Source: Pseudomonadota bacterium (GTDB lineage: Bacteria > Desulfobacterota > S145-22). Taken from it: a stretch of DNA of 51,145 nucleotides. This document shows positions 1-51,145 of this stretch, piece after piece (position 1 is the first letter of the stretch; each line of letters opens with the position of its first letter). The stretch is from assembly GCA_015493505.1 (NCBI GenBank), contig WGDA01000168.1, positions 1-51,145 on the forward strand, given 5' to 3'. The position numbers were made by a program, and so were the translations under genes. A model generated the notes under the pieces. The model saw only the letters and a list, made by a program, of their open reading frames with translations, was not told where the DNA came from and ran no database searches.

Positions 1-621
1 GTTCAAAAACCTTATTTCACGCTTTTCAGGGATGGTTTTACCCTGATTGAGGTTATTGTCGTAATCGCCGCCATTGCCATTCTGGCGGCGATTTTGACTC
101 CCGTGGTTGCCAAGAACATCAAGGACGCGAAAGTTTCGCGGGCCGTCGGCGACGTGAAGGTTATCGCCGCCGCGGTGGGGGATTTCTTCAAGGATCTGAA
201 GGAGTGGCCTATTCTCATTGACGCGGCCAAACCTGTTGGGCCAGACAATCATCTTTACCTCCTCGTCGGTTACGGGAAAGACGGCGCCACAAACGGGGGC
301 ACCACCATGGACTGGAACAAAATAGGCGGATGGCCTGCCGAGAAAATTGATCGCATGGAGAATCACCTCATGAGAAACCATCCGCCCCTCCACCAATATG
401 ACCCCACCCTCTGGCATGGTCCTTATATCGCCCGCATCACGGCGGACCCATGGGGCACGCATTACAGTATCAACGTGGCGTATCTGACGCCTTATCACCC
501 GGAGGGTGAAGTCGTCTGGGTCATCAGCGCTGGTGAGAACAAGACGTGGGAAACGGAGATCGCCCAGAAGAATGATGATATCGTTATTGGAGGAGATGAT
601 ATTGTCTTCAGGATAAAGTAA
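1..621 (+). CDS. GspG-type pseudopilin 1 (5' end cut by window)
   Basis: The frame is open from base 1 and 206 residues are visible. A type IV prepilin signal lies at residues 12-17 (G, then FTLIE), with the invariant Glu at +5 followed by a hydrophobic helix. The true start lies upstream of the window, because the first internal ATG (base 94) would remove the helix. After the helix come the features shared with the other pseudopilins here: a K-D-A-K-V-S turn, a WHGPY segment, ADPWG, VISAG and a final GGDDI. In GspG the last part forms a calcium-binding loop. It is expected to be an inner-membrane pseudopilin subunit. The tail is a variant: E-N replaces P-N after ISAG, and GDDI is followed by V instead of G. 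Family call is firm; which paralogue is the major subunit is unknown. Confidence 0.85.
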   Translation, partial: VQKPYFTLFRDGFTLIEVIVVIAAIAILAAILTPVVAKNIKDAKVSRAVGDVKVIAAAVGDFFKDLKEWPILIDAAKPVGPDNHLYLLVGYGKDGATNGGTTMDWNKIGGWPAEKIDRMENHLMRNHPPLHQYDPTLWHGPYIARITADPWGTHYSINVAYLTPYHPEGEVVWVISAGENKTWETEIAQKNDDIVIGGDDIVFRIK

Positions 622-665
622 CTTTTTCCGAGACCATCAGGGAAAAGGGGTGAATGTCTTTATAA

Positions 666-694
666 TTGACTTAAAACCTGAAACTTCTTATTTT
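666..694 (+). promoter_or_regulatory. Candidate sigma70 promoter for pseudopilin 2
   Basis: TTGACT (666-671), a 17-base spacer and TATTTT (689-694) lie in the 130-base gap between the first two pseudopilin genes. The predicted transcript would have about a 50-base leader carrying the strong AAAGGAGG ribosome site before the ATG at 752. This suggests pseudopilin 2 can be expressed separately from pseudopilin 1. Confidence 0.5.
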
Positions 695-751
695 TTCGGA
701 AAGAAAGGCAAGGATATTTTTTTGAGAAACGAACACAAAGGAGGCAACAAA

Positions 752-1462
752 ATGCGACGAATACGGAACGCGAAGGGGTTTACCCTCATTGAAATTATCG
801 TGGTCATTGCCGTCATTGCCATACTGGCCGCGATCCTGGCCCCACAGATCGCGAAATATATCAAAGACGCCAAGGTGTCGAAGGCCCGGGCGGACGTGAA
901 CACTATCGCCGCGGCCATTGGGGATTTCTACAAAGACACCGGCCGTTGGCCCACGGCCAACGACGTAAACGGCACCACGGGGACATCCAGGACAAACGAC
1001 GGCATCTACATTCTTTACAGCGAACAGGGTGCCTTCGCGGCGGGCCATAGTACCGCGACAAACTATTGGAACACCTGGGCCCAGACTTCCAACCGGGGCG
1101 ATACCTTTCGTGATCAAATGGTATTGAACTGGATCCTGGGGAATTCAAACTGGCACTACCCCATCAAAACCGGCGCGCCTCCCGGGCTCTCCCTGACGGA
1201 TGTCTTGGGATGGCACGGGCCTTACCTCAAGACCGTTCCCTCCGACCCCTGGGGACACAAATACTATTGCAACGCGCTCGCGCTCTATTACGGCCAGGGG
1301 GCGTATATTTATGACCAGTGCTGGGTTATTTCCTCTGGGCCAAACGGGACCATTGAGACCCCGGTAGGCAGCCCGCTTGGGAATCCTCAGACGGGAGAGA
1401 TCAACAGCGACCCCATTGGAGGCGCAAACAGCGGCGACGATATCGGCACCATGATCAAGTAG
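752..1462 (+). CDS. GspG-type pseudopilin 2
   Basis: This 236-residue protein has a nine-residue charged leader ending in K-G before FTLIEI, so cleavage would follow G9 and leave Glu at +5. The ATG at 752 was chosen because AAAGGAGG lies just upstream and it gives a normal short leader; a longer reading from 650 adds residues unlike any prepilin leader. The globular part has F-Y-K-D-T-G-R-W-P after the helix, WHGPYL, SDPWGHKYY, VISSGPNG and a final SGDDIG, the GspG calcium-loop pattern. Two stretches before WHGPYL are longer than in its paralogues. It is followed eight bases later by the ABC ATPase gene, so the three may be co-transcribed. Confidence 0.9.
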   Translation: MRRIRNAKGFTLIEIIVVIAVIAILAAILAPQIAKYIKDAKVSKARADVNTIAAAIGDFYKDTGRWPTANDVNGTTGTSRTNDGIYILYSEQGAFAAGHSTATNYWNTWAQTSNRGDTFRDQMVLNWILGNSNWHYPIKTGAPPGLSLTDVLGWHGPYLKTVPSDPWGHKYYCNALALYYGQGAYIYDQCWVISSGPNGTIETPVGSPLGNPQTGEINSDPIGGANSGDDIGTMIK

Positions 1463-1469
1463 GGGACAC

Positions 1470-2249
1470 ATGGAACGCGGAAAAACCGGAGAATCCCCCC
1501 CAATTATCTTGAGAGATGTATCCAAGCAATACCCCTCTCCCGGGCGATCCAGGGGAAAGGGCCAATGGGCCGTTAAAGACGTCACCCTTGAAATCGAAAG
1601 AGGTAAAATCTTCGGTTTCCTTGGGCCAAACGGGGCAGGGAAAACCACCACCATCAAAATGATGATGGGGCTGACGCGCCCCACAAGGGGCGCCATCTCT
1701 CTTCTGGGGATGCCTCATACCGCCGCGAAGGTCAGGCAGAGGATAGGGTTCCTTCCTGAAAATCCCCGGTTTCCAGGCACATTGACGGCGAAAGAAATCC
1801 TTGTGTGGACGGGAGAGATGATGGGATTGCCCCGGGCGAGTATCTCAAAAAAGGTGGAAGAGACCCTGAAAGAAGTCCTCCTCGATACCGCGGGAAGGAA
1901 AAAAGTGGGCTCTTTCTCCAAGGGGATGATTCAGCGCCTGGGTATCGCCCAGGCTATGATAACTTCTCCGGAGATTCTCATTCTGGATGAACCCCTCTCA
2001 GGCCTGGACCCTCCGGGACGTCAAATGGTATCAGAAATTCTTCGCAGAGAGCGCGAAAGGGGAAGCACCATTTTCTTCTCCTCCCACATCCTTTCTGATG
2101 TCAAGGCCCTGTGCGACGAGGTGGGCCTGATCGTGAATGGACATTTGAGGGCGCGAGGAACCCTGGAAGAGGTTTTTCAACTTGAGGGCGGGGAACCTCC
2201 CGCGTCCCTTGACAAGCGTTTCGCGGAGATCGTGGCAAACGATGCGTAA
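1470..2249 (+). CDS. ABC transporter ATP-binding protein in pilus cluster
   Basis: This 259-residue nucleotide-binding subunit has Walker A GPNGAGKTT (about 52-60), the signature FSKGM (about 149-153), Walker B ILILDEP (about 169-175) and an H-loop His near 206. It resembles ATPases that pair with ABC-2 type permeases (drug, polysaccharide or Nos-type exporters). The ATG at 1470 follows AGGGGACAC. The next gene, a membrane permease, begins inside its last codons (8-base overlap), so the two are translationally coupled. In Myxococcus xanthus an ABC pair (PilH/PilI) lies inside the pil cluster and is needed for pilus assembly; this pair may play a similar part, which is inference. The transported substrate cannot be told from sequence. 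Confidence 0.9.
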   Translation: MERGKTGESPPIILRDVSKQYPSPGRSRGKGQWAVKDVTLEIERGKIFGFLGPNGAGKTTTIKMMMGLTRPTRGAISLLGMPHTAAKVRQRIGFLPENPRFPGTLTAKEILVWTGEMMGLPRASISKKVEETLKEVLLDTAGRKKVGSFSKGMIQRLGIAQAMITSPEILILDEPLSGLDPPGRQMVSEILRRERERGSTIFFSSHILSDVKALCDEVGLIVNGHLRARGTLEEVFQLEGGEPPASLDKRFAEIVANDA

Positions 2250-3003
2250 AATTATTTCCCTCGCGAAAATAACGTTTCTCCAGGGCACGCGCACACGCGT
2301 GTTCTATACACTCCTCTTTTTTGGAGCCGTGATGGTCATCAGCACGGTTGTGTTAAATCAAATGACCGTGGGTGATCCAACGAAAATTATCCAGGATCTG
2401 GGACTTGCCACCCTGACTCTCTTCAGCCTCCTGATCATCGTCTTTATCGGAAACGAAATTCTTGGCAAAGACATGGAAAGCCAGACAATCTACCTAATCC
2501 TCAGCAAACCGATCGGAGGGGGGCAATACCTCTTGGGAAGATTTTTGGGGATTCTAACAATCCTTTACGCGAACATGCTTGCCTTTTCACTCATGATTCT
2601 CTTCCTGAATGCCCTTTACAGCCATACGCTAAAATGGTCTCTTTTCATCTCCGTCGGCCTCACAGCCCTTGAAATGGGTATTCTTCTCTCGTTTCTTATC
2701 CTTTTTTTCGTCTTTATCACGCCCACGCTGGCGCCATTTCTCGTCCTGGCGGTTTTCGTGACTGGACACACAACAACCGAAGTAAAAACCATCTTCGCCC
2801 ACAAACATGGGTTTTACCACCTGTTCTCCATCGCACTTTACTACCTCTTCCCCAATTTTGACCTCCTAAGTGTTCAGACAGAGGTGGTCCACAACGTTCA
2901 TATCCCCCTTTCCCACCTGTTTTATGGCATCGGTTACAGCTTGATTATTATTTGCCTGGTACTCTGGATTTCTTACCTAATTTTTTTGAACAGGGACTTT
3001 TAG
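2242..3003 (+). CDS. ABC-2 type transporter permease
   Basis: This 253-residue protein is very hydrophobic, with about six predicted membrane segments and the usual ABC-2 layout of a short cytoplasmic N-terminus (M-R-K-I-I-S-L-A-K). The ATG at 2242 was preferred over a start 60 bases upstream because the upstream residues are the ATPase reading frame shifted, and because overlap of a few bases is typical for such pairs. It contains E-I-L-G-K-D-M-E-S-Q-T, a loop pattern common in NosY-like permeases. It should form the membrane channel for the preceding ATPase. There is no periplasmic binding protein nearby, which favours export over import. Confidence 0.85.
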   Translation: MRKIISLAKITFLQGTRTRVFYTLLFFGAVMVISTVVLNQMTVGDPTKIIQDLGLATLTLFSLLIIVFIGNEILGKDMESQTIYLILSKPIGGGQYLLGRFLGILTILYANMLAFSLMILFLNALYSHTLKWSLFISVGLTALEMGILLSFLILFFVFITPTLAPFLVLAVFVTGHTTTEVKTIFAHKHGFYHLFSIALYYLFPNFDLLSVQTEVVHNVHIPLSHLFYGIGYSLIIICLVLWISYLIFLNRDF

Positions 3004-3024
3004 CGCCTTGGTTGATGTCTTACC

Positions 3025-3897
3025 ATGACACATAAAAGAATTTCTCACACAATCATCTCCGCGTTGGTTATCCTCGCGCTCCTCACGCTAACCGTTTTTT
3101 TCAACCTCAGATTGAGCGCCGTTCAGAAAACGTATCCCTCGTTTACCGATCCGGCATTTCTTCCCTCCGCCAGGGCATTGCGCCTCGTCTGCCTCGATTT
3201 CGACGGATTGGCTGCCGATTTTGTCTGGATTAAGGGGGCCATTTATTTCGGGAGCCACTATCGCCAGCACGGATTCCGGTTTAAATGGATGAATGGCCTC
3301 CTGAACCTTGCGACCGATCTCGATCCCTTGTATCATGACGTGTACTGGTATGGATCCACTCTGCTCCCAAATGTGCATCAATCCATCCGGTTGCTGGAGA
3401 AGGGAATGAAACATTTTCCAAACGACTGGAAATTCCCTGAGATGATAGGGTTTTATTACCTGTATTACCTGAAGGACTATAAGTCTGCCGCGAAATTCTA
3501 TGAAATCGCCTCCACGAAACCGGGGCGTCCCCCGTTCGTCCCTTCTCTTGCCAGCCGGTTCTACACGGAGGCAGGGGAATTGAACGCCGCGATTCGCGTG
3601 CTGAAAAATTTTTACGACACAACCAAACGTAAAGACCTCAAAGAGGAATTCGGGCTCAGAATTATTCAGCTTCAGCAGATTAAGCGCCTCCAGATGCTTG
3701 TAAACCGGTATCACGATATTTATGGGCATTACCCCAAAACCCTTCAGGCGTTGATCCTAAAAGGGTTAATCGAAACACTTCCCAAAGAGCCTTTCGGGGG
3801 GTATTACTTCATCGACCCTCATGATCATCGGGTGAAAAGCAGCACGGATCCTTTAACGACTCCACCCGAGGGGAGGAGAAAACATGGCAAAGGGTAA
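3025..3897 (+). CDS. Membrane-anchored TPR protein with pseudopilin-like tail
   Basis: This 290-residue protein has one N-terminal membrane segment (about 9-27). A helical region follows that reads like TPR repeats: D-L-D-P-L-Y at about 97, P-N-D-W-K-F-P, and L-K-D-Y-K-S-A-A-K-F-Y. The last 70 residues read Y-H-D-I-Y-G-H-Y-P-K-T-L, then G-L-I-E-T-L-P, then EPFGGYY and V-K-S-S. That is the pattern of the GspG globular domain after its helix, here without any prepilin signal. It could contact pseudopilins or mimic them. It follows the permease and overlaps gspE by 14 bases, so it belongs to the same transcript. It occupies the place of a third component of the ABC unit, as PilG does beside PilH/PilI in Myxococcus. 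Its function is not established. Confidence 0.7.
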   Translation: MTHKRISHTIISALVILALLTLTVFFNLRLSAVQKTYPSFTDPAFLPSARALRLVCLDFDGLAADFVWIKGAIYFGSHYRQHGFRFKWMNGLLNLATDLDPLYHDVYWYGSTLLPNVHQSIRLLEKGMKHFPNDWKFPEMIGFYYLYYLKDYKSAAKFYEIASTKPGRPPFVPSLASRFYTEAGELNAAIRVLKNFYDTTKRKDLKEEFGLRIIQLQQIKRLQMLVNRYHDIYGHYPKTLQALILKGLIETLPKEPFGGYYFIDPHDHRVKSSTDPLTTPPEGRRKHGKG

Positions 3898-5545
3898 ATT
3901 AGGAGAACGCCTCATTTCCATGGGGATTATCACCCCTGATCAACTTGAGCTGGCACTTAAAGAGCAGAAAAGGACCGGAAAATACCTGGGAGAAGTTATC
4001 AATTCCCTGGGGTTTGCCACGCAAGAGGCTATCCAGACGGCCCTGGCCATGCAGTCCGGCGTCAACTATGTCAATTTGAAAGAGTATTTGATTGACCCGG
4101 AGGCGATCCGTCTGGTCCCGGAATCTTTCGCCAGGGAAAAACTCCTTATTCCACTTTCCGTGGACGGAGATACCCTGACGGTGGCCATGGCGAACGTCTT
4201 CGACCTCCCCACCATCGACGCTCTCCAGCAGATGACGGGATATTTTATCGACGTCAGTGCGGCAAACGAAACGGACATTCAGCAGGCCATCGACCAGTAC
4301 TATGGGAACGTAAAATCGCTCGAAGAGATTATCCAGGAAGCCATTAAAATCGCGGAGTCCAAAGGTGGGGCCGGGCTTGGGGAAGACGTGGAAGCTGCCC
4401 CCATCGTTCGGTTGGTGGACCACCTTATCGTGGAAGGGACCAAACAACGGGCAACGGATATCCATATTGAACCGGAAAGGCAGGTGGTTCGAACCCGATT
4501 CAGGATCGACGGTATCCTTCAGCAGGGCATTTCCCTTCCCAAAATTCTCCAATCCGCGCTGATTGCCCGCATCAAAATTATGGCGGGGATAAATATCGCT
4601 GAAAGCCGCGTCCCCCAGGACGGAAGAATCCTGTTTCATATCGGAAAAAGGACCATTGACCTGCGTGTTTCCACCATGCCAACCATCTACGGCGAAGACA
4701 TCGTCCTGCGGCTGCTCGACAAGGAGAACCTGATTCTTGGCCTCGATAAGCTTGGTTTTTCTCCGGAACATATTCAGATGTACCGGCAGCAGATTAACCG
4801 GCCGCATGGGATTATCCTGGTCACGGGACCCACGGGAAGCGGCAAAACCACCACCCTTTACTCAACCTTGAGTCACATCAATAACCTGGAGCGTTCCATC
4901 ATCACCCTGGAGGACCCGGTTGAGTATGAACTGACCGTCATCCGCCAGACCCAGGTGAACCCAAAAGCGGGCCTCACGTTTGCCACCGGCCTCCGTTCCA
5001 TCCTGCGCCACGACCCAGACATTATTTTTGTCGGTGAGATGCGGGACTCTGAAACCGCCGACATGGCGATACGCTCCGCCCTGACGGGCCATCTGGTCCT
5101 CTCCACGCTTCACACCAATGACGCGGTGGGAAGTATCCCCAGGCTCATGAACATGGGCGTGGAACCGTTCCTGCTCGCCTCCGCCCTGAACGCGGTTATC
5201 GCGCAGCGGCTGGTCCGCGTGATCTGTCCCAACTGCAAGGCTCCCTATGACCCAGAACCACGCCTGAAGAAGCGGTTCGGACTCCCCGCCGACCCCGGCT
5301 TCACCTTCTATCATGGAACTGGCTGCCAGCATTGCGGAAACACCGGCTACCGGGGGCGTATCGGCATTTTTGAAGTCCTCGCGATTTCTTCGCAGATCGA
5401 ATCCATGATCATGGAGAAGGAAGACACACAAGCCATCAAGGAACGGGCCTTGTCCGAAGGTTTCATCACCATGGAGCAGGACGGAATCCGAAAGGTCCGG
5501 GAAGGCATCACCACCCTTGAAGAGGTGGAGCGGGTGGTTGCCTAA
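3884..5545 (+). CDS. gspE: Type II secretion/type IV pilus assembly ATPase (GspE/MshE/PilB family)
   Basis: This 553-residue hexameric motor ATPase powers pseudopilus assembly at the inner membrane. The N-terminus carries two consecutive 24-residue MshEN-type motifs (about 5-28 and 34-57) separated by five residues. In V. cholerae MshE these bind cyclic di-GMP. Walker [10 protein letters not shown] is near 315-323; a D-P-D-I-I-F-V-G-E Walker B and an L-S-T-L-H-T-N His box follow. Two CxxC pairs (C448/C451 and C481/C484) form the zinc site typical of GspE. The start has a strong GGGGAGGAG ribosome site. The gene overlaps its neighbours on both sides (14 bases and 1 base), so TPR protein, ATPase and platform protein are made together. 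The stretch HDPDIIFVGEM differs slightly from the common QDPDI/GEI form. Confidence 0.95.
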   Translation: MAKGKLGERLISMGIITPDQLELALKEQKRTGKYLGEVINSLGFATQEAIQTALAMQSGVNYVNLKEYLIDPEAIRLVPESFAREKLLIPLSVDGDTLTVAMANVFDLPTIDALQQMTGYFIDVSAANETDIQQAIDQYYGNVKSLEEIIQEAIKIAESKGGAGLGEDVEAAPIVRLVDHLIVEGTKQRATDIHIEPERQVVRTRFRIDGILQQGISLPKILQSALIARIKIMAGINIAESRVPQDGRILFHIGKRTIDLRVSTMPTIYGEDIVLRLLDKENLILGLDKLGFSPEHIQMYRQQINRPHGIILVTGPTGSGKTTTLYSTLSHINNLERSIITLEDPVEYELTVIRQTQVNPKAGLTFATGLRSILRHDPDIIFVGEMRDSETADMAIRSALTGHLVLSTLHTNDAVGSIPRLMNMGVEPFLLASALNAVIAQRLVRVICPNCKAPYDPEPRLKKRFGLPADPGFTFYHGTGCQHCGNTGYRGRIGIFEVLAISSQIESMIMEKEDTQAIKERALSEGFITMEQDGIRKVREGITTLEEVERVVA

Positions 5546-6747
5546 TGCCAGCCTTCAAATACAAAGCGGTGGACCAAAGCGGCAAGCGCGTATCAGGCGT
5601 CCTTTACGCGGAAAACGAGCAGGACCTTCAGGACAGCCTTCGCGGCATGCGCCTCTATCTCGTTGAGGCCAAGGAAACAAAACCCTCCCAAGAAATCAGG
5701 TTGTGGAAAAAAGTCAAGCGAAAAGACCTCCTCACCTTTACCGTTCATTTACAGACCATCGTATCCGCCGGCATTCCCATCATCCAGGGTCTTGGAGACC
5801 TCATTGAACAGACGAACAATCAAACCTTCAAAAAGGTCCTTGAAGACGTCCGGGCCGCCATTCAAAGTGGTTCCACCCTGTCTGAGGCGCTGGAGAGGCA
5901 CCCCAAGGCTTTCTCAAACCTCTTTGTCAGTGTTATCCGCGCCGGCGAGGCTTCTGGTAACCTGGACTCTGTCCTGAAAGACCTCATCTCTTTCCTTGAA
6001 TGGCAGGAAGAGATTATTTCGAGTATTCGTCAGGCCACCATTTACCCGATTATCGTCCTGACAGCGGTAACGGGCCTGGTCATTCTTTTGATGACTTTTG
6101 TTTTTCCAAGATTTTCCATTATCTTTGAAAAGGCGAACGTCCCCCTGCCCCTTCCGACCCGGATCGTCATGGGTGTCAGCCATTTCCTTGTCCATGACTG
6201 GGGATACCTCATCGGGGCTCTTATCATTCTCGCATTTCTCTTTCATATCTTTTCCAAAACGGATACAGGCCGCCACCTCATTGACAGGCTGAAACTCAGA
6301 ATTCCCGTCTTTGGCAACCTGATTTTGAAAATCAACCTTTCCAGGTTCTCCCATTATCTTGGCACCCTCATCAGGGCTGGCATCGATATCACCCAGGCAC
6401 TCAGGATTGTCGAGAATGTCATTGGCAACGTCATTATTTCCGATATTATTCGCCTGGTTCGGGCGCGGGTTCAGGCGGGTGAATTTATGTCTGATACCCT
6501 GAAAGAACATCCTGAGTTCCCTCCGCTGGTCGTCCGGATGATATCCATCGGAGAAACCAGCGGAAATCTCGAAGAGACCCTGGGAAAGGTTTCCACCTAT
6601 TACGACCGCGAGGTCCCCGTTACGATTAAAAAGGTCTTCGCCGTTTTTGAGCCCCTTGTTATCGTTTTTCTGGCATCCATCGTCCTTCTTATGGCTCTTT
6701 CCATGTTCTTGCCGCTTTATCAGATGATGGGGGTTATCGCAAAATAA
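5545..6747 (+). CDS. gspF: Pseudopilus/pilus inner-membrane platform protein (GspF/PilC/MshG family)
   Basis: This 400-residue protein is the usual length for the family. It has the two T2SF domains: the first begins near residue 65 (L-L-T-F-T-V-H-L-Q-T) and the second near 265 (FSHYLGTLIRAGI), with a duplicated V-I-R/M-I-S-x-G-E-x-S-G-N-L segment. Three membrane helices are expected, near 170-190, 215-240 and 370-395. It couples ATPase motion to extraction of pseudopilins from the membrane. The stop and start codons of gspE and gspF overlap in TAATG, so translation is coupled. The gene closes the first transcription block; a 385-base gap follows before the next pseudopilin. Confidence 0.95.
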   Translation: MPAFKYKAVDQSGKRVSGVLYAENEQDLQDSLRGMRLYLVEAKETKPSQEIRLWKKVKRKDLLTFTVHLQTIVSAGIPIIQGLGDLIEQTNNQTFKKVLEDVRAAIQSGSTLSEALERHPKAFSNLFVSVIRAGEASGNLDSVLKDLISFLEWQEEIISSIRQATIYPIIVLTAVTGLVILLMTFVFPRFSIIFEKANVPLPLPTRIVMGVSHFLVHDWGYLIGALIILAFLFHIFSKTDTGRHLIDRLKLRIPVFGNLILKINLSRFSHYLGTLIRAGIDITQALRIVENVIGNVIISDIIRLVRARVQAGEFMSDTLKEHPEFPPLVVRMISIGETSGNLEETLGKVSTYYDREVPVTIKKVFAVFEPLVIVFLASIVLLMALSMFLPLYQMMGVIAK

Positions 6748-6980
6748 GTTCACGATCACGAGGATGTGTTACTTTTTGTAGAAATCCCTACGTAACTTGT
6801 AGTTATTCTTATACGAACATCCCAACACGTGCGTGAATACAGGATACGCCGGAGAAAAATTTAGACATGGACGCATTTGAAAAAAAAATTGAAAGGATAC
6901 CACGCAGAAAGCCTCAAGTTCAGGGAGCGCGATTTCTGAATAATAAGGTGGTCTTGAGGGATGCTGCGATGATTCGCCCT

Positions 6981-7056
6981 GCCCTGCCTGCCCAGTGGAA
7001 CCCGAAACCTTTTGAAGGCTCACTCGGAACAGCTTCGCAGGATAGTACGGGGATCA
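6981..7056 (+). repeat. Interspersed repeat, copy A
   Basis: This segment begins with GCCCTGCCTGCCCAGT and continues with blocks GAAACC, TTTG and GATAGTACGGGGATCA. It aligns over about 75 bases, with one short gap at most, to the reverse complement of 24217-24291, which has the same first 16 bases. The copies have diverged, so this is an old or degenerate element. No coding role is visible. Confidence 0.6.
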
Positions 7057-7064
7057 AACCGATT

Positions 7065-7092
7065 TTGTCAAATTTAACATGGCATGTATATT
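7065..7092 (+). promoter_or_regulatory. Candidate sigma70 promoter for the pseudopilin 3-6 run
   Basis: TTGTCA (7065-7070), a 16-base spacer and TATATT (7087-7092) lie about 40 bases before the ATG at 7133. The leader would be about 34 bases and include the GTGGAGG ribosome site. It could drive the four pseudopilin genes that follow. Confidence 0.5.
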
Positions 7093-7132
7093 GCTTAATA
7101 CAAAGTGATTGTGATCTGAAGTGGAGGACAAA

Positions 7133-7777
7133 ATGAAATATCTTAAACAGCAAGGCGGCTTTACCTTAATGGAAGCCATTGTCGTCATCGCCGTTCTATC
7201 GATCCTCGCAGGCACTCTTGTGCCACTTGCCATCAAAAACATCGACGATTCGAAGATTTCAGCCGCCAAGGCAGACGTGAAAGCGATTGCCGCCGCCATC
7301 ACCAACCTCCGATATAATACCGGTAAATACCCGCACCTGCCTGACAGCGGCGACTATTACACCAACCATCTCTACCTGATATACTCGGGCAAGACCTTTG
7401 TACAACCGACCTACGGCTTTTCCGACAAATCTGGGTACACAAACACGAGCCGGAACGACGCCCTCTTCAACCATCTCATTCAAAACAAACCGGGCGCATC
7501 CAACCACTACGAAAACTGGGAAGGACCGTATCTCGCCTCTGACAAACTTGACCCGTGGGGACGCAGTTATATCGTCACCGTGATTGGATACGCCCATTGC
7601 CTGAACAATTATGGGTGGCCCTATGTCTGGGTTATCTCCGCGGGTCCCGACACACGCCTGGACACCTCCGCAAAAATTGGGGGCAGCCACGGCGCGCCGG
7701 ATGGCCAGCTCGCAGGTGACGACATCGGGTTGCTCATCTTTCAGGGTTCCACATCCCCTCCCTGTAAACCTGAGTAA
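7133..7777 (+). CDS. GspG-type pseudopilin 3
   Basis: This 214-residue prepilin has a leader of nine residues ending G-G before FTLMEA, with cleavage after G9 and Glu at +5. The ATG at 7133 was preferred over the in-frame GTG at 7121 because GGAGG lies between them. The C-terminal part shows WEGPYL, DPWGRSY, VWVISAGPD and AGDDIG, again the GspG calcium-loop pattern. It is the first of four consecutive pseudopilin genes with gaps of 11-40 bases, probably one transcript. Sequence alone does not say which paralogue builds the fibre shaft. Confidence 0.9.
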   Translation: MKYLKQQGGFTLMEAIVVIAVLSILAGTLVPLAIKNIDDSKISAAKADVKAIAAAITNLRYNTGKYPHLPDSGDYYTNHLYLIYSGKTFVQPTYGFSDKSGYTNTSRNDALFNHLIQNKPGASNHYENWEGPYLASDKLDPWGRSYIVTVIGYAHCLNNYGWPYVWVISAGPDTRLDTSAKIGGSHGAPDGQLAGDDIGLLIFQGSTSPPCKPE

Positions 7778-7788
7778 GGATAGACGCG

Positions 7789-8409
7789 ATGAGAGATAAA
7801 AGAAGAAAAACAGGATTCACTCTGATTGAGGTTATTATTGTCCTGGCGGTCATCTCCATTCTAGCGTCCATCCTGGTACCTATCGCCGTGAGGAACATCG
7901 ATGACGCCCGGCTGGCCGCTGCCACGAAAGACACCCAGTCCATCGCCACAGCCATCGTCAATTTCCATATCGATGTGCGTCCTTACTGGCCCGCCTATTC
8001 CACACAGAGCAATTTCACGAACCACAACCCGGATGTTTACATCCTTGAATCCGAAAACGGGAACGTTCCGACGGCGAACCATAACGAATACTGGATCAGC
8101 ACGTTCAAACATGACACCCTTGAAAATCAGCTTCTTTTAAACAACCCGGATTACCCAAACTGGAAGGGCCCTTATCTTGGAAGCATCAAAGCGGACCCTT
8201 GGGGAAACCATTACTACGTCTCGATTGGGTCCCTTTGGGACAAAAACTGGTCCGCGGCGGGCCCGGCAAACAGCCCCGCCCAGGCGTGGGCCATTTCAGC
8301 CGGGCCAAACGGGAATATCGATACCGACCCGAAAGGCCCTCTAAACAGCGACCCCACCCCCCCGCCAGGAGACGATATAGGCTTCCTTGTCTCCTCTTAT
8401 AACGGATAA
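7789..8409 (+). CDS. GspG-type pseudopilin 4
   Basis: This 206-residue prepilin begins with a strongly basic leader (M-R-D-K-R-R-K-T-G) before FTLIEV, so cleavage would follow G9. The start is supported by AAGGAT seven bases upstream. After the helix, R-N-I-D-D-A-R matches the turn in pseudopilin 3. The globular part has WKGPYL, ADPWGNHYY, WAISAGPNG and PGDDIG. It is closest in layout to pseudopilin 3, which suggests tandem duplication. Its expected location after cleavage is the inner membrane and the periplasmic pseudopilus. Confidence 0.9.
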   Translation: MRDKRRKTGFTLIEVIIVLAVISILASILVPIAVRNIDDARLAAATKDTQSIATAIVNFHIDVRPYWPAYSTQSNFTNHNPDVYILESENGNVPTANHNEYWISTFKHDTLENQLLLNNPDYPNWKGPYLGSIKADPWGNHYYVSIGSLWDKNWSAAGPANSPAQAWAISAGPNGNIDTDPKGPLNSDPTPPPGDDIGFLVSSYNG

Positions 8410-8421
8410 GGAACAGTGAGC

Positions 8422-9009
8422 ATGAATCGAAAAGGCTTTACCCTCCTTGAGATCCTGATTGTCGTCGCCATCATCGCGGTTCTGGTAGCCGTTTTGGTTC
8501 CCATCGCCGTCAATCAGATGGAAAAAGCGGACATCACCCGCGCGTGGGCGGATGTCAACGCTATCGAAACCGCTGTTACAAACTTCCGAAGTGACACAAA
8601 GGAATTCCCCACCCGAGACAATAACGGAAATCCAAACATAGAAGATGTCCTGTTCACGGGTGAAACCTGGGCTTCACACGGCGAAACCTTCGCTTCGGGC
8701 GTGGGGTATGGCAGCGACCAAGACCGGATGTGGTATCATTTCAACACCAATGACAATGATCGGTATCCCGCCTGGGACAGCACCACCCTGATCGGCTGGC
8801 ATGGCCCCTATCTGGACAGAGACCCCCTGGATCCCTGGGGGCACATGTATATCCTGTCCACATACGCCATGACCCATCCGTCTGGGGGGACCACCTATTA
8901 CAGTTGGATCCTTTCAGCGGGGCCAAACGGCCGATTTCAGACGGATGACACTGTGGATACCCTTCAGGGAGATGATATCGGGAAATGGATTTATGAATGG
9001 CCTCAGTAA
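8422..9009 (+). CDS. GspG-type pseudopilin 5
   Basis: This 195-residue prepilin has a very short leader, M-N-R-K-G, before FTLLEI. The ATG at 8422 was preferred over the GTG at 8416 because AAGGAA lies at the right distance only for the ATG. The helix is followed by A-V-N-Q-M-E-K-A-D, unlike the K-N-I-D-D turn in paralogues 3 and 4. The C-terminal part contains WHGPYL, DPWGHMY, ILSAGPNG and QGDDIG. The stretch before WHGPYL is extended and rich in Asp and Asn. It is translated from the same run as pseudopilins 3, 4 and 6. Confidence 0.9.
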   Translation: MNRKGFTLLEILIVVAIIAVLVAVLVPIAVNQMEKADITRAWADVNAIETAVTNFRSDTKEFPTRDNNGNPNIEDVLFTGETWASHGETFASGVGYGSDQDRMWYHFNTNDNDRYPAWDSTTLIGWHGPYLDRDPLDPWGHMYILSTYAMTHPSGGTTYYSWILSAGPNGRFQTDDTVDTLQGDDIGKWIYEWPQ

Positions 9010-9049
9010 CGCAACCCCCATTCATATCGGCAGAATATCTCTACGTGAT

Positions 9050-9823
9050 ATGAGAAAGAAATCGCAGAAAGGGTTTACCCTCATTGAGATGATCGCCGCG
9101 CTGGCCATTATGATTACCATCGTGGCCATCGCCGTTCCCATGGCCATCAAGTTCATGGAAGCGCAGGAAATACGGGCGGCACGCACGGAGATGTCTCGAA
9201 TCTTTAATGACATCCTTTTTGGGGACCCTAAAAATGGAACTTTCGGCTTTGTGGGGGATGTTGGAAGCTATCCTAAAAGCATGAAGGATCTGATTGAAAA
9301 CGCGTCGGGCTACACACCCTACCAAACCTGTACGGGAGGCGTGAAATACGGTTGGCATGGCCCCTATTCCCCCGATGGGGAAAACCTCCTGAAAGACCCG
9401 TGGGGGGAAGATTACCTGTATTATAAATACGACCCTTATAATTACCTGATCATCCAATCAAAAGGGCCTGACAGAGAAAAAGGGACATCGGATGACCTCT
9501 ATTATCCTATCAACAAGGAAGAAATCCCAGCTTACGGATCAGTCCTCGTGGAAGTCAAAGATGAGCGGACGACTCCCTCTCCCTTCCCTTTCCCTTTCCC
9601 ACACACTAAAAACCTCTTTGTCCGTCTTTATTACGCTAAAAAAGGAAAAGAGAAATCCAAGGACAAATCCTATAAGGGAAGCCCCGTACTTTTCGATGGA
9701 CAGTTCGTCCATCATGGCCTGCATCTGATTCAACTGCTCGACAACAAAGGGAATATCCTCACATCTACTGTCGCCACGGTTATTCACGGCCAGCAAACCA
9801 TTGTTCATTTAACTATCCGATAG
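9050..9823 (+). CDS. Pseudopilin 6 with C-terminal extension
   Basis: This protein has 257 residues from the ATG at 9050, which gives leader M-R-K-K-S-Q-K-G before FTLIEM. An in-frame ATG at 8993, inside the previous gene, would give a 27-residue leader and cannot be excluded because neither start has a strong ribosome site. The pseudopilin part keeps WHGPYS and DPWGEDY but its end is altered: S-K-G-P-D then SDDLYYP instead of GDDIG. A Pro-Phe linker (PFPFPFP, about 180-186) leads to an extra domain of about 65 residues, rich in beta-type sequence (L-F-V-R-L-Y-Y, L-I-Q-L-L-D-N-K-G-N-I). It may be a tip or adaptor subunit rather than a shaft subunit; this is inference. Confidence 0.8.
   Translation: MRKKSQKGFTLIEMIAALAIMITIVAIAVPMAIKFMEAQEIRAARTEMSRIFNDILFGDPKNGTFGFVGDVGSYPKSMKDLIENASGYTPYQTCTGGVKYGWHGPYSPDGENLLKDPWGEDYLYYKYDPYNYLIIQSKGPDREKGTSDDLYYPINKEEIPAYGSVLVEVKDERTTPSPFPFPFPHTKNLFVRLYYAKKGKEKSKDKSYKGSPVLFDGQFVHHGLHLIQLLDNKGNILTSTVATVIHGQQTIVHLTIR
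9581..9600 (+). repeat. Short CCCTTT-type tandem repeat in pseudopilin 6
   Basis: About three hexanucleotide units of CCCTTT/CCCTTC encode the alternating Pro-Phe linker of pseudopilin 6. Gain or loss of a unit would keep the frame and change linker length by two residues. Confidence 0.6.
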
Positions 9824-9912
9824 AAAAAATACGATATTTCAGCATATTATAATCCTATCATCATAAAATTTCGATATTATCACCAGAACCTACTGATATT
9901 TAAATTTTTTCC

Positions 9913-9940
9913 TTGACAAGTATAAATTTAAGTTTATAAT
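9913..9940 (+). promoter_or_regulatory. Consensus sigma70 promoter with operator-like dyad
   Basis: TTGACA (9913-9918), a 16-base spacer and TATAAT (9935-9940) lie 18 bases before the MerR-like gene. An 18-base imperfect palindrome (9921-9938, one mismatched pair) fills the spacer and enters the -10 box. MerR-family regulators bind dyads between -35 and -10, so this is a plausible autoregulatory operator. The spacer is shorter than the 19-20 bases usual for MerR-activated promoters, so repression fits better than activation. Confidence 0.65.
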
Positions 9941-9958
9941 TGGAGTGAGGGTGCGCAA

Positions 9959-10198
9959 ATGAACACGACGGATGTCCTAAGGCGAACGGGTATTCCAAGG
10001 CAAAAGCTCTATTACCTTGAACAGAAAGGGTATATCTCCCCGCAGAAAATCCGCGTTGGCGAAAAGGTCTTCAGAGAATTCAACGAATCTGACGTTAAAC
10101 TCATCCATTGGATCTGGACCTACCTGAAAGATGGCTTTCGCTATCGTATTGCCTATGAAAAGGCCCTGAAAAAGGTCGGTGACGGGAGAAAAGTGTAA
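9959..10198 (+). CDS. MerR-type HTH regulator, single-domain
   Basis: This 79-residue protein consists of only a MerR winged-helix domain. Residues 1-30 read T-T-D-V-L-R-R-T-G-I-P-R-Q-K-L-Y-Y-L-E-Q with a following G-Y-I-S-P wing. It lacks the dimerising coiled coil and effector domain of classic MerR proteins, so it resembles short MerR_1/HspR- or MlrA-like regulators. It sits between the pseudopilin run and the assembly genes and is directly followed by the PilM-like gene (TAAATG), so it is the first gene of that transcript. A strong promoter with an internal dyad lies just upstream. It probably controls the secretion genes that follow; the signal is unknown. Confidence 0.8.
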   Translation: MNTTDVLRRTGIPRQKLYYLEQKGYISPQKIRVGEKVFREFNESDVKLIHWIWTYLKDGFRYRIAYEKALKKVGDGRKV

Positions 10199-11815
10199 AT
10201 GCCCTTCAGATCGCAAACCATTCTTGGCGTTCAGATTACAAACGATAAAATCCGCCTGGTGGAAGGTAAAAGGGCGGACGTGGCCATTTCCGTCTCGCGA
10301 ACTGAAACTTTTCCTCATGGGCCTGGAAAAGACCTCTACCAGACATTGCGGGAAGCCTTAAAAAGCTCAAAAGTGGAAAAGGTTTGCCTGACGCTTCCTT
10401 CCAACTCTGCCAACCATTTCTTCTTTTCGCTTCCAGCCCTGAAAAAGAAGGACGCGCTCATAGTCGTTGAGAGGGAGCTGGCGCAAACCGCTTCTTTTGC
10501 CGTTGGTGACAGCTTTTTTGACTTTACCATCCCCTCCTCTGACGGAGACGGCCCCCTTGACTACGCGGTACTTTCCGCCAAAAAGAATGAAGTCCTCGCG
10601 ACTATCTCCGAATGTCAACGAGCGGGGAAAAAACCTATCCTTCTCACCAGTTACCCTTTCAGCCTTCAACACCTTCTCCAGGTCGTCATCCCTGAATTCA
10701 GAGACCAAATCTACGCCAGCCTTCACATAGAAGAAGACAAAGGATTCCTCTCCATCTTTAAAAAAGGGACTCTTGTCTTTACGCGCAGTTTTTCACTCAA
10801 AATCAAGGCGCCCATGCCTTCCGATTTTGGAAGCGGTTTCCAGAATGAGATCTCCCCTACCGCGACCCGGATTATCCAGGAGACAAGCCGCTCCCTCCTC
10901 TTCTACAAGCAGCACTCCCACGGCCTCATGGCAAAGGGGATTATCGTCAGCGGCAATATTGCGGATACGGGGACCCTGGAAACCACCATGCAGGATGAGC
11001 TGGGGGTTGAAACCCATTTCCTCTCCCCGGAAGACGGGAAAGGCTTGCTCACCCTGTTAAAGCAAAAGGACAAGCCCTTAACAACCCAGGCGCTCATGGA
11101 ATACGCTGTTCCGTTGGGGCTCATACACGCCTCCACTGAAGACACTCCCAATCTCATCCCGGAAATCATCCTGAAGAAAAAAACCATATTCTGGGGACGG
11201 CTCGCCATGATCATCATCGCCATCATCCTGTTCGGGGGGGCCGCTTTCACGCATCTGACTTTAAGGAGGCAAGCAGCTATACTTCAGGAAGCCGTCACAA
11301 CTCAGGAATCAATCCATAAGAGAATGCTTCCAATCATCGCCGCCATCAAAAAAACGAAGAAAAGCAGGGAAAGATACCAAGCCCTTTCTCAATTTTCGAA
11401 GGGGATTCTCGCCTCCCCCGTTTTCTGGACACCATTCTGGGAAGACGTGAGCCAGATCATCCCAGAAGAGATGGTGATAGACCAGGCGGAATTCGTTCAG
11501 GACACCACTCTTAAAACGACATATAAATATAAATTTACTGGTCAGATCAATTCGCCTTCGGCGGAAAAAGCCCAGGAGGTTTATCAGAAATTCATCGACC
11601 TCCTCTTTTCATCCCCATGTGTCATTGAAGGGACGTTTTCCCCACCGGAAATTCTGCCCGCGAAAACCCGGGTTCAAGTCCAGCCTCCGGCGGGCCACGA
11701 CGTGCTGGGAAGCCTCAAAAGCAAAGTCCAGGAGATCGAACAAAAAGGGGCAAGCCTGGCATATCACCTTCAGGGGAAGCTGCAAACGAAATGCGTCAAT
11801 GGGGGCGGCAAATGA
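10199..11815 (+). CDS. PilM-PilN fusion / GspL-like assembly protein
   Basis: This 538-residue protein starts with an actin-like (PilM/GspL cytoplasmic) domain over about 1-310, then one membrane helix (about 331-353, F-W-G-R-L-A-M-I-I-I-A-I-I). A helical and periplasmic part follows, ending in a ferredoxin-like region (about 415-500, F-W-T-P-F-W-E-D-V-S-Q-I-I-P). In type IV pili the first half is PilM and the second PilN; in type II secretion they are joined as GspL, and in the MSHA system as MshI-like proteins. It links the cytoplasmic ATPase to the periplasmic alignment complex. The start follows the regulator's stop codon directly, with GGGAG ten bases upstream, and the stop overlaps the next start (ATGA). 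Confidence 0.8.
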   Translation: MPFRSQTILGVQITNDKIRLVEGKRADVAISVSRTETFPHGPGKDLYQTLREALKSSKVEKVCLTLPSNSANHFFFSLPALKKKDALIVVERELAQTASFAVGDSFFDFTIPSSDGDGPLDYAVLSAKKNEVLATISECQRAGKKPILLTSYPFSLQHLLQVVIPEFRDQIYASLHIEEDKGFLSIFKKGTLVFTRSFSLKIKAPMPSDFGSGFQNEISPTATRIIQETSRSLLFYKQHSHGLMAKGIIVSGNIADTGTLETTMQDELGVETHFLSPEDGKGLLTLLKQKDKPLTTQALMEYAVPLGLIHASTEDTPNLIPEIILKKKTIFWGRLAMIIIAIILFGGAAFTHLTLRRQAAILQEAVTTQESIHKRMLPIIAAIKKTKKSRERYQALSQFSKGILASPVFWTPFWEDVSQIIPEEMVIDQAEFVQDTTLKTTYKYKFTGQINSPSAEKAQEVYQKFIDLLFSSPCVIEGTFSPPEILPAKTRVQVQPPAGHDVLGSLKSKVQEIEQKGASLAYHLQGKLQTKCVNGGGK

Positions 11816-12447
11816 AAACACAATGGCTTTCCGACCAGCCCGGATGGGTAAAAAGCATCATTCTGGGAACGGGAATCTGCGTGTTTATCGGGCTCATGTA
11901 TTTCCTTGATTTTCGCCCCACGTTTAGAAAAATCAAGCAGGAACAAAACAGGATTGCCGCCCTGACAGTGGAAAACGACGCCTTCAGAAAAGAAATCATC
12001 CATTTCAAAAAACCAACCCCAAAAGAAATTCAGTCCTGGGAATCGCTGTCCGGTTACCTGAGGGAACGCATTCCCAGGGAGAAGGAAACGCTCCTTGCCG
12101 CGCGCCTCCTGGCGGAAAAAGCCGCGCAAAATCAGCTCATGGACGTAACCATTAAAGTCCCCACCGTTTCCGCCTCCTCCCTTGTTATCTCCCAGATTGC
12201 CGGCAAACACCCCACCGTCAAAACTCGGCAAAGTCTCTTCAAGCAATTCGGCATTCAATCTTTTGACATGGAAATGGACTACGTGTCCTCGCTGAAAAGC
12301 AGCCTCGCTTTCCTGGACGCCATCGGAACAAACCCGACGCGCTACCTGGAGACGACCCAGGTAAAAATATCAAAAGACTTCCCCTTTATACGAACCAACG
12401 TCATTATTCGATTCTTTTATGGAGGCCGCTTGAATGTTAAAGAATAA
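11812..12447 (+). CDS. PilO/GspM/MshJ-like alignment protein
   Basis: This protein has 211 residues. A short cytoplasmic N-terminus is followed by one membrane helix (about 13-32) and a coiled coil (F-R-K-I-K-Q-E-Q-N-R-I-A-A-L, about 43-65). A periplasmic domain then carries the F-D-M-E-M-D-Y-x-S-L-K-S-S-L-A-F-L segment typical of PilO second halves. It would dimerise with the PilN half of the preceding protein. The ATG at 11812 overlaps the preceding stop by ATGA and has a G-rich ribosome site; a start 21 bases upstream lies inside the previous gene. Sequence identity in this family is low, so the call rests on size, topology and gene order. Confidence 0.75.
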   Translation: MKTQWLSDQPGWVKSIILGTGICVFIGLMYFLDFRPTFRKIKQEQNRIAALTVENDAFRKEIIHFKKPTPKEIQSWESLSGYLRERIPREKETLLAARLLAEKAAQNQLMDVTIKVPTVSASSLVISQIAGKHPTVKTRQSLFKQFGIQSFDMEMDYVSSLKSSLAFLDAIGTNPTRYLETTQVKISKDFPFIRTNVIIRFFYGGRLNVKE

Positions 12448-13078
12448 AGCGGTAATGACGATCATCTTCCTTCTGCTTGCCGGCGCGATCGCCTATAATG
12501 TCTATTTTTTCTACAAGCGAACCCACCCAGCCGCGCCTCAACCAGTGGTAACCCCTTCCAGCAAGATGGCAAAGACTCCAAAACCAACGGCAGCGACACC
12601 TCGCGCCGCGTCAGCATCGAGCCCCCCGCCGGCATCGTCCGCCGAATCCCAACAAAATAGCAAGACACCCCTTATGGAGAAGGCTGGAACGGTCAACCTG
12701 CGTAAACGCGCGCTTAAAACGGGCTCCTGGGGGCGAAACCCTTTCTTTACCCCTGACGAACTCAGGCAAATTGCCCTGTTAAAAGGGGAAGCAACGGAAA
12801 GCGAAAAGCTGAAAAAGGTGGAAAAAATCCCGGTAAATTTATCTGGAATCATTGAGGTCGAGCATGAAAGAATGGCAATCATCAACAACCGGGTCATGGT
12901 GGAAGGTGAAGAAATCGGGAATATCAAACTTTTGAAGGTGTTACCAGCGGCGGTATGGATCACTGTCGACAACATCAGACGCTGGGTTCCCTTACCGCAG
13001 TCCCAAATCGCCCTGGTGGTACAAGAAACTACCCAACACACTCCTCAAGATTTAAAGAAGAAGGAGAATCAAAAATGA
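12434..13078 (+). CDS. PilP/GspB/MshK-like periplasmic linker protein
   Basis: This protein has 214 residues. An N-terminal membrane helix (about 6-25) is followed by a Pro/Ala/Ser-rich linker (about 32-75) and a small beta domain (about 135-195) reading L-S-G-I-I-E, A-I-I-N-N-R-V, E-G-E-E-I-G-N-I-K and A-A-V-W-I. This is the pattern of the GspB/GspC homology-region domain that binds the secretin N-terminus. G-R-N-P-F-F at about 98 is a conserved PilP/GspB feature. It should span the periplasm between the inner-membrane complex and the secretin. The gene overlaps the preceding one by 14 bases with GGAGG as ribosome site, and overlaps the secretin start by ATGA. Confidence 0.75.
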   Translation: MLKNKAVMTIIFLLLAGAIAYNVYFFYKRTHPAAPQPVVTPSSKMAKTPKPTAATPRAASASSPPPASSAESQQNSKTPLMEKAGTVNLRKRALKTGSWGRNPFFTPDELRQIALLKGEATESEKLKKVEKIPVNLSGIIEVEHERMAIINNRVMVEGEEIGNIKLLKVLPAAVWITVDNIRRWVPLPQSQIALVVQETTQHTPQDLKKKENQK

Positions 13079-14721
13079 AAGTTAGGGCTTTGTCAGGAAT
13101 TCTTCTTTGGTGCGCTTTTTTGATCGTGGGCGGATGCGCGCAGACCCCCACTCATAAATCCGCGACCAGCCCGTTACACCCCATGGAGGCTTCTTCCCCT
13201 CCCGTTCCGCCTCTAAAATCCCTCCCCGCGCTCAGTCCCGCCGTGCCTTCGGAACACGCCCTCATCCCCACAAAGGGGAAAAAGCTTTACACGCTTTCCC
13301 TCCGCAATGCTAACATCCGTGAAGTGCTGTTAGCGTTTGCCAAAAAAGAAGACAAAAACATTATTATCAACCCGGACGTCACGGGAAACGTGACGGTAGA
13401 TATCAAACAACTCACGTTCAAGGAAATCCTCGACCTCATCCTGCCGCCCCTGCATCTCGCTTATAAAATCAAGGAAGGTCGTTTCGTCCATATCTATAAA
13501 CAGAAACCGGTGGGCAGACTTTTCATCTTCAACTATGTTATCAGCGATCGGGAGGGCACCTCGACGCTCTCCGCTTCCACGGGCTCAGATAACAGCTCCG
13601 GCTCCTCCGGAAGCGGAGGATCCAGCAGCGGAGGCGGCACGGGCGGAAGCGGCAGCAGTAACAGCGAATCCACGCTGGACACCAAGGAAGATTTCAAGGT
13701 TTGGGATGATCTGCAAACCGCCATTAAAGGGATGCTCTCCTCAGAAGGGAAACTGATAATAAACAAGACCTCAAACAGTATCTACGTCATCGATTACCCC
13801 TACCAGTTGAAACTCATTTCTCAATACCTGCATTCCATTCAGGCCATCATGCACCGTGAGGTCATGATCGAAGCGGAAATTCTCGAAGTCTATCTGAAAG
13901 ACCAGTATGAAATGGGGATAGACTGGAACAGCGTCTCCGCACTCCTGCCGAATGGATATCATGGAACCTTAGCCGGAGGCGCCACTGTGGCGCAAAACCT
14001 TAGCCCCAACAACGCGCGTTTCCAAATCGGGATTTCCAACAACAAATTTTCGACCCTCATCGACGCGCTGGGCACGCAGGGGGACATCAATGTTTTATCC
14101 AAACCGCGGATATCCACGCTGAACAACCAAAAAGCCATCATCAAGATGGGCAGGGATGATGTTTTCTGGCAGGTAACCGTTGACACGGACCTCCAGACGG
14201 GAATCAAGACGGAAACCACGTCAGCCCAGACCGTGACGGAAGGTGTGATTCTCTCGGTAACGCCTCAGATTGATGGCCAGGGAAATGTGATTATGAACAT
14301 CCAGCCAACTGTTACCGAGAAGGTAGGTGTTTCAGAATCGCGATACGGAGATACCGCGCCCATCATGGATATTCGTGAAACGAACACCATCGTGCGGGTC
14401 AAAAGCGGCCAAACCATCGTGATCGCGGGCCTCATGCGAACGAAAACGGATGAAGAGGTCGAGCAGGTCCCCCTGTTAGGGGATATTCCCCTTATTGGGA
14501 CCCTCTTCAGGCACACCAAACAGGAAGCGAGAAAAACCGAGCTGGTCATCTTGCTCAAACCAACGATCCTGACCCCTTCTCTGATTACCAATATCTCCGC
14601 GAGAGACCGCCAGAGAATGTACGGCACTTACAAGGAAAGAGGATTCAAGCTGGGCGGCAGGCCCTGGAGATATGGCGTTAAAGGAGAAACAAAGGATTTG
14701 AAACCTTTCAGGGGGTTTTAA
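13075..14721 (+). CDS. mshL: Secretin, MshL/PilQ/GspD family
   Basis: This 548-residue outer-membrane channel lipoprotein begins M-K-V-R and has a signal peptide with a lipobox ending V-G-G-C at C21. An STN/secretin N0 domain follows (about 88-150, L-R-N-A-N-I-R-E-V-L-L). A Ser/Gly insertion follows (about 163-202), as seen in MshL-type secretins, then N1-like sequence. The secretin core (about 280-520) has Q-A-I-M-H-R-E-V-M-I-E-A-E-I and the gate-region signature V-P-L-L-G-D-I-P-L-I-G-T-L-F. The ATG at 13075 was chosen because of AAGGAG upstream and because it gives a proper lipoprotein signal; a frame from 12955 reads through the previous gene. It is coupled to that gene by ATGA. Confidence 0.93.
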   Translation: MKVRALSGILLWCAFLIVGGCAQTPTHKSATSPLHPMEASSPPVPPLKSLPALSPAVPSEHALIPTKGKKLYTLSLRNANIREVLLAFAKKEDKNIIINPDVTGNVTVDIKQLTFKEILDLILPPLHLAYKIKEGRFVHIYKQKPVGRLFIFNYVISDREGTSTLSASTGSDNSSGSSGSGGSSSGGGTGGSGSSNSESTLDTKEDFKVWDDLQTAIKGMLSSEGKLIINKTSNSIYVIDYPYQLKLISQYLHSIQAIMHREVMIEAEILEVYLKDQYEMGIDWNSVSALLPNGYHGTLAGGATVAQNLSPNNARFQIGISNNKFSTLIDALGTQGDINVLSKPRISTLNNQKAIIKMGRDDVFWQVTVDTDLQTGIKTETTSAQTVTEGVILSVTPQIDGQGNVIMNIQPTVTEKVGVSESRYGDTAPIMDIRETNTIVRVKSGQTIVIAGLMRTKTDEEVEQVPLLGDIPLIGTLFRHTKQEARKTELVILLKPTILTPSLITNISARDRQRMYGTYKERGFKLGGRPWRYGVKGETKDLKPFRGF

Positions 14722-15771
14722 ATGTACACGGAATTCTACCATTTCAAGGAAAAACCCTTTGGGTTGACGCCCAACCCGGCATACCTCTTCCTCAGTGAGT
14801 CTCACAGAGAGGCGCTCAACCACCTGAACTTCGGCATCCAACAGAAAGAGGGATTCATTCTGATTACGGGAGACGTGGGAACCGGCAAGACCACACTCTG
14901 CAGAAGCCTGTTAAGCCAACTCAAAAAAGGCTATAAAACAGCGTATATCTTCAATCCCGTTTTATCAATCAAAGACCTCCTGAAAAATATCCTTGAAGAA
15001 TTGGGCATCCCCGTGAGAGCCGGACAAACCAAGCGAGACCTCATCGTGGCGCTGAATCAACGCCTCCTTGACTTTTACAAGCAGGGAATAGGCACGGTGC
15101 TCATCATTGATGAGGCTCAGGACCTGTCTATCGAGGTACTCGAAAACATTCGCCTCCTTTCCAACCTGGAAACGACCCGTGACAAATTATTGCAGATCGT
15201 GCTGGTCGGACAGCCAGAGTTAGAAGAAAAACTGGCTCTCCATTCCTTGAGGCAACTGAATCAGAGAATCACCATCCGATACCATCTAAAGGCCCTTTCG
15301 CTGGAAGAAACCCGGGATTACATCCAGCATCGAATCATCATCGCGGGGACATCCGCGTCCGTAAGGTTTGATGCCTCCGCCGTCAAAGTCGTCTATCGGC
15401 TTTCAGGCGGCATCCCCCGCCTCATCAACCAGTTATGCGACCGGGCGCTTTTGGCGGGATATGTAGCCCAGAAGCGAAACATAACGGGCAAACTCGTTAA
15501 GAAGGGCCTTCACAGCCTTCAGCCTAAAAAGCGCTTTCCCCTGAGGATGTTGCAGTGGGTTGGGATTACGGCTGGAATCCTGCTTATCCTGATGGGCGGA
15601 TATCTGGCGTCTCGAATGATTGAATGGCCCGCCCTGAAGACCCAAAAGCATGCCATATCCATTGAGAGCTCCGTATCGAAAGCCGCTCTTAATTCCGCCA
15701 AGGATTCTCGAGCAGAAGCCCGCGCCGGCGGTATGAAAACAGGAGGGACTCCCATCCATGAGTCTCATTGA
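14722..15771 (+). CDS. ExeA/GspA/MshM-type ATPase
   Basis: This 349-residue AAA-family protein has Walker A GDVGTGKTT (about 50-58), Walker B V-L-I-I-D-E-A-Q (about 125-132) and sensor R-Q-L-N-Q-R-I. The opening Y-H-F-K-E-K-P-F-G-L-T-P is diagnostic of ExeA/MshM. A single membrane helix lies near 270-290, followed by a short tail without the peptidoglycan-binding domain that ExeA of Aeromonas carries. ExeA helps insert the secretin through peptidoglycan; MshM occupies the same place in MSHA clusters. The start codon follows the secretin stop directly (AGGGGG ribosome site) and its end overlaps the next gene by 14 bases. Confidence 0.9.
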   Translation: MYTEFYHFKEKPFGLTPNPAYLFLSESHREALNHLNFGIQQKEGFILITGDVGTGKTTLCRSLLSQLKKGYKTAYIFNPVLSIKDLLKNILEELGIPVRAGQTKRDLIVALNQRLLDFYKQGIGTVLIIDEAQDLSIEVLENIRLLSNLETTRDKLLQIVLVGQPELEEKLALHSLRQLNQRITIRYHLKALSLEETRDYIQHRIIIAGTSASVRFDASAVKVVYRLSGGIPRLINQLCDRALLAGYVAQKRNITGKLVKKGLHSLQPKKRFPLRMLQWVGITAGILLILMGGYLASRMIEWPALKTQKHAISIESSVSKAALNSAKDSRAEARAGGMKTGGTPIHESH

Positions 15772-17032
15772 AGACGCGCTGGATAAGGCCGAAAAGGAAC
15801 GGACGGAAACCGGGCGACCGGAGGCGCCTGGTTTAGGGGGCCTTCCATCCGCGGCAAGGGGGGATGGTCCGAAAAGCAAGCTAAGGACCATCGTGGCCGT
15901 GGCAGCAATAATCTGCATCATTCTTTCCCTTACCTATCTGGGGTTATGGTGGTTCCACAGGGAAAGCCCTGGGTCTTCAAGGATAGCCTTGAGTCCCGGC
16001 ATCGCTCAACAACCGACTGCACATCCCACTCCCGAAGCGGTAAGGGAGAAACCGGCTCATTTGACTTCTTCAGTGGCCTCAAAGAACGTTCCCCACTCAG
16101 CGCCAACAGAGCAAAAGGTTGGAGAAAAGATACCCAGGCAGGCCTCGGTCACTCAAACGCCTGCGCCAGCTTCCCAAAATTCTTTGAAACACCCCAAAGA
16201 GGCTCAGACGGCGGTTCATGCGTCGCGTCCGGGGCGCGTTGTGAAACGGACTCATCACCTTTCCCACGCACATGCCCACGCTCATATTCACTCCGCAAAA
16301 AAGCGGCATCACACCAAAAAAAGGACAAACAGGAAGGCAAGCCATCACGCCAGCAGCGCTTCCCGCAAGTCACTGCCACGCCACGTGGCACCCTCAAAAG
16401 AGAACGCGGAACATCTTTCTCTCTCCGTGCGCATCGCCCGGCAATATGTTGAAAAAGGGCTTTCAGCCTATAAAGCGGGAGAACTTCAAAAGGCCGCGCG
16501 CGCCCTTGAAACTTCTATAACTTACGCCGACCCTACCCCTCAAACCCTCGCCTTTCTTGGAAGTATCTATCTGGAAATGGGCAATTACGATAAAGCCTAT
16601 CAATACACGCGCAAGGCGCTCGCGAAGGCCCCAATGGACCCCAAGATACAGGAAAACATGGGGATCATTCTGATGTCAAAGGAGTCGTACGATCAGGCTA
16701 TTCCCTTTTTCCTCCGGGTGATTCAGGCGCGCCCTTTTTGGTACACGCCCCACGTAAACCTGGGTATTGCTTACTGGAAATCAGGCAATTTAGCCGCCGC
16801 TCGGGATCAGCTTCTCACAGCCATCAAGATAGAAAAAGACAGGCCTGAAGCGTATTACAACCTATCGGGGGTATATGAAGCCCAGGGAGATTACTCCCAC
16901 GCCTGCGCCACGCTTGAAAGCTTCCTCAAACATGCGCAGTCGCTGCCCTCCTCCGAGCGCCGCGTGGCCGCGCTACACCTGAAATATCTGAGATCCTATC
17001 TCCAGAAAAAGAGGCCAGACAATGGAAGATAG
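15758..17032 (+). CDS. MshN-like TPR protein with His-rich linker
   Basis: This 424-residue protein starts M-S-L-I-E-D-A-L-D-K-A, the opening common to MshN and GspB-type partners of ExeA. A membrane helix lies near 44-66. A long Pro/Ser/Ala periplasmic linker includes a His- and Lys-rich stretch (about 166-198). At least four TPR repeats follow (about 225-400; for example Y-L-E-M-G-N-Y-D-K-A-Y-Q-Y and Y-W-K-S-G-N-L-A-A-A). It would act with the preceding ATPase at the inner membrane and bind partners in the periplasm. Its place after the ExeA gene is the MshM-MshN order. The start is the ATG at 15758, inside the end of the previous gene, after AGGAGGG. Confidence 0.85.
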   Translation: MSLIEDALDKAEKERTETGRPEAPGLGGLPSAARGDGPKSKLRTIVAVAAIICIILSLTYLGLWWFHRESPGSSRIALSPGIAQQPTAHPTPEAVREKPAHLTSSVASKNVPHSAPTEQKVGEKIPRQASVTQTPAPASQNSLKHPKEAQTAVHASRPGRVVKRTHHLSHAHAHAHIHSAKKRHHTKKRTNRKASHHASSASRKSLPRHVAPSKENAEHLSLSVRIARQYVEKGLSAYKAGELQKAARALETSITYADPTPQTLAFLGSIYLEMGNYDKAYQYTRKALAKAPMDPKIQENMGIILMSKESYDQAIPFFLRVIQARPFWYTPHVNLGIAYWKSGNLAAARDQLLTAIKIEKDRPEAYYNLSGVYEAQGDYSHACATLESFLKHAQSLPSSERRVAALHLKYLRSYLQKKRPDNGR

Positions 17033-17225
17033 CCATTTTTTTCACGATTTCAGGGGATGTGGTCGCATAGCATTCCTTCTCAGCGTGAATCGGTATCATC
17101 TGGACAAATTAAAAGGGTATCACCTCGAGGCACTTAGGCAAGGGGCTTTGAAAAAAATTAGCCAATTCGGCGGGAAAAAGGAATTTGACACCTTTGAGAA
17201 GATTTTATTTGCAAACGGAAAATAA
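17022..17225 (+). CDS. Small hypothetical protein
   Basis: A 67-codon frame overlaps the end of the MshN-like gene by 11 bases and has AGAGG seven bases before its ATG, which is the main reason to list it. The protein contains a short hydrophobic stretch (I-A-F-L-L-S-V) and a basic, helical second half; no family is recognised. Its base composition is more AT-rich than its neighbours. It may be a chance frame after the end of the operon. Confidence 0.3.
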   Translation: MEDSHFFHDFRGCGRIAFLLSVNRYHLDKLKGYHLEALRQGALKKISQFGGKKEFDTFEKILFANGK

Positions 17226-17241
17226 AAGAATTAGAATAAAA

Positions 17242-17270
17242 TTGACATCAGTTATGGGTTAAGCTAATCC
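17242..17270 (+). promoter_or_regulatory. Candidate promoter of the deacetylase gene
   Basis: A perfect TTGACA (17242-17247) is followed after 17 bases by TAATCC (17265-17270), a poor -10 box. It lies 26 bases before the ATG at 17296 in an otherwise AT-rich gap. Confidence 0.35.
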
Positions 17271-17295
17271 TTCAGAGGAAGAAAGGAAAGGAATC

Positions 17296-18348
17296 ATGGC
17301 AAAGATAGGCGTTGTTCGGCACCCCATTTATCGCGAACATGACATGGGGCTTTATCATCCGGAATCGCCTGAAAGGCTTCAGGCAATCGAGCGGGAAATC
17401 AACAGGACATCCTTCAAAGATCCTTTGATCGAAATCGAGCCCAGACCCGCCCTGACCAAGGAACTTCAACGCGTTCACTCCCTCTCCTACATCCACCAGA
17501 TCTCTTCAACCTCCGGGAAAAACGTGCGGCTCGATCCGGACACCTCCACCTCTCCAAAATCCTACGACGCCGCACTGCTGGCGGCGGGAGGCGTGATTGA
17601 AGCAGTAAACAAAGTACTGGAGGGAAAAGTGGACCAGGCGTTTGCGCTGGTACGCCCTCCCGGCCATCACGCGGAAGACGACCGGGCCATGGGGTTTTGC
17701 CTGTTCAACAATGTCGCCATCGCGGCCAAACACGCCCTGGAAGACAAGAAACTGAAGCGAATTCTCATCGTTGACTGGGATCTTCACCATGGAAACGGAA
17801 CACAGCACTCCTTTTACAGCGACCCCCGCGTCATCTATTTTTCCACCCACCAGTACCCTTACTACCCCGGAACAGGAAGCCTTCAGGAGATCGGGGAAGG
17901 AGAAGGAGAAGGGTATACCATCAACGTGCCGCTGACCACGGGGAACGGTGACGAAGAATACGCCAACATCTTCAGACAGATTCTGATCCCCGTTGGGCAA
18001 AGCTTCAGCCCCGAACTGATCCTCGTCTCAGCAGGGTTCGATATCCACAAGGGGGATCCCCTCGGGGGGATGAATGTGACCGAAACCGGTTTCGCCCGCC
18101 TGGCACACCTCATCCTCAAACTCGCGGAAGAGACATGTGGCGGACGGGTCGTTTTTACCCTTGAAGGTGGGTACAACGTGGAAGGCGAGGCAAAAGCCGT
18201 CGTACAAATCCTTCATACCCTTCAGGGGGAGCTGCCCTTCGACCCGAAAGAACGCGAGAAGGCAGAGGATCAGGCGCTGAAAAAAATCCTCCCAACCCTG
18301 GACAGGATAAAATCTATCTATAGACCTTACTGGAAGGTGTTAAAGTAA
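17296..18348 (+). CDS. HDAC-family (AcuC/AphA-like) deacetylase
   Basis: This 350-residue arginase/deacetylase-fold enzyme has the zinc and charge-relay motifs in order: R-P-P-G-H-H-A-E-D (about 118-126), the G-F-C-x-F-N-N loop, V-D-W-D-L-H-H-G-N-G-T (about 158-168), S-A-G-F-D-I-H (about 243) and L-E-G-G-Y-N (about 292). The bacterial members remove acetyl groups from proteins, polyamines or other amines; the substrate cannot be named here. The N-terminus (H-P-E-S-P-E-R) is typical of the group and the start has AAAGGAAAGG. It stands alone, converging with the IHF/HU gene with only six bases between the stop codons. Confidence 0.92.
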   Translation: MAKIGVVRHPIYREHDMGLYHPESPERLQAIEREINRTSFKDPLIEIEPRPALTKELQRVHSLSYIHQISSTSGKNVRLDPDTSTSPKSYDAALLAAGGVIEAVNKVLEGKVDQAFALVRPPGHHAEDDRAMGFCLFNNVAIAAKHALEDKKLKRILIVDWDLHHGNGTQHSFYSDPRVIYFSTHQYPYYPGTGSLQEIGEGEGEGYTINVPLTTGNGDEEYANIFRQILIPVGQSFSPELILVSAGFDIHKGDPLGGMNVTETGFARLAHLILKLAEETCGGRVVFTLEGGYNVEGEAKAVVQILHTLQGELPFDPKEREKAEDQALKKILPTLDRIKSIYRPYWKVLK

Positions 18349-18354
18349 CCTGCC

Positions 18355-18636
18355 CTACTTTCCCTGGTTGATCCGGTCCCGAAGTTCTTTCCCAACCTTA
18401 AAGAAGGGAAGGCGCTTCGGCGCGACTTTAACCTTCTCCCCCGTTTTGGGGTTTCTCCCCTCATAGCCGTTATATTCACGGATGGAAAAACTTCCAAATC
18501 CGCGAATTTCAATACGCTCGCCATTCACGAGGGCCTGCTTCATCTCTTCGAAGATGGTGTCCACCACAATTTTGGCAACCTTTTGCGTGAGGTGCCCCTG
18601 TTTGACGAGCTCCTGTGTCAATTCTGCCTTGTTCAT
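18355..18636 (-). CDS. IHF/HU-family DNA-bending protein
   Basis: This 93-residue protein reads M-N-K-A-E-L-T-Q at its start and contains the DNA-binding arm R-N-P-K-T-G-E. I-E-I-R-G-F-G-S-F lies before the arm and P-F-F-K-V-G-K-E-L-R near the end, which is closer to IHF beta than to HU. It binds and bends DNA in the nucleoid. Two adjacent ATG codons are possible (18639 and 18636); the second is better spaced from the G-rich ribosome site. The gene is last in a minus-strand run after resB and purQ, an unusual companion set. Confidence 0.92.
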   Translation of the reverse strand: MNKAELTQELVKQGHLTQKVAKIVVDTIFEEMKQALVNGERIEIRGFGSFSIREYNGYEGRNPKTGEKVKVAPKRLPFFKVGKELRDRINQGK

Positions 18637-18652
18637 CATTCCCCCCTTTCTT

Positions 18653-19474
18653 TTATCTCGTTTTCAAATATTCAACCGCGTTTCTGAAGAACTGGACCCC
18701 TTCACCTTCTTCGGGAAAGGCCTCCCGGGTCCATCGGGGATGATTGGTCCGGTGCAGGTACGCCTCCGGGTGCGGCATCATCCCGAAAACTCGTCCCGTT
18801 TCGTCACAAAGCGCCGCGATGGCGCCAACCGAGCCATTTGGGTTCAGGGGATAGCGAGATGTCGCTTCACCTGTTTCAGGGTCGCAATATACCATGACAT
18901 CCAGCCCTTTTTCCCTGATTTCCTTTAAAACCTCTTCCGAAGCCGGGAAAAACTTCCCCTCCCCGTGTCGAACCGGGAGGTACGCCTCGCGCATCCCTTT
19001 CGTGAAAACACACGGGCTCGCTTCGTTAATTTTCAAGGTTACCCAACGGTCCTCAAACCGGCCAGAATCGTTATGGGTCAGGGTCACCACCTGTTCAGGC
19101 GCCTCCCTTTTTCCCGTTCCGGGCAACAGCCCCATCTTGACCAGAAGCTGAAACCCATTACACACCCCGAAAACGAGCTTATCCTCCTCTATAAACCGGT
19201 ATATTTCATCCAGAAGCGTTCGGTTTGTCCCCCGGATCTTCCGATACCTGAACCGATTGGCCGCAGCCCGGGCAGCCCCCATGTCGTCTCCATCCAGAAA
19301 GCCCCCCGGCAGGTTCAGAAAATCATAATCCGCAAGGGTCGCCTCCCCTTCAAGCAGGTCTGATATATGCACGATATCCACCACGTCCGCGCCCCCCAGG
19401 CGACAACCATAAGCCATCTCTCTCTCACAATTTGTGCCGTTACCCGTGATGACAATGGCACGTACGTGTTTCAT
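18653..19474 (-). CDS. purQ: Phosphoribosylformylglycinamidine synthase, glutaminase subunit
   Basis: This 273-residue class I glutamine amidotransferase releases ammonia for FGAM synthesis in purine biosynthesis. The nucleophile is in G-V-C-N-G-F-Q (Cys near 103), and the catalytic His is in M-M-P-H-P-E (about 239). The N-terminus (I-T-G-N-G-T-N-C-E-R-E) and L-P-G-G-F-x-D-G-D match PurQ. At 273 residues it is longer than the ~230-residue PurQ of Bacillus but in the range of the archaeal and deltaproteobacterial form. purL and purS are not in the window. It sits 14 bases after resB. Confidence 0.93.
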   Translation of the reverse strand: MKHVRAIVITGNGTNCEREMAYGCRLGGADVVDIVHISDLLEGEATLADYDFLNLPGGFLDGDDMGAARAAANRFRYRKIRGTNRTLLDEIYRFIEEDKLVFGVCNGFQLLVKMGLLPGTGKREAPEQVVTLTHNDSGRFEDRWVTLKINEASPCVFTKGMREAYLPVRHGEGKFFPASEEVLKEIREKGLDVMVYCDPETGEATSRYPLNPNGSVGAIAALCDETGRVFGMMPHPEAYLHRTNHPRWTREAFPEEGEGVQFFRNAVEYLKTR

Positions 19475-19488
19475 ATAAACGAGACCCC

Positions 19489-20868
19489 TTATTCAGCCAC
19501 GCCAGGCAGCACCTTGGGCTTCTTGCCCAATTCGTCTCGAATCGTGTTCAATATCTTTTGGAACTCCTTTTCAAAGGCGATGAGATTGCGGTTGGTGGAT
19601 CCGGCCAAAGCCACCTCAACCTCCTTTCCATCAGGTTTCAAGATCACCCAGATTCGTCTGTGAGAGACAAAAAAGGTTACGATGAGCCCCCCAATCATCA
19701 TCAGGCATCCCAGCCAGACTACCCAGACGCCGGGGTCTTTCGTCACCTGCAGGCCCGTTGAATAAATCGCCTGCACGTTTTTCAGGACAAAAACGTACCT
19801 CCCACCCCGCTTCATGTCATACTCCGGGTAGTTCAGAAAAATCCAAAAGGTCTTCGATACCCCTTGAAGCGTGCGCTCCATAACCTGAACAGCCGGCCCA
19901 TACCCCTGCAGGTCAGGGTTGTACTGGACAATGGAAAAAGCGGTTCCGTCCGGAAGCAGGGTTTCAACTCCCCCCAGGAGTTTATAGGTTTTCTCCCTCT
20001 TTCCAGTTCTATCCATCACCATGAGGGTTAGAAGGGGGGAACGCTCCCGCTGATAAGACGACTGATAAAAACGGATGCCCTCAAACATCAGGGGATGATT
20101 CACACGGACCCTCTGATGATCAATAACCACCTTTCCATTCTTCAGAATGCTTAGCGTACTCGTGTAAGATTTGACCATCCCATTGGGGTAAAGGGCGATA
20201 TCGAACTTATCGCACCGGATCGTAAAATCAAGTTTTTCCGGGGTGTTCTTCCCGTCTCTCAGGTAAACTGTGTTGGTCTTGGCACCCTCAGGCAGGCTGA
20301 CGAAGGCCTCAAAGCCAAACAGCGACCCGAGAAGGGCGCCGCAAATGATAATAATCACGCTCAGGTGAGTGATATAGACCCCCATCCGGGAGATCTTTCC
20401 TTTTTCCGCGAAAAGGACTGTGACGCCATCCTTATCCGTTCTTTCGGCGTGTTTCAAAACGGCCGTGACCGTTTCCACCACCTTGTCCAGGTTCCCCTTC
20501 TTTCCGGATACCTTGAACGTGTCGCGTAACGGGTATTTTTTGATCTCATCCGGGCCCAGCCACTTCTTGGGATTTGAGATAAACTTCCATGCCCTGGGGA
20601 ACCGGTCCAGGGAGCAGAAAATAAGGTTGGCAATCAGCAGGATCAGAAAAAACTGGAACCACCAGGCATGGTAGAGGTCGAGCACCCCCAGCAGCTTCAT
20701 GACGTAAAAAGCCCCTGCCGAATAGTGCTTCAGATATTCGCTGTCAGGAAGACGCTGAGGGATGATAGTCCCAAAGATGGAAACTGCCGCGAGAACAATC
20801 AGCAATGTGATGGTCAGTTTCAGCGAGCAGAAAAAACGAAAGACGACATTCTTTTTATTTTTTTCCAA
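19489..20868 (-). CDS. resB: ResB-like cytochrome c biogenesis protein
   Basis: This 459-residue protein of System II cytochrome-c maturation helps carry and attach haem to apocytochromes on the outer face of the membrane. The opening F-R-F-F-C-S-L-K-L-T-I-T-L-L and the G-T-I-I-P-Q motif are typical ResB features. There are three N-terminal membrane helices (about 15-35, 65-85, 165-185), a large periplasmic domain, and a last helix near 390-410 before a short cytoplasmic tail. The start appears to be a TTG (20866-20868) with AAAGGA upstream; no in-frame ATG is near. The partner ccsA/resC is not present in the window. Confidence 0.9.
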   Translation of the reverse strand: MEKNKKNVVFRFFCSLKLTITLLIVLAAVSIFGTIIPQRLPDSEYLKHYSAGAFYVMKLLGVLDLYHAWWFQFFLILLIANLIFCSLDRFPRAWKFISNPKKWLGPDEIKKYPLRDTFKVSGKKGNLDKVVETVTAVLKHAERTDKDGVTVLFAEKGKISRMGVYITHLSVIIIICGALLGSLFGFEAFVSLPEGAKTNTVYLRDGKNTPEKLDFTIRCDKFDIALYPNGMVKSYTSTLSILKNGKVVIDHQRVRVNHPLMFEGIRFYQSSYQRERSPLLTLMVMDRTGKREKTYKLLGGVETLLPDGTAFSIVQYNPDLQGYGPAVQVMERTLQGVSKTFWIFLNYPEYDMKRGGRYVFVLKNVQAIYSTGLQVTKDPGVWVVWLGCLMMIGGLIVTFFVSHRRIWVILKPDGKEVEVALAGSTNRNLIAFEKEFQKILNTIRDELGKKPKVLPGVAE

Positions 20869-20907
20869 ATCCCTTAAATCCTTTATAGTTTCAAAAAATG
20901 CAGTGTA

Positions 20908-20937
20908 TGCCTACCACAGTTTTTATTCCGCTGTCAA
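20908..20937 (-). promoter_or_regulatory. Candidate promoter of resB-purQ-IHF run
   Basis: On the minus strand TTGACA (20932-20937) and TAGGCA (20908-20913) are separated by 18 bases, about 40 bases before the resB start. The -35 is perfect and the -10 is poor. Confidence 0.4.
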
Positions 20938-20974
20938 GGCAAATGAAACCGTCAGAAAAAAAATATCGTTTCGG

Positions 20975-21661
20975 TCAGAACCCCTGAGCGCTCAACTGCT
21001 GGCGGATAAAGGACCGGACCGCTTCTTTCCCTTTGAATACGCCATAATGCCCCTCGCAAAGAATGTCTGCCTCCAGGCTCAAGAGCCTTTCCATCGACTC
21101 CTTCCACTGCAGAATGTCCGAATCAAAGGCCTCCATGAAGGGCCCATGAATATCCTGGCCAAATAGCACCCGTGACTCTTTCTGGTCCATCACGGCGACA
21201 CAGGAGCCCGGTGTATGCCCTGGTGCATGGATCAGGGTAAGCGGATACGGAGCCACCTCGAGCGAAAAGCTCTCATCCTCTATCACCATATCGATCTCAA
21301 GGGGAGGCAGGGTAACTCCGTACCAGTTGGCTGCGGTTTTAACGGGATCGGCTGTCACAAGCGCCTCAAGGTCCCCCCGATGGGCCACCAGGCGGAGATC
21401 GGGACATGCCTCCCTGAAAAAATGGGCACCTCCGACATGATCAATATGACAGTGGGTCAGGAACAGATACCGGAGAGAGTCTGGATGGCACCCGGCATCC
21501 TTTACGGCTTCAAGAATCTCTCGGGCTGAGGCCCCCGCCCCCGCGTCGATCAGGACAGATGGGGATCCCTTCACGAGGTAAACCATACAGTCCGCCGCGT
21601 CTGTCAGGCCGGGCCCGCCAACCTGGTAAACATTTTCGGAAATCTTGACAGCCCGGGTCAT
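20975..21661 (-). CDS. Metallo-beta-lactamase-fold hydrolase
   Basis: This 228-residue protein has the binuclear metal motif T-H-C-H-I-D-H-V-G-G (about 69-78), the third-ligand region A-P-G-H-T-P-G-S, and a Q-D-I-H metal-ligand Asp. The opening V-Y-Q-V-G-G-P-G is similar to glyoxalase II-like and alkyl-sulfatase-unrelated MBL proteins. The reaction could be thioester, lactone or phosphate-ester hydrolysis; sequence does not settle it. It is the last gene of a three-gene minus-strand operon, with only two bases separating it from the NUDIX gene. Downstream on this strand is a T-rich tract (ATTTTTTTTC) without a clear stem. Confidence 0.9.
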   Translation of the reverse strand: MTRAVKISENVYQVGGPGLTDAADCMVYLVKGSPSVLIDAGAGASAREILEAVKDAGCHPDSLRYLFLTHCHIDHVGGAHFFREACPDLRLVAHRGDLEALVTADPVKTAANWYGVTLPPLEIDMVIEDESFSLEVAPYPLTLIHAPGHTPGSCVAVMDQKESRVLFGQDIHGPFMEAFDSDILQWKESMERLLSLEADILCEGHYGVFKGKEAVRSFIRQQLSAQGF

Positions 21662-21663
21662 CT

Positions 21664-22179
21664 CTAACGGTTGAGTATCCCCTGGGACATGGCCATCTTG
21701 AAAACGAGCAGAAAGCCGGGGGCAAAAATAGCCGGGGTATGGACCGTCCAGAGGGAGACCTTATGGATATCCATGAATTTCCCGTCCATTATCTCTCGTG
21801 GATTGGCTTTGATATCCTCCATCGCGTGAGCCGTAAAGAATGCCACATGTTCCCACCCCGTCTCCAGACAGGCCTTTATCTTGAACCAGTAGATGGGACG
21901 GCTTCGAATCCCCAGTTCCTCTTCCAGCTCGCGCATGGCAGCCGTTTCATAGGTTTCCCCCCAGTCCACGTGTCCCGCCGCCGAAGAATCCCAACACCCA
22001 GGATACTGATCCTTGTTCATCGCGCGTTTCTGAAGGTACAACTGGCCATGGCGGTTAAAGACAAAAATGTGGACACTTCGATGCAGCAATCCTTGCTGAT
22101 GGATCTCCCGTCGGGTCGCCTTCCCCACAACCTGGTCTCGATCGTCCACAACCGCGTAGATTTCGTCCTGATCATTCAT
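21664..22179 (-). CDS. NUDIX hydrolase
   Basis: This 171-residue protein carries a full Nudix box, G-H-V-D-W-G-E-T ending R-E-L-E-E-E-L-G-I (about 69-91). The opening part (V-D-D-R-D-Q-V-V-G-K-A-T-R-R) and L-H-R-S-V-H-I-F-V-F resemble the YfcD/isopentenyl-diphosphate-isomerase-like group. These act on small diphosphates, whose identity is unknown here. The start at 22179 overlaps the preceding amidohydrolase stop by ATGA and has GGTGGT upstream; a longer frame reading into that gene is a shadow. The C-terminus is hydrophobic (F-A-P-G-F-L-L-V-F-K). Confidence 0.9.
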   Translation of the reverse strand: MNDQDEIYAVVDDRDQVVGKATRREIHQQGLLHRSVHIFVFNRHGQLYLQKRAMNKDQYPGCWDSSAAGHVDWGETYETAAMRELEEELGIRSRPIYWFKIKACLETGWEHVAFFTAHAMEDIKANPREIMDGKFMDIHKVSLWTVHTPAIFAPGFLLVFKMAMSQGILNR

Positions 22180-23939
22180 GAGACCACCACCGGGATAAGT
22201 TTGCGTTTTCTCATATCCAGCAGCCCCCGATCCGTCAACCGGTAAAAGGGAAGCCCCGTAAAGGTCAGAGTCTGAAGGACCAGGGAGGGGCGGGGAAGCT
22301 GACACCCCATCTCCTTCAAGGTCCCCTCAAATTCATGGAGCTCACACGCCACCTCATCCAGATGCCTGTCACTCATGACCCCGGCGATGGGCAAGGGAAC
22401 CTCGGAAACGATCTCCTCCCCCAGGCTGAACACCATACCTCCGCCCAGCTCCCGAATCCTGTTGACCGCGGCCGCCATGTCGCATTCGTTGGGCCCCAGC
22501 ACCACGATATTGTTGCAGTCCCAGCTCAGACTGGTCGCCACGGCCCCTTCTCTCAATCCAAACCCGCTCACAAACCCCACCGTCTCCGGGAAGGAGGTGG
22601 CGCCCCGGTAAATCACCGCCATTTTTGAGATATCCTGAGCGGGGTTTGCCATGATGTTCCCATCGTCCGTCACCGGAAGGACGCTTTCCATGAGGTCAGT
22701 AACCGTCTCGGATTTTATCTTTATCACACGTACCCTAACTTCTGGGCCCTTCGCGGAATAATAAAAATCTATTTCATCCGCCGGATGAATCCCAATGCTG
22801 TTGCGAAAGGAATCAGCGAAAAGACAAGGTTGCGGAGGATGTGAAAACTCGCCCTCTTTCCACACCACGTTTCCCTCTGACATCACCATCCGCACCTCGA
22901 AATCCTTCAGATCACTCACCGCAATGATGTCCGCCAGCCATCCCGGCGCGATGCCGCCCCTTTTCTCCAAACCAAAATGCCGCGCCACGTGAAGACTGAG
23001 CATCTTGACCGTATCCACGGGATCCAGCCCATACCCCACGGCAAGCCGGGCGACATGATTCAGGTAGCCGTCCCTCACAAGCATCTCGGGAGAATACCCG
23101 TCGGTCGCCAGCATCAACCCTTCCACTCCGCGTCCCCGTAACGCCGGCGCGATGGCCTTGAGGTCATTACGGATATATCCGCAACGAATCATCACCTCCA
23201 GGCCGAGGCGGCGCTTTTCGAAAACTTCCTCTGGCGCAACGGACTCATGACAGCTTGTCACCCCCGCGCCCAGATAGGCCTGCAACCTGTCGCCTCGCGC
23301 GCCAGCGGCGTGCCCCTCCACCGTTTTACCGGCTCTCCGGGCCTCCGCGATCCTTTCCAGCAACTCCCGCTGGCCATCGAGAAGCGGGGTCCAGTAAACC
23401 TCTCCAACCCCAACTGTCATATCCTGTGACAGAATTTCTTTGAAATCCGACAGGGTGAAAGGATGGCATGTCTCAAATTCCGGGAAAGGAGGAACCTCCG
23501 GCGGCGCGGTCACGAAGACCGGAATCGGCTGGCGCAGCGCGTCTTCCATAAAGGCCAGGACGCCATCCCTGCCCTGAACCGACGCGATGGCGGCGGTCTC
23601 CGAGACGAGGCAGGTAAGGCCACCCGGAATCGCGTATTTCAGAAACTCGCCAAGCGTGACTCCGGCATCCGCGTGCGCATGCCCTTCAATAAACCCTGGG
23701 CAGAGCACCGAGGAACCAAGGTCGATCAGCTCTGTCTTCTCATCAAGCGCCAGGGGATGATCCCATCTCACCACATAGCAGAACCACTCCCCCCAGATAC
23801 CAACGTAAACTTCCCTTTCAACCTCGCCCGTGAAGACATTAACCAGCCCGGCAGCCTTCAAGACCTTTTCAGGCGGCGCCTTGAACTGGCCCACGCGCAT
23901 TACCGTGCCGACCGTATCTCCCGTCAACTCTTTGCCCAC
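22176..23939 (-). CDS. Adenine-deaminase-like amidohydrolase
   Basis: This 587-residue amidohydrolase has the full length and C-terminal domain of bacterial adenine deaminases (G-L-P-F-Y-R-L-T-D-R-G-L at the end). Metal-binding positions are largely kept: G-H-A-H near 86, G-V-G-E near 172, G-H-A near 209, C-H-E near 232 and A-T-D near 277. Substrate-side residues differ from E. coli adenine deaminase: A-D-A-G replaces I-E-S-S after H-x-H, and T-D-G replaces T-D-D. The true substrate may therefore not be adenine. It starts with GTG (AAAGGGGAAGAC upstream) and leads an operon with NUDIX and MBL hydrolases. Confidence 0.82.
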   Translation of the reverse strand: MGKELTGDTVGTVMRVGQFKAPPEKVLKAAGLVNVFTGEVEREVYVGIWGEWFCYVVRWDHPLALDEKTELIDLGSSVLCPGFIEGHAHADAGVTLGEFLKYAIPGGLTCLVSETAAIASVQGRDGVLAFMEDALRQPIPVFVTAPPEVPPFPEFETCHPFTLSDFKEILSQDMTVGVGEVYWTPLLDGQRELLERIAEARRAGKTVEGHAAGARGDRLQAYLGAGVTSCHESVAPEEVFEKRRLGLEVMIRCGYIRNDLKAIAPALRGRGVEGLMLATDGYSPEMLVRDGYLNHVARLAVGYGLDPVDTVKMLSLHVARHFGLEKRGGIAPGWLADIIAVSDLKDFEVRMVMSEGNVVWKEGEFSHPPQPCLFADSFRNSIGIHPADEIDFYYSAKGPEVRVRVIKIKSETVTDLMESVLPVTDDGNIMANPAQDISKMAVIYRGATSFPETVGFVSGFGLREGAVATSLSWDCNNIVVLGPNECDMAAAVNRIRELGGGMVFSLGEEIVSEVPLPIAGVMSDRHLDEVACELHEFEGTLKEMGCQLPRPSLVLQTLTFTGLPFYRLTDRGLLDMRKRKLIPVVVS

Positions 23940-23980
23940 GTCTTCCCCTTTCTTCCTTCAAAAAACGGAATCGATACCGC

Positions 23981-24009
23981 ACTATAAAAAAAGTGGTCAG
24001 AAAAATCAA
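23981..24009 (-). promoter_or_regulatory. Sigma70-like promoter of amidohydrolase operon
   Basis: On the minus strand TTGATT (24004-24009), a 17-base spacer and TATAGT (23981-23986) lie about 42 bases before the GTG start at 23939. Confidence 0.6.
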
Positions 24010-24216
24010 CGAGAACCAACACGCCCAAATCCTGCATGGTACCTCAAACCAGGCTGGGGAATACGGTTTTTTAATAAATAAGGGGGGAGCGTCATCCATG
24101 ACGCGGCCTTTGCGGTCCTTCAGGTATTTCCGGCAATACCTTGTACCCGCCAATGTAATACTGCCATACCTCAGGCGCGACGCCTTAGTCGGATGAACCC
24201 GAAATATAACCAAAGC

Positions 24217-24291
24217 TGAACCGCTACCATCTTCAGGAGTTACCTTCTTTGAACACCCAAAGGGTTTCCAGTTCAACTGGGCAGGCAGGGC
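24217..24291 (-). repeat. Interspersed repeat, copy B
   Basis: The minus strand reads GCCCTGCCTGCCCAGT and continues with GAAACC, CTTTG and a GGTAGCGGTTCA end, related to 6981-7056 on the plus strand. It also contains small inverted repeats (CCAGTT/AACTGG and AACCC/GGGT). The two copies are in opposite orientation and about 17 kb apart. Confidence 0.6.
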
Positions 24292-24330
24292 GGTCAGGCA
24301 AAACAAAACCGCTTAGAAGCAGGAAAAAAC

Positions 24331-24359
24331 TTGACGAATGACGTAACATGTCTTATTAT
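24331..24359 (+). promoter_or_regulatory. Promoter of higBA, apparently leaderless
   Basis: TTGACG (24331-24336), a 17-base spacer and TATTAT (24354-24359) are followed by only six bases before the higB ATG at 24366. The predicted transcript begins at or next to the start codon, and no ribosome site is present. Confidence 0.6.
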
Positions 24360-24365
24360 AAATAA

Positions 24366-24644
24366 ATGATAAAATCGTTTCGGTGTAAGGATACTGAGAA
24401 GTTATTCAATGATATTGAGGCGCCGAGATTTAAAAATATTGAGCGAATTGCAAGAAGGAAATTAGAAATGCTCCATGCAGCGCCCTCATTACAAAGTTTA
24501 CGCGTTCCACCTGGAAACCGTCTCGAACGATTAAAAGGGAATCGAGAGGACCAATATAGCATCAGGATAAATGACCAGTGGCGTATTTGTTTCAAATGGG
24601 ATGGTGGCGACGCAATAGAGGTAGAAATAGTTGATTATCATTGA
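24366..24644 (+). CDS. higB: HigB-family toxin (RelE/ParE superfamily)
   Basis: This 92-residue protein is full length for HigB. It has the opening M-I-K-S-F, L-H-A-A-P-S-L-Q-S-L-R, P-P-G-N-R-L-E-R-L-K-G and the C-terminal Q-Y-S-I-R-I-N-D-Q-W-R-I-C-F core. Proteins of this group cut mRNA at the ribosome. The toxin gene precedes the antitoxin gene, the usual hig order, with nine bases between them. The ATG has no ribosome site but a good promoter lies immediately upstream. The flanking DNA is repeat-like, so the pair may have been acquired. Confidence 0.93.
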   Translation: MIKSFRCKDTEKLFNDIEAPRFKNIERIARRKLEMLHAAPSLQSLRVPPGNRLERLKGNREDQYSIRINDQWRICFKWDGGDAIEVEIVDYH

Positions 24645-24653
24645 GGTTAAATT

Positions 24654-24980
24654 ATGGCAAAGAAATTAGAACCAATAACTCCTGGAGAGATCTTACTTGA
24701 AGAATTTTTGAAGCCAATGGGCATAAGCCGGGCCAAATTGGCAAAGGATATCCACGTCCCCCCAAATCGGATCAGCCAGATTATTCGTGGAAAAAGAGAG
24801 ATAACGGCTGATACCGCCATGAGGTTGGGGCGTTACTTCGGAATAGAGCCTGAATTTTGGCTGAATCTACAGATGAGATATAACATGAAAATAGCCCAGA
24901 AGATAATAGGACGAAAGATTGAGAAGGAAGTTCGGCCATGCAACACCATGGGTAAATCTGGAAAGGTGGTGGCGGCTTGA
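24654..24980 (+). CDS. higA: HigA-family antitoxin (XRE-type HTH)
   Basis: This 108-residue protein has the HigA opening P-I-T-P-G-E-I-L-L-E-E-F-L and a helix-turn-helix (about 23-52, I-S-R-A-K-L-A-K-D then R-I-S-Q-I-I-R-G-K-R). Y-F-G-I-E-P-E-F-W-L-N-L-Q follows. It should neutralise HigB and repress the shared promoter. The last fifteen or so residues, rich in Gly, Lys and Val, go beyond the usual family end and may come from sequence outside the original module. Confidence 0.93.
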   Translation: MAKKLEPITPGEILLEEFLKPMGISRAKLAKDIHVPPNRISQIIRGKREITADTAMRLGRYFGIEPEFWLNLQMRYNMKIAQKIIGRKIEKEVRPCNTMGKSGKVVAA

Positions 24981-24995
24981 AAAAACCAAGTGAAA

Positions 24996-25084
24996 GGTTT
25001 GCCCAGTGAAATACGCCCCAGTACGATCTCCCGGACCTACGGGGTAAACGATGCTGTGGCTTTGCCAATTTCATTAGGCAAACC
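24996..25084. repeat. Long inverted repeat downstream of higA
   Basis: Arms of 17 bases at 24996-25012 and 25068-25084 are complementary except for two positions, with a 55-base centre that has a smaller CCCC/GGGG pairing. It could fold as a long hairpin or be a small non-autonomous mobile element. No open frame fits it. Confidence 0.6.
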
Positions 25085-25149
25085 TCCCCCTCAGACTTAC
25101 GCCTAAAAGGCTTAACCACTTAAAACTTAATAACTTTTTACTTCTTTTC

Positions 25150-25215
25150 TTCGCGTGCTTTGCGGCTTCGCGTGAGCTACTGGTTTTTCAGTCTGTGTTC
25201 ATCCGCGAAAATCTG
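25150..25215 (+). repeat. Dispersed-repeat-like intergenic sequence
   Basis: The stretch contains GCTTTGCGGCTTCGCGTGAG, TCTGTGTTCATCCGCG and AATCTGTGG. These strings resemble intergenic repeat sequence I recall from many unrelated bacterial genomes. No function is known to me. It lies between the inverted repeat and the end of the slipin gene. Confidence 0.4.
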
Positions 25216-25221
25216 TGGCAC

Positions 25222-25992
25222 CTACTTTTCCGCTTTCTCCTCCGCTTCCTTTTTATCCATCATGGCCAGAAATGGCTTCAGCAGTTCAATGGGGATGGGA
25301 AAGATGGTGGTGGAGCTGTTTTCCGTGGCGATCTCCACGAGGGTCTGCAGGTACCGGAGCTGCAGGGCGATGGGATGCTGACCGATAATCTCGGAGGCCT
25401 CCGTCAGCTTGGTGGCCGCCTGGTATTCGCCCTCCGCATTGATAACTTTCGCGCGCCTTTCCCGTTCCGCCTCGGCCTGCCGCGCCATGGAGCGCTGCAT
25501 CTCTTCCGGCAGGTCGATATGTTTGACCTCGACCGCGGAGACCTTGATCCCCCAGGGATCGGTGTGCTTGTCCAGGACATCCTGAAGTTCGAAGTTAATC
25601 TTTTCGCGATTCGACAGCAGGTCATCCAGCTCGGCCTGTCCCAGGATACTCCGCAGGGTGGTCTGCGCCAACTGGGAGGTGGCGTAGAGATAGTCATCCA
25701 CCTCGATAATCGCCTTCTCCGGGTCGATAACACGGAAATAGACCACGGCGTTGACCTTGATGGAGACATTGTCCTTCGTAATCACGTCCTGCGGCGGCAC
25801 GTCCATGACCACTGTCCGGAGGCTCACCTTGATCATCCGCTCGATGAAGGGGATAAGAATGATGAGGCCGGGACCGCGCGCGCCCACAAGCCGCCCAAGC
25901 CTGAAAATCACGCCCCGTTCGTACTCCTTGAGGATTTTCAGCATGGAAAACAGGATAACGAGCAGAATAACAATGGGTGGTATCAGATACAT
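25222..25992 (-). CDS. Slipin / stomatin-like SPFH-domain protein
   Basis: This protein has 256 residues from the ATG at 25992. An N-terminal membrane helix (about 5-20) is followed by an SPFH domain with [12 protein letters not shown] and P-G-L-I-I-L-I-P-F. The [17 protein letters not shown] helix lies near 175-192. Slipins form oligomers at the inner membrane and are the usual partner and substrate of NfeD-type proteases, whose gene lies just upstream (about 96 bases). An adjacent GTG is possible as start but the ATG is better spaced from GGGAGG. The tail is rich in Glu and Lys. Confidence 0.92.
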
Positions 25993-26088
25993 CACGTTTC
26001 CTCCCTTTTTCAGGTTGGCTGTTTACAGGCTTGCCCCCAAGAGGCCGGCGGCTTCTACCGGTAAGGTCTCCCGCTCCTGGGTTTTCTT

Positions 26089-27426
26089 TCACCTAAACGG
26101 CTTCCGGCTTCCACCTATTCCCTCAATCTCTTCAACCACAAGCAACAACCTTTTGACCCCCTTGACCCGGATGGAGCATCCCGCCTCGATCTCTCCTCCC
26201 TGACTGCAGGCGTCCCAGATCTCTCCATGGACAAAAACCTTGCCGGTCTTTCCAATGTGGGTTTTTGCCACGCCTGATTCGCCAATGAGCCCTTCCCGAC
26301 CCGTACGCTTTTTCCTCCTCAGGTCCCGCGCCAGCAGCGTCCCCAGAATCACCACCACGCCCCCGATGACGGCGACGATTCCGATAATGGTAGATAGGGG
26401 AATCTGCACGCCGATGCTGCGCTCCGTCTGAAAAAGGAGCTTGAGCCCAATGGCGAGAGAGGCAAGCCCCGCAAGGGTCAGGGCACCAAAGCTGACCACA
26501 TAAATCTCGGCAATGAAAAAGATGATGGCCATAAAAATCAGAATCACTCCCATATAATTGATGGGAAGAATCCGGCTGGCAAACAGGAACCCGATCAGCG
26601 CAACGGTTCCAATAACCCCCGGCAAGGTCGCTCCAGGGGTTTTAACTTCAAGATAAATCCCCAAAATCCCAATAACCAGAAGAATCAGCATGACCTGCGG
26701 GTTTCCAAGTTTCTGGCCGATCTTCTCACCCAGCGACAGGGTAACGGGACGAATCGTCTGGCCGATCAGATGAAGGGTCCTTTTCCGGATCTCGCCCTTG
26801 ACCACCACTTCCACGGTTTTTCCCTCGATCTTTCTGAAAAGGGCGTCATCCGTGTCTGCCACGCAATCGATGATCCCCTTTTTAAGGGCTTCCTTCGCCG
26901 TGATAGAGACCGACTTCCTGACCGCTTCTTCCGCCCATTTCGCGTTTCGTCCCCGCTTTTGCGCGATGGAACGGATGAAGGCCAGGGTGTCGTTCATCAC
27001 CTTTTTTCGGATATCCCCCTTGAGGTCGCCGCCCGTCAGGAGGATGGGGTGTGCCGCGCCGATATGGGTCCCGCTGGCCATCGCCGCGACATGCGCAGCA
27101 AGGGTCAGAAAAGTTCCGGCAGACCCCGCCCGGGCACCGCTCGGCGCCACGTAAACAATCACGGGGACAGGGGCGTTGAGCATATTCTTCACCATCTCCT
27201 GCGTGGCGGAAATAAGACCCCCCGGGGTGTCAAGCCTGATCAGCACGACACCTTTTGGATCAGTGGATGCTTTACGGATTCCTTTTCGAAGATAGTCCCG
27301 GGTAAACCCGGTGATCGGCCCATCAATGGTAACCTGATAAATGGCCGCGTCGGCAGGCCGGCTCACAAGAATTCCAGCCAGTACAAAAAACGCGATGAAG
27401 CAAAAGATGAAGCGCCTATCTCTCAA
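26089..27426 (-). CDS. NfeD-type membrane serine protease (ClpP-class domain plus NfeD domain)
   Basis: This protein has about 445 residues. A signal peptide (R-R-F-I-F-C-F-I-A-F-F-V-L) is followed by a ClpP-like protease domain with D-T-P-G-G-L, S-G-A-R-A-G-S-A-G-T (catalytic Ser region) and A-A-H-P-I. Then come four to five membrane helices and a soluble OB-fold NfeD domain at the end (V-A-K-T-H-I-G-K-T-G-K-V). The catalytic partner is the slipin encoded next. The TTG at 27424-27426 was chosen because GGGAGGGG lies upstream and a strong promoter overlaps the longer frame, whose ATG would lie upstream of the promoter. Confidence 0.88.
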   Translation of the reverse strand: MRDRRFIFCFIAFFVLAGILVSRPADAAIYQVTIDGPITGFTRDYLRKGIRKASTDPKGVVLIRLDTPGGLISATQEMVKNMLNAPVPVIVYVAPSGARAGSAGTFLTLAAHVAAMASGTHIGAAHPILLTGGDLKGDIRKKVMNDTLAFIRSIAQKRGRNAKWAEEAVRKSVSITAKEALKKGIIDCVADTDDALFRKIEGKTVEVVVKGEIRKRTLHLIGQTIRPVTLSLGEKIGQKLGNPQVMLILLVIGILGIYLEVKTPGATLPGVIGTVALIGFLFASRILPINYMGVILIFMAIIFFIAEIYVVSFGALTLAGLASLAIGLKLLFQTERSIGVQIPLSTIIGIVAVIGGVVVILGTLLARDLRRKKRTGREGLIGESGVAKTHIGKTGKVFVHGEIWDACSQGGEIEAGCSIRVKGVKRLLLVVEEIEGIGGSRKPFR

Positions 27427-27455
27427 ATGTCTGACTCCCCTCCCACGCTTTGCGT

Positions 27456-27485
27456 ATCCTACCCCACGCCCCGGCCGCGTGTCAA
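27456..27485 (-). promoter_or_regulatory. Promoter of nfeD-slipin
   Basis: On the minus strand TTGACA (27480-27485), an 18-base GC-rich spacer and TAGGAT (27456-27461). The transcript would start near 27449 and reach the TTG start at 27426 after the GGGAGGGG site. Confidence 0.6.
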
Positions 27486-27607
27486 ACGGCATCACCGGAA
27501 ATTATCTCAGTGGCTCAGGAACAAATCGCCAAAACGGGTCTCAGGGAATTTCCCATGATTCCCGACTGAAACCTCCTGAGCCTGGGAAATGCTTCTCGAT
27601 GCCTGAA

Positions 27608-27649
27608 AAACCCAAGTTCCCGACATCCCAAAACCGAACTTGGGTTTTC
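27608..27649. terminator. Perfect 13-bp stem-loop upstream of xdhC-like gene
   Basis: AAAACCCAAGTTC (27608-27620) is exactly complementary to GAACTTGGGTTTT (27637-27649) with a 16-base loop. The arms end in runs of A and T, so it could act as a weak terminator on either strand. It is not at the end of any gene: both neighbours diverge from this region, so an operator or mobile-element role is also possible. Confidence 0.5.
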
Positions 27650-27661
27650 GTGCCATCAAAA

Positions 27662-27690
27662 TTGACGCACCTTCCCGAGTCTGATAGGCT
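27662..27690 (+). promoter_or_regulatory. Candidate promoter of xdhC-aor
   Basis: TTGACG (27662-27667), a 17-base spacer and TAGGCT (27685-27690) lie six bases before the ATG at 27697. No ribosome site precedes the ATG, so the transcript may be leaderless. Confidence 0.45.
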
Positions 27691-27696
27691 ACCGGC

Positions 27697-28806
27697 ATGG
27701 ACAAAATTTACTTCGAGGCCCTGAAATCACTTGAAAAAGGTCACGCCTGCGTCCTGGTAACCATCCTCCGGCGCAAGGGTTCCGTGCCCCGGGACGAAGG
27801 CGCGCATCTTCTGCTCCGACACGATGGTTCGACCGTCGGGACAATTGGCGGCGGCGGGCTTGAAGCGGAATCCCTGAAAAGGGCCCGAGAGCTTTTGGGC
27901 TCGGAAACGGGATACCTGCAATCCTTTTCTCTTGTCGAGGGAGATGACCCCTCCGACATGGTTTGTGGCGGGAACGTTACCGTCCTGCTGGAATCCCTTT
28001 CGCCAACCGAAATCCCTGTTTATCAGTTTGTCAGCCAAACGGTGAGCCGCCACATCCCCTGCTGCCTGGTCCGCCTTTTCCACGGGAGCCTGTCAGATGT
28101 GGGAGAACTGAAAAAGGGGCCCCGTGGCGCCATTCACGTGGATGGTTCCGCTGTTTTCTCCACCCTTCTGGATACAAGCCTGAAGGAGCGACTCAAGGCC
28201 TGGGCGCGAACCTACCTCGGCGAACCTTCACGGGTGATGCATACCCTCGGCACGGATGAATTGGGTCTGTCCCCCCAGGATGAATGGACCCTCTTCGTCT
28301 TTGAAACCCTTCAGGTGTTTCCACGCCTGGTCATTTTTGGCGGCGGCCACCTGTCACAAGCCCTCTGCAAAATGGCGGCGCTTTGCCTCTATCGGGTCAC
28401 TGTCGCCGATGACCGGGAAGAGTTTGCCAGCCCGGAGAGGTTTCCCGACGCGGACCGCGTCCTCTGCATTCCGAATTACGCCAACCTGTCATCACTCATC
28501 CACCTGGCCCCCCACACCTTTGCGGTCATCGCGACCCGGGGGCATCGATATGACGAAGAGGTTCTCGCCCAGATAATCCGACAGGACCTTGCCTATATCG
28601 GGATGGTCGGAAGCCGGCATAAAAATGCCATCGTTCTCGAGCGTCTCCGGGAGCGAGGGGTTCCGCCCGCCGCGCTGGAACGGCTGCACGCTCCCATCGG
28701 CCTTTCCATCGGGTCGGAAACCCCGGAAGAAATCGCGGTCAGCATCCTGGGCGAGCTGATTCTGACGCGCTCCCGGATAAAAAGCGGCAAGGGAGAAGGG
28801 AAATGA
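27697..28806 (+). CDS. XdhC/CoxI-family molybdo/tungsto-enzyme maturation factor
   Basis: This 369-residue protein has both family domains. The N-terminal XdhC_CoxI part has G-S-V-P-R-D-E-G-A-H (about 28-37) and G-G-G-L-E-A-E. The C-terminal Rossmann domain has V-I-F-G-G-G-H-L-S-Q-A-L (about 212), A-T-R-G-H-R-Y-D and G-M-V-G-S-R. XdhC proteins deliver sulfurated molybdenum cofactor to xanthine dehydrogenase-type enzymes. Here the only neighbour is an aldehyde:ferredoxin oxidoreductase, whose start codon overlaps this stop (ATGA). It may therefore serve a tungsten enzyme, which is inference. No molybdenum hydroxylase is in the window. Confidence 0.9.
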   Translation: MDKIYFEALKSLEKGHACVLVTILRRKGSVPRDEGAHLLLRHDGSTVGTIGGGGLEAESLKRARELLGSETGYLQSFSLVEGDDPSDMVCGGNVTVLLESLSPTEIPVYQFVSQTVSRHIPCCLVRLFHGSLSDVGELKKGPRGAIHVDGSAVFSTLLDTSLKERLKAWARTYLGEPSRVMHTLGTDELGLSPQDEWTLFVFETLQVFPRLVIFGGGHLSQALCKMAALCLYRVTVADDREEFASPERFPDADRVLCIPNYANLSSLIHLAPHTFAVIATRGHRYDEEVLAQIIRQDLAYIGMVGSRHKNAIVLERLRERGVPPAALERLHAPIGLSIGSETPEEIAVSILGELILTRSRIKSGKGEGK

Positions 28807-30575
28807 AAGGATTTTACCAGCGTTACTACGAAATCAACCTCACGGACAAATCCTTTGAAATTCGCGCCCTGCCGGAAAGGGTCACGGAAAGGCTCCTTGG
28901 CGGGAAGGGGATTGGCACCTATCTCCTTCTGAAGGAGACCGAGGACCCTCCGGTAGATGCCTTTAACCCGCGCAACCCGGTGATTTTCGCCATCGGCCCG
29001 GTAACGGGGCTGAGAATTCACGGCAGCAGCCGATACGGGGTTTACACGCGGTCTCCGCAAACCGGCATCTATTCCGAATCCTATTCGGGAGGAAAAGTCG
29101 CCCTCAACATGGCGGCCTGCGGCGTGGACGCCTTCCTGCTGAAGGGAAAAGCCCCAAACCCAGTGTTCCTGGAGATTAGCGACCGAGGCGTCACCTTTCA
29201 CGACGCGGGAACCCTGTGGGGGAGAGAGATCTACGAGGCGGAGGAAGAGATGCTCCGACGTGTCGGCGCCTCCTCCGCCGGGGCAGTGATTATCGGCCCC
29301 GCTGGCGAAAACCGAATTCGTTTTTCCACGATAGCCAGCGGCAAGTGGCGATCAGCAGGCCGCACTGGCGTGGGTGCCGTGCTCGGGTCTAAAAACGTGA
29401 AGGGCATCGTCTTTCACGGCTCAGCGAGGAAAACCCCCGCGGACGCGGACCTCCTGAAACGACTCTGGCATCGCCTCTTGGGAAAAGCCAAGGACAACCC
29501 CCTGGTAAAGGCCTACCAGACCATGGGAACGCCCATGCTGGTTGGAATGATGAATACCATCGGGGGATTCCCAACCAGATACTGGTCCCAGGGAAGCCTG
29601 CCCGGGTGGGAAAAAATCAGCGCAGAGGGGATTCAGGAATTCTGCACAACCAAATCTCACGCCTGTCCGTACTGTTTCATGGCCTGCGGCAAGCTGACCA
29701 CCGTCAACGACGGCCCCCACAAGGGTCTGACCATCCTGGGGCCTGAATACGAGACCATCTATGCCTTCGGTGGCCTCTGCATGATCGACAACATTGGGGA
29801 TATCATCTACCTGAACGACCTTTGCGACCGTCTGGGCATCGACACCGTTACCGCGGGAAACCTGGCGGCTTTTACCATCGAAGCCTCTCAGCGAGGGGCT
29901 ATTCCGGAGACTTATCATTATGGGAACGCCAGGGAAGTCGCGGAGATAATCGAAAAGATTGCCAGGAGGGAAGGAATCGGCGCGCTTCTGGCCGAAGGCA
30001 TCCGGACCGTAAGCGAGGCATGGGGGCTTCAGGACATCGCCGTTCACGTCAAGGGGCTGGAACCAGCCGGGTATGAACCCCGGGTCCTCAAGGGGATGGG
30101 GCTCGCCTATGCCACCTCTGACCGGGGGGCCTGCCACATGCGCTCTTCCTTTTACCAGGCGGAACTGACGGGAAAAATCGCCCCGGACGCCGTTGAAGGA
30201 AAGGCCAAGCTTTTCGTGGAATATGAAGATTTCCTGACCCTCTTTGACACCCTCATCCTTTGCCGTTTCTACAAGGACCTTCTCTCATGGGACGATCTCA
30301 GGGACATGATTCACGGGGCAACGGGCCGTGACCTGTCGAAACTGGCGCTGCGGCAAATCGCCACAGCAGTCACCGATGCCACCCGCTTCTTCAACATCCG
30401 CTGCGGCGTTACCAGGGAGTCCGACAAGCTGCCCAAGCGGTTTTACCGGGAATCCCTCAAGAAAGGGGAAGGCGGCCTCACCCCAGAAGAAATGGAAAAA
30501 ATGCTGAGAGAGTATTATCAGCTCAGAGGATGGGACGAAGAGGGAGTCCCGCCACCCATGGACGGGATATTCTGA
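28803..30575 (+). CDS. Tungsten-type aldehyde:ferredoxin oxidoreductase
   Basis: This 590-residue enzyme is of normal family length and oxidises aldehydes to acids with ferredoxin as acceptor. The N-terminal AOR domain has L-L-G-G-K-G-I-G, the I-H-G-S-S-R-Y-G cofactor loop and Y-S-G-G-K-V-A. The 4Fe-4S ligands are C-P-Y-C-F-M-A-C (about 291-298) plus a later Cys in L-I-L-C-R-F (about 487). G-P-E-Y-E-T follows the first cysteines as usual. It would be cytoplasmic and oxygen-sensitive. The start overlaps the xdhC-like stop. The last 58 bases overlap the convergent symporter gene on the other strand. Confidence 0.93.
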   Translation: MKGFYQRYYEINLTDKSFEIRALPERVTERLLGGKGIGTYLLLKETEDPPVDAFNPRNPVIFAIGPVTGLRIHGSSRYGVYTRSPQTGIYSESYSGGKVALNMAACGVDAFLLKGKAPNPVFLEISDRGVTFHDAGTLWGREIYEAEEEMLRRVGASSAGAVIIGPAGENRIRFSTIASGKWRSAGRTGVGAVLGSKNVKGIVFHGSARKTPADADLLKRLWHRLLGKAKDNPLVKAYQTMGTPMLVGMMNTIGGFPTRYWSQGSLPGWEKISAEGIQEFCTTKSHACPYCFMACGKLTTVNDGPHKGLTILGPEYETIYAFGGLCMIDNIGDIIYLNDLCDRLGIDTVTAGNLAAFTIEASQRGAIPETYHYGNAREVAEIIEKIARREGIGALLAEGIRTVSEAWGLQDIAVHVKGLEPAGYEPRVLKGMGLAYATSDRGACHMRSSFYQAELTGKIAPDAVEGKAKLFVEYEDFLTLFDTLILCRFYKDLLSWDDLRDMIHGATGRDLSKLALRQIATAVTDATRFFNIRCGVTRESDKLPKRFYRESLKKGEGGLTPEEMEKMLREYYQLRGWDEEGVPPPMDGIF

Positions 30576-31954
30576 ACAGCCGGCGTCATGAACTTTCTCC
30601 GCGCCACGCCGATAACAAGGACGACGGCGCACAACCCCATGCCGTAATACCCGCTCTGGAACACGTGTAACAGCTTTCCACACAGCGCCACGGCTCCGCC
30701 CGAAACGATTGCCCCCATCACCCATCTCGGTGAGATGGGAAACCGCCTGGGGAAAAGCGAGAAGAGGGCCGGAAGCACCAGACCGGAGGTAAAAACCGTA
30801 TAGCCAAGGAGCAGGGACTTGATGATGCCCTGTTCATAAAGGGCGATTCCCAGGGAGATAATCCCAATCAGCATGACGAAAAAACGGGACGAAACGAGTA
30901 ACCGGTGATCCGCCCCCTCCCCTTTCCGCAGCCATCCTCCCAAAATATCCGACGTCATAATCACCCCCGCCGTCAGCAGACATGTATCCGCCGATGACAT
31001 CACCGCGGCGAGCAGCGCCGCGATAACCAGGGGGGAAAGAACAGCAGGCAGGACCTTCATGACCATGTGCGGGAAGGCCTGCTCCGGGGAAATCCCGGGA
31101 TACAGAATCCGGGCGGTCATCCCAATCCAGGTTATTCCGAAGGCGACAAAAACGAGAATAACCGCCGTGACCCACGCGGCACCCCGCGCGACGCCCCCGT
31201 CCCTGGCGCTGAGAAATCGCGAGAAGATATCCGGCCCCACCAGGTAGGCCGTCCCAACGAAGATGGCAAGGTTGACAATGTAACCCCATGACATTTCGTG
31301 GTTCGCGGGGAAAGAAACAAAATCAGCCGGGAGCTTTTGAGCCACCATAAAAAACCCGCCGGACGCCTCCGATCCCGCGATCACTGTCAAAACCACCCCG
31401 AAAAGAATCAGCACCGCCTGAATCGCGTCCGTCTTGAGAACTGAATATTGCCCTCCCAGCAGGGTATAGAATATCATCACGCTACCTGAAATGGCAATCA
31501 AGAGGACAAGGGTCGTGTGGGGGAAAAGAACCGAAAGGATTTTACCGGCCGCGATCATCTGTCCCGCGATAATCCCCAGCCAGGAAGAAAGGATGATAAT
31601 GGACGCGGCCTTTCTGACACCTTCTCCGTAATGCTGCCCCAGGATTTCCGGAAGGGTGTAAGCGCCCGTTTGACGCACGCGGCGTGCCAGAATTCCCCCG
31701 CCAACGGCCAGACCCACGCATCCGACCAGAAGCCACCAGGCTCCCGGCAACCCCTTCGTAAACCCGAGTCCCGCCATGCCAATGGTGCTGGACCCTCCCA
31801 GAATGGTTGCCACAAGTGACCCCGTAATGACGAACGTGCCACCGCTTCGGTTGGCAACGAAAAAGCCTTCGCTTCCCCGCGTCTTTCGCGACGCGAAAAG
31901 CCCAATCACCACCATGGCAACCAGATAGGCGCCAATAATCCAAACGTCTAACAT
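30518..31954 (-). CDS. Sodium:solute symporter (SSF family)
   Basis: This 478-residue membrane protein has about 13 hydrophobic helices and the SSF opening Y-L-V-A-M-V-V-I-G-L-F-A-S-R-K-T. G-S-E-G-F-F-V-A-N-R and A-A-V-M-S-S-A-D-T-C-L-L (about 315) are characteristic. It imports an organic solute with sodium; the substrate (a carboxylate, amino acid or other) cannot be told. The start has GGGAGGGG six bases upstream. The last about 20 residues (Pro, Ser and Gly-rich) come from the strand opposite the aldehyde oxidoreductase gene and may be a recent read-on. Confidence 0.9.
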   Translation of the reverse strand: MLDVWIIGAYLVAMVVIGLFASRKTRGSEGFFVANRSGGTFVITGSLVATILGGSSTIGMAGLGFTKGLPGAWWLLVGCVGLAVGGGILARRVRQTGAYTLPEILGQHYGEGVRKAASIIILSSWLGIIAGQMIAAGKILSVLFPHTTLVLLIAISGSVMIFYTLLGGQYSVLKTDAIQAVLILFGVVLTVIAGSEASGGFFMVAQKLPADFVSFPANHEMSWGYIVNLAIFVGTAYLVGPDIFSRFLSARDGGVARGAAWVTAVILVFVAFGITWIGMTARILYPGISPEQAFPHMVMKVLPAVLSPLVIAALLAAVMSSADTCLLTAGVIMTSDILGGWLRKGEGADHRLLVSSRFFVMLIGIISLGIALYEQGIIKSLLLGYTVFTSGLVLPALFSLFPRRFPISPRWVMGAIVSGGAVALCGKLLHVFQSGYYGMGLCAVVLVIGVARRKFMTPAVQNIPSMGGGTPSSSHPLS

Positions 31955-32061
31955 TGAATAGCCCCTCCCAGAACTTTTTACTCCCTAACAGGAAAAGGGC
32001 TGTTTGTCAACAGAAACTCAACGACAGTTTACATTGAGCGTCGGGAAGGTAAAACAGAATT

Positions 32062-33252
32062 TTAGCTTTTGGAGTGGCCGATCAACGCCGCTTCCGCCTC
32101 GCGTTTGACGAGATCCATGACGTGCCGCAACGGCAGGTGGTGCCGCCGCGCCAGACGCGCGCAGGCGTCATATTCCGGGGCAATTCGCATTCTCCCGCCG
32201 GGCAACGCTGCCACCTTGACCGCCGCCTCTCCGAGTGTGGTTGATACCCGCTCAACGCGCCGGCTGACAATCCTCCGGGAAACCGGAATCAGGCGAACCC
32301 CCAGGGTGGAGGTTTCCTCAAGCAGGCAGGCCGAAAGGTCCTCCTGGGCTTCCGCCGGGGAAACCACCGTGATCCGCGTTCCCAGCCGCCCTTTCTTCAT
32401 CAGAACTGGATGGGAGGTGACGTCCAGGGCACCCTTTTCAAAAAGAACCTCCGTGACATGGGCCAAAACTTCTGCTGTTTCGTCGTCGATGTCCGTCACC
32501 AAAAGGGCCACTTCATCCGACAAAATGGCTTCACGCGCCTCTCCCAACAGGGCGCGCAAGATATTGGGCCGGTTTTCCGGATCCCGGTCACCGGCGCCGT
32601 AGCCCGTTTCCAGCAGGCGAAAGCGCGGAACGGGCCTTGCGGGGTCCACCCACGCGCGAAGGAGAGCCGCGCCCGTGGGGGTCACAAACTCCATCTCGTA
32701 GGGCAGGGAGACGGTTTCAAACCCCTTCAGCAACGCGAGGGTCGCGGGGGCTGGGTTGGGCAACAAACCGTGCTCGCAGGAGATCTCACCCCGCCCAAGC
32801 GGGATCGGCGACGCATACACCTGTTCAACGCCCAGAAAATCAAGGGCGGCCACCCCACCCACCACATCGGAAATGGTGTCAAGCCCGCCTACTTCATGGA
32901 AATGAACGGCCTGCGGATCAACCCCATGGATGGTGGATTCCGCCTGGGCAAGGGCTTCCAGAACCTTGAGCGCCCCTTCCCTAACAGCCGGAGGAAGCCC
33001 TGACTGTTCGATCATTCCCCGCATCTTCCGATAATCACGGGGTTCCTGGGGCGTGCTTTCGAATTCAAAGTCAACTTTCATGGCAGCAATTCCCTGTCGG
33101 GCGACCTTCCCGGCCCGTATCCCGCGAAACGGAAGGGGCAGGGCGCGCAAGGCGGCTTCAATCTCTCGGACAGGGACGCCCACGTCAATCAGGCTTCCCA
33201 GCAGCATGTCTCCGCTGATCCCGGAAAAGCAGTCAAGGTAAAGAATCTTCAT
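32062..33252 (-). CDS. larC: Nickel-pincer cofactor insertion protein LarC
   Basis: This 396-residue protein reads through as one continuous frame. LarC inserts nickel into the pyridinium-type cofactor made by LarB and LarE, with CTP. Recognised features are L-D-C-F-S-G-I-S-G-D-M at the start, V-H-F-H-E-V-G (about 115) and E-F-V-T-P-T-G-A-A-L-L (about 188-198). In Lactobacillus the protein is made by a frameshift between larC1 and larC2; here no shift is needed. The start overlaps the larB stop by ATGA. The racemase larA and the sulfur-transfer gene larE are not in the window. Confidence 0.93.
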   Translation of the reverse strand: MKILYLDCFSGISGDMLLGSLIDVGVPVREIEAALRALPLPFRGIRAGKVARQGIAAMKVDFEFESTPQEPRDYRKMRGMIEQSGLPPAVREGALKVLEALAQAESTIHGVDPQAVHFHEVGGLDTISDVVGGVAALDFLGVEQVYASPIPLGRGEISCEHGLLPNPAPATLALLKGFETVSLPYEMEFVTPTGAALLRAWVDPARPVPRFRLLETGYGAGDRDPENRPNILRALLGEAREAILSDEVALLVTDIDDETAEVLAHVTEVLFEKGALDVTSHPVLMKKGRLGTRITVVSPAEAQEDLSACLLEETSTLGVRLIPVSRRIVSRRVERVSTTLGEAAVKVAALPGGRMRIAPEYDACARLARRHHLPLRHVMDLVKREAEAALIGHSKS

Positions 33253-34010
33253 GGAGCAATCAGGGCGTGGTTGATCAGGCTTGCCGCGTAGCCGGCGCCA
33301 AACCCGTTATCGATATTGACCACGGTCACCCCGGGCACGCAGGAATTGAGCATCGCCATGAGGGCCGCCAGCCCCTTGAACCCCGCCCCGTACCCAACGC
33401 TGGTGGGGACCGCGATAACAGGCCTGGAAACCAGGCCGCCCACCACGCTGGGCAGAGCACCCTCCATCCCCGCCACCACCACAAGCACATTGGCGGAAAA
33501 GAGGGTCTCTTTTTTAGAGAAGAGCCGGTGCAAACCGGAAATCCCCACGTCAAAAAGGGTTTCCACCCGGTTGCCCATCATTTCAGCTGTGATCACCGCC
33601 TCCCGCGCGACGGGCACGTCCGAGGTTCCGGCACTGATAACCAGGATGGTTCCGAGCCCCGTCAGCTCTACTTCGTGCTGTATCAGGACAAGAGTCCGGG
33701 ATATGGGGTCATACGTGCTCTTTGGGAAATAATCCCGCACGGTGGAGGCCTTTTTCTCGCTCAGACGCGTAACCAGGATGTTGCTGCCCGCCTCTTTCAT
33801 CCTCTCCATGATCGCCACGATCTGCGTGACGTCCTTGGATTCCCCGTATATAACTTCCGGAAATCCCTGCCGGATAGCACGATGATGGTCAATCATGGCG
33901 TATTCGATTTCTTCAAAGGGCAGGCGTTTCAAGCGCTCATAGGCCTCTTCAGGGCTCAGGGCCCCTTCACGCACTTGCGACAAGATTTCTTTGATACTGT
34001 CAGGTGTCAT
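33249..34010 (-). CDS. larB: Pyridinium-3,5-biscarboxylic acid mononucleotide synthase LarB
   Basis: This 253-residue protein is related to the PurE carboxylase fold. LarB carboxylates and hydrolyses nicotinic acid adenine dinucleotide in the first step of nickel-pincer cofactor synthesis. The N-terminal part has R-E-G-A-L-S-P-E-E-A-Y-E-R-L and H-H-R-A-I-R-Q-G-F-P-E-V. The PurE-like part has I-S-A-G-T-S-D-V-P-V-A-R-E-A and P-T-S-V-G-Y-G-A. It is translated with larC and lies 68 bases after archease, in the same direction. Confidence 0.93.
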   Translation of the reverse strand: MTPDSIKEILSQVREGALSPEEAYERLKRLPFEEIEYAMIDHHRAIRQGFPEVIYGESKDVTQIVAIMERMKEAGSNILVTRLSEKKASTVRDYFPKSTYDPISRTLVLIQHEVELTGLGTILVISAGTSDVPVAREAVITAEMMGNRVETLFDVGISGLHRLFSKKETLFSANVLVVVAGMEGALPSVVGGLVSRPVIAVPTSVGYGAGFKGLAALMAMLNSCVPGVTVVNIDNGFGAGYAASLINHALIAP

Positions 34011-34023
34011 AATGTTGGCTTAA

Positions 34024-34052
34024 ATCTTAAAGTCCTTCGGGCAAAAAAGCAA
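34024..34052 (-). promoter_or_regulatory. Weak promoter candidate for larBC
   Basis: On the minus strand TTGCTT (34047-34052), a 17-base spacer and TAAGAT (34024-34029), 13 bases before the larB ATG. Each box matches the consensus only partly. Confidence 0.3.
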
Positions 34053-34078
34053 GAAAAAAAAAGATAAAGTCGCCACTC

Positions 34079-34486
34079 TCAAACATCAAATGTGACCACG
34101 GCCCGCCAGTCTTTCCCTTTCTGTTCCACCAACAGGGCGTGGTAGGTCACTCCCTTGACCTCCAGCTGGCAGGTGTGGCGCGCCGGGTTAAACGGTTCCC
34201 CCCACAGGGCTCCCTTCAGGCGTGTCTGGCTGGCTTCTTGAACCTCCAACCGGGCAGGAACCCATTCCTCTCCGTAGAAATATCTCAGCGTGGTGCGTCC
34301 CAGAGAGACGATCAGGTCTTCCGGCGCCGGCTCCTCCACGTGAACCTCCCGCCGGCCCAGCTCCCGTATGTCGCCCTGTACCAGAAGCTCACGCAATCCC
34401 TTCACCAACTCAACAAACACCGCCTCGTACGTGCCGCACGTGATTTCCATCTGGACATCCGCGGTATGGTCGAGCCAACGAATCAT
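34079..34486 (-). CDS. Archease-family protein
   Basis: This 135-residue protein has the archease pattern. H-T-A-D-V lies near the start (about 7-11), a conserved G-T-Y-x-x-V-F helix follows, and V-T-F-D-V closes the protein. Archease helps the RNA ligase RtcB guanylylate and turn over, and is involved in tRNA or broken-RNA joining. No rtcB is present in the window, so the partner must be elsewhere or the protein has another role. It overlaps the zinc-ribbon protein gene by four bases (ATGA). Confidence 0.9.
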   Translation of the reverse strand: MIRWLDHTADVQMEITCGTYEAVFVELVKGLRELLVQGDIRELGRREVHVEEPAPEDLIVSLGRTTLRYFYGEEWVPARLEVQEASQTRLKGALWGEPFNPARHTCQLEVKGVTYHALLVEQKGKDWRAVVTFDV

Positions 34487-35208
34487 GCGGCCGCTTCATC
34501 AGGTTTCTCAGGGGGCACGAGAATTCGATTGCAGTGCGGACAAAGGATAATCTTTTCGCATTTTTGAATCTGATTAAAGAGCTGGGGCGGGATATTCATG
34601 TGACACCCCTGGCAGATTTCATTTTTCGCGTAAACCACCGCGACACCCGCGCGCTTTTCCAGAAGCGTGTGATAGCGTTTCAACAGGTCAGGCGGAATCT
34701 TCTTTTCCAGGTCATCCCGCCGCGCCTTCAGTCCTTTCAAATCATCGGGGAGATGATTAAGTTGTTCCGTCAGCTCCTTTTTCCTGGCCTCCAGTTTCTC
34801 TTTCTCCTTCAGGTATGCGGCTTCCTTCTCTTTCAAGGCTTCCTGTAAGGTGTCCACCTTGTCCAGACGCTCAATAATCTCCAGCTCGTACTGATCCATC
34901 TTTTCCTTTAAATGGTCTATCTCGGACAAAAAGGCCTGGTATTCCTTATTGGTTTTAACCTCCGGCAACCGTCCCTGTATCTTTTTTATCTGGTCCGCCG
35001 CCGCTTCCAGGTCCCTCTCCCGCTGCCGTCGTTCCTTTTCCAGCGTTTCAATCTTTTCGACTTCCCGCTGGAAGGCCTCCGCACGCTCATCGATTTCCCG
35101 CTGAATTTTTTCAATCTCTTTCGGAAACGACGTCTCCTGTCGATCATGCAGGCGAATTTTTGAATCTAATTCCTGCAATCTGATAAGCATCTGCAACTGT
35201 TCTTTCAA
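34483..35208 (-). CDS. Coiled-coil protein with C4 zinc ribbon
   Basis: This 241-residue protein is almost wholly coiled coil from about 5 to 180 (heptads rich in Glu, Lys and Leu). It ends in a zinc ribbon with C-Q-G-C-H-M-N-I-P (about 196-204) and C-P-H-C-N-R-I-L (about 219-226). It is a member of the widespread C4-type zinc-ribbon family (formerly DUF164) whose function is unsettled, with proposed nucleic-acid binding. It is coupled by four-base overlaps to the Nif3-like gene before it and archease after it, an arrangement seen in deltaproteobacteria. Confidence 0.9.
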   Translation of the reverse strand: MKEQLQMLIRLQELDSKIRLHDRQETSFPKEIEKIQREIDERAEAFQREVEKIETLEKERRQRERDLEAAADQIKKIQGRLPEVKTNKEYQAFLSEIDHLKEKMDQYELEIIERLDKVDTLQEALKEKEAAYLKEKEKLEARKKELTEQLNHLPDDLKGLKARRDDLEKKIPPDLLKRYHTLLEKRAGVAVVYAKNEICQGCHMNIPPQLFNQIQKCEKIILCPHCNRILVPPEKPDEAAA

Positions 35209-36329
35209 TGATTCCCTCCCCTGTGGAAAAAAGTAAAAGGATCCGCCTCAACCTGGCTTTTGAACACCTTCACACGCGGGGACACCCCCATCTGTTCAAG
35301 CCAGGAGGACATAAGGTCAACAAAAATTCTTTCCATCGCGAAATGCCCCACATCCACCACTGTCAAACGCAGACCTTGGGCGTCTCGCGCTTCATGATAT
35401 TTTACGTCTCCCGTCAGGTAGACATCGGCCACAGCGGCGGCCTGGGGAATGAACGAGGCGCCGCTCCCGGTGCAGAGAGCGACCCGTGAAACCCGGCCAA
35501 CCGCCTCGCCGACGATGCGATAATCGGAAACGTTAAAGGCCCTTTCCACCCTCGTCAGGAATTCTTCCCATAAAAGCGGCGGGGCAAGGACCCCTGTCCG
35601 CAAAAATCCAGTACCGGAAGAGACCGACGCCAGGGGATAGATATCATAAGCGGGAACCTCGTAAGGATGCGCCTCCTTTAGGGCGGTGATACCCTGGAGC
35701 AAGGTTTCGCGGGGAAACACCACCTCAATCCGTGACTCATTCACACGGTTCAGAACCCCTTTCTCTCCCACAACGGGAGACGTGCCTTCCCCTGGGAAGA
35801 AGGTCCCCTCGCCGGGGCAACTGAACGAGCATCCTTCATAATTCTCAATCCGCCCGCCACCTACACCAAAAAGCGCCTTCAACACGGCTTCGCGGGATTC
35901 CGGGGGAACAAAGGTGACCAGTTTATAAGTCTCATCCCGCGATATCCGGGGATGTAACGTGGAAACCTGGTACAGGCCCAAAAGCCCGGCGGCATAATCG
36001 TTCATCCCCCCTTCCGCCTTGTCCAGATTGGTATGCAGGCTGTATACCGCCACGCCCCGCGTGAGGCAGGCCTTGAGCAGCCTCCCCAGGCCGTTTCGGG
36101 TATCCAGGGATTTCAGCGGAGAAAAGAGCGGGGGATGATGCGAAACAATCAGGTTGGCTCCCTTGCGGACCGCCTCATCGAGGACAGCCTCCGTGACGTC
36201 CAGGCTAAGAAGGATCGCCCCGCACGTCTCGTCGGGATCCCCCACCTGCAGCCCGGGATTGTCCCAGGGTTCCGCCAAAGCCATGGGCGCCCGTCCCTCC
36301 AGGGCTTCCATGATTTTCCGAATCTTCAT
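35205..36329 (-). CDS. Nif3-like dinuclear metal-centre protein
   Basis: This 374-residue protein is the long two-part Nif3 form. The outer halves form the Nif3 fold with H-H-P-P-L-F (about 64-69), H-T-N-L-D (about 98-102) and late ligands in V-D-V-G-H-F-A-M-E (about 324-332). A PII-like insert lies between (about 130-240). It forms metal-bound hexamers; proposed roles include GTP cyclohydrolase I type 2-like and metal-chaperone functions, none proven. Its start has GGAAG four bases before ATG and lies only about 20 bases after a strong terminator-like hairpin. It leads the run to archease and perhaps larBC. Confidence 0.92.
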   Translation of the reverse strand: MKIRKIMEALEGRAPMALAEPWDNPGLQVGDPDETCGAILLSLDVTEAVLDEAVRKGANLIVSHHPPLFSPLKSLDTRNGLGRLLKACLTRGVAVYSLHTNLDKAEGGMNDYAAGLLGLYQVSTLHPRISRDETYKLVTFVPPESREAVLKALFGVGGGRIENYEGCSFSCPGEGTFFPGEGTSPVVGEKGVLNRVNESRIEVVFPRETLLQGITALKEAHPYEVPAYDIYPLASVSSGTGFLRTGVLAPPLLWEEFLTRVERAFNVSDYRIVGEAVGRVSRVALCTGSGASFIPQAAAVADVYLTGDVKYHEARDAQGLRLTVVDVGHFAMERIFVDLMSSWLEQMGVSPRVKVFKSQVEADPFTFFHRGGNH

Positions 36330-36348
36330 GCGCGCTTCCGGGCAAAAT

Positions 36349-36376
36349 AAAAAGCCGAGATTTTTCCCGGCTTTTT
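36349..36376 (-). terminator. Intrinsic terminator or attenuator before the nif3-like gene
   Basis: On the minus strand a stem with arms AAAAAGCCGGG and C-T-C-G-G-C-T-T-T-T-T is followed by TTTTTATTTTG. It lies downstream of the tRNA and immediately before the nif3-like start. It may stop tRNA transcripts or regulate read-through into the operon. Confidence 0.8.
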
Positions 36377-36384
36377 ATCAATTC

Positions 36385-36416
36385 GGTTCACCCGGATCTC
36401 TTCCGGGCCTTGAACC
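36385..36416 (-). promoter_or_regulatory. Stem-loop in the leader between tRNA and nif3-like gene
   Basis: GGTTCA + CCCGGA pairs with TCCGGG + TGAACC, giving a 12-base-pair stem with a three-base bulge and a five-base loop. It lies just before the terminator. Its CCCGG block can also pair with the terminator arm CCGGG, which would make it an anti-terminator partner. Confidence 0.6.
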
Positions 36417-36493
36417 ACTTCCTGACGCGAACATTCACCGTTTAAGGGTCTGCGCTGATTTCCCGTCATGTCTCCGTCGCTATCGCGTTTTCA

Positions 36494-36569
36494 TGGTGGG
36501 CCCACCAGGGATCGAACCTGGGACCTACCGGTTATGAGCCGGTGGCTCTACCAATTGAGCTATGGGCCC
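36494..36569 (-). tRNA. tRNA with CAU anticodon (elongator Met or Ile2)
   Basis: The 76-base cloverleaf is complete. Acceptor stem GGGCCCA pairs with TGGGCCC, the D-arm is GCTC/GAGC, and the anticodon loop is CTCATAA on a stem ACCGG/CCGGT. The T-arm is CCAGG/CCTGG, and the terminal CCA is encoded. The stem lacks the three G:C pairs of the initiator. Whether it is elongator Met or lysidine-modified Ile2 cannot be settled by eye. Confidence 0.92.
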
Positions 36570-36579
36570 TTTTACTGTT

Positions 36580-36608
36580 ACCCTAAAGCTTATTTCGCCC
36601 TTCGTCAA
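36580..36608 (-). promoter_or_regulatory. Promoter of tRNA(CAU)
   Basis: On the minus strand TTGACG (36603-36608), a 17-base spacer and TAGGGT (36580-36585) lie ten bases before the tRNA 5' end, in the gap after rpoD. Confidence 0.6.
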
Positions 36609-36640
36609 GATAAATTCACTTTCTCTGAATTTCCCGCGCC

Positions 36641-38377
<1,737 letters not shown>

Positions 38378-38396
38378 CGGCACCCTCACCTCGATC

Positions 38397-40205
38397 TTAA
38401 TTGGAATTTAATACCTGCACATACAATCTCTTCACCGCTTCGCGGCGTTTCTGCAGCGCCATGGCTTCCCTGGCCTTTCCGGACGCCTCCATCTCCCGAA
38501 TTTCAGTGTCCAGCGCTGCGACCTCGGCCCGGTAGCGTCTGGCGCGCAAATTTTTTATCCCGTCTGAAAGGGCCTTTCGCGCTTGTTTCTCCGTCATTTG
38601 AATTTCACCCACCATCAACCGGGAAAACAGGGCTTTCTCCTTCTCGCCCAGCCGTTCCACAAACCCTGAGGCCCCGCCTTCCCCCTGATCTCCCCAACTT
38701 TCAAGCACTGCCTCCGCGAGTGATCGGTGAACGGGGGCCTCAAACAGGGAAATCACATCTTCCGCGATGGCCTCTTCAATCAGTTGCGGATACTGAAGCA
38801 ACGCTGTTAAGACAACCTCCTCTGGCTCTTCCAGGCGTTTCCCCGGCAAATTGGGGTGGCGCGCGCGTCTCCCCCTTCCCAAGCCCGCCTTTTCAGACAC
38901 GCTTTCCGGTTTAAAGGCATTTCTATTTCCATTGGAATTTTTAATGATATCATACAAAATTTGTTTATTCAACCCCAATAAAGATTCAGCCTTTTCCACA
39001 TAGAGGTTCAGTCGCACGGCATCCGAGATCAGGGACAGAAACCTCAGGCTTTCCTTGATCCGCCTCTCCTGCTCTGGCATTCCTTCCTGCCCCTGTGGCC
39101 TCTGGGAAGCCCGGCGGATTCTGAACAGGATGGCGTCCTCAGCCTGCTCCACAACCTCCTTCAGAGCGTCTGAAGACGTGTTCTTCAGGTAATCTCCCGG
39201 GTCTTTCCCCGGTGGCATGACGCCCTGGAAGGTCCGCAAGCCGGCTCGGGTCAACTTCTCCAGGGCACGCTCCGAAGCCTTAAACCCCGCGGCGTCCCCA
39301 TCGAAGAGCATCACAACCTTGTCCGCCCACCGTTTCAGACGGTTCGCGTGAAAATCGGTAAACGCGGTCCCCAGCGCCGCCAGACCGTTTTTGATTCCCA
39401 ACTGGTGCAGCGCGAGAAGGTCCAGGTAACCCTCCACCAGGATGGCAGACCGTTGCCGGCTGATTTCCCGCTTCGACTGAGCCTCGCCATAAAAAAGCTT
39501 CCCCTTCTGAAAGATTAAGGAATCCGGTGTATTGAGATATTTCGGCAGGTGGTCGCCAAGGGCCCGTCCCCCAAACCCGACGACCCGGCCCCGCTCATCC
39601 AGGATGGGAAAGATGACGCGACGCCTGAAAACCGGCACGTACGTCTCATCATCCGTCTTTTTCAAGAGGCCAATGGGGACGGCGTCCTGCGGAGACAGCC
39701 CCCGTTTCTCAAAAACCTCCTTCAACCCATAGGAGGGGGGGGCATATCCCAATTCAAACGTTTTAATCGTTTCGAGCGATAGCCCCCGAGCCTTAAGGTA
39801 CTCGAAAGCGGCGCGGCCTCTCTTGGAGTCCAGAAGAATCCGGTGGAAATAATCCTTTGCCGCCTGGTTGATTTCATGATACGCCTCCCATTTCGAGGGT
39901 CCTCGGGACGTTTTCTCTGGCAGCGCGATTCCAAGGCGATCCGCGAGGTCTTTCACGGCGTCGGAGAAATCGAGGTTTTCAATCTTCATCCAGAAGGTAA
40001 TCGCGTCTCCGCCCGCTCCGCAGCCAAAACAGTAAAACATCTGCTTTTCAGGACTGACGGTAAAAGAAGGGGTCTTCTCCGTGTGAAAAGGGCAAAGGCC
40101 CACCCAGTTCCGTCCCCTGCGCTTCAACGGGACACGTTCAGAGACGAGAGCCACGATATCCAGACGTTCCTTGATCATCTCCACCGCTCTCTGAAAATCC
40201 GTCAT
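38397..40205 (-). CDS. dnaG: DNA primase
   Basis: This 602-residue protein has an N-terminal zinc-binding domain with C-P-F-H and C-F-G-C-G (about 38-64). The RNA polymerase/TOPRIM core follows, with V-E-G-Y-L-D-L (about 251) and D-G-D-A-A-G (about 304-309). A C-terminal helical domain would bind DnaB. The first Zn pair reads C-P-F-H-x-E-K-T-P-S-F as usual. It makes the RNA primers for replication and sits directly before rpoD, the classic macromolecular-synthesis order. The mutS2 stop is 11 bases upstream. Confidence 0.96.
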
Positions 40206-40216
40206 CCCGCCTCCAT

Positions 40217-42601
40217 TCAGGGCAATCGCACCACTGTAATCCCCCGCCCCCCTCTCCTGACGTCTCCGTCATCGAAGGCCACGATTCCCTCGTGGTTGGC
40301 GAGGTATTCGTGAATCGCCTTCCTCAAGCGGCCTGTACCGATTCCGTGGATAATCGTGACCTCTTTCAGGCGGTGCACCAGGGCCGCGTCGATAAACTTG
40401 TCTACTTCCGGAAGGGCCTCCTGAACGCGAAATCCCACTACGTTCAGTTCGGGCTTTGCCTCCGTGGTCACATCCACCCCCACTATCCGCTTTTCCGAGG
40501 ATGGTCTCTTTTCAGGGCCCTTCGCGCTCTTTCTGAGCTTTTTCATGGAGACCTGCATGCGCAGCCCCTTGACCATCACATCAGCCGTCCCCTGCCTGGG
40601 GTTTATCCCGGCCACATGGCCCCTGGTACCAACGGAAGGGATCACCACCTCGTCCCCCACGGAGATCGTCTCATTAGACGTAACCTCCTCCGGAATATTC
40701 AAATCCGCTTCCCCGGTGGAGGGGGGCTGGATCATCCGATTGAATTCACCCTTTGCGTTGGAATAAAAGGCGTGAAAAGAGGGCCGTCGCTCCGACGAAG
40801 CCTTCAAGCCCTCCATGAATTCCTGGAAAGTCTGCCGCTGTTTTTTAATCTGCTGATCCCATTTGGCCTGGTATTTCTTCAGAATCTCCATCTTCTTCAG
40901 CGTTATCTCCTCGACCGCCTTCCTGAACTGGTCCCGCAGTCGGCTTATCTCCCGCCGCGCGTCCGCGAGGGTATCTCTTTCCCGATCCACCTCAACCTTT
41001 AGGGCTTCCAGATCCGCCATCAGATTCGCCAGCAGCCGGTCCTGCTCCTGCCTGTACCGCTCCGCCGCGGTCAGGACCTCAACGTCGATCCCGTAACGTT
41101 TCGCAGTTTCAAACGCGTTGCTGTTCCCGGGCACCCCGTAACACAATCGGAACAGCGGGCGCAGGTGTTCCATGTCAAATGCCACGGAGACATTCATCGC
41201 GTTGGGGTTTTGCGCGCCATACCCCTTCAGGAGCTCAAAATGTGTCGTGACCATGACCGTCGCCTGTCGCCGCGCCAACACGTCCAGCATGCCCAGGGCG
41301 AGGGCGGCCCCTTCCGTCATGCCCGTCCCTGCGCCGATTTCGTCTATCAGGACCAGGCTCGACCCCGAACTCCTGTCAATAATCTTCTTCAGGTGCTGGA
41401 TATGTGCCGTGAACGTGCTCAGGTCATCGGTGATACTCTGTTCGTCCCCAATCTCCGTGAAAACCTCTTCGTAGGGATAAATCTCGCCATCGGGTGCGGC
41501 CGGCACGGGCAGCCCCGCCTTGACCATCAGGGTGACAATCCCGAGGGACTTCAGGGTCACGGTCTTTCCGCCGGCGTTGACCCCGGAAAGGATAAGGACC
41601 CGTTTTCCCTCTGGCAGTCTGAGGTCGATAGGGATGACGTCACCCGTCTTCTGAGACAAAAGCAGGGGATGTCGCACCTGATTCAGCGTAAAACCCGGGT
41701 TAGCCCGCAGATTGACCGTCACCCCGTCAAATTCCTCCATGTAAAGAAGCCGCGCGTGAATCAGATCGAGCTCCGTGATAATCTGCCATCCCAACCTCAA
41801 AAGCGGCAGGCATGCCGCCACGCGCTGGCTCAGGTCACGCCTCACCTGTTCCTCTTCCCGCTCGATCTCCTGAGTGGTCATGGCGAGGGCGTTGTTCAGC
41901 TCCACACATTCGATCGGCTCCACGAAAAAGGTCAGTCGGCTTTGGGACTGATCGTGGATGATTCCCTGAACGGCGTGTTTCGCCCCCGCCTTGACGGGAA
42001 GCACGTAACGCCCGTTACGGATCGTCATGTACTGATCCGTCAGCTGGTCCCCGATACGCCTGGAGCGAATCATCCGTTCCAGGATGGTCTGGATCTCACG
42101 TTTCTGTCTGTCCGCCTTTTTCCTCAACTCCTTCAGGCGTGGGGAGGCCTGATCCCGGATGTACCCGGTCTGGTCTATCGCCTTGTCAATCGTTTTTTTC
42201 AGAGGGTAAAGCTCAGGTATCGGATCCCAGCGCCCAAGAACCGGGGAGTATGTCAGTTTCGCCTTCTCCTCCGCCTTCTTGAAATAGGTCCCGATCTCGC
42301 GGATTTTTTTCACAAAGAAAGCGATGTCCAGAAGCTCCGAGGTGTCCAGGACAACACCCGAAACCTTGAGCCGGTCAAGGATTCCCTCGACCCCGGGAAC
42401 CCCTTCCAGCGCACAGGGGCCCACCTCGGACACAATCTTCCCGAGAGAAAGACAATGCTGGTAAATCTCTTCAATCTCTTCACGAGAAAGCCGGGGGGAA
42501 AGGCGGCGCATGGCCTCTTTTCCCCCCGGTGTCTGGCAAAATCCCTCGAAAATCGAAAGAACTTCGAAATAATCGAGGTGTTCTAACGTCCGCGTGTCCA
42601 T
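40217..42601 (-). CDS. mutS2: MutS2 family ATPase/endonuclease
   Basis: This 794-residue protein has the MutS core without the mismatch-recognition domain. The ATPase has G-V-N-A-G-G-K-T (about 339-346) and L-V-L-I-D-E-I-G-A-G-T (about 418-428). A long coiled coil lies near 520-600. A C-terminal Smr domain follows, with I-I-H-G-I-G-T-G-R-L-R (about 754-764). MutS2 limits recombination and, in Bacillus, acts on collided ribosomes. It lies inside the rpsU-dnaG-rpoD operon, where E. coli has no such gene. The start has no strong ribosome site; TATAAT close to it is probably chance. Confidence 0.94.
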   Translation of the reverse strand: MDTRTLEHLDYFEVLSIFEGFCQTPGGKEAMRRLSPRLSREEIEEIYQHCLSLGKIVSEVGPCALEGVPGVEGILDRLKVSGVVLDTSELLDIAFFVKKIREIGTYFKKAEEKAKLTYSPVLGRWDPIPELYPLKKTIDKAIDQTGYIRDQASPRLKELRKKADRQKREIQTILERMIRSRRIGDQLTDQYMTIRNGRYVLPVKAGAKHAVQGIIHDQSQSRLTFFVEPIECVELNNALAMTTQEIEREEEQVRRDLSQRVAACLPLLRLGWQIITELDLIHARLLYMEEFDGVTVNLRANPGFTLNQVRHPLLLSQKTGDVIPIDLRLPEGKRVLILSGVNAGGKTVTLKSLGIVTLMVKAGLPVPAAPDGEIYPYEEVFTEIGDEQSITDDLSTFTAHIQHLKKIIDRSSGSSLVLIDEIGAGTGMTEGAALALGMLDVLARRQATVMVTTHFELLKGYGAQNPNAMNVSVAFDMEHLRPLFRLCYGVPGNSNAFETAKRYGIDVEVLTAAERYRQEQDRLLANLMADLEALKVEVDRERDTLADARREISRLRDQFRKAVEEITLKKMEILKKYQAKWDQQIKKQRQTFQEFMEGLKASSERRPSFHAFYSNAKGEFNRMIQPPSTGEADLNIPEEVTSNETISVGDEVVIPSVGTRGHVAGINPRQGTADVMVKGLRMQVSMKKLRKSAKGPEKRPSSEKRIVGVDVTTEAKPELNVVGFRVQEALPEVDKFIDAALVHRLKEVTIIHGIGTGRLRKAIHEYLANHEGIVAFDDGDVRRGGRGITVVRLP

Positions 42602-42763
42602 CTAATTATACGCGCACTTCCCTTCCTGTGAGATCCCAAATGAACGGACGCTGCCCCTTTTCCTGGACAACGCGTCCTTGTTCATGATGCGTCTTCAACG
42701 AAATTCGTTACTCAACGAAAAAATATCTCTCTTTAAAACAAGATAATCAGAAAATCTGACAAA

Positions 42764-43219
42764 TCAAGGGCTATTCTCAGAAAGAATAGCCCTCACGATC
42801 TGGTTGACACGTTTACCATCCGCCCGGCCCGCCACCTTCGGCATCACCGCCTTCATGACCTTTCCCATATCCTTGAGGGTGACTGCGGATACCTCGTCAA
42901 TGGTTTCCCGGATCAGTTTTTTCAGGTCCTCTTCGCTCAATTGCTCTGGCAAATAGGCCTGGCAAATGGAGATAAAGGTTTCTTCCTTTTTGACAAGGTC
43001 AGCGCGATGACCCTGTTTAAACTGGGCGATCGCGTCATTGGACTGACGAACAAGCCCCTGAATGATACGGAGTATTTCATCATCTTCGAGCGGCTCTTTC
43101 TTCTCTATCTGCTTGTTTTTGACTTGAGACAGCACCATTCTCAGGGCAGAGAGCTTTTCCTTGTTCCCCGCCTTCATCGCCGCTTTCATATCCCGCGTAA
43201 TCTTTTCAAGAAGCGTCAT
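42764..43219 (-). CDS. GatB/YqeY-domain protein
   Basis: This 151-residue protein is of normal family length. It has I-T-R-D-M-K-A-A-M-K-A-G at the start, L-R-M-V-L-S-Q-V-K-N and Y-L-P-E-Q-L-S (about 84). K-D-M-G-K-V-M-K-A-V-M-P and G-R-A-D-G-K-R-V-N follow. The domain is the tRNA-binding tail of the amidotransferase GatB; the free protein's role is unclear. It is the usual companion of rpsU in many bacteria. Nineteen bases separate it from rpsU. Confidence 0.92.
   Translation of the reverse strand: MTLLEKITRDMKAAMKAGNKEKLSALRMVLSQVKNKQIEKKEPLEDDEILRIIQGLVRQSNDAIAQFKQGHRADLVKKEETFISICQAYLPEQLSEEDLKKLIRETIDEVSAVTLKDMGKVMKAVMPKVAGRADGKRVNQIVRAILSENSP
42768..42792 (-). terminator. Stem-loop at the end of yqeY
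   Basis: A perfect ten-base-pair stem (GGGCTATTCT / AGAATAGCCC) with a five-base loop covers the last codons of the yqeY-like gene and ends at its stop. A TTGATTTG tract follows on the minus strand. It is a likely partial terminator between rpsU-yqeY and mutS2-dnaG-rpoD. Confidence 0.65.
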
Positions 43220-43238
43220 CGTCTGATTCCAGTATGAT

Positions 43239-43439
43239 TTAATAATCCCTGTATTTACGCATACGCTTCAACGCGCGTTTCCTTGCCGCCAACGCTTTTT
43301 TCTTCTTTTTCACGCTCGGCTTCTCATAATGTTCCCGTTTCCGGAGCTCCGAAAGAATGCCCATTTTCTCGCACTGCTTGTTAAAACGGCGAAGAGCGCT
43401 TTCGAAGGATTCTCCTTCACCTACCACAACTCCAGGCAT
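43239..43439 (-). CDS. rpsU: Small-subunit ribosomal protein bS21
   Basis: This 66-residue protein opens [13 protein letters not shown], has [11 protein letters not shown] and ends in a basic tail ([12 protein letters not shown]), typical of bS21. The start at 43439 was chosen over an upstream reading because GGAGGGG lies about ten bases before it and the residues match the family. Its upstream region carries a perfect-consensus promoter. bS21 sits near the anti-Shine-Dalgarno region of 16S rRNA and is exchangeable. Confidence 0.95.
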
Positions 43440-43482
43440 GCATTGTTCCCCTCCTTCCTTTATAAATTTTTTTAATCTAAAT

Positions 43483-43511
43483 ATTATATTAAAATAAACG
43501 TTTCTTGTCAA
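43483..43511 (-). promoter_or_regulatory. Perfect-consensus promoter of rpsU-yqeY-mutS2-dnaG-rpoD
   Basis: On the minus strand TTGACA (43506-43511), exactly 17 bases, and TATAAT (43483-43488). The start of transcription would fall near 43476, leaving a leader of about 37 bases with AAGGAGGGG. The surrounding 70 bases are strongly AT-rich. Confidence 0.85.
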
Positions 43512-43637
43512 TAATTTTTTTTAAATAACTTAAACTTTTTCGAACATCCGGACGATGGTCGAGTGTGAAGCGGCAGTGAACCGGATAACCGGCACCAACT
43601 CTATACGGCGTGCGATTCGGTTCTCCCAAAATCACTT

Positions 43638-46073
43638 TTACGACGGAGAAATCATGGGAGGACGCTCGGGAAAATTCCTTTGGAAGAGCGATTCCGTGGT
43701 CACATCCTCATCCTCGAAATCCTTCGCGGGTATAAACTCGAGGTCGAGGATCGCCTCTTTCAGCACCTCATCCATGTGCTCCACCAGGTGAACGTTCATG
43801 GCCTTGACTATCCTGGACGGAATTTCTTTCAGGTCTTTCTCGTTCTCGAGCGGGATGAGAATATCCGTGATACCCGCCCGGTGCGCCGCCAGCATCTTTT
43901 CCTTCAGCCCGCCGATGGGAAGCACGCGCCCGCGAAGGGTGATTTCTCCCGTCATGGCCACGGAGCTCCTGACAGGTTTATGGGTCAGTGCCGAGGCAAT
44001 GGCCGTTGCCATGGTAATCCCCGCGGACGGCCCGTCTTTGGGCGTGGCGCCCTCCGGGATATGGATATGAAGATCCAGTTTCTGGTAAAAATTGCGCTTG
44101 AGGCCCAGCTCTTCCGCGCGCGACCGGATATAACTGACCGCCGCCTGAGCGGACTCCTTCATGATATCACCCAATTTGCCGGTCACGGTCAGCTTGCCCC
44201 GGCCAGGCAGTGTCGTCACTTCGATAACCAAAAGTTCACCGCCGACCTCCGTCCACGCCAGTCCCTTGGCGATCCCGATCCGATCTTCCTTCTCGCCTTT
44301 CTCATACCGAAATTTCGGAACACCCAGGTACTTAGGGATGTGACGAGAGGTGATTTTGAGCGTCTCAATGGCGTCATTGCGAACAAACTCTTTCGCCACC
44401 TTCCTCAAAACTGACGCGATTTCCCGTTCCAGGTTACGGACCCCCGCCTCACGGGTGTACTGCCGGATAATACGCAGGATCGCGCCGTCAGAAAAGTGAA
44501 TACCCTTTCCTTTCAGGCCGGTCCGCTCCAGTTGCTTGTCAATCAAGTGACGCTTGGCGATCTGAAGTTTTTCCACTTCCGTGTATCCCGCAATCTTGAT
44601 AATTTCCATCCGGTCCCTCAGGGGCGGCGGAATCGCCGGAAGGTAATTGGCCGTTGTGATAAACATCACATGGGAAAGGTCGTAATCCAAATCCAGGTAA
44701 TGATCGTTGAAGGTGTTGTTCTGCTCCGGATCCAGGACTTCCAGCAGGGCAGATGAGGGGTCTCCCCGGAAATCGGTACTCATTTTATCGACTTCGTCCA
44801 GGAGGAAAACGGGGTTGCCACTTCCCACCTTTTTCATGGACTGGATGATTTTGCCCGGCAGCGCCCCCACGTAGGTCCGTCGGTGGCCGCGGATCTCCGC
44901 CTCGTCCCGCACGCCGCCCAGAGAGAGACGAACGAACTTGCGTCCCATAGACCGGGCGATCGACTTGGCAAGCGAGGTTTTCCCAACCCCCGGCGGCCCG
45001 ACGAAGCAGAGGATATGCCCCTGTATCTTCCCCACCAGCTTCTGGACAGCGAGATACTCCACGATGCGTTCCTTCACATCCTTCAACCCGTAATGGTCTT
45101 CCTCCAGAATGCGCATACTCTCATCGATGTCAATCTTGTCCTGCGTGTATTCGTACCAGGGAAGCGAAAGTATCCAGTCGATATAGTTGCGTATCACGGC
45201 CGCCTCGGCTGACATGGGAGGCATCAGTTTCAACTTTTTCAGCTCCTCCCGGGCGCGCTTAGCCGCCTCTTTCGACATCTTCTTCTGGTTTATCTTGTTT
45301 TCCAGTTCTTTGATCTCGTTGACGAAGTCGCCCTTTTCTCCCAACTCCTTCTGGATGGCCCGCATCTGCTCGTTCAGGTAGAATTCCTTCTGCGTCTGTT
45401 CCACCTGCTTTTTGATGCGCCGGTTGATCTTGCGCTCCACATGAATAATTTCGATCTCCGCCTGGATGTTTTCCAACAACATCTCGAGCCGGATGAGGGG
45501 TGACTGCTCCTCCAGGAACCGCTGTTTTTTCTCGAGTTTCAAATCGAGCTGGCCCACCAGAGTGTCGGAAATTCGCTCCGGGTCATCCATATCGCCCAGG
45601 GCGTCCAGGACCTCCTGGGGAATCCCTTTTTTCAGCTTGGCGAGACGCGCGAAATTCGCCTTGACGCTTCTGACGAGGGCGAGAACCTCCGGGTTGATCA
45701 CGTGATTCTGCGGGATGCTCTTCGCCCGGACCGCAAAGTAATCATCCGTTTTCAGAAATTCCATGATTCGGGCGCGCTGCTGACCCTCGACCAACACCTT
45801 GACGGACCCGTCCGGAAGTTTCAGCATCTGCACGATGGTTCCGATGGTGCCTACCTGAAAGATATCGTCGGGCGTCGGGCGAACGATCTTCGCCTCCTTC
45901 TGGGTGGCAAACATCAGCTTGCCTCCCTCACGTTCCGTCGCGACCTCCAGGGCCTTGACGGAAATATCCCTTCCCACGAAGAGTGGGACAATCATATACG
46001 GGAAGAGAACGACTTCCCGCAAGGGCAAGAGCGGGAATATATATTCCTGTGGTATCCCTTTAAACTCGTCCAT
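43638..46073 (-). CDS. lon: ATP-dependent protease Lon
   Basis: This 811-residue protein has the LonN domain at the start ([10 protein letters not shown]). AAA motifs follow: G-P-P-G-V-G-K-T-S (about 360-368), V-F-L-L-D-E-V-D-K and R-D-R-M-E. The Ser protease domain has [10 protein letters not shown] (Ser near 680) and a later catalytic Lys in G-G-L-K-E-K. It degrades misfolded and regulatory proteins. Its ATG follows the clpX stop codon with no gap. The C-terminal tail after the protease domain is acidic and longer than in E. coli. Confidence 0.96.
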
Positions 46074-47321
46074 TTAAGCTACATCCACCTCGTTTTCATA
46101 AACCACAATAGGCTTTTCCCCATTATTGATAACCTCTTCACTGATAACGACCTCCCGGACGTTTTTCTTGGAAGGAATCTCGTACATGAGATCCAGCATG
46201 GTCTGCTCCATGATGGACCGAAGCCCGCGCGCCCCGGACTTTCTGTTAATCGCCTCCCGGGCCACCGCCTTCAGCGCCCCGTCTGTAAAGGTAATGGAGA
46301 CATTCTCCATCTCCATCAGGCGCTTGTACTGCTTGACCAAGGCATTCTTGGGCTTCCTGAGAATCTCCACCAGCGCCTCTTCATCCAGCTCGTTGAGGGT
46401 GGCAATCACCGGCAGGCGGCCAATCAGTTCCGGAATGAGCCCAAACCTCAGCAGGTCTTCGGGCTGAACCTCCCTCAGAATTTCTCCCAGCTCCTTCTCC
46501 ACCTTGGTCTTGATGTCCGCCTCAAATCCCAGTGTGCTGCCGCCAAGCCTTCTTTCAATAATCTTTTCCAGCCCCGTGAAGGCGCCCCCGCAGATAAACA
46601 GAATGTTGGTGGTATCGATCTGCAGAAACTCCTGCTGGGGGTGCTTTCTTCCTCCCTTGGGAGGCACGTTGGCAACGGTACCCTCGATAATCTTCAGCAA
46701 CGCCTGCTGCACCCCTTCACCGGAGACGTCCCGTGTAATGGACGGGCTGTCGGTTTTCCGGGAAATCTTGTCTATCTCATCGATATACACGATCCCCTTC
46801 TCCGTGCGTTCCACGTCGTAATCCGCCGCCTGCAGCAGGTTCAGGATAATGTTCTCCACGTCCTCGCCCACGTAGCCGGCCTCCGTCAGGGTCGTGGCGT
46901 CCGCGATGGTAAACGGTACGTTCAGAATCTTTGCCAGCGTCTGCGCCAGCAGGGTCTTCCCGGACCCCGTCGGCCCGATGAGGAGAATGTTACTTTTCTG
47001 CAGCTCTACGTCGTCCGAGTGGAGGTTGGAAGTGATTCGCTTATAGTGGTTGTACACCGCGACGGATAGAATCCGCTTGGCACGCTCCTGCCCGATCACG
47101 TATTCATCCAGGGCCTTCTTGATTTCCTCGGGTTTGGGTGCCTCCTCCAGGCTCCCGACATTCTCCTTGTCATCCTCCGCGATAATCTCGTCGCACAACC
47201 GGATACACTCGTCACAAATGTATACGCCGGGCCCGGCAATCAGTTTTTTGACCTCGTCCTGCGTCTTTCCGCAGAACGAACACCTCAATATTTCAGGTTT
47301 GGTGGTATCTTCGTTACCCAT
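46074..47321 (-). CDS. clpX: ClpX, unfoldase of the ClpXP protease
   Basis: This 415-residue protein opens with a zinc-binding domain (C-S-F-C-G-K at about 15-20 and C-D-E-C-I-R-L-C at about 34-41). The AAA module has G-P-T-G-S-G-K-T (about 116-123), I-V-Y-I-D-E-I-D-K and the IGF-type ClpP loop. It delivers tagged proteins to ClpP. The clpP stop is 86 bases upstream, and lon follows with no gap, so protease and unfoldase genes are likely co-transcribed. The start has AAGGAA directly upstream. Confidence 0.96.
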
Positions 47322-47407
47322 TTCCTTACCTCTTTTCCTTTTTTGCCGATTCCCCTCAAAAAGCGGGCAACCGGGTAAAACCGCTCAATTAAACCGGTAT
47401 GAATCCA

Positions 47408-48013
47408 TCACGCGTCTTCCTGCCGGGACTTCCTTTTTTCAATCACCTCGTCCACGAGGCCGTATTCGAGTGCCTCCTGGCCGCTCATGAAATAATCCCG
47501 GTCGGTGTCGATTCGTATCTTCTCTACATCCTGCCCCGTGTGTTTCGACAGAATCTCGTTCAGTTTCTCCCTCAGGGCGAGGATCTCCCGGGCGTGAATA
47601 TCGATATCCGAGGCCTGCCCCTGAAACCCACCCATGGGCTGGTGCAGCAGGATTCTGGAATGCGGCAGGGTGAAGCGTTTCCCCTTCGTGCCCGCCGCCA
47701 GCAGCACGGCCGCCATGCTTGCCGCCTGTCCGAGGCAGAGGGTCGTGATATCCGGCTTGATAAACTGCATCGTGTCATAGATGGCGAGCCCGGACGTGAC
47801 AACTCCGCCCGGCGAATTGATATAAAGGTGGATATCCTTGTCCGGGTTCTCCGCCTCCAGAAACAGCAACTGGGCGATTACCAGGTTCGCGATCGTATCG
47901 TCGATGGGCGCCCCCAGAAAGATAATCCTCTCTTTCAGCAGCCGGGAATAAATATCATAGGCCCGTTCTCCGCGGCCATCCTGTTCAACAACAATGGGAA
48001 TCAATGCGCTCAT
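47408..48013 (-). CDS. clpP: ClpP protease subunit
   Basis: This 201-residue peptidase has the catalytic Ser in G-Q-A-A-S-M-A-A (about 98) and His in L-L-H-Q-P-M-G-G (about 122). It forms the tetradecameric chamber of ClpXP. The start codon overlaps the tig stop by ATGA, so production is tied to trigger factor. An 86-base gap with no clear terminator separates it from clpX. The C-terminus (K-R-K-S-R-Q-E-D-A) is charged as usual. Confidence 0.96.
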
Positions 48014-49395
48014 GGGATTATAATCTTTCCTTTCTCTTCAGTGTTTTCTTCGGAACCTTCCTGGGCCTCCTGAAGCTTTTCAGTCCCTTCCCCCTCGTCG
48101 CCTTCCTTGACCCATTCCACGACCGCGTGCTCCCTCAGGTACGCGAGGGTCTTGTTTCGAAGGAGTTCATCCTTCAGGCTGCCCAACTGCTCCTGATTCT
48201 TCTCGTAATAATTGCGTATCTGCTCCACGCCGATCCCCGTATCGTTCGACAGTTTCTCGTAATGGGCGTTCAAATCCTCCGGCGACACCGTCATGTTTTC
48301 CTTTTTGGCGATCCCGTCGAGCAACAGCATCGACTTAACCTGCCGCTCCGCAAGCTCTTCGAAAACCTTTTTCTGGGGATGCTTTGACAGAGGGACCTCC
48401 TCAACCTTCACACCCTGCCGTTTCTGGTCGTTCTGGTACTTCTGCAAAAGGTATTCGGCCTGTTTCGTAATCCAGGAACGGGGGACTTCAAAGCTGAAGC
48501 GTTTCAGCAGGAACGTCAGAATCTGCTCTTCCATCCACTGATTGTTAATCTCCTCACGTTCCTTCTCTATCTGCCCCCTTACGAACTCCCGAAAGGCGGC
48601 CACATCCTCAAAATCACCAAATCCCTTGATAAAGGCCTCATCCAGTTCCGGGAGCTGAAGCCGCTTGACTTCCTTGACCTTGATATTGAACGAGGCCTCT
48701 TTCCCGGCCAGGTCTTTATTTGGGAAATCTTCCGGATACGTCAGGGTAAAGCTGCGCGTCTCCCCAACCTTGGCTCCCATCAGGGCCTTGTCAAACTCCG
48801 GCAGGGTATCCGGGCTGCCAAGTTTGTGAAGCGCGTCATTCTTTTTGTTATCCTCAAAGGGTTCTCCATCCACTTCCCCCTCATAATCGATGATCAGGTA
48901 ATCCCCTTCCTGGGCCTCGTAATCTTCCTCCGCCGCCACCAGCCGGCCCTGCATCCTGCGCATTCTGTCGATGGCGTTATCCACATCCACGTCCAGGACC
49001 TCGACAATCCGCGACTTGACCGGTATCCCCTCATACCCAGACAGTTCAGGCAGGTCGGGAACGACTTCCACCTTCGCCTTGAACAGGAAATCCTTCCCCT
49101 CTTCCAGACCGTCAAAATGGATCTCCGGGCTTGAAACCACCGGGATATCGTGTTTCATCAATGCCTGCTTGTAATGTTCCGCCACCAACTGGTTTTCCGC
49201 CTCTTTGACGGCGTAGTCCTTAAAATGCGCCCGGATCACGCTCTCCGGCGCCTTTCCCTTCCGAAACCCCTTCAGTTTTGCCTCTTTCCTCAAATCCTTG
49301 AAGATTTTCGCCAGGGTTTCATCTACCTCGGCTGCCGGAACCGTGAACGACAACTCACGTTCTACCGGGCTGATTTCCTCAATCTTAACGTCCAT
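48010..49395 (-). CDS. tig: Trigger factor
   Basis: This 461-residue chaperone binds the ribosome exit tunnel. The N-terminal ribosome-binding loop is F-R-K-G-K-A-P (about 44-50), a slight variant of the common G-F-R-x-G-K-x-P. The FKBP-type isomerase domain has [11 protein letters not shown] (about 155-165). A helical C-terminal domain follows, with an acidic, Gly/Glu-rich tail of about 25 residues. The ATG at 49395 was preferred over a GTG two codons earlier. Only 16 bases separate it from the 3' end of tRNA-Leu, and its ribosome site begins right after the encoded CCA. Confidence 0.95.
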
Positions 49396-49411
49396 TTCCA
49401 CCCTTTCCGCA

Positions 49412-49495
49412 TGGTGCGAGAGAGGGGACTCGAACCCCTACGGGAAACCCGCTGGATCCTAAGTCCAGTGCGTCTACCAGTTCCGCCACCCTCGC
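49412..49495 (-). tRNA. tRNA-Leu (UAG anticodon)
   Basis: The 84-base cloverleaf has acceptor stem GCGAGGG/CTCTCGC with one G-T pair, anticodon loop CTTAGGA, and a long variable arm as expected for Leu. T-arm GGGG/CCCC and an encoded CCA end complete it. Confidence 0.93.
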
Positions 49496-49523
49496 CAGAT
49501 GCCTAATTTTTTTCTTATTTTTT

Positions 49524-49552
49524 AATATAGACATAATCGTAGTTTCTGTCAA
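49524..49552 (-). promoter_or_regulatory. Promoter of tRNA-Leu-tig-clpP-clpX-lon
   Basis: On the minus strand TTGACA (49547-49552), a 17-base spacer and TATATT (49524-49529), about 29 bases before the tRNA 5' end. No second promoter or terminator is evident in the 16 bases between the tRNA and tig. Confidence 0.75.
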
Positions 49553-49591
49553 TAACTAAAAAACGCGCCCGATTGAAGCAAAAAGGCCTTT

Positions 49592-50269
49592 TCAGTGCTC
49601 GGAAATCCCCTCCACATCCTCCAGGAATGCGCCGACATCCCCGGTTGCCATCGCCTTTTTGAAAAGCGCCAGCCCCCTGGCGTATTTGCTCTCCTTCCCC
49701 TCCCGCATGGCATACGTCTCTTTCAGGGATTCCCCCAGTGCCACGAGACGGTCCCGGCTGCCGGATTTCAGCTCAATCTCCAGCTCCAGGACCGGCTCCT
49801 CCAGGCCATAGCTTCGAATCTTTCCCTCATCGATCACGGCGTCAATTTCCGTGCCATCCTCAAAACGCAGCAGCGCGCCCGTCCGGTCCACCAAGACCTC
49901 AAACAGCACGATGAGTCTCTTGCCCCCGACAAGCGACTTCAGGGCTTCCGCCAGCGCCGCGTCCTCAAAAATCTCCAGGTCCATGGTGGGGTAAGGAATG
50001 TCAACCTCCCATTCGTCCCGGACATACAGGCCGGCGTCATAACTCTTCCCGCGCTTGATGGCCGCTTTCCAGCGGTTCCCCTCCAACCGGTTTCGGAAAG
50101 CAAATCCATGCGCCGATAGGTCGAGGGAAGCGGTGTCGATATAGCTGGTTTTCAACACGGCTGTCGAAGGGTTTGTCTCCAGGTAAGGCCGGATCAGGGG
50201 CAGGTCAAAGACATTTCTCAGCAGGTTCATATCCTCGCACAGCAACTTTATCTCGATTTCCCGTCCCAT
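49592..50269 (-). CDS. CYTH-domain (inorganic triphosphatase-like) protein
   Basis: This protein has 225 residues from the ATG at 50269. The CYTH signature E-I-E-I-K-L is at residues 4-9. Later conserved charged strands include R-N-R-L-E-G-N-R-W-K-A-A-I-K-R-G, E-W-E-V-D and V-L-E-L-E-I-E-L-K-S-G. CYTH enzymes cleave triphosphates such as tripolyphosphate or thiamine triphosphate within a beta tunnel; the substrate is not decided here. No CHAD domain follows. The start has GAGG five bases upstream and lies one base after the preceding gene's stop, so they are likely co-transcribed. Confidence 0.85.
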   Translation of the reverse strand: MGREIEIKLLCEDMNLLRNVFDLPLIRPYLETNPSTAVLKTSYIDTASLDLSAHGFAFRNRLEGNRWKAAIKRGKSYDAGLYVRDEWEVDIPYPTMDLEIFEDAALAEALKSLVGGKRLIVLFEVLVDRTGALLRFEDGTEIDAVIDEGKIRSYGLEEPVLELEIELKSGSRDRLVALGESLKETYAMREGKESKYARGLALFKKAMATGDVGAFLEDVEGISEH

Positions 50270-50270
50270 C

Positions 50271-51044
50271 TCATACCTCACCCCTGGCCTCAAGCAGCCA
50301 GTCCCTGAATCGCTTGAAATGCGCGTTTAACGACCATCTGAGCCTCTTGTCGAAAAAATGTGGCTCCCAGCCATCCTCCTCCAGGAGATCCGTAACCCAT
50401 AAAAGGGCCGCCCCGCGGATGGAAACCGTTTGGCTCACACTGAAAAAAGCGGATGTCTCCATATCAATGGCGCCAACACCACGGGCCGTCACCTCGCGAA
50501 CCAGCCGGCGCGTTTCCCGATAAAGCCCGTCGGTTGAAAACACGGCGTTTTGGTAAACCCGGCATTTCCTTCCAAACTCCACGAGCAACTCAGCGTACAG
50601 CCTCTTATCCGGGAAGGAAAGCGGACGATTTCCATAATAGCGGCTGACCCCTTCCCCCACGCGCGCGTAGGGAGGGAGCAGCAGGTCGCCTGGCGCGTGG
50701 CGGGTTCCAATTCCCCCGGCCAGTCCCAGGAAAAAGGCCTCCCGGACGCCAAAGGCAGCGAACTCTTCCAGAATGACCGCCACGTTGGCAGCCCCCATGG
50801 GGCAATGCGCCAGCACCCCTCTTCGGCCGCCCGAAACGTAATGGCAAACGGGCGGAGATTTCCACGACCACGCCTTCAGCGGTTCCGCCCCGAAAAGCTT
50901 TACCAACCGCCTGAAAAGCGGAAACACCGGTGTGACGACAGCCGTCCCCGGCAGGGCCATCTCTCCCGGAGATATCCCGTGCCTGCCAGCCAGGCTCTCG
51001 GCAAGTTTTCGGGGGGTAACAAGTGGAGGGTCAGGGTCCGACAA
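50271..51044 (-). CDS. Nucleoside phosphorylase-family protein
   Basis: This 257-residue protein has the PNP/UDP fold pattern. G-A-A-N-V-A-V-I-L-E-E-F lies near 82-93, L-G-L-A-G-G-I-G near 104-111, S-T-D-G-L-Y near 167-172, and the substrate segment A-I-D-M-E-T-S-A-F-F near 190-199. The last is the classic M-E-x-x-A/S signature of uridine- or purine-nucleoside phosphorylases. The exact base is not predictable by eye. The start seems to be TTG (51042-51044), five codons from the preceding gene's stop; no in-frame ATG occurs until residue 29. Confidence 0.82.
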   Translation of the reverse strand: MSDPDPPLVTPRKLAESLAGRHGISPGEMALPGTAVVTPVFPLFRRLVKLFGAEPLKAWSWKSPPVCHYVSGGRRGVLAHCPMGAANVAVILEEFAAFGVREAFFLGLAGGIGTRHAPGDLLLPPYARVGEGVSRYYGNRPLSFPDKRLYAELLVEFGRKCRVYQNAVFSTDGLYRETRRLVREVTARGVGAIDMETSAFFSVSQTVSIRGAALLWVTDLLEEDGWEPHFFDKRLRWSLNAHFKRFRDWLLEARGEV

Positions 51045-51048
51045 TCTT

Positions 51049-51145
51049 TCAGCTACCTTCAGTGGGCGGGGAATCGGGAGGGGTTTCCGGCGTCTTCGCG
51101 GCCTCGGCCTTTTCAGGCCCCTCGATTTCTTTCACGCCCTCGCGC
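51049..51145 (-). CDS. C-terminal end of an unidentified protein (5' part beyond window)
   Basis: A minus-strand frame runs off the window edge and ends with TGA at 51049-51051, showing 31 complete codons before the stop. They are rich in Glu, Pro, Ala and Lys, and end P-P-T-E-G-S. This looks like a flexible tail. The family cannot be identified from the visible part. It lies four bases upstream of the phosphorylase start, so the two are probably in one transcript. Confidence 0.55.
   Translation of the reverse strand, partial: REGVKEIEGPEKAEAAKTPETPPDSPPTEGS

Follow-up and report, generated by a model that had tools for sequence, protein, structure and literature searches.

The locus raises the question of whether a protein operon that starts directly behind a terminator-like hairpin has a promoter of its own, or is transcribed by polymerases that come from an upstream tRNA gene and pass the hairpin. 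The window, i.e. the whole stretch of 51,145 nucleotides that was analysed, contains on its minus strand, in this order, rpoD, the tRNA promoter, a tRNA(CAU) gene, a 164-nt spacer, nif3, a zinc-ribbon gene, archease, and larB-like and larC-like genes. The upstream neighbour rpoD (36641–38389, an ORF with predicted start) encodes the primary sigma factor, as recognised by its Pfam sigma-70 domains, and no terminator-like site was found between rpoD and the tRNA in the window. The first gene of the downstream operon, nif3 (DUF34; PF01784, 3.8e-74), is located at 35205–36329 with its ATG at 36329. Its end overlaps with the gene of a CT398-type coiled-coil/C4 zinc-ribbon protein similar to COG1579 (34483–35208; PF02591, PF24481), which is followed by archease (34079–34486; PF01951), the larB-like gene with an AIRC domain (33249–34010; PF00731) and the gene of a larC-like nickel insertion protein (32062–33252; PF01969), and the nif3 operon (32062–36329) thereby takes in archease as well as larB/larC, which are nickel-cofactor genes.

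The tRNA with the anticodon CAU (36494–36569, minus strand; ARAGORN, and Rfam at 71.5 bits) was labelled tRNA-Met by ARAGORN and has the acceptor stem GGGCCCA. Among the 47 tRNAs found in its own genome, CAU is the anticodon of three only. Because one of the other two (L237) has initiator features and the second (L231) resembles elongator tRNA-Met, and since no UAU anticodon was seen among the tRNAs read from this genome, the tRNA of the window is most likely tRNA-Ile2, the lysidine tRNA, an identity reached by exclusion among the CAU tRNAs. Such a tRNA-Ile2(CAU) would read AUA once it is modified with lysidine. The promoter of this tRNA (36580–36608, minus strand) consists of TTGACG (36608–36603), a 17-nt spacer and the −10-like TAGGGT (36585–36580), and its pattern TTGACGAA...TTAGGNT(A) is kept in five genomes of the window's family (f1) and in G002. 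When the 70 nt before the tRNA were scored for sigma-70 promoters against shuffles at 118 loci, the mean z was 3.0, and 77% of the loci scored at p ≤ 0.05. The conservation and this enrichment agree with the claim that the tRNA has its own promoter. A near-identical trailer and terminator, GATTTCAAGGGGTTAG...CTGACC(CC)TTTT, was noticed in the same genome after five tRNAs, namely Arg-TCT, Thr-CGT, Lys-CTT, Arg-ACG and initiator Met (L217, L220, L222, L233 and L237), and the terminator after tRNA-Ile2 differs from it.

The upstream DNA of nif3 was taken from 122 loci of the phylum, the relatives being chosen from the better-scoring DUF34 matches and the nif3 start codons picked by rule; L096 was too short, which left 121 informative loci. 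A same-strand tRNA(CAU) is found directly upstream of nif3 in 118 of these 121, which are related by descent and do not count as independent events, and the three exceptions have tRNA-Pro (L060) or no tRNA at all (L032 and L112). Among named relatives, the layout recurs in Geobacter sp. GAC1 (L145), Desulfuromonas sp. BM302 (L139) and Desulfuromusa sp. AUK122 (L174). Upstream of the tRNA, rpoD is seen in only 58 of the 118 loci (contig ends may conceal some), and the tRNA–nif3 pair is therefore kept independently of rpoD. Judged from these loci, the tRNA(CAU)–terminator–nif3 arrangement is far more than local and appears to span most of the phylum. Outside the phylum, tRNA(CAU) adjoins nif3 in a Halanaerobiaceae MAG (L177), with a spacer of ~214 nt and a good Shine-Dalgarno sequence at nif3, and a cluster of tRNA-Asn and tRNA-Met(CAU) occurs ~0.8–1.5 kb upstream of nif3 in five Bacillota loci (L134, L137, L141, L205 and L210), possibly an ancestral link. 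In three relatives (L007:318–685, L012:1–284 and L017:1–152), RNase P RNA (rnpB) was noticed at most ~1.5 kb downstream of the matched nif3 region.

The hairpin AAAAAGCCGGGA-AAAA-TCTCGGCTTTTT (36349–36376, minus strand) has a core stem of −14.1 kcal/mol and is followed by the U-tract TTTTTATTTT (36344–36353), which starts ~20 nt before the ATG of nif3 at 36329, as in the original prediction of a strong terminator-like hairpin at this place. The 14-nt gap between the tract and the ATG (36330–36343) has no convincing Shine-Dalgarno sequence and no room for a promoter. The leader as a whole (167 nt) reaches −61.3 kcal/mol when folded, compared with −45.7 ± 3.7 in shuffles (z = −4.2), and none of 200 shuffles did as well. 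A G+C-rich hairpin that runs directly into a U-tract (36376–36344) is the structure of an intrinsic, rho-independent terminator. The terminators in relatives were called as hairpins with a folding energy of ≤−8 kcal/mol and a U-tract behind them, and 93 of 118 spacers have one, compared with 5.6% of dinucleotide shuffles (spacer ends are one base off for the L031–L130 anchors, both in the table and in the shuffles), while about one in ten of the long spacers scored no terminator. In 25 hairpins compared across families, 9 of 10 pairs had compensatory changes in both arms, and pairing was possible in 93.9% of the cells, the latter value being biased upward because these hairpins were preselected by folding. 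These comparisons argue for an intrinsic terminator that has been conserved.

The position of the terminator was found to be set from the side of nif3. From the start of the U-tract to the start codon of nif3 there are 22 nt at the median and ≤40 nt in 69 of 93 loci (33 families), whereas the hairpin lies farther from the tRNA and at less constant distances (median 114 nt; interquartile range 50 versus 26 for hairpin to nif3). The tight spacing is not universal, as it exceeds 40 nt in 13 families. A Shine-Dalgarno-like motif precedes nif3 in 16 of 69 loci where the hairpin is close as against 12 of 24 where it is distant. Two of the four genomes of f17 (L037 and L045) carry insertions of ~90 and ~200 nt exactly between terminator and nif3, and these insertions are alike at their ends. 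As a control, 52 other tRNA units were taken from nine genomes, two copies of the nif3 locus itself among them; they gave 26 terminators, mostly 32–47 nt past the tRNA, and the next co-directional ORF was usually distant, unlike at the nif3 locus. When 162 long ORFs in sequence of the window's own genome were scanned, a set that took in both strands and spurious ORFs, a terminator 5–30 nt ahead of the start codon was found essentially at nif3 alone.

A terminator that is placed relative to nif3 and not to the tRNA, and that sits in the nif3 leader, is also what would be expected of a regulated attenuator, in which read-through of the hairpin would vary with a signal such as a protein, a metal, the state of the tRNA or the level of NusA/NusG, and would thereby switch nif3. 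This reading gains from the stem core G-T/C-G-C/T, which was seen in 36 of 43 families but in 2 of 18 other tRNA terminators, and from the uniqueness of the hairpin where a specific pattern was searched: AGAGTGCA..TGCACTCTTT was found just once per genome in 15 genomes from six families, as was GCCGGG..CTCGGCTTTT in five genomes of the window's family, its own genome included, while a looser GTGCA pattern gave a few additional places in some genomes. It also gains from a second stem that the window and some families have upstream of the hairpin. In the window, this bulged stem (36385–36416, minus strand), drawn from the sequence and from folds of L002–L005, pairs GGTTCA with TGAACC at its base and CCCGGA with TCCGGG at its apex. 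Four of five family genomes retain the basal GGTTC/GAACC stem, with a single compensatory change, from A-T to G-C, in L003. The apical stem is present in the window only, and the four other genomes of the family whose spacer could be read lack it. As MAFFT misaligned the 36416–36385 stem in L003, covariation there was read by hand and not counted. The bulged stem is weakly conserved.

The points that stand against regulation come from the same leader. The CCCGG block was proposed as an anti-terminator that pairs with the terminator arm, and this claim could not be sustained, the block being confined to the window and the pairing of upstream RNA with the arm being no better than in shuffles in all five family genomes (p = 0.17 in the window and 0.07–0.72 in the four relatives). 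Neither a conserved anti-terminator nor a described aptamer, the features of a riboswitch or regulated attenuator, was found; Rfam matched only the tRNA in the window and the loci of relatives, apart from rnpB elsewhere in three loci, and at a relaxed E-value it returned nothing but weak, implausible matches. Furthermore, the spacers of different families could not be aligned with each other, and the window's own family has another stem sequence (GCCGGG). A response to metals finds no support, as nothing found indicates metals and the gene content of the operon is all that would point to them. Regulated attenuation is therefore considered unlikely. A quite doubtful proposal is that the hairpin serves across the phylum as a conserved, locus-specific regulatory element and, through recognition by a factor (perhaps a transcription factor or DUF34 itself), ties the nif3 operon to tRNA-Ile2 synthesis by controlled read-through.

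Some other features of the spacer were looked at and dropped. CsrA-like GGATG sites numbered 15 overall against 9.3 ± 2.8 expected and were absent in the window's family. In Geobacter-like families (L007, L035, L044, L049 and L054 of f25; L031/L036 of f47; L042 of f104), the tRNA is followed by a small GGATG-loop hairpin similar to a CsrA site, with no enrichment across the phylum. An apparently conserved peptide in the spacer of f83 and f100 (ATGAGT...) was, by eye, a hairpin ATGAG/CTCAT with a variable loop, and the terminator arm AGCCGG could pair, by eye, with the anticodon stem of the tRNA in the window's family only.

If the hairpin were a plain tRNA terminator that just ends the tRNA transcript, nif3 would have an unrecognised promoter of its own and its closeness to the hairpin would result from genome compaction. 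Some 3′ end is required for the tRNA, and the hairpin is 60–200 nt from nif3 in families such as f33, f70, f71 and f90, both of which would fit. The search for another promoter argues against it: the sigma-70 score, a simple one that other sigma types or very weak promoters would escape, was at chance in about 60 tRNA-to-hairpin spacers (z −0.07; 5% significant) and in the gaps between hairpin and gene where these are long (z −0.5; 0 of 15 significant). In the close cases, there are <30 nt after an 8-nt tract in 68 of 69. A promoter that overlaps the U-tract and gives a leaderless mRNA was also considered and rejected, as TANNNT is absent between hairpin and ATG in 51 of 69 close cases. A generic pattern scanner was silent on promoters and terminators at this locus, which carries little weight since the scanner also missed the conserved tRNA promoter and the obvious terminator. 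In addition, at six loci of five families (f28, f29, f66, f84 and f101), nif3 starts 10–18 nt past the tRNA with no terminator, which leaves no room for a promoter, and co-transcription is therefore hard to avoid in those families. The plain terminator is thus an improbable reading. The remaining reading, an independent small RNA that is encoded by the spacer and stops at the hairpin, nif3 following it by chance, would suit the spacers of 110–340 nt, which in most relatives contain additional stems and a terminator, but is highly improbable given that the spacer outside the hairpin is not conserved beyond close families, has neither promoter signal nor Rfam match, and in f65 shrinks to just a few nucleotides between tRNA and hairpin.

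Because no promoter signal was found between the tRNA and the hairpin or between the hairpin and the gene, nif3 is probably reached only past the hairpin, in line with what was predicted on both points. The observations that bear on a shared promoter are the linkage in 118 of 121 loci, the promoter signal before the tRNA alone and the five families with 10–18 nt, and together with the terminator and its tight spacing to nif3 they lend the comparative support to the reading that we prefer. In this reading, tRNA-Ile2(CAU) and nif3 probably form one transcription unit with an internal terminator and a low, fixed read-through into nif3. The tRNA promoter would drive this unit, along with any transcription arriving from rpoD. 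Most polymerases would halt at the hairpin and give a short precursor from which the tRNA would be cut, and a minority would pass it and give a low-abundance nif3–zinc-ribbon–archease–lar mRNA. The terminator, which is retained right next to the nif3 coding sequence, would fix the ratio of stable RNA to mRNA. We infer co-transcription itself, the read-through fraction and a constant rather than regulated ratio from these comparisons.

The E. coli T1 between rpsU and dnaG is a conserved rho-independent internal terminator that partly controls the abundance of the downstream (rpoD) transcript, as summarised in PMC7863352 (citing Versalovic, 1993). The nif3 terminator, likewise conserved, rho-independent and placed within a probable operon directly ahead of a low-need gene, is on the best reading a T1-like element with low fixed read-through. 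It differs from T1 as described there in that it divides a tRNA from nif3 in this phylum, has the start codon only ~20 nt from the U-tract and is followed by no further promoter signal. A tRNA and a protein gene are also under one promoter in the tRNA-tufB operon of enterobacteria (thrU tyrU glyT thrT tufB; PMC6134099), which differs in having four tRNAs and a highly expressed product, and the part of that source on the operon describes no comparable terminator before the protein gene. The rpoD–trmK–nif3 cluster of Bacillota, where COG0568, COG0358 and COG2384 are among the top neighbours of DUF34 (PMC8469502), similarly places nif3 near a sigma-factor gene, whereas in this phylum tRNA-Ile2 directly precedes nif3 and the pair persists without rpoD. 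Riboswitches and leader attenuators likewise carry their terminator hairpin in the 5′ leader near the start codon, but the nif3 leader has no conserved aptamer, conserved anti-terminator or Rfam match. No description of the tRNA-Ile2–terminator–nif3 arrangement was found in the literature searched, which is not proof of its absence.

DUF34/NIF3 proteins occur in all domains of life, and their function is unsettled. They have been argued to be metal chaperones or insertases (PMC8469502). The natural series of loci, in which the terminator is absent, abutting or distant, suits the study of how internal terminators evolve. A deeply conserved transcriptional tie between nif3 and tRNA-Ile2, with a terminator that would hold expression low, may thus provide a new and testable clue to the dosage and context of DUF34/NIF3.
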